Source of the DNA: Sphaerolaimus hirsutus
Lineage: Eukaryota; Nematoda; Chromadorea; Monhysterida; Sphaerolaimidae
DNA length: 64,000 bases
NCBI GenBank assembly: GCA_964036195.1
Contig: OZ038456.1
Coordinates: 16,740,001 to 16,804,000 of the forward strand
Direction: 5' to 3'
Shown here: piece after piece, positions 1-64,000 of the stretch
Layout of the letters: the number at the start of each line of letters is the position of its first letter
Position numbering within the stretch: the first letter of the stretch is position 1
Notes under the pieces: model-generated
The model's database searches: none
Told to the model about the DNA's origin: nothing
The model's input: only the letters and a program-made list of their open reading frames with translations
Program-made: the position numbers and the translations under genes

Positions 1-246
1 CTTGAAGATTTGTAAATCAAGGAATCTTATAAAGTATTTATGAATGTGAGAGTAGATTTCGCGTACTACACATTCAATGCGTACAGCCATGCTTAATGCG
101 TGGAGTTGTGGAAAACGTATGCTGGAATAAAACGGCACGGTTGCAAATGATGATGGAAGAAAATGTGCCTTGCAAGAATAACAAAAACAAAACGATCACA
201 ACTTTCCGAACAACCAAATCCAAATACTATCAGAAAAGTTTTTTAC

Positions 247-406
247 CTTCGCGGGCAGGAGGGCGCGCGCAGCCCGCTTCATAAATGTCGATCGTTCTTT
301 ACCTTGCGGCTTGGCGAAATGTGGCGAATTGCTCAAACCGCGGTAATGGTCCATGATTTTTTCTTCCAATTTTTCCTTCTGACGTTTGAGGCCGTTCAGT
401 TTTTCT
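247..406 (-). CDS. CCDC88: CCDC88 exon: end of the coiled coil and basic segment
   Basis: Encodes EKLNGLKRQKEKLEEKIMDH, nearly identical to Girdin at the end of its coiled coil. It continues with a basic stretch (MKRAARALLPAK) at the position of the lipid-binding basic region of Girdin. Donor GTAAAA leads left, out of the window. Confidence 0.9.
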
Positions 407-3400
407 CTGAAAATACATTTTTTACACGTGTATTTATTAACTGTTGCATAGAATGATATCATGGTTACGATGCAGGATTGCATTTTATACGTACAGAAAA
501 GTTTCCAGTACAAATCGCGAGTCTCGACAAATAGGAAAATGCTGGTTACATCATTTATGTGTAAATACATCGATGGAAAGTCTACAGAATGAAACTATTT
601 ACCGGGGAAATACGTTATGTATGTTTCCAAAAATGTTCTGCAGCGGTATGGACGAAAACATCCCTGATATTTACTGGTAACGGCAGAAATCACACTACCA
701 CCGGCAAAAACTGCGTCCCCGCCAAAAAAACATTTTAAAAATACATGGGACAGTCCCAGTCCCTGCAAAGTGCTCTGTAAAATGTCAAATACCATGCAAA
801 GTGTCAAAAGTCATGTAAAATTCCTTGCAAAATGACAACTCGTTTGCCATTTTGCAGGGCATTTTACATGACATTTGACACTTTGCATGACACACTTGAC
901 ACTTTACAGGTCTATTAACCACCCCATAGCCACCAAAACCAACTGCATGAGCGTATACTCTTCATGACTGCGCTGTTTGTCGGCCATGGCCGCGTGCAAT
1001 AAATCCTGATTTTGACCGATCAGCGAATCGATTTGTTTCAGCAAAGCGCGCGATTCGTCTTCCAGTGTGCGGTTTAATTGGGAGAGCATCTGAGATTGGG
1101 AAAAAATAGGGTTTGGGGATTTTTTGGATTTTTTCAAAAATTTTGAGTTTGTGGAAAGATGAGAGGGGAAAATGTTATAGCGGTAAGCCAGCTATCATTT
1201 TTTATTGTGGTGCACTACAAAAGCATTTGTTTCATGACTAAGACACACAAGTTGCGTTCGAGTGAATATAATCCATTTTAACCTGTTTTCCACTGAATAA
1301 CACCCTTCAGTTTCCATCACTACCTATTTTCTGAGTAGTTAAAAGTACTGAACTTTTCTCAAAATAAATGTCAAGTATTTTGAAAGTACTCACCGCGAGT
1401 ACAGAAATTGAAAGTAATTTTTTTACTTTTATTTACACTACGTAAAAGGTGAGTTGGTAAATTACTTTACTTTCAGGTAAAATGTAAAAGTGATAATTTT
1501 TTCTCACATAAAACGTAAAAGTAAGTATTTTTTCAACTTTTGCTCCGACATAAATCAAAGATGTGCTTTTTCCCATGACGGGCATTTCTCAGGAAAATGC
1601 CGGTCACAACTATTTTTCCCCAAATCACTCTGAATTTACAAAATTACGAAAGCTATCAAAACGGCACTCACATCACATTTGTGCGAAAACTTGACCACTT
1701 CCAAGTCTTTTCTGGCCAACTGCTCTTGGCACTGGGCCAACTGGCCGTGGGCATCGGTGCAGCGCAAATCGGATGTGCGTGCCGCGTCCCGCAGACGTCT
1801 GTATTTATTTTGAGTGTGAGTTGAGAATTTTGAGAGAATTGTTTGAGGGTGGAGAAGAATATTCTGCTGCGGCTGTAGACGGCATATTTTCCGCATGGTG
1901 TTTGTATAATTTGATGCATAAACGTTAGAAATACGATTATATTCCTTGTAAATATAAGTTGATTTTTAAGCATTCAATATACTCTTGCACCACTTAAGTT
2001 CTTTATAAATAGTGAAAATAATTCTGGCGATGATGAATAAGTAGCAAAAACAGCAGCTAGGTATTTTCATTCTTACATTTGACCTCAACTCCAATCAAGA
2101 TATTGAGGTATATTCTGTCCACCCCCTCAATTAGTCACACAGAGTGGTCTGAAACAAACCAAAAAATATCAATACTTCCAATACCACCCAAACCCCCTCA
2201 ACCCACCTGCAATCCTCCTGCAACCTCAACAAATCGCCCATGAGCGCCCCATTTCTCTCTTTCAACTCATCACACCTCGTCTGCACTTTCAGCACCTTGT
2301 CCTCGCCGGAGTTGGCGGCGATGGTCAGCTGGTCGACCGAGTGCCGCAGGTCGGCTATTGTTGACTGTTGGGTTTGGATTAGTTGTTCTCGGTTGTGGTT
2401 GGTTGAGGATTGGGCCTAGGGGGGGGGGGGGTTGAGGGTTTTTTTGGTTTTTGGAAGTTTCATTGAATTGCACCTGTTGGGTCAAAGCAACGTGGAAGTG
2501 AAGAGACAATGTGAAAGTAATATTTTTAAGCTAATTACAAGTAAGCTGTTTATTGTAAGTTTCCAAGTGCCAGTTCTGCAAAATGAGAAGCGAGAAGTGA
2601 AATGGCAAAGGCGTAGTAAAAGGGCAAAGGCGAAGTGAAATGGCAAGTGAATTGGCAAGTGAAATGGCGAAAGCGAAGAGAAATTACTTTTTATTTTTTA
2701 CTTCGCTTTTGCCAATTCACTTGCCGTTTCATTTCGCCCTTGCGCTGTTACTTCGCCTTTGCCATTTCACTTCTCACTTCTCATTTTGCGGAACTGGCCC
2801 CAGTACTTCACTTTCACGTCACTTTAAATTCAGTCTAAATGTCGAAAAGTTGGTAAATAGTCACGAATTGTCAAAATTTCAGGGTTCGATCATATGTAAA
2901 TACTTGTAATATGCACCTATTCTTACATTCCATTTTAAGCCTTTCTTATTATTTTACGTCACAAAAATTACCTTGAGTTGTTTATTGGCCTTCTTCAAAT
3001 CAGCCATTTCTGATTTCAACTGCTCATAATCCAGACTGAGTTGTTCGTGCAGCGTCTGCAAAATTGGTAGGCATTTTAAAAGTACACAAGTTCTCTCTCT
3101 GACAAAATTTCACAAGTGCGGATAAAATACGGTTTCGCCCTATTTACAAGGACCGCACAAAAAAGACTTTCTCAGAACTCGTAGTTCGGGTTTCAGCTGG
3201 GGAATATCATTGGGAGAGGTGGTAAGAAAACCGGGTTTGGAAAGAAATGCCCCACGTGTCAAAAAGCACAAGATAAAATTGAGGCGTCCAATTCTAAAAG
3301 TCGACACGTCCAAAATATGAAAATTTCGAGTTAGGCCCGGAAACGTCATCTGGGGCTACTTCCGCACATTTTTCATAATTTTCCATAAATTTTTTGACCT

Positions 3401-6400
3401 CACATGCCCATATGGCATAGTGCCAATTTGACATTTTTGGGGAAAAATGCAAAAAAATTGGGCAAGAAGTCGACAAGTCCACTTAGTTTTGGGCTAAAAG
3501 GCGACAAGTCCATCCTCCGCTTCCTTTTTTTATGTGAAAAAAACGCGAGAAATGTGATAAGTCCACTATGGGCACCGATTTCTAAAAGCCGACAAGTACA
3601 TAAATTTCCCATAAGGGAGGCGCAACGCGGGCGGGAACAAAAATGTTCTTGCCTGCAAGAAGGCGACAAGTCCATTTCCCTCCCAAAAACAGTTTTGCTC
3701 TGACCGAATGGAATTTTATGGACACCCCATTTTTCACATATACGTTGGGATTAGGGGCTGAAAATTTGACACTTTATTGTCAACATATGGAACTTTATGA
3801 AAACCATGAGAGAGCCAAATTGGACACGCACCACGGGCCTGGAATTGGATCGGAAACTTAAAATGCGATTTACTCAAAATCACATTTTGTGGACTTGTCG
3901 ACTTTTAGAATTAGACGCCTCAATTGTAATCAGAGACATTTTTCATCCAAAAAAAAATTGTATGAAAAAAGAAAAAACGACAATTTTATTTGTGCCCGCA
4001 CCTGCAAATGCTGTTGATCCTTCACCAACTCCCCATTGCCCCTTTCCATATCATCAAAAGCCTCCTGAGCGGCCTGCGCCTGGCTCCTGCACAATTCCAA
4101 TTGCTGTCTCAATTCGCTGTTGTCGCGTCGCTGCAATTCCGCGTGCAATTCAGCGTTGCGCAACTGCACCGAGAGACGGGTGACGTCCTCGAATGGGGGG
4201 TGCGGGGGTGAAGGGGGTTGGGATGTGGTCGCCTGAAGGGGGGGGGGGTGCTGTGGTTTTGGGGGTTCTCCTCAAGTTGGTGATTTTGGCTAGAAAATTT
4301 TAGTCACGGGGATCCGTATATATTTTGATGGTCGCGCATTTAAAGAAAACACATTACAGCCATTACAAAACACTACGAAAATGTTAGTGATGTGCAACAA
4401 ATTGTATAATTTATGAAAAAATAAACATATAGCAAACTTGATGATCAGAAATTTCGATTGCAGTAAGGAAATTTGTTGACAATTCCGACTTAAATAAATT
4501 TCCCAGGAAAATTATAAACTCCAAAACCGGTCCCAAAATAATTAAATCAGGCCAAAGCAACACTAAACAAAAAAAATTGAACATTTTCATCACAAACCTT
4601 CTGTCTTCTCAATTCATCCAGCAAAGTCTGCAATCTATCATTCGTCTGCTCTTTTTCAACCAAATTTCTCTCAGCTTCCCTCAATCTTTGTTGAACCAGA
4701 ACGATTTGCTCTTTCATGCTGCAATTTTCCGCTGACAATTCCTTCAATTTTGAATTATCCGAGTCACCCTGTCGAGAGGAGCGCTTTTGTTGTTCGATTA
4801 TGGTGTTGAGTTGTAGTTGAAGTTGGTTCAGTTCCTGTGTTAAGTGAGAAAAAGTATAGATGTTGGGATTGGTACGTCAGCCCTCAAGCCGGGTCAGGCC
4901 TATTACACATGTAAACCCATTACGCATGTAGACCCATAATACCCGCAGGGGTAAGAAAAGGGGCGGGTAACCCACCCAAACCGCCCAGCTACTGTTACTT
5001 TCCCCAGCTATTTTTGTTACTTTCCCCTGAATAGCCCCTCCCCCGCAAATTGCCTAGCTATCTAGGAATCTGGAGTGCTTTTGAGCAATTTTACCCTAAT
5101 GCACCCAAAGTCACTAATTTTCATATTTTTTAATAGATTTTCACCTTTAAAATTACTAGGTCATGTGCTCACTTGCATATTTTCAGCATCCCTGTATAGC
5201 TAAATGCATACCGGGTCTACATGCATGATGGGTCTACATGCATGATGGGTTTACGTGCGTAATGGCACAGGGCCTCACTAGTCTCCATTTCTACAGACTG
5301 ATAATTTACGCACTTCTACGATGGAAAAAGCATAAAATTGGTGGAATGTTGGCAGCAACCGGTGCTATTCATTTTTTTATCTCACAATGAAATAACCAAC
5401 CCTAGTTTTTCCATCCAATTGTCTTTTAACTCCACCAGCATCATTTTGCAATTCGATAATTCTCTCAGCCAGCGTTCCGTTGTCGCAAAGTTCCAAAAGT
5501 TCTTTCTCGGAAAGTTCCAAATCATCTTTCGAGTCGATGCTGGGAATTTTTTGGAACACCCCGAGCCGTTTCGCTACAGTGCGCACGTGATTCGACAGAT
5601 TTCGCCGAGCCGATTTTTCGTGTACGAGGTCGTCGGAAAGATTTGACAGTTTTCGGGTTTGCAATTCGGTTTCGGAACGGAGTTGTCGGTTTTCGCACTG
5701 GAAATTGGGGTCGATAGTGGATTATGGTAGACGTGATGTTCCGGATAATGCGGTTTTCGGTTATTGTGGGCGTCATTGTGAGATTTTTTTGCCCAGCCCA
5801 CCGATGCTTGGACATGGCATTAAAAACATGTGAAAGTTTTTACACTTGCCACCTTTTGGTATTTCACTTGTCATATTTCACTTGTCATATTTTGCATTAC
5901 GGTTCGCCTTAAATCTCTATTTCTAAACTGGTATTTTTGTCTTTATGCATTTTTACCTCACGAAATCTGTTCCCGCATGTGTATTTACCAACCTCGAGTG
6001 ATTTTCTTTTATTCTGTTAGATAGTTATTTTGGTATATACCCCTGACGCGCGTCGCCAATTGTGGTAAAGAGTTAAATGAATGAATGAATGTGACATAGG
6101 AAAAGATTGCGTCAGGTTCTGCAGGGCAAAAATATCCTAAATTATATGATTAAATAAATAAATATATACCTACATACATATATATTGGAAACTTGATCAA
6201 GAAACACTTTAAACCAATTTCGATCAACCCCAAAATAAAGAAAACCCCACACACCGACCCTCAATTCGTCACACTGCACAGTCAAACTAGAGACTCTTTG
6301 TTCACTGTGGGCCACCCTCTCTGCGTCCCGTTCCAATTCGGCCAGACGACCGCGGGCACACTCGTACTGGTCGTCCATAATACTCAGTTTTGACTGGAAA

Positions 6401-9400
6401 TAAACTTTCGGGGTGAATTTTGGGGGTTGGATTGTTTCATGGGGTTGACCACAAGTGGGCTGTATTTAGTAGCAAAGTCACCATAATGCACATTTTATTG
6501 GGGCTGGCATAGAAAAAATGTCACAGATTTATATTTAAAAATATCAGAAAATGTAAAAAATATTTAAGATTTTCTATATTAGGGAGTTCAGGATTTTCTA
6601 CAGAGATCTGGCTATATTTTCTTTCTGGTGGATTTTCTGAGATTCTTTAACTATATCAAAAAATTTAAAAAATATTGAATTATTATATATTTTTTCAGTT
6701 TTCTGTAAGGAGATTTGCTGTTTGTATATTAAATTATATCTCCTCAAAATCACCCATTTTCAATGCTAACCGCAACCCCCAAACATCAAATTCAACATTC
6801 AAATGCTTAAATTCACTACCCACCTTAAAAGCCGCCTTTTCTTTCTCCAAACAACGTTTCTCTCTTTCCAATCCATGTAATCTGCCCTCAAATGCAATTT
6901 TCTCCTCATCATAGCTTATTGTATTTTCTCTAGCTAATTTGAGGGCCACCTGTAATTTTTCAATGTCCCCAGAAAGAGTTTTGTTTGATTGTTGGCTTTG
7001 TGCCAGAGTAAAAGTTATTGTACTGATTTCTGCAGATTGGCTGTTCACCTGCGTGGAAAATGTTTCTGTCACAATATAATGAATCACATCATGGAAATTC
7101 AGAGATGCTGTATTTACTCCATCGTGTGACCAACACACTAGTTGACACATATGCTAACTGGTTTGCTCTCAGATTGTCTGCTCTCCGTCAACTGAATCTG
7201 TCAACTCAGATTTCAGCTTCAAGTGTCGCAGAGTGATCTCCAAACCCACACGCGGCAATTTTGACAAATAAATATTACGGAGAGTGCATTTGGTGATAGC
7301 TGTAGTGACGCCAAATCTGAGTTGACACAGACCAGTTGACAAACATGTGTCAACTAGTATGTGGGCCGCTATTATTTTACCGGGAGTATGTCGATTATTG
7401 GAGATCGGCTCATAGCCGATCATTACTTTTGCGTCACAAGTGCAAATAAGTAGTTTTTTCTTTCTGATTTTTAAGAGCATCCTTCATTTATTTCAAACAA
7501 ATCACCATGAATAAATGTGGAGTATTTATGTAGGTAAATATGAATGTCAGAAGAGTTCAATAAATTATTTTCTAGTTTATTTTTTTAGCATGCAGACAAC
7601 ACTTAAAAATCAAACCAACTTTAGTTTGCAGTGTCTGCTGCTCGGTCTGCAGAAATTCATTTTGTAATTTCATCTCGTGTAATTGTTCAGCCACAGAATC
7701 GTGATCCCTTTGAACCTGATCCCTGTTTTCCCGCAAATTTCTCAAATCATTCTCCAATTGGCTAATCAGCTTAGATTTCACGTCGATTTCTTTCTGATAC
7801 AAATCGATTTGGTCGCTGGTTTTCGTGTTGAGTTGACTGTGAAAATGTGAGGACACCATCAAAATTTGTAAAAACGGGACAAAAACGTGTGGACGTAAAT
7901 GTGACATTTTAAAATTAAATTATCTACAAATTACTTTTAGCATTAGAAACTATTTACGTTTGTGTGGAGTAGAAATGACTCTGAATTCAAAATATTCTAA
8001 CGTAAATTAAGAAAGATAAAAAACAAAAAAAAGGTTGGAACTGTGCCAAAAACTTACCCCTCATGTTTGAGAGCTTCCAACTCAGCCTGCAACTTCTTGT
8101 TCTCCAGTTCCAATTTCAACACAACCGTTCTATCAGTGTCACCTATCAATGATCCAATAGACGCGTTATGCGCATCCGATGTTTCACTTTGCATTTGTTG
8201 GCTACTTGCCAATCTTTTTTCCAAATTCGATAATTGTTCATTGTTAGCAGTGGCGTCGCGTTTTAATTGGTCATTTTCAGTCAGAAGAGCGGCTATTCGT
8301 TCTTGTTCCTGAAATTCCAGCTACCGTATATCTTCGAATAAATCCCCAGGGGAGTTTTTTTTTCGTCAGCGTTTTTGAGGGGGGAGTTTTTCAAGAGGGG
8401 AGTAATTTTTTCCTCAGAAAACTTGGTTCATTGTATGAATGCATTCTGTCAACTCCTGTAATCCAGGTATTAAACAGTTCTACAACAACTAAAAGGTGTG
8501 TATACACTGCGAACACATTATGTCTCTTTTGTATTTTCATCGATCAATTTTGTAGCATGGTATTTTGCACCCAGAGGGGGGAGTTATTCAAAAGGAGGAG
8601 TTATTATTTCGTCAGAGGTTTTGAGGGGGAGTTATTCAAGGGGGGGGGCGGTTATTCAAGGTGGGTCTTATTCGAGGATAAACAGTATATGTGTTGGTAC
8701 TTTCGGATTAGCTTAGCTGCCATGTTAGCTGGCCTTTCAGTTATAGCAGACGCGAAAAAAATTCCCTCAAATTAAAGTTTCAAATCTCACTTTAATCACC
8801 TTTTTCAATTCGCCATGCAGCTGAGCTACCCCATGCTGTTGTTCGATGAATTGTTTTTCATGTTTTGTATAGTCCAATGCTTTTTGCTTCCACGCGTCAA
8901 CTTGTTTCTCTAAAAGTTGCTTTGTATCAGCCATGATGCCGATTTCATTGCTCAGTTCCTGAAATTGTTTGTGGTTGATTTTTGGTTGAATTTTGGCTGA
9001 AAAATTCATAATGATTTTTTAAGTGACCAACCTCTACGCGAGATTTGTAGAAGTCGAAATCGTTGAGTTTGTCTTTTAGCTTTTTGTTGTCCTTTTCCAC
9101 GCATTGCAACTGCTCGATCTGGAAATTGGAGGTAGAAATCAGTGATTGAAAATTGGTCCATACAAAACGGGCACCATAAAAATATATGAAAAATTACGAT
9201 GCCACTAAAATTACGGTGCCGATGCATTTTCTTAAAGTATCAGAAAAACTGAAACGGTACAAGTAATTAAATAACTCTAGCTCAATATGCAGGTATGTTT
9301 TAATGGCCAGTGATAATAAACGTGACATTTTGAAAGTTTGTTTGAAAGTTGTCGCATAAAAGGGGAACATAATAGTGTGGGAGATCGGGATCAGTGAAGC

Positions 9401-10876
9401 AGTGCAACGTGGGATTAAATGGGGGCTTATTGATGCAGTTGGATAACTTTGGACATCAATTACGTAAAGTTGACCAAAACTCACAGAAAATCCCACTAGT
9501 CACTAATAGCAGATATGAAATCGGCAGACATGAAACCCACCTTGTGTTTCAGACAATCAATTTCATCCCTATAATCCACGGCGGCGCGGGCGTCCCTCAA
9601 AAGTGACAGACGTTCTTGCATCAATTTATTACTTTCTTCTTCCTTTTGCTTGTAATCGTCGGATAATTCAGCCAATAAAATAGTTTTCTCGTCCCTGAAA
9701 CGTGAAAATAAAGTTGCCTTGAAATTCAGGATATTTTTTAAATCCTCAATAAACAGACAATTCATTTTTCACTTTTCTCATTTCCGCTTTCAAACCGGCC
9801 AGCTCAACGGCCAAGTGATTGGCTCTGCTGTCTGTTGGCGCCTTGCCAGCCGCACTGGCATTTTGCCCAGTAGCGTTGCATATTCCCCCTGGGGAGTTGT
9901 GTTCCCCATTGTTCCCCACAGGTGACCAGTGACTATTCTGCACTTGATTTTGGTGTTGCAAAGCCTCGGGGAGCTTGCTGTTGCTGTGCCAATCTTGGGT
10001 TCCGGTGCTGCTGGCTGTATCCGACTCTGTTGGCAAGCTGCCAGGCGAGTGCTTTGATGGCTGCATGAAGGTAAATAAGTGGAAATATGGTACTTGGTGT
10101 ATGGTTGTGTTATGCTAGTTGTGTGACGGTCAATGCTCACAATAGTCCAAAAACGGAGAAAAAAATTCTCAAAACTACATAGCCAAGGAGATTTATATGT
10201 TTTTAATATAAGAAAATATAAAAAATTTATACTCATTTTTATTTTCCCCTGGATTTTCCGGAGAGATTTAGTTATATTTATTTTATGAGTAGAAAATACA
10301 AAAATATATCTTATTTATATTTTTTCCGTTTTTTTTTCAGAGAGATTAAATTGAATTTTATTTTTGAGCGATTTTATGATATTATATTTACCGTATTTCT
10401 TCTAATAGAAAAGCACCGTTCTATTTTTTTCGTCAACTTTTTTACCTGCCGCTCCATTGAAGGTGCCGTTCTATGGGAGGTGTGCCGTCAATTAGAAGAA
10501 ATACGGTAATTATATTTTCGTTAAAACACCCATTTTTGGGTTGTTAATCGAAATAATCCTTCCAAAATGGAAACACAAACCTGAGCATGTTGCATAGCCA
10601 GCACCGCCTGGGCATACTGATCCCTCTGGCCCACAACTTTCTGCAGCTGCTTGAGCACCGCACTGGTAGCCGCATCGCCAGGGTCCAATTCCAATGCCTG
10701 AACATTTAAAACACACTCCGCCCCGTCTGTTATCTGTTGAATCTGCTTTACGATTGCCTCCTGGAGGGATAATTCGAGTTGTTTTATCCTGTCGATAAAC
10801 TCCTCCTTTTTGTCCGATTGCACGGCGCAGCCCAGAAGGAGGAGCAGCACCTTTTTCATTTCCCCTCCGCTGTATT
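247..10876 (-). CDS. CCDC88: CCDC88 / Girdin-Daple family protein, coiled-coil body (17 exons, C-terminus beyond left edge)
   Basis: The minus strand carries 17 exons with matching phases: 10876-10581, 10060-9759, 9694-9541, 9118-9032, 8958-8800, 8308-8058, 7836-7620, 7048-6824, 6393-6259, 5697-5401, 4834-4598, 4187-4002, 3055-2972, 2364-2207, 1798-1672, 1089-944 and 406-247, about 1,070 residues. The first exon has the Hook-domain signature LLLLLGCAVQ followed by KKEEFIDRIKQLE. The second and third align with the Girdin segment ending YRDEIDCLKHK, and the last contains LKRQKEKLEEKIMDHY, all strongly Girdin-like. The middle is heptad coiled coil rich in Glu, Lys, Gln and Leu. Family knowledge: these proteins link Hook and coiled-coil domains to actin, dynein/vesicle traffic and G-alpha-i signalling through a C-terminal motif, which would lie left of the window. 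The vertebrate family has three paralogues; which one corresponds cannot be said. N-terminal Hook exons are missing here and are proposed at 24.7-25.9 kb. Confidence 0.9.
751..911. mobile_element. CAGTCCCAG-family palindromic MITE, degraded
   Basis: Starts CAGTCCCAGTCCCTG and contains inverted words such as AAATGTCAAATAC and CATTTTGCAGGGCATTTT. The right end is worn. It lies 32 bases beyond the donor of the exon ending at 944. Confidence 0.6.
944..1089 (-). CDS. CCDC88: CCDC88 exon: MLSQLNRTLEDESRALLKQI segment
   Basis: Matches the Girdin LLSQLKGNLEEENRHLLDQI segment almost position for position. The phase-2 donor GTTGGT restores YTLMQEKLNGLKRQK in the spliced product, whereas the open frame itself runs on into the intron. 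Confidence 0.9.
1672..1798 (-). CDS. CCDC88: CCDC88 exon: coiled coil
   Basis: Begins in phase 2 after AATACAG and reads RLRDAARTSDLRCTDAHGQL and onwards to KFSHKCD. Donor GTGAGT, phase 0. Confidence 0.83.
2207..2364 (-). CDS. CCDC88: CCDC88 exon: coiled coil
   Basis: Reads STIADLRHSVDQLTIAANSG and then CDELKERNGALMGDLLRLQE, ending in phase 2 at GTGGGT. It matches the Girdin YKKLCGENDRLNHTYSQLL region in position and character. Confidence 0.83.
2571..2796. mobile_element. Palindromic MITE with CAGTTC ends
   Basis: Ends are CAGTTCTGCAAAATGAGAAG and the near reverse complement finishing GGAACTG. The inside repeats GGCAAGTGAAATGGC in both orientations. A relative lies at 17859-18069. No 8-bp duplication is seen. 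Confidence 0.65.
2972..3055 (-). CDS. CCDC88: CCDC88 exon: short coiled coil
   Basis: Twenty-eight codons (TLHEQLSLDYEQLKSEMADL and more). This resembles the Girdin LLHERQASEYESLISKHGTL stretch. Too short to be seen as a long open frame. Confidence 0.85.
3279..3923. mobile_element. MITE of CGACAAGTCCA repeats with TTGAGGCGTC ends
   Basis: The left end (TTGAGGCGTCCAATTCTAAA, AGTCGACACGTCCA) recurs in reverse at the right end. The inside holds several copies of CTAAAAG-GCGACAAGTCCA on one strand, separated by about 60-100 bases. It sits in an intron of CCDC88. Confidence 0.7.
4002..4187 (-). CDS. CCDC88: CCDC88 exon: coiled coil
   Basis: Sixty-two codons reading DVTRLSVQLRNAELHAELQR and onwards to ELVKDQQHLQ. 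The acceptor ATTCGAG is weak and preceded by a C-rich tract; the donor is GTGCGG. Confidence 0.8.
4598..4834 (-). CDS. CCDC88: CCDC88 exon: Gln-rich coiled coil
   Basis: Seventy-nine codons starting ELNQLQLQLNTIIEQQKRSS and ending LLDELRRQK. The usable exon starts upstream of the first Met at an AACACAG acceptor. Confidence 0.85.
4896..5274. mobile_element. Palindromic MITE of ATGGGTCTACATGC words
   Basis: Left AGGCC...CATTACGCATGTAGACCCAT is mirrored on the right by ATGGGTCTACATGCATG, repeated, then GTGCGTAATG and GGCCT. Its middle is unrelated single-copy DNA. Confidence 0.65.
5401..5697 (-). CDS. CCDC88: CCDC88 exon: basic and acidic coiled coil
   Basis: Ninety-nine codons, including a basic stretch (NLSNHVRTVAKRLGVFQKIP) followed by an acidic helix (LELSEKELLELCDNGT). 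A competing open frame exists here but is interrupted; this frame matches the phases on both sides. Confidence 0.83.
6259..6393 (-). CDS. CCDC88: CCDC88 exon: coiled coil
   Basis: Forty-five codons reading SKLSIMDDQYECARGRLAEL and onwards to VQCDELR. Donor GTCGGT, phase 0 at both ends. Confidence 0.83.
6480..6735. repeat. Degraded AT-rich GAGATTT repeat
   Basis: Words such as GGATTTTCTGAGATTCT and TATATTTTTTCAG resemble the arms of the element at 14167-15320. No clean ends are seen. Similar material lies at 10160-10345. Confidence 0.4.
6824..7048 (-). CDS. CCDC88: CCDC88 exon: coiled coil
   Basis: Seventy-five codons between CACGCAG and GTGGGT, ending REKRCLEKEKAAFK. The composition and phase fit the neighbours; I see no residue-level match to one Girdin segment. 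Confidence 0.83.
7620..7836 (-). CDS. CCDC88: CCDC88 exon: coiled coil
   Basis: Begins in phase 2 after TTTCACAG and reads QLNTKTSDQIDLYQKEIDVK followed by further heptads. The donor is GTTGGT in phase 0. Confidence 0.85.
8058..8308 (-). CDS. CCDC88: CCDC88 exon: coiled coil
   Basis: Eighty-three codons of heptad sequence, including VVLKLELENKKLQAELEALK, which matches the Girdin RLLKLEMENQSL segment. A MITE ends 15 bases upstream of its acceptor. The donor is the only GTAAGT among the modelled junctions. Confidence 0.88.
8324..8684. mobile_element. TA-flanked MITE, CCGTATATCTTCGAATAA type
   Basis: Starts CCGTATATCTTCGAATAA and ends TTATTCGAGGATAAACAG, flanked on both sides by TA. Inside are GTTATTCAAG and G-rich words. 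It fills most of the 491-base intron upstream of the exon at 8308. Confidence 0.75.
8800..8958 (-). CDS. CCDC88: CCDC88 exon: coiled coil
   Basis: Fifty-three codons starting ELSNEIGIMADTKQLLEKQV, which continues the Girdin ELKEDNQVLLETKTMLEDQL segment. The donor GTGATT lacks G at +5. Confidence 0.88.
9032..9118 (-). CDS. CCDC88: CCDC88 exon: LNDFDFYKSRVE segment
   Basis: This 29-codon exon reads KLKDKLNDFDFYKSRVE, matching the Girdin ERLHDIEFYKARVEELK region. The donor is GTTGGT. Confidence 0.88.
9541..9694 (-). CDS. CCDC88: CCDC88 exon: conserved RDE(L/I)D coiled-coil segment
   Basis: It encodes LLRDARAAVDYRDEIDCLKH, the most diagnostic Hook/Girdin coiled-coil stretch. The acceptor is TTTCAG and the donor GTGGGT, ending in phase 0. 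Confidence 0.9.
9759..10060 (-). CDS. CCDC88: CCDC88 exon: Ser/Asn/Gly linker, then start of coiled coil
   Basis: The exon begins PSKHSPGSLPTESD, a low-complexity linker matching the Ser/Pro-rich linker of Girdin. It then reads HLAVELAGLKAEMRKVKNEL, corresponding to the Girdin HLSVELADAKAKI segment. The phase-2 donor GTCTGT joins correctly to the next exon, restoring NELDEKTILLAEL. Confidence 0.88.
10391..10506. mobile_element. TA-flanked MITE, CCGTATTTCTTCTAATAGAA type
   Basis: A 116-bp element with ends CCGTATTTCTTCTAATAG and TTAGAAGAAATACGG, flanked by TA. Inside are GCACCGTTCTAT and GTGCCGTTCTAT words. Related copies lie at 28754-28930 and 26578-27658. Confidence 0.75.
10581..10876 (-). 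CDS. CCDC88: CCDC88 exon: end of Hook domain
   Basis: The exon follows the acceptor CGCGCAG and ends at donor GTTTGT in phase 0. It reads EYSGGEMKKVLLLLLGCAVQ and then a Lys/Glu helix. In Girdin the same core follows a Phe-Ser-Glu segment, so the exon should be internal and its Met is not a start. It begins in phase 1, so the preceding exon must end with one spare base. Confidence 0.9.
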
Positions 10877-11000
10877 CTGCGCGTAGGGATTGCGGGGAGG
10901 TTTTTTGTGTGGTTTGGGTTTGGAAAGTTAGAGTGGGGATTGAAATCTATAATGGGGACGGAAATTAAGAATGGGATGGAAAAGGGTAGTTACGAGAATA

Positions 11001-11873
11001 CCGTATTTCTTCGAAATACACCCCCTCGTTTTACCCCCCTCAAAATTCGGACGCTGAAACAATCACCCTCCAGGGGTATTTGCAGAGTTGTTAAAATACC
11101 GGTATTTTTGGAAAGCGTAAGCGTAAGCGTAAATACACTTTCCAGATTTTGAGTATGGATACTAAAAGCGTAAGGTATTTTTAAAATACCTAGGAAAGCG
11201 TAAAAAAAGCGTAAGCGTAAATTTTCTTTTGAAAGTGCTGTTGCACGTTGAGCATTGGAAAAACGCTTGCTTTTACATTTAGATGTATTTCTTTATCATA
11301 TCCATTCATAATTTCCAATTTTTCTCATCAACCCAAGCTTTCAGCAAGATTTTTCCGATGCCCACTTGGTAGTTTGCTCTTGGATGTCGATGGCAATTCA
11401 TCTTCATCCATCTTCATGGCACACTTAATCCATCTTCTAACTCGGAGTTAGCGATGTCGATGGCGATAACATGTAGACCAAAAGTTGGTCAAAAAATTTT
11501 CAAAAATCTAAACCCATGTTAGACAACACAATTTAAGCCAGGCATTTGTATTTCAACACCTTTGTATTTACATGTGCTGCTATGTACAGTATGTTACTGT
11601 AAACATGCAGTACTTTATTTTTGGAACACCTCATTCTCTTTTCGTTCACTTTTTTTTGTGGTTTTACGCTTTTTCAAAAGCGTAAAACTGGACCGTGTGA
11701 ACGCTCTTTTTACGCTTTTAGTACCCGGGTATTTCGGCCAGGAAAGCGTAATAAAGCGTACGGGTATTTGATGAAAGCGTAAGCGTAAGCGTAAATATAA
11801 ATACCCATTTACCCGGGTATTTCGGGTAAGCGTAAATACGCTTTCGCAACACTGGTATTTAGAGGAAATACGG
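11001..11873. mobile_element. TA-flanked MITE (CCGTATTTC type) interrupted by a hAT MITE
   Basis: Ends CCGTATTTCTTCGAAATACA and GAGGAAATACGG, with TA on both sides. It was split by the element at 11083-11854, so it is the older insertion. Confidence 0.7.
11083..11854. mobile_element. hAT-type MITE of GTAAGCG repeats (CAGAGTTG ends)
   Basis: Starts CAGAGTTG and ends CAACACTG (one change from the inverse). Arms consist of AAGCGTAAGCGTAAGCGTAA and ACCGGTATTTTTGG words. Flanks GGTATTTG and GTATTTAG are near-repeats. Same family as 39662-41024. Confidence 0.7.
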
Positions 11874-14166
11874 TAGTTTGTTTGCTCAAAAAATTGCGAC
11901 CTTGACAGATGGCGAATGGATCTTTTTTAAACATCATTTGTCATTGCGTCTAAAAAGTTGGAAAATGGTTGTCGACTACTAAATAATTACAATGGCAGGT
12001 ATATTTTGAAACAAACATATTTGTGGCACATTTGAAATGATGCACTAACAAAACTGAGCTAACTAAAATCAATGACCCAAAAACTAATTCATAACGCGAT
12101 TATTTCTACCTGCCATAACATCTTGCTAAACACATTTTTTGAAAACCAGTAACCTTCACATGCGAAAAGACATTTTGAATCCAAACAAGAGTTGGAAGTG
12201 CGGTACACCGCAGTAATCAAGTACCGGTACCGGTGTGGCGCAACTACAAATCGTTCATTTGGGCAGTGCACTTCTACATTTTGAAGTTGCTTATGACACT
12301 ATGATGACAAAACTTATACTTATTTCCTCAAAATACCCTCAGGGGGGTTATTGTTTCCTTAACTCGCTCAGACCTATGGGTATTTCCACGGGGGGGGGGG
12401 GGTTAATTCGAGAGGGTATTTCAAAGGAGGGGTTAATTCAATGGAGTATATATATTGAACTTACTAAAAAATAAATTTACTATTAAATATTGACCACACC
12501 ATGATGTAATGGGATGGTCCCAGCTATGCTCTTACGGTGCGGTGCATTCCATTACTAGTTTCAACTTAAGATTTACAGATAATCCAACAAAAATTTCCCG
12601 GGAACATTAGAAGAAAAACAAGTTCACATGGGAAACATTTTCATGCACCATTTTGCGGCGGCGCAAAAAAATTCACACTGAAACAAATTTACCATAAATT
12701 ACGAACGTTTTGCAGAAAATTATAGTAGTCAGAGAGTGAGAAAATATTCATTTTGACAAAATTGCTCATTTCAAGATGTCAAATTTGCCAGAGATTCAAT
12801 AAAAAATCTGTCGTAAAAACAGTTTCACGCTTGATCAACTGTGAAAAATGGAGCAGTTTCGTCGAAAGTAAAACCACAAAGTGCCATAAAAGTGACCATC
12901 AACCATTTTTCCCTTAAAGACATGGATAAAATATAACAAAAGCCACAACATTTCAACCAAAAGTTCACAACAGCAGTTATCTTACCATTTTTATCGGAAA
13001 ATGAGGCCACAAAAATAAGAAAATTGGCTGATGTCCCAATTTTTCACATCAACTTTGGGCGATTTTACATGTAATCATGTTCTGGCACTGATTTGTTACT
13101 GGTGGTTCTTGTTTGAGACAAATGAAAATGCATGGGAATGAGAAATTCATGAAGTTATTTTACGGTGTGTATTTCCTAATGATTACATGATTAAGTTACA
13201 TGATTATGATTATTCCTCAATCAAACTTAAATAAAATATGAAAATAAATAAATGCCAATAAAAGGTTCTCTTCAAGTTAAAAAAGGGTATTTCTTGATTT
13301 CTTTCCAAAAACTAAATACATAACCACACAAAATGACATACACATTCACTTAAATCAAATGGACCACCCTGCAAATGGACACTGCAGTAAGTAATGCAAC
13401 TGTATTCTATATGTGACATGACTGACAATAAATCTTATCAATATCTTGTCATCGCGAATGAAATCTTGTAAATATGTTATGTGGCAGCGTGGTGCAAAAA
13501 TTCATGAATATTTATGTACTGAACAGTAAGTAAACTACGTATCTCGCAGTGTGAAATTTCGATATAAATATGGGATTCTGATTTTGGTTTTAACAACGAC
13601 GAAAATAGAATATGCGCAAAATACACGTATTTACGCAATGTGAAATCCATCAAAATTACGGCGCGTCAATTTGGTGATACCAAATCAAAAAAAGCAATTT
13701 TATAGATAAAATAAAAATGATGCGACACGCACTTCCGCACGTTGATGGACATCCCGAACATGGTCGCACAAAAATGTTGTTTTTTCGCACCAATTTTCAC
13801 CTAAAAACCACTTCCAAAGCCCCATAAATATTTTTAAAAACATTTAAAATGTAAAATATGTAAAAAATGTAAAAATTGTAAAAATACCTGGAGAATCAGC
13901 AGACGCGATTGAAAGTAGATCGGGAAGTGACATAACAACCAGCTGCGACAGGACGTTCTGCGAATTGCAATAAGATTAAAAAAGTTTGACTATTTATCTT
14001 TGATATTCAATACAGTAAAGTTTTTACAGGTAAAATGGATGACAGTAAGAGTGCGCCGAAAGTTTTGATCGTTTTTGTGGGTATGTGAGAAAATTATTCA
14101 AAAAAATGTGAAGGGTCCGATTTGTGAGCTCAGCAGAGATAGTAAGACCCAATTTAACATCGCAAG
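11874..14166. other. Long intron, no gene seen
   Basis: AT-rich DNA with a fragment of the CCGTATTTC family near 12320-12440 (G-rich GTTAATTCGAG words). No long open frame with coding character and no structured RNA is apparent. Confidence 0.5.
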
Positions 14167-15320
14167 TAGCGTTCCAAAAAATGGCCGATTTTGAGAAAAT
14201 ATAATTAAATATAATCTCAGAAAACCTCTCTAAAATAAAATATAGTTAAATCTCTCATGTCATTTGGAAAATATAATTTAATCTCTGAGAAAATCTCCCA
14301 TGCTTGAAAAAAATCACAAAAAATCTCCCTGCTAGAATTTTAGTTTTATTTGATATTTCAAGGTGTTTGGGCAACACATAGTAAATATGTATTCAATAAG
14401 CCTTTATGTGTTGCTTAAACAGTTTTATTTGAAATTACAAACAACAGAAACAACAATATATATTTCAAATAGAGCCAAGTGAATCAAAAGTCACAAATGT
14501 TACTTCAACACTATCTTCAAAAACATATTGTGCCAATAAGTCACTCAAATTCAAAAACCTATTTGTCACAACTGAAGTCTGACTGAAAAGCTGCTCAGCA
14601 CTAGCAGCACTTATAGGTATACAGAGTATATTCAGTGCAAAATGTCGGTTTGTTTCAGACAACTTTAATAAAAATATCATAAACTGCAAATTGTGAAGGA
14701 ACTGGCAGGTGATGATGATAATGGTGCATTGCTTGATTGTTCTGCCTGCAGAACTTCCCAAACACCACATGACATCACACTCTGAAACCTCAGAATTCAC
14801 TGAATTTTCACTTTCACCCATTCAACTTTTCTCTTTTTTCCAAAGTTGCTAAAACATATTTATGTTTACTCACGTTTACTGAGTTTAATGAGTAAATATT
14901 TTCACAATTCTCTGAAGAAAGTACCTGTACTAACATTTACATATACTTTTTGAAACTACTTGAGTACAGAACTTGTATATCACATAGACTTTTATGTAAG
15001 CTTTTTAAGACATAAAAGAGAATAAAATAGCCAAACATGGTATATAAATAAGCACATGTATAGCCAAAAATAAGATCAAAAAGCATGGATTGTAGTAGAT
15101 TTGAAGGTGAAAATGGGCAAAAAGTATGAAAATTGGGGCAAAATCTTTCAAAAAAATGACTTCAGAGAGATTTTTTTATATTTTCTCCCACATAAATAAA
15201 AAATAAAATAAAATCTCTCTGAAAAATCTCAGAAAAAATATAACTATAGTTAAATTACCATTTAATTATATTTTCTGAGATTTTTTAAATATAAATCTCC
15301 CAGAGATTTTTAGAACGCTA
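14167..15320. mobile_element. hAT element relic with transposase fragment
   Basis: Ends are TAGCGTTCCAAAAA and TTTTTAGAACGCTA. The arms are AT-rich with many AATCTCTGAGAAAATATAA-type words in inverted orientation. The minus strand between them codes for the end of a hAT transposase. Flanking 8-mers do not match, so the insertion is old or one end is misjudged. Confidence 0.65.
14465..14821 (-). pseudogene. hAT transposase C-terminal (dimerisation) fragment
   Basis: The 118-codon frame contains FALNILCIPISAASAEQLFS followed by VVTNRFLNLSDLLAQYVF. This is the hAT dimerisation motif (typically LxIPxTSAxSERxFS ... NRLxxxxxxxLVF). Catalytic-core residues and the zinc finger are absent, so it cannot act alone. 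It shows that hAT elements have been autonomous in this lineage. Confidence 0.75.
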
Positions 15321-15462
15321 CCGAGAGATTAAGTAAATAGCTACATATAATGCGATGAAGTCAGTGAGGGGCAGTGAGAAGCCGCTGTCACGTTTAAACG
15401 CACTTTACTTATCAGTGACAACTTGTCCTACACTTGACTAGTTACTCGCAACCAAGGACGTA

Positions 15463-15845
15463 GCCAGGGGGGGGGGGCGGGGGGGGGCGGCCGCCCCCCC
15501 CTTGCCGGGCCGGACCAAAAAATGTGCCAGAAATGGCACTTTCAGAAGACGATTTTGTCGACAGTTTGAAAAATTTTTGCGCGCAAGCGCGCATTTTCCC
15601 TTCACAACATATATTTTCGGCTGACCGGTCACCGCGGCCTCAAAACCAGTGAAAATGGACTCAATTCGTGTCCATGTCGCTGTATATGCCTGTAAAATAC
15701 AGACATATGCTGCTGTTTTGGCGCCAATGCCAACGCCAGTGGCGCCATGGCGTGGCGCCTACGAATGGCGCCAGCGCCATGGCGCCATTCCCCTACTACA
15801 GGGGTAAAATTTTAGGGGGGGGGGGGCGCCGCCCCCCCCGTTCGC
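15463..15845. mobile_element. hAT MITE, GGACGTAGCCAGG type, right end truncated
   Basis: Starts CAAGGACGTAGCCAGG followed by long G and C runs, GCGCGCAAGCGCGC and a GGCGCCA block. The G-rich and C-rich right part stops at TTCGC without the terminal repeat. Confidence 0.65.
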
Positions 15846-16983
15846 ACTTGACATGCACTTGACCAGCCACATGTTTACTTGTCATTTGATCGGTCAGCAG
15901 TTCACTAATCACTATTTTATAGAACCGCCACATGGATTCAACATACTATATCTTGTCAAGTTGCATGACAGGTGTCAAGAAACGGGAGGAGCTACAAATT
16001 TACATTTGTGTTGTACTTTTGTACCTGAGGTTTGGCTGCCTGTCAAATGGAAATGTAAATCAAAAAGATAAGGACAGGAAGGGGGGGGGGGTTCTCTGTT
16101 TCAATATATAAATAGGTATACTTTATGATTTAAAGATTATGGAACATTAATTATTACTGAGTGAATTTATGCATACATAAGTAAATAGTGTTTACCTATG
16201 CATGTACACTATGTGGAGGGCAAAGAAATATTGTTTACACAACAAAGTTTTTTTCAAGATGTGACAAAATTACACCACTGATATTTGAGCTGTTTTTCGT
16301 ACGCGCAGGTAAATCCGGGAAACTTAAAGTACACTAAAATGGATCTTGGATTTTTTTGTTTGAAAAGATGTCAGCACTGTTGACTGACACATTTCAAAGT
16401 GGGTCAAAAATTGACATTGGAGCAAAAATATGTTTGCTCAAGTCTATAATGAACATTGTTTGGCAAGTAGTCAGACTAAACTGTGTACTTATCCACAGTA
16501 ATTGTCTCCAAATTTGATATTAGACTATTCAATACTACCTAGACATTTTTAAATGTTTACTTTGTAATGTTCTCAATTTTGAACAGGTAAAATGTGTGTT
16601 TTAAGACATTTTGCACATAAACTCAGTGACTCTAATCCTAGGTGTTCAGAGCTATGAAAAGAAAGACTGTAAATAGTCGTAAATATATCTCTAAACCTGA
16701 CTTGTGTAAAATTTGTCATACCGCAAAAAGCATCTTCATTTTCACGATGAATTTCCTAAGCATGCTATCCAAGAACATAATGAATAAAATACGCAAACTT
16801 TCATGCTGGAAATAATGGTTCTTTTGAACAAATCTGGTTTGTAAATGTGAACGAATACCCAATGATACATGAAAATCGCTCGCAGTAGGTAGGTAAGTGT
16901 GAATCAATTTACACCGTGAGCTGTGCTAGGATTGTCTAGGTGTTTAGCAGTGGCTATTCAACTGTACTCAGGCGAGGGAATCC

Positions 16984-17772
16984 CGATTTTTAACCTTCCC
17001 GATTGGTAAGCTCTCGATTGGTAAGCCAAAGTATCTCGATGGGTAAGCCAATGTATCTCGATTGGTAAGCCGCATGCAAATTTCATTTTTCATTCGATTG
17101 GTAAGCCAAAGTATATTGGTTTTTAACCCGACTGTCTCGATTGGTAAGCCGCGTACGTACATACTAATACCTCAATGAATTACTGGTGTGTACAAAACAT
17201 GAAATACATCAATGAATTACTGAGGTATGTACATGAGGCAATTATGTCTGGGCACCTTTATCAAATGTGCAAACTGCTACCTAAAAATGAGCAGCACCAA
17301 TAGATATGTAAATGTAAAGTAATTATACACAAATATCATATAAAAATGTAAATATTTATTGTAGTGAAGTGAGCAGATAAATATCTTGATCAAAAAGTAT
17401 GCTTTGCATTGAATAGTACTGTACAAATGTGGTGTAAAATACCAGATGTCATGCAAAGTGTCAAATTTCATGTAAAATGCAGTGAAAATGGCAAACCAAA
17501 GTCATACAGTCACTAATCTAGCTCAATTGAAACATTGTGCTGAAGGTGCTGGTCCAGTGTATCAGCATCACTCTAATATCTTGCCGCGGCATCTATTCAC
17601 GTCTGCACCATACTTATTTATGTATTGGCTTTATTATCGACATACCAGGGGTTAAAAATCGAGACACTTTTTTAAGCCGTGTGTGGCTTTATTATCGATA
17701 CACTTTGGCTTACCCATCGACATACTTTAGCTTACCCATCGAGAGCTTACCAATCGGGAAGGTTAAAAATCG
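16984..17772. mobile_element. Inverted element of CGATTGGTAAGCC repeats
   Basis: Left arm CGATTTTTAACCTTCCCGAT then five to six copies of TCTCGATTGGTAAGCC; the right arm is the inverse, ending GGTTAAAAATCG. The 450-base middle is unrelated AT-rich DNA plus a CAGTCCCAG-family scrap at 17440-17500. Confidence 0.65.
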
Positions 17773-17858
17773 CTATACTCTCACTCAGGCTCAGGCGGCA
17801 TTGTTCAGTCGACACGCAGAGTTATTTAAGGAATACTCAGTGGAACATGGCCAGTGGC

Positions 17859-18069
17859 CAGTTCCGCAAGTGGAGAGGTGAAAGCGCTAACGGCAAAAGC
17901 GACCTGAAATGACAAGTAAATTGGCAAAAGCGAGTTAAGGCAAAGTCAAGTTAAAATACGAATGTGCCATTTCACTTCCCCCTTCTCATTTTACTCCGCT
18001 TTTGCCAATTTACTTGCAATTTCACTCCGCTTTTGCCGTTTGCTCTTTCACTTAACACTTTCGGAACTG
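17859..18069. mobile_element. Palindromic MITE with CAGTTC ends
   Basis: Ends CAGTTCCGCAAGTG and CACTTTCGGAACTG; inside are GGCAAAAGCG and AAGTAAATTGGC words in both directions, as in 2571-2796. Confidence 0.65.
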
Positions 18070-18544
18070 GGAACTGGTGAAGCATTTTCACAGCCAAGTA
18101 ACTAAGGTAATTTCACTTATCACCACGCAAAAGTGAGGGGTTTATCCCAGCTTAACAGAAAAAGATATCAAAATGTTGAAAATACAATAAGTTGTTCCTT
18201 TAGGCACCATTACAAAAAGTGAATCCATTCGACAATACAAACTGTAAATATTATACTACCTGCAGTGCACTGCATAAATGCAGCAACAGCATTAGAAGCT
18301 TCACCGGCAAACAAACTAATACATTCACTTTTCAAGTGGCATATTCAGAAATTGCCATTTCAATGCTATTTATTTTTAAAGTCGATTATTTTCTCCATCT
18401 TTCAAGGGGATCGAAATGCGTTGAAATAGAAGTGAAAAGTTCAGTAACCAAAATCGCGTCCGCCATATTACTACAGCTGAAGTGCGCTGCGCGATGAGTG
18501 TTGGCAGTGTGCCAAGACTCTGGCGCTACAGAAACAGGGACCGG

Positions 18545-18992
18545 CAAGGACGTATCCAGGGGGGGGCGGGGGGGGCTGCAGCCCCCCCCCCCCCTCCCGG
18601 GGTGAGACAAGAAAAGTCCCGGAAAATGCGATTTTGGGGAGTAATTTTGAAGGTATGCCTAAAAAATTTTGCGCGCAAGCGCGCAATCTTCCATCACACA
18701 TAGGTATTTTCAGCAGATCGGTCCCTGTACACGCATATCCCTGAAAATGCCATCAATTGTGTGCCTGTCGCTGTGTATATATGTATATTTATATACATAT
18801 ACAGCTGCTCTTGGCGTCAGCGCCAACGCCAATGGCGCCATGGCGTGGCGCCTACGAATGGCGCCAGCGCCATGGCGCCATTCCGTTACTATGTAGGGAA
18901 AATTTTAGGGGGGGGGGGCTGAGCCCCCCCCGTTCGCGGGGCTCCGTAAACAAACAGCCCCCCCCCGCTCAAAATTCCTGGATACGTCCCTG
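18545..18992. mobile_element. hAT MITE, GGACGTATCCAGG type, intact
   Basis: Starts CAAGGACGTATCCAGG and ends CCTGGATACGTCCCTG, flanked by the perfect 8-bp duplication GGGACCGG. Contains G/C runs, GCGCGCAAGCGCGC and a GGCGCCATGGCG palindrome block, the standard layout of the family. Confidence 0.85.
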
Positions 18993-19592
18993 GGGACCGG
19001 TATTTAGGAGCTACCTATCAAAGTACAAAGCCCTATAAGCCCATATTTATGATTTTGCATTTGCAAAAAGTATATATGATTGTTTTGCATAGATTGAATA
19101 AATGCATCAAGAAGTTTGCATTACCTGAGACATTCACACTGAAAAAACAACTGGACAAAAAATTTATACCAGAAAAGGAGCTGAGGCGACTTCTATTTCA
19201 CAACTACGCCAAAATCACACCAAAACATGGCATCTGCTCACTTTACAACTGCTTCGAAGATGCCAATAAATATTATTTATGCCAACCGCAAATGTGAGCA
19301 CATTTTTCAGCACATGTTTCATCTCGTGGTCAACTTAGATTGAGATCCTCCAGCCACATGTTTCAGGATTTTGTTGTTTTCCATTCAAATATCGTGTTAC
19401 ATAGAGAGGACCGGTGAAACAAATTGGGAAAACAGGGAATACCTATAATTCAAATTGACACTGAACCGACATAGAAAATTGTTTTTGGGACATTGGATAT
19501 AAGTTCGAGAAACAGTGGTTGTATTTCTTCAGAGTAAAAGTGAGTTGCACCATCAATGAAGACATATTTATGTATTATACACTAGGTAAATA

Positions 19593-19954
19593 CCGTATAT
19601 CCTCGAATAAGACCCCCACTCAAATAACTCCCCCTCAAAACCTCTGACGAAATAATAACTCCCACCTCTGGCTGAACAATATGGTACAAAATTGACAAAA
19701 ATGATCGATGAAAATACAAAAGAATGTTAATGTATGGTAGCGACAGCAGATACATAATGTGTTTGAGGTGTATACAAACCTTTTAGTTTCTGTATAACTG
19801 TTAAATACCTGGATTACAGGCAGAATGCATTCATACAATGAATCAAGTCCAAGTTTTCCGAGGAAAAAATACCCCCCCCCCCCCTTGAATAACTCCCCCT
19901 CAAAAACGCTGACGAAAAAATAACTCCCCTGGGGATTTATTCGAGTATATACGG
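19593..19954. mobile_element. TA-type MITE, CCGTATATCCTCGAATAAG
   Basis: Ends CCGTATATCCTCGAATAAGA and TTATTCGAGTATATACGG. The inside resembles the 8324 element in reverse, including a matching middle around ATACAAACCTTTTAG. The left flank is TA; the right is AA. Confidence 0.72.
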
Positions 19955-20175
19955 AAGTTCGGTTCATTTATTAAATGTTTGAAGGAATTTGTAATCCTTT
20001 GTACAACTTGCATGTGGCTCTACCGTATTTTCTCAAAACACCGTATTTGTGACCCCACATGCAAAAAATGACCGAACGTGGAAACAAATTGTTTAGTTTA
20101 CAGTGCGCAATTGATCAGTACCGCAATGTGGCCACAGAGGCAGATTCCTGTAAGGAATCTGCGTGTAAGGAATCT

Positions 20176-20233
20176 GTACTGTAAAGAACCCAATTAGGAT
20201 TCCTATCTGTACATGGTGGGTTCTTTACAGTAC
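20176..20233. repeat. Perfect 17-bp inverted repeat (hairpin)
   Basis: GTACTGTAAAGAACCCA at 20176-20192 is the exact reverse complement of 20217-20233, with a 24-base loop. Directly upstream, GTAAGGAATCTG is duplicated. It is 320 bases before the ATG at 20551. Confidence 0.7.
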
Positions 20234-20437
20234 ACACGTTAATTAGTGCAAAAAAAGCATTTCCGGTTGCGTATCCGCCGGACACACACACACTCACAAA
20301 CGTCAAGTTCGCGTCTGTTCCACTGCGTGATGTAACATAATACTCCATCAGTGGCAAAAGAATATTTGTGCAACAATGGTATGCATATGAAAACAACAAC
20401 AGGCGCTGGGATTAAAGCGTGTGCAGCGATCAAAGTT

Positions 20438-20454
20438 ATGGCGTTTTGTGATAG
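20438..20454 (+). promoter_or_regulatory. Possible end of a 5' UTR exon with a tiny upstream ORF
   Basis: A good donor (GTGAGC at 20455) follows an ATG at 20438, and a good acceptor (CATCCAG) ends at 20538. Splicing these would give a seven-codon upstream ORF ending 6 bases before the main ATG at 20551. No transcript evidence is available. Confidence 0.3.
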
Positions 20455-20550
20455 GTGAGCTTCAGTTGCTATTGATGTTTTTTCTATTTTTCATATTTCG
20501 TCCATTTTATAAAACTTGTGGTTTTTTAATGCATCCAGGTCGTAACTAAA

Positions 20551-21999
20551 ATGGCGGATTTTGGTCCCGCCATTGAAGGGCTGTCGAAATTTGGCCGGCA
20601 TCCGATCTACAGATACGAGTCGCAGCTGCACTCAGGGCATATTTACGAATTCACCGTCAATTGCAGGAAGAAAAATGGAGTAATTTATGCCAGGTAAATA
20701 TGTTTGGGCTTTTATTTTTTGCATTCCATTAGATGTTTTTGATGCATTTCCAAGCAACGAAGATGATAAATAAACATATTTCAATAAAACATAAACAAAT
20801 GCTCAAAAAATTCATAAAAAGTTACATGAGATACTAGCTTGGGGAGTTCCTAAATATGTATACCTAATGTCAATCATTTAATATGGATGAGTGTAATATG
20901 AGAATTCATGTTGTTAAGTGCAATAATTTGTGTAAAAATGTTATGAAATGCTCATGCAGATGCGGCCTGTGCCAGTCGATTTTGGGGCGTAAGTTTACTG
21001 GGCTGCCTCTTGTGAGAATAGAGGATGGCAGATTTGTCAAGATCGACCCTGACCGGCCCACAAATCCACATCGGTGCGCGGATAACCAGCACGACATCGT
21101 CAGCCATGCGGTCAAGCAAAAAAAACGGTTTGTAAATTAATTAATTTGTTGTAAAGTACTAAATGACATATTTTCAAGTTGTTAGTCATTTATAACTGGA
21201 ATTTCCAGTTTACCGGAACTTAACAAGAAGTTAAATTCCGGTAAAGTTCCGGTAAAGTTCAACACAATCAACACACACATTTATCACAGGAGTCACTGTT
21301 GCGCCAGAAGATAAATGACGGGCGTGAGCAACTGCGGCAACGTAAAAGTACTTACGTGAAAATCGATGATAAGCTCACGGAATACAAACGTGAACTGCAG
21401 GGGGTATGCATTGCCTATGGAGCGTGGGACAATGTGCCACTTGGATATGTCAGTTCAAATTTTTTAAACTTATGTTTAATTTTTAGGATACCAATATTGT
21501 CAAAAACTTTTATTTTCAATCCAAAAACCGTGCAGGTGTATGACTACCTGAAACGTTGCTCCTATCTTCTGAAGAACTCTTCAGAGGAGATTCTGCCACC
21601 GCCAGTGCCACAAAATCCAGGTGCCAGTCCCAGACCCTGTAAAGTGCCCTGTAAAATGTCAAATGTCATGCAAAGTGTCAAAAGTAATGTAAAATGCCCT
21701 GCAAAATGGCAAATGTTTTCCATTATGCAGGGCATTTTACAGGACTTTTGCCACTTTGCATGACATTTGACATTTTACAGGACAGTTTACAGGGTCTGGG
21801 ACTGCCCCCAGCTGATATCGATTTGGTGGCAGCGAATCAGCTACTCATGTTGCAGCTGGCACAAGCGCAGCAACAACTGCAACTTTTGCAGCAACCGCAG
21901 CAAAACCAGCAGCAACCGCAGCAGCAGCAGCAGCAGTTGAATTTGACTGACTTATCTGACACTGCACAGAATATTGTTCAGGCGATGCAGTGGATTTAG
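20551..21999 (+). CDS. Unknown protein with Cys/His cluster and poly-Gln tail (5 exons)
   Basis: Exons 20551-20693, 20960-21131, 21290-21403, 21536-21620 and 21812-21999 join in phase to give 233 residues. The N-terminal half reads YEFTVNCRKKNGVIYARCGL followed by a Cys, then a basic strand region and NPHRCAD. That gives a C-x2-C ... H-x-C pattern reminiscent of FLYWCH-type zinc modules, but this is only a resemblance. The middle is a charged helix (KINDGREQLRQRK). The C-terminus is poly-Gln with the end DTAQNIVQAMQWI. A transcription or chromatin role is possible but not shown. The start at 20551 gives MADFGPAIEG; an upstream non-coding exon may end at 20454. The gene lies on the opposite strand within the proposed long intron of CCDC88. 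Confidence 0.7.
21621..21811. mobile_element. Palindromic repeat forming an entire intron
   Basis: Between the exon end at 21620 and the exon start at 21812 the sequence starts GTGC and then CAGTCCCAGACCCTGTAAA, and ends with the reverse complement of that word followed by CCCCCAG. Its inside is made of inverted AAATGTCAAATG-type words. Read straight through, the frame stops at 21763; spliced out, it restores the coding frame. Relatives lie near 751, 17440, 25020 and 34405. No clear target duplication is seen. Confidence 0.65.
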
Positions 22000-23238
22000 T
22001 ATAGGCATGAAATTATTTTGCCCTTGCATGACATTTTTGCATATTTTGACAAATTAGTAGTAATTATTACTTGCACTCTTTTTTACATAGATATTATGCA
22101 GTTTGTCGTATTTTGAATAGGTACCTATAAATATTAAGTACGCTCACAAATTTCCTTTTTCATAAATATAATAGTGGTATTTTTAATATAAATATTTAGG
22201 CATGCACGCAAATTTTCCTAATCCCCTATTTGCATATATTTCACATACATTGTCTTATCTGTTACATAAATATTTACGGGTGATTTTTACATCAATATTT
22301 ACTTATATTTATATGACGCACCACGCGCACCACGCTCGCATCATCTTAAGTTTCACTTACCTGAATGGCAGTTCAATGTTTACGAGTATAAATATTTACG
22401 TTCCCGTTTACTTTGCACACACTGCAAATTTTCTAGTACTTATATTTCACTTGAATGCATCATACTTATTTCACCTTGAATACTTTATATGAAGGATTGT
22501 CACGTTACAATTGCACTTTGATAGCTCCTTGAACTTTCTAATCCCCCTGAAATTTGATCTAACCGCGTGCACACTTCCGGTTCTGGTTACATGGGTAGGA
22601 TAGGATGCGCATGGGTACATTTGAGATTCCTATGGCTACATTGAAAGTTTTCCGTATCCTGCAAAGAGGATGCGGACAGGTACATGGGTAAGGATGCGGA
22701 ACGCGGAGATACGTTACAGTATCCTCCCGCCACAGACACTAGTTTACGGCCGAAATTACGGAAACTGATAAATCTATTTTCAACACGTTTGAGTTTACAA
22801 GAATGCCTCGATTTCCATCTGTTTTCAGTAGTTGACGCAGTCCTCAATTAACACAAATGAGTGTATCGCTGATTTGTCAGTTTCCAAAATTAATACCGTA
22901 AACTAGCGTGTGGACAGAAGAACATAGAAGATACATAGAAGTTACCTAGAAGGGCATCTTCAAATACACCGACATGTGAACACAATGAGGCATATGTGCT
23001 TGTTTTTTTTCATATGAAAAATGTAAATTGGCTGGAAAAATTATCAAGAATACTTAGACACAACTTAAAATCAAATCACATTTTAAAATCAGATGCCTGA
23101 CAAATAAATACATACCATAAACAGCTATTTTTTACTTAGCTACTATTAGAAGAAATCGTTAATTTTTCTACACAGGCAATTTTTATACGCATCACGCGAG
23201 AAAAAAATATTTTGACATGTAATCTCTAATTTTTTTAC
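22000..23238. other. Spacer after the poly-Gln gene, no gene seen
   Basis: AT-rich sequence. Around 22585-22735 there are repeated GGATGCG and TACATGGGTA words in loosely inverted order, possibly an old MITE. No exact AATAAA signal was found close behind the stop at 21999. Confidence 0.4.
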
Positions 23239-23426
23239 CTTCCAGTCGAGCAATTTTGCAAAATCCGCATCATTTTTGGACGAATTTCCGTTTTGCGAAT
23301 CCGATTCGCGCAGATTTTTATCGCAAATCGGCGACAAATAATCTTCATCGACTTCGTCGATTACGTCGAGACCAGATTTGGCGTCAAAAAGGGGGATAGC
23401 CCCTAAATTTTGAATGGCATCAGATT
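23239..23426 (-). CDS. Orphan acidic, Ser-rich exon candidate
   Basis: The minus strand is open and coding-like, reading FDAKSGLDVIDEVDEDYL and then a Ser/Asn/Asp-rich stretch ending KLLDWK before a GTAAAA donor. The start could be 23426 (GTAAAG acceptor, phase 1) or 23448, where the acceptor AG would be supplied by a MITE end. It lies between the proposed Hook exons and the coiled-coil exons, but its phase-0 end does not fit the phase-1 start at 10876. At least one more exon would be needed if it belongs to CCDC88. Confidence 0.35.
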
Positions 23427-23446
23427 CTTTACCAGCGCGTAATTTA

Positions 23447-23803
23447 CCCTATTTCCTCGAAATACCCCCATGGGGGTTTATTTTTTGAGAAAGGAAATTT
23501 TGAGGGGGTATTTCGAGGGGGGCTTATTCGAGGGGGGGGGGGCTATTATTTCGCCAGAAATTTTCGTGAAGGATCATTGTAAAGAATAAGCAATTACATA
23601 CCCAGACCCAGTAATAAATGCTGCCAAAAAGATAAATTTGTATGTATCAATGTGCATCGCGTCACAAACTAGTCTATGTGTAGCAGCAATGCAAAGTAAC
23701 CCCAATTAAAAAATCATGTACATTGTAAATATAAATACTTCATTACAGACGGGGGGGGAGTTTGAGGGGGGTTAATTCAAGGGTGTATTTCGAGGAAATA
23801 CGG
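23447..23803. mobile_element. TA-type MITE, CCSTATTTCCTCGAAATACC
   Basis: Ends CCCTATTTCCTCGAAATACC and GTATTTCGAGGAAATACGG; TA precedes it. Same family as 31517 and 61660. Its left end abuts the orphan exon candidate on the minus strand. Confidence 0.75.
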
Positions 23804-24750
23804 TTAAGTGAAACGTGGTTGTCAAAACCCGAAACATGAAACCCGGGTCCTGAATGATTATCAGACCGTGACTTTTGCAAATTTGTGCCGTGAACGACGA
23901 TCTTTAAATATTCAAAAAATGGCGCCAGGCGTCAAACCACCAAGTGCCAAATTTCATTGCCATTTCTGGTGTAGACGGTCAGTTCGCAAGTCAATCGAAG
24001 TATAATAAAATGGTTTTGACATCTTTTAGCATAATAAAACAGCCTTCTAATTCAAGTTAGAAAAACAATACTTTTTGGCAATTGTAGCCTGATAGTGCGC
24101 AATGATTCAAAACATTCGTATGATGTATATACACATCCCTAATCCTTTGTGTGCATTACCCCTCTCCAAACCAATGGACAAAAGTCGAAAATATTGTTTC
24201 ACACACTCTAGCCAGCGCAGCGGGGAAAAACCTTTTTTATGGCGCAATTTGAAATTCGCAACGATAATTTTTTTTTGTCACAAAAAAAAAACGAGAAAAA
24301 ATGTCACATGCGATTACATTCAGGGACATGCATAAAGTGACTTTAAGTTAATGGCGTGTGAACGAGATGGACATTAACGGTGGATCATTGTTGATGATTA
24401 TGTTTTATGAGAAACTGTTTAAGGTTAGGACGACATGACTCTAGGTTTTCTACAATTTTGTCAATGTGTATGTCGTTATTGGTGGATATGAAAGTGTTCG
24501 ATATTCGACACACAATTGCGTCCGAACCCGAACTAATGTGAATTCGTGTCAATTGAGCATAATAAGAATGTTGTATTATAAATTGGGAATTGTCCAATGC
24601 GGTGACAAAACCTTCATTCTAATTTCTCGATAATCCAATTTTCATACTTACCAGCGCAGCACTTACCAACGCATCAACATCACAATCAAAACTTTCAATG
24701 CAGCACATTTATCAATAAAAACAAAAATTTTAGAAAATCCGATCCCCTAC

Positions 24751-24873
24751 CGTAACCAACCGAATAAAATCCGCAAATACCCTGCAGCAAATTGGCCCAA
24801 TTGTGCAATCGTGAAGCGGTGACACTCTGATGCGAGTTATGGTCACACTTGTACCCGGAGCTCAGTGGAACGA
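24751..24873 (-). CDS. CCDC88: Candidate second exon of CCDC88 (Hook domain)
   Basis: After the acceptor CTCTACAG the frame reads VPLSSGYKCDHNSHQSVTAS and then RLHNWANLLQGICGFYS. The latter aligns with the Girdin LRMHNLSILVRQIKFYYQ helix in position and spacing. It joins in phase to the 25646 exon. Whether it ends at 24751 (GTAGGG) or 24761 (GTTGGT) cannot be decided from sequence alone. Confidence 0.45.
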
Positions 24874-25645
24874 CTGTAGAGTACGACGGCACCGAGATAT
24901 TTGTGTTGTGTAATTGCAGGTGGCTCGAACTTGAATTGGATCTGGGAAAGGATGAAAACTGTTTTATTTCATCGACTGTGGCTCAGGTTGTTGCATTTAA
25001 ATGGTTTCTACAAAATTGGTGTGTCCCAGACCTTGTAAAAGACCCTGCAAAATATCATGTGTCATGTAAAAGACCCTATAAAGTATCACGCGTATACAAA
25101 TCTTACTTTATCGTATCCAAATCTCATGTCAAATGGTATGATTTCGATACAAAAACAAATTCTTTGGATACGCTAATATAGGATTTGGATACACATGATA
25201 TAATCAGGACATTTTACAACAAATCAAACAACAACCATACAACCATCAAGAAACCAAAGACCCAACTCACAAATATGCAAAAAGTGCACACAACAAGCTG
25301 CCGTCGCATAAATCGGCGTATCTGAGCGTGTCGGCGAAGTGCGCGCACACGTTGGGCGATAAATTTCGTGGACTTATCGACGCCAATCCACCACTGGCGG
25401 TGCAGGTGCTAGTTGACTGAGTGGGGGATTATTTGAAAGTATGGAGTTTACTGATAAACTTTTTGTCTTTGGATGTGTGAAATTTAGAGGCATAGACATT
25501 TATTAATGATTCTTGACGATTCTTGACACGATTACAGCGTCTTTCATGGGCGAGTTTTCCTACATGATATTTTGAGTCGATCTTTGCACCCCAACGACAC
25601 TCGCAAGCCCCGAAAATATAAATAGGATTCTTAAATCCCGCAAAC

Positions 25646-25904
25646 CAACCGGCAATGGTATTCCATTCAAACTGGCAATTCTATCAAAATCGACCCAATG
25701 GCAATGTTCCAAAATTTTGGGCCAACTAAGGCAATCCCTAAGCCACACGCCCAATGGGTCTGACCAAAATTCTGCATCAAATAATTCGGCTTGGCCATAA
25801 GTGGAAATATGGCCAGATTCGGAATAGGGTTCTGGGCTGGCGCTGGCGCCATTACCACTTTGCTGTAGGTTTATGGCGCCTGGCGCCATTTCTGTTGACG
25901 CCAT
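25646..25904 (-). CDS. CCDC88: Candidate first exon of CCDC88 (start of Hook domain)
   Basis: The open frame from the ATG at 25904 gives a Ser/Gly-rich leader and then FWSDPLGVWLRDCL, which resembles the opening Hook-domain segment of Girdin (SPLVTWVKTF). RIASLNGIPLP then sits where Girdin has YVALVDGVFLNQ. The donor could be GTTTGC (phase 1, used here) or GTTGGT (phase 0). The leader contains GGCGCC words typical of a local repeat family, so the true start is uncertain. The link to the exons 15 kb away is inferred from domain order and strand. Confidence 0.5.
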
Positions 25905-26577
25905 TATTTTTTAAATATTAGTTTGGGCGCCTTGAAAAGTGTCTATGAGCGATAATCGATTTGAAGTACGACGAAATGAGGAAAACCGTAAATAAAAGCA
26001 GTAAATAACTACGCGCCGTGAAATCGGATATCGCGGAATTGGCAAAAAGTAGTGCCGCCTGCAAATTCGACCAATTTTCAAGCGGCATACATCAAAGTAA
26101 GAGTACCCATGAAAAGCGCCAATGTGTTCCCCAGCTGCGGGCAGCAATAAATGGAAGTCGACTTTCAAAAAAAGCTTCAAAGTAACCTGAACATTTTTGC
26201 GAACTTACTACAGCGTAGAATAAAAGCTGCACCGAAATAACAAAAAGGAACACTCTAGATGTGAAAAAATGCGCCACACAAGTAAATACAGCGACACTAG
26301 CGATTGGAACAAAGGCAGATCTGGGGTTCCTTACTAATGCAAATAACGGGGAGCACGTACAAAAAATACTGGGGTGCGTGATTATGGAATTAGCGATGGG
26401 AAACGCCATGATTTATGGCGTTGGCGCCATGGATTGCTAATGGCTGTGAGTCATGGCAAATGGAGCACATTTTGGTATTTGTATTATAATAGTCAGATTT
26501 AGTTTGACTTCAGCTGGTATTTACCTGCTCAAATACTGATTAATGTTATGCTGGTGCTGATTAATATTACCCGTTTA

Positions 26578-27658
26578 CAGCATTTCTTCCAATAGAAGAG
26601 TTCCATTTTATGTTTTTCATAATGCGGCGTTTACACGGATTTCATGGCTACGACAAATCTTTTTTTTAAAGTTCCATAACTCCGGAATAAAGTTCCATAT
26701 TCACCAGTAAAAATGGTTGAGTATATATCATACTTAGGTGTATATGTGTGTGTAATTTCAGTTCAATTGGCCTAGTCATTAAATAGTTATGGACCGTTGA
26801 ATTTTTTTTCTTCCGCCGGGCCTTCCGACAGCTTTCCGACAAATCTGAAAAACAACTCAATTTTCACGCTGCAACAGTGTGACGATCACAGATTGTCGTC
26901 ACACGCAGAGTCTGACAGGACGACAAAGTGGTTGATATTTGATAATGAAGCCGATTTGTCGTCACAAACGTAAAATTTGCAATTTTCATTAAAAAAAATG
27001 TCTGTGACGACACACATTTTTTGTCGTCACACGAAATCCGTGTAAACACGGCCTAAGCTTCTTTATCTTTATACTCAACGGACTGCAAAGTATGCACACA
27101 AAAAAATTTTTTGTCTTGGTCGATAACGCGCGAGCTGGATACTTATGTATCCATTATGAGCAGGATACTTTCACAAAAAGAAAAATATTTAAAAAAGAAA
27201 AGGCAGAGTCGCGTACAAAGAGGAGTGTTTTTTTCTGAAATGTTTTTTTTTCTATTTTGCAGGAATTATTATTTTTTTAAATGATGACGTCATGATGGAG
27301 TGTTTCCTTCGGAAAAATGCATAGCTTGCAGTCTGCTGAGTATACCTGCCATTCTATTGGGGCATTCAATTTTTTACCTATTTTATTTGAACATAGTTAT
27401 ATTTTTCAAGCAACTTCAGCAACATTTTTATGTCAGAGCATCAATTTCAAATTAAAAATCAATATTTCAATGCTTAGAATGTTCTCACTTAGAATGTTTT
27501 TTTATATATTTTGTTTTGGCACTCATCCAAAAAAATTTCTACTTACCATTCTTTTGGAGGTTGCCAATATTTTTTCAATGTAAAATGTGCCAAAATCAGT
27601 CATTCCATTTGAGGTGCCATTATATTGGAAGCATGCCATTCTACTAGAAGTAATACTG
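26578..27658. mobile_element. TA-flanked MITE of CATTTCTTCCAATAGAA type, interrupted
   Basis: Left CAGCATTTCTTCCAATAGAA and right TTCTACTAGAAGTAATACTG, both next to TA, resemble the 10391 family. The inside is disrupted by the element at 26626-27053 and by additional DNA. Confidence 0.5.
26626..27053. mobile_element. MITE with GGCGTTTACACGGATTTC ends
   Basis: Left GGCGTTTACACGGATTTC mirrors right GAAATCCGTGTAAACACGGCC. Inside are several TTTGTCGTCACA words. The superfamily is not decided; no duplication is recognised. Confidence 0.6.
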
Positions 27659-28753
27659 TAAAGTATATATGAATACTTACTGAAGTTCAATTTTACACTA
27701 TGGTAGACAAATAAACAACGTCTCGATGTCCCAAAACAATCGAAATTTCAAATCAGACAGGCACAAAGAGAGAAAGGAGTGCCATACCGAACAAATTACC
27801 AACGCCAAAACCATGGCGTTTTCGCCAACACTAGAACTCAAGCGGCCGGCCGCCAGACGCCAAGGTCACCTGGCGCTTTATTGATTGGCGTTTTATTTGT
27901 GCACCTGGGTACTCATTTATCAGGTGACAATGCGCCGATGAAGAGTACCGATAGACCGAAAAATGCCTATTAGCGAATTCGGGGAAAATTGGAAATGTGC
28001 GAGATATTGTGAGAAAATTTGAGCATTGCAAACTTTTCACGATTAGAGCACATTTTGTCAAAAATGTGGGAAACTGCACCACGCCGCAACGCGATAATAT
28101 GCATTTTTGACGCGGGAAGTTTGTTTTTTTCATGTTTCACCCGTCGATCGCGGTGTAAAAAAATGACGCCAGTAAGTGGCGACGCCATTTTTTGCTAATG
28201 TCAATCTAAAACACAGGATGTGATACTGTTTTACATTGAAAATTTCCATTGCGCATCCGTATTTTTACCGCCACATCCGGTCAATTTTATTCATGCAACG
28301 TCTATTGTGCGCAAAAATCAAGGAAACTGAACCTGATCCCGATAATAAAATGAAAATAAAAATCCATTTGAGTGTTATGGGTCATCCATTGATATGCACG
28401 CGCAATGTCAAGGTTGCAAAACAATGGGGGATTTGCCTTGGAATCAATCACAAATTCGTGAAGAAAGCACATTCACTTTTTAAAGGGAAAGTGCTTCAGT
28501 TGAAAGTGCACCGTTTGACAAGTGCACCGTTTGACAAGTCCACCTTTTGACAAGCGGGTTTTATTCATTTATGCAGCAAATTAACTTTATTCAACCTAGA
28601 AAGCTGTTAATGAGACGAAATGCAAAAATAATTGCGAAAACTCAGTAACTATAAGTTTGCTGTTACCCAAGCTAAAACGAAAAGCAATTTAATAAAAATG
28701 ATGCTTTATGCAACGCTTACACAGACTGGTCAGAAAATCAAACAACATAGCTA

Positions 28754-28930
28754 CCATATTTTTACTAATAGAAAAGCATACCTCAAATAGAACGGCAGGT
28801 TTTCGCTCTTCTTTTCCACTCACAAAAAAGAATAGAATGGCAGCCTCCAATAGAACGGCACCTCGAATAACATGGCAGGTAAAAATGTTGACCAAAAAAA
28901 TAGAACGGCTCTTCTACTAGAAGAAATATG
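28754..28930. mobile_element. TA-flanked MITE of TACTAATAGAAAAGC type
   Basis: Ends CCATATTTTTACTAATAG and CTACTAGAAGAAATATGG, flanked by TA. Inside it repeats AATAGAACGGCA in both arms. Confidence 0.72.
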
Positions 28931-31516
28931 GTATCAGACATCAAATAATTTTTTTCAAATAACAAATCAACGTGAAATCAATCTTGGGTGTAGCAAATTT
29001 AGTGTTGATTGACTTACAAAACGAAATGCTTGTGAAACGCGCACACTGCCAGTCAATACTGAGCCGAACACTATGCAGTTCCGAGATTTCCAAGCACCAA
29101 AGCACGGTTGGAATGTTGAGAACTAGTCATAAAATTCACAAAATGAGGCAAAACGCTCATAAAACTGAAAGAGGCAAAATGTTTTCGCGTGGAAATATGC
29201 ACACAGGTGCACATGACCATCAAGGTTACAAATGCGTGGATGAGTTTTGGCCACAAATTTGCATTAAACGTGAAATTTTCGGATACAGTTTAGCTGTAAT
29301 TCATGGCTGGGTGGGAACCATCTGGTTTGCGTAGAATGCACATGGGAGTTGCGATGGAAAAACATAACAAGACATAATCTAAATACATAACGAAAATATT
29401 GATTTTCATAAATTTTGCTTTCATTTTCACTTAAAATCAGTCTATGGATTCTGCAATTTTCGATTTTCTTAGAAGATTTGAAACCATTTTGAGACAATTC
29501 TCTAATTGTTTGTCTGTTGCCAATGTAATTTAAATGCTTTTTATACATTTTATAAATACCTATGTATTCTACCGCATATGAATTTACCTCAATTGGTGCA
29601 CCATTTTGTGGTGGCGACTTTCACAGTATTTCTGAGAATATCCTTAAAATAACTTCTTTAACAGCCCAAAAGGACCAATTTATTTGCCATCATTGCAAGA
29701 TAGATGTACAAATTCAAAATTGTCCATTTTTTGCGCGCGAAATATACAACAAGAATAAATTTCAATGGTTCAAAAGGCAGCGGGACCTACAAAAAATCAC
29801 AAATCTTCCAAATTGAGGACATCCAAACTTGTATTCAATCCTATATTTACACATTCGCCCTGCAACCAAACTCATTGTGCTTTTCTGTGGCGAGTTTAGC
29901 ACACGTTGTGGGGCGTAAATAATGCGCGATTTGTTGTGTGCCTGTTACAGCAGTTGGAACAGCGCCAAACGCTTTTGGTGCAACTTTTTGTGCACCAGAG
30001 AGATTTTGCGTTTTAGCGTCACTGCCTACCATTTTGAAATGGGTGATGCGTAATATGGACACAATAAATAAAGAAATTCGAAAAACCATAACGAAATTAA
30101 AATGTCAATGAAATTTCATCACAGATCAGTTCATAGAATATTCATACAAAAAAAACGATGCTCTTTAGGCCTGATGAATCAGTCTCCTTACACTGAAATA
30201 ATGGTTCCACAGCTGGCGCTGTATGGCGCCAACGCCATGGAAATGGCGCTTAGCCATGTCTATTTTGGGAGCAAAGTAAATTAGCACAGATCTCCATTAT
30301 TGGGCCATTCTATTGACCTCTATGGACTTTTGATGCGGACCGCAGAAAATGTTGCTTGCGCGGTTAACAAATAAATAAATATGTAAATGCAATTTACACA
30401 GGAAGATTGTGAGTGACCTGTTAGCAATGATTGAAGAAGTGTTTCAAGTGTTTGGGCTTCAATTAATTTGTCACTGGAACTGTCAGCGTGTAATTCAGAG
30501 TAAAGTGTCACCTAGACTCGAGTTTATATTTATATTCTAAAATTCAGTAAAACAATATCAGAAAGAATGTAAGGCTGTGGTGAAAAGGTAGCCTTAAACC
30601 ACGGGGAAGTGGGATAAAATGCACTATGCATTAATTTTGAAATACTATATTCACCCGTCAGGTCCTAAATACCTATACATTAAAAAAAAATTTCCGAGCC
30701 ATAACGTATCTAGGAAAAAACATAAATGCAAAAATAAATTTTCATCTAATTTGCAAGCCCTCAAAGTTGTGTAAAAAATTGAGTGGATCCACAACAAAGA
30801 AAAAGTCTATAATATTGTTTCAAGATTAACGTTTTTTAGTCATTTTATTGAAATTCAGTCACTGGAAACTTCACCAAAAAAAGCTCACCTTACAAAAACA
30901 TAAAAGCGCACAAAAACATGAATAATCTTCTACCCACACAAACTGCACTCACAGGTATAAAAAATGGCACTTGATCCATCAAAAATGCTAATCTAAATGG
31001 CATTTTTAGCCGATTGGCACGCTTCATAAAATCACTCAAAATGCAAATACGCAAAAGCTGCTCTGAAATAGCAAAAATTGCACTTATGTTTATGGTATAC
31101 CTTTTGAACTGCGAAAAATGAGTATGCGAACCGAGATTGTAATAATTCTAGAAATGATTTTTTAATAATTTTTTATAGGAAAAACACTTAAAAATTCGTA
31201 TCTAATTACTCGAGCTACACGAATTTATAGTTTTAATCAGGCTAATTTATAGTTTTATTTATTTACAGTTTATTCAATTATTATACACGAATCGTAAATA
31301 ATGGTTTTAGGAACTCACATATTTATAAAAAAATGCAGGCGTGTTGAAAGCTGGAAATGTTTTAGAATGTATTTGTGTATTTATGTAAAAGTAAGTGAAG
31401 TGATGAAATCGTAAAATATTTTCGCTAAACTACATCTAATGAATATTTACACCTGATTGGTATCGAAACTGGTAAAAAAAAACATATGTAATTAATACAG
31501 GGGCTACATGCATCTA
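28931..31516. other. Gene-poor spacer
   Basis: No frame with recognisable homology. A small GGCGCCAACGCCATGG palindrome at about 30216-30240 is a trace of the GGCGCC-bearing repeats. Confidence 0.4.
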
Positions 31517-31903
31517 CCGTATTTCCTCGAAATACCCCCCTCAAAATGGCCACTATGAATATTTTCGTCACCGGCACTATGATAAGCCCCCCCCCCCCTC
31601 GAAATACCCCCCAGATTGAGTGTACAGAGAACGTACATGACAAAACTGCGGTTTGTGATTCGGGCAATGCAAGACACGTTAAAAACAATGGATTGTTACG
31701 TTAGAACAGTGTTACATACTTATATAAGTCAATAGACTCATATATAGCGGTTATTGTTGCATTTTTATACGTCTGCGTACGTTACAGACGACAATTTGGT
31801 ACTGGAGTTTCAAAAAATTTCTGGCGAAATAATAAGCCCCCCTCGCAATACCCCCCTCAAAATTCTCACTCTGAAACAATCACCCCCCGTGGGCGAAATA
31901 CGG
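31517..31903. mobile_element. TA-flanked MITE, CCGTATTTCCTCGAAATACC
   Basis: Starts CCGTATTTCCTCGAAATACC, ends GTGGGCGAAATACGG, TA on both sides. Its inside (cac-rich middle with GTACGTTACAGACGACAATTT) matches 61660-62062 in reverse orientation. Confidence 0.78.
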
Positions 31904-32676
31904 TACGCTCATTATGTATGTGAAGCTTGAGAAAATGAACAAGTGACGAGAAGTGAGGTGAGAACAAGTGCCTTGATTACTTGTTTTTCAAAATTTTCCA
32001 CAGAACCTCTAATATTTATTTATCCAGAGTAGATTGATTGCCAACGGCTTAACATCAAGTAAAAGGTTATTGGAATGCATTTTTAACGACTTATAGAATA
32101 TTCCATTACATCACTACCTGAATACAAAATGGCACTACACCCAGTAGTTTTAAACAGAAACTTTGAAAAATAAAAAATCAGTTTTGACCACATCTGAGTT
32201 TACCAGAATGAGTTGCCGACAACAGTTTATGGGGATTTTAAGGAACTCATTTCAGTCAACTGGATGGATTCTAAGCTGATTTATAAGTTTTTGAAATTTT
32301 GGTTGAAAGCACAGCATAGTGTGTGTAAACTATAATAAATATTTGAAATTTCGAACAAACAGCAACAAACGCATATAATCCGAAGTTCGATCTCCATTTA
32401 CGTCACGCTCTATTTACAACATTAAACTTCCAGCCCCAAGCTAAAAAACCACACACACAGATAAAAAGCACCCGACAAAATGCGCAGAAAAAATAAATAC
32501 AAAAAAACGTGAGAAATGCCAAAGCTATCATCGCTCCCTGAATCAGCACCGCCTCTGTGCCGTTTATATGTGCATTTTCACATTTCACAATCGGTGCCCC
32601 GCTTGAAAGCGGTGCACCGCTCGAATGTTTTGATTTGATGCTACTTGGAGTCAAAAGTGACAAGGGGGGGGGGGGG

Positions 32677-32786
32677 TAGGGTTCAAACGGGATTGACTTT
32701 TCGGGATCGGGTTTTTTTTTGAGATTTCGGGATAGGGATCGGGATTGGCCTTTCGGGATCAGGATCGGGATCCCGTTTTAACCCTA
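32677..32786. mobile_element. hAT MITE of CGGGAT repeats, short copy
   Basis: Ends TAGGGTTCAAACGGGAT and ATCCCGTTTTAACCCTA; flanks are G runs, so the duplication reads GGGGGGGG. Between the ends there is almost only CGGGATC-type hexamer. Confidence 0.75.
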
Positions 32787-33000
32787 GGGGGGGGGGGGGT
32801 GATTTTTCAAGATATTACATGGTTTTTAAGATGAACAGTTAAGTATACCAAATGTAAAAAACAGTCGATATGAGATCGAGTCCATTGTAAAAAGAACGAG
32901 CTTGGAACGACAAAGAATTTCACGTGCCCAATGAAGAATGCTTGCACAATACTAAACCGTATCAAACAGGGACAAACCAAGGGAAGCAAAGAACCATATG

Positions 33001-33680
33001 AAGGGTGTGCTTCTAAACGTACCGATCTACAAAAAATCGATTTTGAGATAATCGCGATTGAAAGTTTGGCGCATGCAATACCCATACATGGGTATTGGGT
33101 ATGGGAATTTTGGGTAAGGGTATTTCGGCCATATTGTTGGGTATCCACATGCATGGGTATAATCATTGATTATACACATAACACTAGCTATATAAAATTT
33201 AGGTAATTGTATTTTTGTAGTACAGTACATTTTAAAGGAACAAATTGGTAATAGCGTGTAGATCGGTAATTTTTAAAGCACAAAATCAGAAAGCTGTAGA
33301 TCGGTACTTTTACCCATAATAAAAAAGCACAAAATGAGTTTTTGCGCAACTGGACGCCGATCTGACATCGGTACTTTTAGAAGCACAAAAAATAATGTGC
33401 AGATCAGTACATTTAAAAGAACAATTTTGAAAAAAGTGTGTAGATCGGTACTTTTAAAGACACAAAAGCTGAAAAAGCTTGTAGATCGGTACTTTTAAAA
33501 TTTCAAAAACTGTATTTTGCGATTTTTTTGCTTTTTTCGACCCCCCATATCTCAAAATTGAATTTCGCACCCCCCACATATTATATATATTTTTGAAGCG
33601 CATTTTTATGGGGACCCCAAAAATGGTCCTAACTCAAATTTGAAAAATTTGTAGATCGGTACTTTTAGAAGCACACCCTT
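33001..33680. mobile_element. MITE of GTAGATCGGTACTTTTA repeats
   Basis: Ends AAGGGTGTGCTTCTAAACGT and TTTTAGAAGCACACCCTT. Inside are about six copies of GTAGATCGGTACTTTTA-type words, each followed by a GCACAAAA. It is flanked by CATATG on both sides. Confidence 0.7.
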
Positions 33681-33936
33681 CATATGTCCTCGAATAAGAC
33701 ACCAGAGGAGTAATTTTTTCGGCGGAAATTTGAACAAAATACGCGATCAATTTGCTGTGTAAATGGGGGTAAATTGTGTCATAAGTTGGAATACAAATTC
33801 CATAGTTGAATAAAATCAATACTAGTCAGCACCAACTGCAAAATAATACTTAAATTTAACAGAATACATACTTACATAAAATATTTTTCACACCCGGGAT
33901 AAGTTTTCAACCAATCAAAGTGAAGATAGAGGGGAG

Positions 33937-34268
33937 CAGGGGTTTTGTAGATTTGAACCCCCGCGGGGGTTCATATAGATAGCAAATCACTCCTCCGGAG
34001 GGATAGATAGCTGAAAATTTTTTTTTTTGTGGGGGAGGGTTGGGGGGGGTTCGCGGGGGTTCAATATATAGGGTTTTCTGAGGTATATAAGGAAGAAAAG
34101 GGGAAAAAATCGCTAAAAGTAGGTGAAAAATGGCTAAAAAAAGTATATAAGCACATATTTTTGCCATAGCAAAACATATAGCACACAGTATATTTTGCCT
34201 CTAGGATAGATAGATAGCTGGCGGATTGAGGGGGGGGGGGGGTAACCCCCCCTCCTACTAAACCCCTG
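33937..34268. mobile_element. hAT MITE, CAGGGGT / GATAGATAGCTGA type
   Basis: Starts CAGGGGTTTTGTAGATTTG, ends TACTAAACCCCTG, with perfect 8-bp duplication GAGGGGAG. Contains the family words GGGATAGATAGCTGAAAA, GGTTCAATATATAGG and GATAGATAGCTGGCGG. Confidence 0.85.
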
Positions 34269-34404
34269 GAGGGGAGGGGTTACTTTTTTCCGTCAATCGG
34301 CTAACAGGGGGAGCTATTCGAAGGGGACATATTCGAGGATACACGTTATGTAGATATTTCACTGGCAATTTGGACTCCGTGACCCAACATGCTATTCGAT
34401 TGTC

Positions 34405-34512
34405 CACTGGCATTTCCAGACCCTGTAAAATGTCAAATAGAGTTTTACTGACTTTTGACAATTTGCACGCCATTTTACATTTTACATGCCATTTTGCACT
34501 GTCTGGGACCAG
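34405..34512. mobile_element. CAGTCCCAG-family fragment
   Basis: CCAGACCCTGTAAAATGTCA on the left and CATTTTGCACTGTCTGGGACC on the right; a shortened relative of the intron-forming element at 21621. Confidence 0.55.
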
Positions 34513-34517
34513 GAAAT

Positions 34518-37500
34518 GAGCACTGTTTCGACTGAATATAGGAAAAATCGCGAGAGCGCCGCACACAACCGAATGACCATATCTGGTGCAAAAATGAATA
34601 ACTGAATGAAAACGGTTGAACGGTGCCAGCACCTTTGTTGCCATGTTGTGATGCCACCCTTGTAAATATTTATGTAAAATACATGAATATGATTTATGTA
34701 TCTATTGATCAAGGCATAAAAAGTCTGTGGGAAAAACAATTTAAGTAGAAGAGTTATAAATAAAGATGTTGAAAAAACACGATTCCAGGCTTGAAAATAA
34801 AACACATGCAATTATGCGTGTGAATATCGAAAACGATGGATAGCACAGGATAACCTAGTTCAAACCTAAAATGTAGCGCATAGAAATTGCACAGAAAATT
34901 GTAGTTTTATTCATTCACATAAAACTAGGTACAATAAAAAACTACACAGAAAATCCACGACTAATTTAGGCTCTGAAAAAAACACAGGTAATTTGAAATG
35001 AAACAGATGTTCTACTTCCACCAGACCAAAACAAACTGGAAAAAACAATAAAAATACATCATCCAATGGCAAAAATAATCCCAAAGCAAGGTGTGCACAT
35101 GAATAATTTCACAGGGAATTCATGCATGCATGCACTACTGAATGCAGGTAAAAATGAGTCAATGTAATCCTGAAAGGGACATTTAGGCGGCGTAGTGGCT
35201 GCACTGACCAATATTCATGCCAGACGAGCTACCGTAAGACTGTGAATTTGACGGCTGGCGGCGGGGTGATTATTGGTTTCGCTGGCTACCCCGTGTATTT
35301 TATGTTTTGGCGTTTGAGCGCTAAAAATGGTGGCTTTTTATTGATCACATTTCAGAACTCAAACAAAGCACTCCGCCTTGTATGATAATTGAAATTACTG
35401 CGTATTTATGTTAACGTTTGGAAACGATTTCAACTGAGATAACATCAAAGAAGGTCAAATCAAAAGCAGTAACGTAAAAAACGGAGGTTCGAGCACTATC
35501 AATAATGCACGAAAAGCATGGATGCATGCAAGCACAACAGTAACGTAAAGCAAGCTGTACCTAATTAAGCCAGATTTTATGGCCAGGTAAAGCTAAATAT
35601 ATGCCTATATGAGACACGGTATAAATACATGGTATACGTCTAAATTACATCAAGCCAAAATCGTGCGGTAAAGTCGAGGGACAAAATGGTTGATTAAATT
35701 CTGGGTTATTAACCAGAGCAGTGTAGTCGACACTGAATGGCGAGTTTATTGTGGATAAAATAATTTGGTGAGTGAATGGTGACCACGTTTGGGCAGCATG
35801 CTTTGTGACATGAACTAAATCTTACATCTAAATTACCGCCAAATTGGTGTGGGTAGTTTCAGCCTGGAACAAGGCACAACAAATCACAATTGATAGCTCG
35901 AGCGTGCCAAATTTATTTTACAAGAGCATAGCCTAATCTGAAATACTAGTATAGAAGCTTATGTACCTACCTACATGCCGAAATATAGAGGTTATGTACA
36001 TTTAGGGTAGAAACAGAGCATGCCCCCGCTTATCAGGATTGTCATTTATCACAAATCACATCAGTACAATTCAGTTGTCAAAGCAGAAATACACACACAA
36101 GCACACTCCATTTTACACAAATTCCATCCATGATACCATACTGCTTACAATAATAAGGACATGGTATACAAATTTGCACCACTATTTAGAAACATTTGTT
36201 TTGTGGGATAAGAGAATGGATGAAGTTTATTTTGAAAGGACAACCACAATATTGATAAGAGATGATTTTTCAATAGTTCTCAAATTCAAATAATAAGTTC
36301 TCAAATTTACCTCCAGATTCCAAAAATCATTTATATCCTGTAGGTTTATAAGTTCCGTGTGGGGAGCAGAAATCTTTGCACCAAGATATTGATGAAAAAT
36401 TTCAATGGAAATTTCAGCTCAACAACAATAATTTCACGCAATAAAACTGTCCGATTTATTGTGATCAGTGCTGCAGAAAAGCATGCGAGACTCAATAGCC
36501 CACACTTGCACGCACCATTTAAGCTATTTATCAGGCATTTGAGTAGAGAAATAGCGCATGCTTTAAGCCATGCGTGACCGAAATGACACAATGGACTTTG
36601 AATTTTAGGGGTCGCTGGAATATTGCCAAGTTATAAATACTTTCAGTTTTGACCGGGAAGGTCCATTGGTAATAAAGTGACGCCATTGACTTTGGAACAA
36701 TGAAATGGCGGAAAACCTGGCGAAAAACCTGTCAAACAGCATTTTAAAAGGTACCACGATAGAAAATGAAACAAAATAATAGAATTCGGCACCAAAAAGA
36801 AGAATGTTCTAACCTAAAAAGGCACTGTGATTGTTTATAGAAACGATGTTCGATGAATGATTGAAGTACTACGTAAATATTCTGCACACATTGAATATTG
36901 CTAACAGAAGCTATGGTAGAAATGCAGAATTATTAGCAAGCTTATTTGCACACAGTTGCATTTGCATTCAAATTTGGACACGACACCTCCAAATATTTAT
37001 CTGAGGCGAAAACTTTGCCAGATATTTTTTGAGAAGAAATGTGCCAAGCGAATCGAAAATTCAGGTTGATAAAACCACATGGCGGCGTTTTCGCTCATCA
37101 CGCATAAAGCTTCGGTAGGTGTATACTTTGCGGACCGCAAAGTATTTACCCTACCATAATTTAATGAATAAAATCTTGTTATAATTTCGTAATTAATTAT
37201 TCCGTAGAAAAACGAAACATTATGATGAAAAAAGTGTAGCATTTTTGGTTTATTATTCAGTTGGGTTATGGGGCGTAAAAGAAGTAAAAGGGGTCCATGG
37301 AACGGCGTACTTTGGCGCCATTCCATCACTAATCATGTGTATACTTGTTGTTTTTGGAGGATGGCTCGCAGAGGTTCAATATATTGTGTTTTTCAAGCTT
37401 TAGAAGGAAAAAAGGGAGAAAAATCGCTAGATAGATAAATATGTAGATAGCTGGAGCGTTTGGGGTAACCCCCCCTCTCCAACCACCATATTGAACTCCT

Positions 37501-38369
37501 GCAGTGCCCATGAAGACCCAGTGCTCAAGCACGGGGGCCGTACCTAAGCACCGGGTCTAGATTGGCACCGGATATTGCTACTTGTGCACCGGGTAAACTT
37601 GTGCACTGGGTTCTAGCCGTCCGCTAAGTATAATATATACCTACTTCACAGGAAAACTTTTAGAAGCAACAAAAATACCACCACTCTTCGACAAACTTGC
37701 AAGTGGAGGTAAACAAAATTATTGAAATGCATTATGCATACCAGAAAATCATCGTTGCAGGTAAATTTAGCCGACATAAATATATTTCCAGACGTTCAGA
37801 AGCCTAGAAACTACTGGAAACAGGTCACCCAGCGCGAAGAACTGTGTACCTAGTATTTGAAAATATGTTACAATACTTGCCGGTAAAATATGTAGAATGT
37901 TCAAACAAAGTTGTTGTGAAGTGTGCATTTTCGAAAACACAATGGAATGCGACTTTTCCACTGTTTTACAGACAAAAATGCACTTAGCGCCCAGAAGCAC
38001 AATGAAGCCACCTGTAAAAACACGAAAATAGCGCCATTTTGGAAAGTCAGCGAGGGAATTTGAAGTGCTACATATGTATAGGGCACTTTACACCAAAAAG
38101 ACACTACGCGGTGATAGCGGAAAATCTGTAGAAACACATTCCTCTAAATTCCAGGCGAAGTGTCGCAAATTACAGGGTTGCCGGCAGTTGACACTTAACA
38201 TGGAATTTAATTTTTTTCACGGAATTTGTGAGAGTGAAACTTTGCCGGGAACCGGTCACATGGCACTGTATGTAAGCGGCTGGCATATCGTTTTTTGACA
38301 CAGAATTTTGTGTTTACCTATGCCATTTTTCGAATTGCATTTTGTATTATGAGATCGAGAAAGCATTTA
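34518..38369. other. Gene-poor spacer with repeat traces
   Basis: No gene recognised. Around 37340-37500 lies an eroded CAGGGGTCTCC-family copy (CGCTAGATAGATAAATATG, GGGGTAACCCCCCC), and GGCGCCATTCCATCACTA near 37314 is the end of a TAGTGATGG-family element. Confidence 0.4.
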
Positions 38370-38480
38370 CCGTATATTCTCGAATAATGCCCCAGGAGGT
38401 TACTATTTCGTAGGAAGTTTTGAAGCGGGTAGTTATTCAAGGGGGTGTTTATCAAGGGGGTGTTATTAAATGATATACGG
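38370..38480. mobile_element. TA-flanked MITE, CCGTATATTCTCGAATAATG
   Basis: A 111-bp copy with ends CCGTATATTCTCGAATAA and TTATTAAATGATATACGG and TA on both sides. Confidence 0.75.
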
Positions 38481-38974
38481 TAATCAAGAAATCAAGACAA
38501 AACGCCCCCAGCGGCCAGAAATGAATGCAACACACTGAACATAACGCACCAGGTGTACCAGAAATTGTGCACACCGCGCATTGTTTACCAGCTGACCTGC
38601 GGTCACCTTTCATGTATAAGTGGACGCAGTGATTTGTAAATGTGAGGTATGCACTATTGTATTTTGGCGGACATAATGTGCACACACAAACGATAATGCC
38701 TTGTAAACTGAGGTAATAAAGTTACCCCAGATGCGTTTGCAGTATTTACATCAGAATGCATTTGTTCACGCGGTCACTGGGAGTGTTAAAATTCATGTTC
38801 AGTGTTAAAAGTCACAGAGCAAACATTTTTGAGAAGGAATGTTTTGATAATGTGTTATGTTATGGAAATGTGTGATGTTATGAATGTAATCTGTGTTAAT
38901 AAAAAACTTTAAGCATGTGCGCATTTAAGACCGTAAACACAAGAAATAAAATATTATATTTTATCTGTACTGTA

Positions 38975-39361
38975 CCGTATTTCTCCGTGTAAAGGACCCC
39001 CCGTGCACAACACCCGGGGTGTTATACAGCTGCATAGCACCCCGGGGTGCTATGCTAGGTTTCAAAAAATCACTGATTTGATATGCTTAAATATCGCTTA
39101 AATGGCGCGCGCCACTCATTGTAATTCCGCGGCGCGCATTTTTCCATTAGATTGCTGCACGCTGGGAACCGAAAAAGCTTAAATATATTGTGACGCGTAT
39201 CATAAATTTAAAACGAAAGCACACTTTTTTAGTTTAGTCCAGTTTCCGTGTATAACACCCCCCGACCTAACACACGGGTGTTATACAAGTTTTAAAAAAA
39301 GGTTGCTGGAAAGGGTCTCGATTTTGTATAGCACCCGGGTGCTTTACACGGAGAAATACGG
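38975..39361. mobile_element. TA-flanked MITE, CCGTATTTCTCCGTGTAAAGG
   Basis: Ends CCGTATTTCTCCGTGTAAAG and CTTTACACGGAGAAATACGG, with TA on both sides. Inside are ACACCCGGGTGTTATAC-type palindromes. A fourth subfamily sharing the CCGTATTTC terminus. Confidence 0.78.
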
Positions 39362-39661
39362 TAGTAGACATTACACTTCCCGGTAGCCTAGGTAGATCTA
39401 GTTGCCGCTTGAGAAAATACAAGTTATGACCACAATGACGAAAATTTCAATAAAGAAGCATATTTTAATACCGTAATAGCTTAAATAAATCCCCTTGTAT
39501 TGATATTCTTCACATCTGAACCCAATAAATTGGCCATCGACTTGAAATGACGACGAAATAATTATCTAACCCAGAATTAATCTCCATTGATTAATGGGCA
39601 CGCGAAAAATCATGGAATTTTGAGACTCACATTTGTTTTAAGCACATTTTAGGGTTGGGGG

Positions 39662-41024
39662 CAGAGTTGTACAAATACTGGTATTTTTGGAAAACGTAAA
39701 CGTAAACGTAAATACCTTTTCCAAATCAAAAGTATAAATACTAAAACGTAAGGTATTTTTAAAATACCGGGGAAAACGTAAGGTATTTTTAAAATACCGG
39801 GGAAAACGTAAAATAAAACGTAAACGTAAAAATTATATACTGTATATCCTTGAATAAGACCCCCCTTGAATAACACCCCCCTGTTGGCCAGGTGAGGAAA
39901 AAATAACGCCCCCCCCCCTTGAATAACTCCCCCCTCTTGAATAAGTCCCTCCTCTGGGTAAAACGATCGATGAGCAACACACGAAAATGAAAACGAGACA
40001 AACAGAAAAATAAAGCTATGTCTGGGCTGATTCATCGAATGGGGTTTGGTGTGTGAAACGAAAAATACAAAAGAATGTTAACCTATGATATTTTTAGGTT
40101 TAGATGATTGAACACGAATTTTAGGTTGGATCCGTTGTTTTGTTAGTGTTGAACTGGTCATTTTCTGCATTAGATGTGTCGACGGAATGCATACAAACAA
40201 TGAATAAAGTGAAAGTTTTCCTGGAAGTTTTGAGGAAAAAATCACTCCCCCCCTTGAATAGCCCCCCCCCTTGAATAACTCCCCCCTCCAAAACCTCTGA
40301 CGAAATAATAACGCCCCTGGGGTCTTATTCAAGGATATACAGTATAGTGCTTCCGCTATCAGAGAATACAAAAACACAATGTTTTTTTTAACAATATGGA
40401 TGTTCATATGATCTCCATCAACATTTCCTGCTTACCTGTATTTTATATATATATTTAGAATGATGGGACCGGGATATTGAATTGGGATTGGAGTTGACAT
40501 TTTGCGTTGTTGTCAACTACTGGGTGTAGGGCCATAATGTGCCAATTCTGTAAGAGGAAAACTAAAAAAATATGAGTGAGAAGTAATGGCAAGTTGAATG
40601 GCAAGTAAAAATTGAAAGAAAAGTAAATTTGTAAGTGAAATGACAAGTTTAAAGACAAATGGTCAGTCATGAGAAAAGACTAAAAATGTTTTTGACTTTT
40701 TTTTGCATTCCAGTTCTCCCTCACAAAAATACTTTCCTTCAACTTTTTACTTTTCACTTGCAAATTGGTGTTTGCATTCTCCAATTGCGGAATTAGAACT
40801 CCTCAACATTAGAACATGTTGAACTCATCATAATACACTATACTTGTCAAACAATACGGTTCCGTGTAGCATATTTTTACGTTTTCTCTGGTACCCGGGT
40901 AATTGTGCCAGGAAAACGTAACAAAGCGTAACGGTATTTTTGGAAAGCGTAAACGTAAACGTAAGTATAAATACCTGAATAACCGGGTATTTCGGGTAAA
41001 CGTAAATACGTTTTCGCAACTCTG
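39662..41024. mobile_element. hAT MITE of GTAAACG repeats (CAGAGTTG ends), interrupted
   Basis: Starts CAGAGTTG, ends CAACTCTG, flanked by the perfect 8-bp duplication GTTGGGGG. Arms are AACGTAAACGTAAACGTAAA with ACCGGGGAAAACGTA words. It carries the nested TA-type element 39840-40342. Confidence 0.85.
39840..40342. mobile_element. TA-flanked MITE, CTGTATATCCTTGAATAAG, nested
   Basis: Ends CTGTATATCCTTGAATAAGA and TCTTATTCAAGGATATACAG, TA on both sides. Younger than the surrounding element. Confidence 0.78.
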
Positions 41025-41277
41025 GTTGGGGGTGGGGGTTGTGAAGCTCTGTTAAGTCGACTATATCACACAATCATTTTTACTTTTTAATATTTTACAA
41101 TTTTCATGAATTATGATTCTTACAACGCCTAAAAATTTATAAATAGTTATTGGAAATTGATTTTTATCCAGCCACAATGAAGCAGAAGCGCCACAATCGA
41201 AGTAAATACATGAATTATTCATTTATTTCAGAAGCCCGCATCCCATACAACATAAAATCACAGCAAAATAAACAAAA

Positions 41278-41534
41278 TCAACTTTGTTCCATAGGCGAAT
41301 CACTCGTATTATTACTGTCGACATTTTCACCATTACTAGCAGTGCCTATTTTGTCGGCTTCGCACGTTTCCGTAGTGGGACCTGGACCAGTCGAGAACAG
41401 AATGGCGGCTTTTTCTCTTTGCCGCAACATTTCGTCACTGGCGTAGCGGTCAATTAGTTCCCGCTTTTTGCGCTCTAACAGAGCCATTTCCACCTGAGTT
41501 GACGGGAACGGTCGCAAATTTGTCAACTGGAACA
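41278..41534 (-). CDS. ISY1: ISY1 exon 8 and stop
   Basis: Starts after TTCACCACAG, adding FQLTNLRPFPSTQ before the conserved VEMALLERKKRELIDRYAS. It ends NNTSDSPMEQS and TGA at 41278. An alternative acceptor at CAACTCAG would omit the insert but breaks the phase with exon 7. Confidence 0.85.
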
Positions 41535-44500
41535 CTGTGGTGAATTTCTCAGGTTGGAGACAACAATTCGTAGATGACAAATGTGATTCTCAAAACAACA
41601 AAACAAAGTGATAAATTTAAAGCCTAGACGCAAATTTCAAAAACTTCCAAAGAATAGCGAAACTGATCTGATCACCACCAAAAAAAATAAAAAAAATAAA
41701 CTAGCATCTTTTTGAGTCGGCACAGCTGGTGGGGCGATTAATACAGGCTCCCCTCTCTCATCTAATATCACTGAGGGCGCTGCCTGAAATTGTTGTCAGT
41801 TTTGGGCAGTGGTAAAAATAGGTTACACTGGGAAAATTAGCTAATTTGGGGCCCAAATTGTCGCAAATTTTAATCACCAGGGGTAGGAAAGGGGCGGTTG
41901 ACGGGGTCATTTTTATAGATTTTTCCTTTTACCTGAAAACCACTAATTCACGTTCCTTATTGACCATTTTCAGCTAATTTTACCACTTTGTTCTTATCAG
42001 GGACGTATCCAGGATTTTTGAGCGGGGGGGGGGGCTGCTTGTTTACGGAGGCCGGCGAACGGGGGGGGGGGGTCAGCCCCCCTCAAATTTTACCTACACG
42101 ATAGCGGTATGGCGTCCGGGCACTGGCCCATTCGTAGGCGCCACGCCATGGCGCCATTGGCGTTGGCGCCAGAAATCGCTTATATGTATGCAAATATACA
42201 TATGAGCGAACAACATTCCAAATAGTGTATTAAATAGTGAAGTGAAAATACGAGGACCGATTTACCAACAATACACCTGCGGGATTGGCAAATGCGCGCT
42301 TGTGCGCAAAATGTTTTACATTACACCTTCAAATGTGGTAGTAGAAGTTGCATTTTCACCGACTTTTTCATGTCTCACCCGGGAACGGGCCCCTGGATAC
42401 GTCATTGGTGCTTATATATATATACAGGGACGTATCCAGGATTTTTGAGCGGGGGGGCTGCTTGTTTACGGAGGCCGGCGAGGGAGGGAGGCTCAGTCCC
42501 CCCTGAAAATTTTAGCTACATAGTGGCTGAATGGCGCTGGCGCCATTAGTAGGCGCCACGCCATGGTGCCATTGGCGTTGGCGCCAGCGCCATTGAATGC
42601 TGTATATGTATGTAAATATACATACAAAACAGCGAAAAGTTCAACATTGAGTGTATTTATAGCGATTTGCGGCCACATGGAGCAAATCTGATGACAATAC
42701 CTTATGTCTGGTGAAGAATGCGCGCTTGCGCGCAAAATTTTTGACGCTGACGTTGAAAAAGTCGCATTTTCCGGTCACTTTCTGGTCTCGCCCCGGGCTG
42801 CAGCCCCCCCGCCCCCCCTGGATACGGCCCTGTATATATATATATATCTATCTATCTTTTTACCTGTTTTAGCGATTTATCCCCCTTTCTTCCTTCTACA
42901 ATTAGAAAAATCACATTTGAACCACGCCAACCAACACCCAATGTCTTTACCCTAAATCCTCGAATAAGTCCCAGGGGAGTTAATTTTTCGTCAGAAGTTT
43001 ATGAAGGGGAGTTATTCAAGGGGAGAGTTATTCTAGGGGGGGTTTCTCGGAAAACTTGAACTTCCTTCATTGTATGGATGCAGTCTGTCAACTCGTGTAA
43101 TTTCACTGTCCTACAACAACAAAAATGTGTATACTTTGCGTACACACCATGTATCTGCTGTCGCTGCTGTAGGCTAATATTGTTTTGTATTTTTGTATTG
43201 TATCCTTTTCATACAGAGGGAGCTTTTCAAGAGGGGGGAGTTATTCGAGGGGGGGTTATTTCCTCGCCTCGCCAACAGGGAGTTATTCGAGGGAGGGCTT
43301 ACTCGAGGATTTGCAGTAAGCTATCTATCCCACCAGAGGAGCTATTCGCTATTTATCTATCCAACTCCACGGAGCGTCAAAAACTGGAATACCCCCGAAA
43401 TGACTTCAACCAACATCGCTGGCATCCGGCTCTGCATCCTCCTGAACATGATATATATCGATCGCGTCATCATCCTCATCACTTCCAGCCGATTTTCTCC
43501 GCTTTCTGGCGTCGACATTTTTGGACGTCTCATTTTGTCCGCTCGACGCCAGTTTTTGCTCGCGCCACTCGGCTACTGAAGCGGCTCGGGCTGAAATTGT
43601 TTCTTTTCCTTCTTTTTTTTGTGAATGTCTGGTTTGTGAGGGATTTTTGGATTGCGGAATTGCAGGGTGGATTTGCTAGATGGTGTGATTCGGTATTTTT
43701 TTACAAAAGGTGTATTTTTATGTCAGTATTTTATTACACGTCAAATTATCCGTAACGCTCCAGGCTCAATCCTTCAATATAATTGGCTAAAAAGCCTTAA
43801 AAATTACCTACAAATTATTAAAAATGAAATCACACCTTTTTTCTCAGCCTCAATTTCCAACGGGATTAGCACCCCATCATCGTCGTCCATGTACCTGTGT
43901 TGTGGAAAAAAATATCAAAATAGAAAATAAAATGAATGGTAGGTTCTTAGTTTGTTCGTCCATTTCGGGTCTCCACGCCTTCAGTTAATCAGTTTTGTCA
44001 GGTTTGAAAGAACTTTGAGTTGAAAATTTTAGCCACTTTTCCCAAAATCCCAGAACAAATAGGGTAGCTGCCCCTGTAAAACTTAAAATCAGAAATCCTT
44101 CATTTGACCAACCCATAATAATCAGCATCGATATATTTCATCAACTCAGCCCTGGTTTTGCGACCCTTCTCCTGAGGAACTGGTTGAAATAGTTCACGAA
44201 CACCTGGTAAATCGCGAGCGGCGCCGAAATATTTGTAGCCGCGCGTACCCGGTACCTCTTTACCTGAAAATAAGGGCAGGGGTATCTTGAATTTTGACCC
44301 TCCGAGTGGTTGGATAGATAGCAAATCGCTCCTCCGGAGGGATAGATAGCTGAAAAATTTTCTGGGGGGGGGGTTGGGGGGGGGTTTGGGGGGGGGTTGT
44401 GGTGGTTCGATATATAGGCTTTTTCGGGGCATAGAAGGAAGAAAAGGGAGAAAAATCGCTAAAAGTAGGTGTAAAATAGCTCAAAATGGGTATACAAGAG

Positions 44501-46962
44501 CATATAGTACTTAAAATAGCTGAAAATAGGCAGTTAGACGCATGAACCAGTGATTTTGAAGGTGGAAATCTATATATAGGTATGAAAAATAGCGATTTTG
44601 AGCGAAAATTGGGGTATAGTTTCTGAAAAATCGTTCCAGATAGGTAGATAGCTGAGCGATTTGGGGGGGGGGGGGTTTAGGGGGTAGTAGCCCAAAATTT
44701 TGCCTCCGGGATAGATAGATAGCTGAGCGGCCTCCGGGATAGATAGATAGCTGGGCGGTTTGGGGGGGGGTAACCCCCCCCCCCCAACCCCCCCCCATTC
44801 GAGACCCCTGAATAAGGGAGATATTTTGCAGATACGTTTTGACAGGTTGTGAAATAGAAGTATGCGTAAAAATTTGCGTATTTTGGTGAAGTCAATGTTG
44901 AAAACATGAACGTTCAATGGAATGTGATATACAAATGAATTGTCATAAAAATTATTTTCCAAGCCTAGTTTGACCCGTGATTAGAAAAAATCCTATCATT
45001 AAAAAAATATGTATGCAGAGTGTAGCGCATAGTTTGCGCAGAATCCTACCATAATTTAATGAATACAATCTTGTGATAAATTTCGGAAAAAATTATTTCA
45101 TAGTAAGAACGAAATATTTGATAATGTTGAAAAAACTGCATAATTTTTGGTTCATTATTCAGATGGGTTATGGTAGGTTTCCATACAAGTGTGATGTCCG
45201 CCGAGTATAGAAAACCCTGTGCCTTCACCATATGCAACCCAAAAATACAAGCTAACCATCTCTATCCAGCATTCGAGGCGCCGTCTTAAAATAATCGGGA
45301 CCTCCTAATTTCTTTACCTGATCCTCCCATCTATATTTTTGCCGCAATAGTCGATTAATTTCATCATTCAAATCGCGAATTTTGAATTCACCCAGGCCGG
45401 CTGAAAAATTGAAAGTGTGATTCAGAGACCAATATTTTAATATTACATATCTACAATATTTTATTTACTTGTTGAAACATACGGTTATAAAACGGTGTCA
45501 CTGATCACGTATCCAGGATTTTTGAGCGGGGGCTGCTTCTTTACGACTCGGGCGAACGGAGGGCTCGCCCCTAGGGTTCAAACGGGATCCCGATCCCGAT
45601 CCCGGATCCCGTGAAATTCCGGGATTTACCAGTCCCGATCCCGATCCCGAAACCCCAATCCCGATCCCGATCCCGAAATCTCAAAAATACCAATCCCGAT
45701 CCCGATCCCGAAAGTTTTCAAATCCCGATCCCGATCCCGAGAAACTCCCAAGTCCGGGATCCCGATCCCGGAAAAATTAGTGGAAATTATAAAAAATGAA
45801 ATAATGACGTTTTTGCATGCAAAAAAGTGGATGCAAACCCCCAGCGTCAATTTTATGCCACTTTTCTGGCATCCAACAGTGTTTTGAGACCTTTATGAAC
45901 AACTGTGAATGCCAGAAAAATGGCCAAAATCTCTATCCCTAGAACCCAATCCCGATCCCGGAAAAATGCCTATCCCAATCCCGATCCCGTGACCCCAATC
46001 CCGGCCAATCCCGATCCCGATCCCGAAATCTCAAATTACCAATCCCGATCCCGATCCCGAAACCCCAATCCCGATCCCGATCCCGATCCCGAAATCTCAA
46101 AAAGTGAATCCCGATCCCGATCCCGAAAAGTCAATCCCGTTTGAACCCTACTCGCCCCCCCCCCCTAAATTTTTGCCTACAGTGGTGGAATGGCACCATG
46201 GCGCTGGCGCCATTCGTAGACGCCACGCTATGGCGCGATTGGCGTTGGCGGTAGCGCCAGGGACCGCTGAATATGTATGTAAATGTACATATGCAGCGAC
46301 AGGAAAAAGATTTGGTGTTTGCTCGGGGATTTGTGTTTATGGGACTGATCTGTAGATAATACTATGTTCACATGGGAGAATTGTGCAAAATTTTCACACG
46401 TACACAAAAAAGTACACCAAAAGTTACATTTTCCGGGGATTTTCAAGTCTCACTCCCCCCGCCCCCTCCTGGATACGATAGGATCCTTGTTACTGATAGA
46501 AAACAGACAGCAGGTTTGAACAGTACCTCGTCATTTAACCAGCAATGAAAGCTCAAATACTTATGTACCACAAACCTTCTATAAACAAATTAGATGGATA
46601 CTTTCTTGAGGAGAAAAGTGTGGCCACTTTCGAGGCAAATAATGAGAAACCCCGTTCTTCGATATTTTCGCACCAGTCAAAATTAAAAACACAATAAAAC
46701 CCCAACACACGATTCTGTATTTTAGAAACCATTTTACTGATATCCTTAATCACTTCCCTACGCCAAGTCTCACACTCCTTCAAATCCTGAACGCTTTCAG
46801 GAACATAAGGTCGTTTTTTCGTAGGACCCTTTTCTTCTTCCTCTTTCATCCTACGCCAACGCGCCAAAGCCGTCATGGCTTTTTCGGCATTGCGAGCCTG
46901 AAGGTTTAAGGATTTTTAGGGATTTTAAGGTTGCGGTAGGTTGAAAGAGGTAAACTGACCAT
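41278..46962 (-). CDS. ISY1: Pre-mRNA splicing factor ISY1 homologue (complete, 8 exons)
   Basis: Exons 46962-46960, 46897-46711, 45400-45257, 44263-44113, 43894-43836, 43590-43415, 41783-41702 and 41534-41278 join in phase and total 1,059 nt including stop, about 352 residues (human ISY1 is about 285). The start reads MARNAEKAMTALARWRRMKE, nearly the human N-terminus. Next come GLGEFKIRDLNDEINRLLRQ, GYKYFGAARDLPGVRELF and RKTRAELMKYIDADYYG. The C-terminal part has ALLERKKRELIDRYAS. Family knowledge: ISY1 belongs to the NTC/Prp19-associated set that acts around the first catalytic step of splicing. The extra length comes from a Ser/Asp-rich insert and a longer C-terminus. It diverges from MRCK across a 1.27-kb spacer. 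Confidence 0.95.
41702..41783 (-). CDS. ISY1: ISY1 exon 7
   Basis: Encodes APSVILDERGEPVLIAPPAV and PTQKD, parallel to the VPVPSQQ stretch of ISY1. The chosen donor GTTTAT in phase 1 is weak but matches a phase-1 acceptor for exon 8. Confidence 0.75.
41998..42407. mobile_element. hAT MITE, GGACGTATCCAGG type (ISY1 intron)
   Basis: CAGGGACGTATCCAGG at the left and CCTGGATACGTCATTG at the right, flanked by GTTCTTAT and GTGCTTAT (7 of 8). Contains the GGCGCC block and GCGCAAAATG. Confidence 0.8.
42425..42832. mobile_element. hAT MITE, GGACGTATCCAGG type (ISY1 intron, second copy)
   Basis: CAGGGACGTATCCAGG to CCTGGATACGGCCCTG with TATATATA on both sides. Same orientation as its neighbour only 17 bases away. 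Confidence 0.8.
42833..43397. mobile_element. Eroded CAGGGGTCTCC-family hAT MITE, split by a later MITE
   Basis: Family words TATCTATCTATC, TTTTAGCGATTTATCC and AGCTATCTATCCCACC are seen on both sides of 42950-43316. The right end (GGAATACCCCCG) lies 17 bases from the ISY1 exon 6 donor. Confidence 0.6.
42950..43316. mobile_element. TA-flanked MITE, CCCTAAATCCTCGAATAAG, nested
   Basis: Ends CCCTAAATCCTCGAATAAGT and CTTACTCGAGGATTTGCAG, TA on both sides. Inside are GAGTTATTCAAGGGG words. Confidence 0.72.
43415..43590 (-). CDS. ISY1: ISY1 exon 6
   Basis: Encodes VAEWREQKLASSG, a basic Lys/Arg stretch and DEDDDAIDIYHVQEDAEPD, which parallels the Glu-rich INIYAVTEEE part of human ISY1. The phase-0 donor GTTGGT fits the next exon; GTTGAA four bases on would not. 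Confidence 0.85.
43836..43894 (-). CDS. ISY1: ISY1 exon 5
   Basis: A short exon reading YMDDDDGVLIPLEIEAEKK, matching the acidic Asp-rich stretch of ISY1 (DEDDGVIVPLEQEYEKK). Phase 2 in, phase 1 out. Confidence 0.9.
44113..44263 (-). CDS. ISY1: ISY1 exon 4
   Basis: Encodes KEVPGTRGYKYFGAARDLPG through AELMKYIDADYYG. Only 13 intron bases separate its start from a hAT MITE. Donor GTTGGT, phase 2. Confidence 0.93.
44277..44810. mobile_element. hAT MITE, CAGGGGT type, beside ISY1 exon 4
   Basis: Starts CAGGGGTATCTTGAATTTTG and ends ATTCGAGACCCCTG; the 8-bp duplication AATAAGGG is perfect. The left copy of that duplication is part of the polypyrimidine region of the exon 4 acceptor. Confidence 0.88.
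45257..45400 (-). CDS. ISY1: ISY1 exon 3
   Basis: Encodes GLGEFKIRDLNDEINRLLRQ through GGPDYFKTAPRMLDRDG, matching the ISY1 core. Donor GTTAGC, phase 1. Confidence 0.93.
45496..46485. mobile_element. hAT MITE, GTATCCAGG type, interrupted
   Basis: Left CACGTATCCAGGATTTTTGAG and right CCTCCTGGATACG flank a GGCGCCATTCGTAG block. The terminal bases are worn, so exact ends are uncertain. Split by 45572-46150. Confidence 0.65.
45572..46150. mobile_element. hAT MITE of ATCCCG hexamers, nested
   Basis: Ends TAGGGTTCAAACGGGATCCC and GGGATTGACTTTTCGGGATC in inverse (…ATCCCGTTTGAACCCTA). The duplication CTCGCCCC is perfect. The arms are long runs of CCCGATCCCGATCCC broken by AAATCTCAAA and AAACCCCAAT; a 130-base middle is unique. 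Confidence 0.87.
46711..46897 (-). CDS. ISY1: ISY1 exon 2
   Basis: Encodes ARNAEKAMTALARWRRMKEE through TWRREVIKDISKMVSKIQN, the ISY1 N-terminal domain. Ends in phase 1 at GTGTGT. Confidence 0.93.
46960..46962 (-). CDS. ISY1: ISY1 exon 1: start codon only
   Basis: The coding part of exon 1 is just ATG followed at once by donor GTCAGT. Joined to the acceptor CTTCAG at 46898 it gives MARNAEKAMTAL as in other ISY1 proteins. The Met inside the next exon is therefore not the start. Confidence 0.85.
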
Positions 46963-48229
46963 TTTGAGTTGTTTTGGTTTGCGATAGGTCGGTCAGCGAA
47001 CTGGGGTTTGCTAAGACGGGATTTAACGACTTCGAATTTTTCTGAAATTTGGCGCGCGGCCAGAAGTTTTCTTTTTTTAGACAGTGACCGTGGTCAAATA
47101 AAATTTTTGGGAAGTGCTTCGCAGAAAGTGGATGTAGAATGTTTCCGGGATATTAAAAACTGTGCCAAACTAGAAGAACTCGTATATTGCAAATTTAAGT
47201 ACCAAAAAACTTTCAACGAGTCAAATCACGAAATATCTTTACACAAAACCTTATTTTTGACTCCGGTCACTGGCGTAACGCCAAAACCTTGCTGGATATA
47301 CGGATCGGGTCATTTGTGTAATCTTGGCACTACTCCAACGTTGTATTGGATATGGTTTGATACAATTGGATGTTGTACGAACCAAAGTAAAGGACGCAGA
47401 ATTTCTGTCCACGTAACCAATAATGGCCGCAGAATGCGATTAAGCAAACGGAAATGGTCGCTAATAGTGGCCTACATACCAGTTGACACATGTATGCGAT
47501 GTATGTGTGCAAACGGGTATATCCACGTAGATGTTTTGGCATTTTTCCAAGATTACATACGGGGACTCTTCCAGATATACTAATTAAGACTTGGATACCG
47601 GTCAACTTTTTTTGACATCGCTATAGAAACATCCAAATTAGCTATAAATAGATAAATCTTAAACCATATATATATATTTGCAAAATGGAGCATAATATTT
47701 GTCAGTTTTGAGCAAAAATATTGGGAGAAATCGTTCGGATTGAATGTGGGTCAAATTGAGTATGCAACTTGGACGATCGCCAAGTCTGTATAACTGCATC
47801 GATCCAAAACTTTATTGGGCTTTGTTTTATTATTTTAGTCTCTATTTTAAGGCTACATTGAGTTGTCAACATCGGATAAAACACTGAAAAATTTGTACGG
47901 TCATCAGTTGAAAAAGTAGTTACTATTCTGAACGGTTTCAAGGCAAATAAGCACACGGTGCTTCTTGTCAAAGCAAATTTTTCAACGATGTGTGTATCCT
48001 TTTGCGATCGCCGTATATTTACAGGACTTCAGGAAAAAAGGGAATTTTTCATGGTCATTTCATGGATTTTGTGGCTTTCACACGCCCTTTTCCGCAGGCT
48101 CCTGCCCAAACGCAAAGGCCGCTGGCGCTGAAATGACACCCTACCCTTCGCTAACCATCCCTTTTATATTACCACAAAGAAATTCCATTTAAATCCCGTA
48201 TTTTGGACGTTATAAATTAAAATAAAAAA
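46963..48229. promoter_or_regulatory. Divergent ISY1 / MRCK spacer
   Basis: The 1.27-kb stretch separates the two start codons, which point away from each other, so it should hold both promoters. I see no TATA box that can be assigned with confidence. The plus strand is open for 204 codons from 46969, without recognisable homology; chance or a non-coding transcript are both possible. No MITE is obvious here, unlike the introns on both sides. Confidence 0.4.
46969..47583 (+). other. 204-codon open frame in the ISY1-MRCK spacer
   Basis: The longest open frame not explained by a recognised gene or a repeat. It reads through a Cys-rich middle (CCTNQSKGRRISVHV) to a stop at 47583. I recognise no domain and it starts 7 bases from the ISY1 start codon on the other strand. 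Chance is the simplest explanation. Confidence 0.15.
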
Positions 48230-63762
<15,533 letters not shown>

Positions 63763-63765
63763 GTG

Positions 63766-64000
63766 AGGGGGTTCAAATGAGATTGACTTTTCGGAATCGG
63801 GCTTGACTTCTTGAGATTTCGAGATCGTTATCGGGATTGAGATTTCGGGAGCGGGATTGGGGCTTCGGGATCGGGATCGGAACTGCAAAATCTCGGGATT
63901 TGAAAATTTTCGGGATCGGGATTGGGATTTTCAGATTTCGGAATCGGGATTGACCTGTCGGAATCCGGATCGGGACCACGAAATCCCGGTATTTTTCGGG
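63766..64000. mobile_element. hAT MITE of CGGGAT repeats at the MRCK exon 6 donor, runs off the window
   Basis: GGGGTTCAAATGAGATTGAC matches the left end of 32677 (TAGGGTTCAAACGGGATTGA) and is followed by CGGGATCGG-type repeats to the edge. The right end and duplication lie outside. Confidence 0.75.

Follow-up and report, generated by a model that had tools for sequence, protein, structure and literature searches.

The window, the whole stretch of 64,000 nucleotides of Sphaerolaimus hirsutus DNA analysed here, contains a gene with a poly-Gln last exon, and the inferred intron in front of this exon is occupied by a single inserted element (Table 1). It has GT at 21621-21622 and AG at 21810-21811, starts GTGCCAGTCCC and finishes GGGACTGCCCCCAG. 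The two arms of the palindrome (21620-21713 and 21716-21809), which lie 2 nt apart, are 90% complementary, and the RNA fold of 21601-21831 reaches -150.9 kcal/mol, compared with -61.4 (sd 4.6) for 200 shuffles (z=-19.5). A preliminary description of this DNA had reported a palindromic intron with these GT and AG positions, as well as a phase-1 join, and both agree with our results. When the element and one CAG are removed, the exons join as AAT CCA G / CT GAT ATC in a single frame and the old reading frame is restored exactly; when the element is retained, a stop codon follows, its end at 21763. The intron, as inferred, consists of one inserted element (21621-21808) followed by CAG, one of the two copies of a 3-bp target duplication. 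The boundaries described earlier, with the intron beginning 4 bases before the palindrome and ending 7 bases after it, were correctly placed, but GTGC and CCCC are part of the element, and the closing CAG (21809-21811) is the right-hand copy of the duplication. The donor, GTGCCA, is weak compared with what we take to be the consensus. The remaining introns of the gene appear GT-AG-like by eye. The related copies that had been reported elsewhere in the window were recovered, one at 86% identity and the others as pieces. The window also contains an MRCK-like kinase exon at 62500-62754 (CDC42BPB in the PDB, E=6e-21).

Table 1. Features of the window intron and related sequences in the window
Feature	Position	Strand	Basis
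Exon upstream of the element, ending AAT CCA G	21536..21620	+	Open frame; alignment to the paralogue on C428
Target duplication CAG, left copy	21618..21620	+	Sequence; single CAG at the same place in the empty-site paralogue
Inferred intron GT...AG, element plus right duplication copy	21621..21811	+	Frame restored on removal; empty site
Inserted element, 188-bp near-perfect palindrome, GTGCCAGTCCC...GGGACTGCCCC	21621..21808	+	Arm complementarity; family consensus
Left arm, donor end GTGC	21621..21713	+	Arm complementarity
Right arm, other end GGGG (minus-strand reading)	21716..21808	+	Arm complementarity
Target duplication CAG, right copy, supplying the putative acceptor AG	21809..21811	+	Sequence; empty-site paralogue
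Last exon, poly-Gln, TAG at its end	21812..21999	+	Open frame; paralogue on C428
Related palindromic copy without intact ends, 86% identity	738..910	+	Similarity search in the window; sequence read
Related palindromic piece, shorter	34409..34509	.	Similarity search in the window
Related palindromic piece, shorter	17419..17496	.	Similarity search in the window
Fragment akin to one element end	25023..25070	.	Similarity search in the window

A protein search with the joined exons retrieved a paralogue on contig C428 that aligns through the junction (residues 1-90, 89% identity) and is free of stops. Its DNA reads AATCCAG/CAGATATC, with one CAG and with neither the element nor the intron. Since this paralogue shows the empty site, the evidence for gain of the window intron is direct, although it comes from one comparison. 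At three further loci (L131, L132 and L133) the window gene is represented by its last exon alone, which follows a shared repeat and has its first base precisely at the junction (GGCCCCAG/CTGATATC); the sequence upstream of these exons showed no relation to the element end within 5 mismatches.

The genome searched comprises 348 Mb in 762 contigs, and sequences for an intermediate filament, a GPCR, a Cys-loop receptor and a COX1 with 14 TGA mark it as that of an animal. Introners are recognised by many introns that are alike up to both splice sites, and the donor-end pattern CAGGTGCCAGTCCCAGACCCTGTAAA, with up to two mismatches, had 7,102 matches (3,608 + 3,494), while the reversed-pattern control had 0. 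We analysed 39 similar copies, 30 loci with perfect CAG donor ends and 20 with a perfect donor end not after CAG. The last two samples came from contig C1 alone, and the remaining copies were picked by similarity. Among these 89 copies and the window copy, both ends could be placed in 87, and 82 had clear ends. L016 and L071 are one site, and common flanks were seen in L013/L045, L056/L057 and L074/L075; L071, L045 and L057 were left out of the consensus, and all duplicates were kept in the triplet and codon-model counts. The majority consensus, built from 49 copies of 180-198 bp, has a length of 190 bp and matches its own reverse complement apart from the centre (position 95) and two bases near the donor end, T for G at 2 and C for G at 4, with GTGC at the donor end and GGGG at the opposite one. 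Copy lengths ranged from 141 to 545 in one sample, and both ends were nonetheless conserved. One copy, L020, has GGGG where the others have GTGC and is possibly the ancestral symmetric form.

The flanking triplets of the 82 clear copies were CAG/CAG in 46, CTG/CTG in 17, CTG/CAG in 7, CAG/CTG in 4 and others in 8, among them one CGG/CGG and one CAT/CAT, equal on both sides. Because these triplets are mostly CAG/CAG or CTG/CTG (identical on both sides in 63 of the 82), insertion duplicates CWG, the target duplication of NuwaI transposons. Exact left ends were preceded by CAG in 556 cases and by CTG in 434, out of 1,169 (p=1e-4 for the lean to CAG), and exact right ends were followed by CAG in 693 and CTG in 447 (p=3e-13). 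The lean was only slightly greater on the right (p=0.03), with symmetric GGGG copies counted among the right ends. As a sign of selection, change from CTG to CAG on the right lacked significance (7 versus 4, p=0.55). Median arm identity was 0.892 for the 46 CAG/CAG copies and 0.851 for the 17 CTG/CTG copies, a comparison blurred by mixed copy lengths, and arm identity was rejected as a measure of age for this reason. There was no sign of compensatory change between the arms, an identity of ~0.89 being what 5-6% drift per arm gives.

Insertions in coding sequence were sought by comparing joined peptides with Pfam, one from each of 40 copies and each selected visually for its protein-like appearance; 34 were read GT end first and 6 in reverse, and a match over the junction was counted at E up to 1e-4. 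In this hand-picked set, 14 matches crossed the junction, which is what insertion into coding exons predicts, 3 fell short of it, 2 were weak and 21 peptides had no match. Eight of the 14 have an AG end: L036 (GCV_T), L028 (C2, six residues beyond the junction), L044 (7tm_1), L042 (filament), L015 (VWA, barely within the cut-off), L055 (Oscp1), L065 (Cation_ATPase_C) and L035 (myosin). Five have a non-AG end, namely CTG in L121 (Xan_ur_permease, SLC23), L017 (CG-1 of CAMTA, five residues beyond the junction), L025 (cation efflux) and L029 (attractin), and CGG in L124 (Helicase_C, ATRX-like). In the last one, L037 (adh_short, within the cut-off), the element is reversed (CAG/GGGGC...GACAC/CAG). 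Alignments to PDB sequences ran without a gap through the junction for L124 (human ATRX, 9l06_K, E=2.7e-45), L121 (SLC23A1, 7ytw, E=9.4e-17) and, weakly, L025 (E=0.005); that of L035 had a two-residue gap five residues before the junction, and PDB searches with L017 and L029 gave no match. L011, L030 and L067 were dropped as junction evidence, their Pfam matches not crossing the junction (L011 has homology on one side only), and L059 and L062 were dropped for weak matches. A test based on stops alone in 30 AG-ended copies did not separate spliced from shifted joins (mean 142.8 codons versus 137.2 and 130.1, p=0.34 and 0.12); it is too coarse a test, since more than one frame is open in the flanks.

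To orient 80 copies, we fitted a codon model to their joined flanks (150 bp): 45 had the GT end first, 9 were reversed and 26 were undecided or non-coding (p=7e-7). Compared with homology, the model misread L121 as reversed and L028 as non-coding. On contig C1, 12 of 25 copies in the perfect-CAG-end sample were called coding with the GT end first, as were 5 of 10 CTG copies from the other sample, L121 being a sixth by homology. Over both pattern-based samples this call was made for 19 of 40 copies; by extrapolation, if about half held for all copies, there would be thousands of introns of this kind. The 45:9 bias points to strand-specific removal, and together with the end counts and the divergence of the non-AG copies given below it fits removal from RNA that requires the GT end and favours AG without depending on it.

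Taken together, the element is very probably an introner, a non-autonomous NuwaI-type (PHIS/Harbinger) DNA transposon whose insertion into an exon produces an intron. Insertion takes place at CWG, with these three bases duplicated. The left end would have changed from GGGG to GTGC, the G-to-T change at base 2 giving the 5' splice site GT, and the duplicated CAG to the right of the element would give the 3' AG. Loss of the element with one duplication leaves the frame exactly as it was before insertion. We infer that the spliceosome removes the element from the transcript, with GTGC at the stem foot and the triplet beyond the stem as its sites, and its mobilisation is presumably due to a NuwaI transposase. 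The hairpin presumably hides the inner CT/GTAAA and TTTACAG/ sites, whose use together with the outer donor would cause a frameshift in the usual form of the element (19 extra bases). The earlier suggestion of a transposable element that creates introns by bringing both GT and AG is thus supported in its main part, by the empty-site paralogue, the donor-end matches and the junction homology of the hand-picked peptides. It needs amending as to the acceptor, since what supplies the AG is the duplicated target CAG and not the element, and TG stands at the right end of many copies, where AG had been foreseen.

The preliminary description had also offered a recent insertion that breaks the exon. 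We consider such an insertion, with a dead gene or a deleterious allele as its outcome, very unlikely. It would fit the CTG and CGG copies that sit in conserved exons without an AG at the right place, and, as the window gene has relatives, loss of one copy would be bearable. However, conserved genes with these insertions keep open frames on both sides, the copies are not fresh (4.8% from the consensus in the window and 5-9% in those with junction homology), and the 45:9 orientation would be left unexplained; the empty site, the copy number and the junction homology favour an intron creator. Excision from DNA in body cells, as with the internal eliminated sequences of ciliates, would make splice sites irrelevant, and its precision would rescue the CTG, CGG and reversed (L037) copies too. 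We regard it as highly improbable, given that a coding-strand bias of 45:9 is expected of removal from RNA and not from DNA, and so is the 693:447 lean of right ends to CAG, even if insertion bias may also vary the ends. That the element came to lie inside a pre-existing intron is scarcely credible: some copies do lie in non-coding flanks, and L011 has homology on one side only, but in the window, as in the copies that span a junction, the element takes up the whole length of the intron, and the intron-free paralogue on C428 contradicts an older intron in the window.

The introner reading must also accommodate the copies without AG. Copies with CTG or CGG duplications lie GT end first in conserved exons of ATRX-like, SLC23, CAMTA, cation efflux and attractin genes, and, because of these duplications, the five would need GT...TG or GT...GG introns. 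GT...AG ends are present in the window intron and absent in L017, L025, L029 and L121 (TG), in L124 (GG) and in the reversed L037 (GG...AG). The non-AG copies do not look fresh, because their divergence from the consensus (5.3-6.3% in L017, L029, L025 and L124; L121 is shorter than the others and stands outside this comparison) resembles that of the eight named AG copies (4.8-9.0%). Canonical GT-AG alternatives that keep the frame exist for every non-AG copy, which proves little, because they need protein changes by codons or sites in the flanking exons; in L025 the cost could be 2 codons. Use of non-AG ends could rest on U2 splicing at TG, on a cut defined by the hairpin, as proposed for euglenids and Amoebophrya, or on an altered U2AF, as in Fritillaria (PMC13326754).

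Tentatively, and as a possibility we hold to be rather less than even, we propose that the hairpin, and not an AG, determines where these introns end on the 3' side in this animal. The stem would bury every strong inner site (GTAAA donors and TTTACAG acceptors), and only the GTGC foot and the duplicated triplet would stay open and be cut whether the triplet is CAG, CTG or CGG. The change at base 4 unpairs the stem foot in the predicted fold. If the hairpin does set the 3' end, a perfect palindrome with two altered bases is a portable intron independent of AG in the target; if the TG and GG ends are used, RNA structure can stand in for the AG signal in an animal.

The origin of animal introns is an old open question, and the part of an introner survey used here (Gozashti et al. 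2022, PMC9860276) names two animal groups only, copepods among them, with family sizes between 5 and more than 2,000 copies. Its introners resemble the present element in that a transposable element inserted in an exon becomes an intron, with a target site duplication and terminal inverted repeats, one splice site carried and the other taken from the duplication, and the frame kept. The present family differs from those described there: its donor end alone gives 7,102 matches, of which small samples place about half in exons, it forms a perfect palindrome, and AG is missing at about two fifths of the counted right ends. NuwaI transposons of the PHIS superfamily, as outlined in PMC4482050, duplicate CWG, have ends mostly starting with GGG and are known from animals. 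The present element shares the CWG duplication and an animal host; of its two ends, one starts with GGGG and the other has become GTGC. A literature search of titles and abstract openings found no description of NuwaI-derived or palindromic introners.

Breaches of the GT-AG rule are known from other systems. The non-canonical introners of Amoebophrya also have hairpin-forming inverted repeats, direct repeats across the boundaries and ends that break the rule; as the part of PMC7789003 used here describes them, they belong to a dinoflagellate, lack fixed ends and have sites confirmed by RNA-seq; the sites given here are predictions from sequence. In the nonconventional introns of euglenids, according to the portion of PMC4770533 considered, a hairpin unites the intron ends, a 5' CAG pairs with a 3' CTG, and a MITE origin has been proposed. 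CAG and CTG are found here at +5 to +7 and -10 to -8, and there at +4 to +6 and -8 to -6, so the positions do not agree, and the other introns of the window gene have a GT-AG-like appearance unlike the euglenid type. TG also replaces AG at 3' splice sites of human U2 introns, reported as alternative sites in 36 genes (PMC2374985, as far as cited here), whereas TG would be the sole site in the present copies. This genome holds thousands of dated insertions from the same source, which combine either orientation with either CAG or CTG and so form four natural classes, through which the need for GT and AG in new introns becomes measurable.

The autonomous partner of a NuwaI (PHIS) element is expected to encode a DDE transposase and a Myb/SANT protein, and a partner was sought here through PF13359. 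This profile had 163 matches in the genome; 30 of these loci were fetched, and none had the element ends within 2 mismatches, one end-like site being found at 3. The PF13359 loci were rejected as the partner, being a high-copy family with different ends. The loci L078-L107 form a high-copy DDE_Tnp_4 family with the 5' end GGCCCCACGCACACTAGTTTA, in which the match is ~190 bp longer than the profile and, among the matches listed, an identical set of 4 TGA occurs in most copies. The extra ~190-bp stretch may be an intron.

A second introner-like palindrome, with GTGGCAATCC... ends, was observed on the minus strand at L129:4178-4375 (G000:C1:28875700-28880700). It separates '..DCPQ' from 'DDSSDEDS' in a reading frame that has a DDE_Tnp_4 exon ~2 kb away. 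The donor end of this second family, GTGGCAATCCAAAGCCCTGTAAAGTG, had 2,708 matches (1,352 + 1,356) and 0 in the control. The matches listed include 13 such DDE_Tnp_4 hits, and 10 of the family's 21 perfect donor ends are found at a distance of 1.7-1.9 kb from a hit of this group, so that a transposon seems to have multiplied with a second-family introner inside it. As a separate observation, one contig (L128, G000:C762) is mitochondrial, with 19% GC and a COX1 that contains 14 TGA; nad2- and nad1-like frames come first, on the minus strand, and after them the plus strand carries cox1 and an atp6-like frame, the names other than COX1 being assigned by eye.
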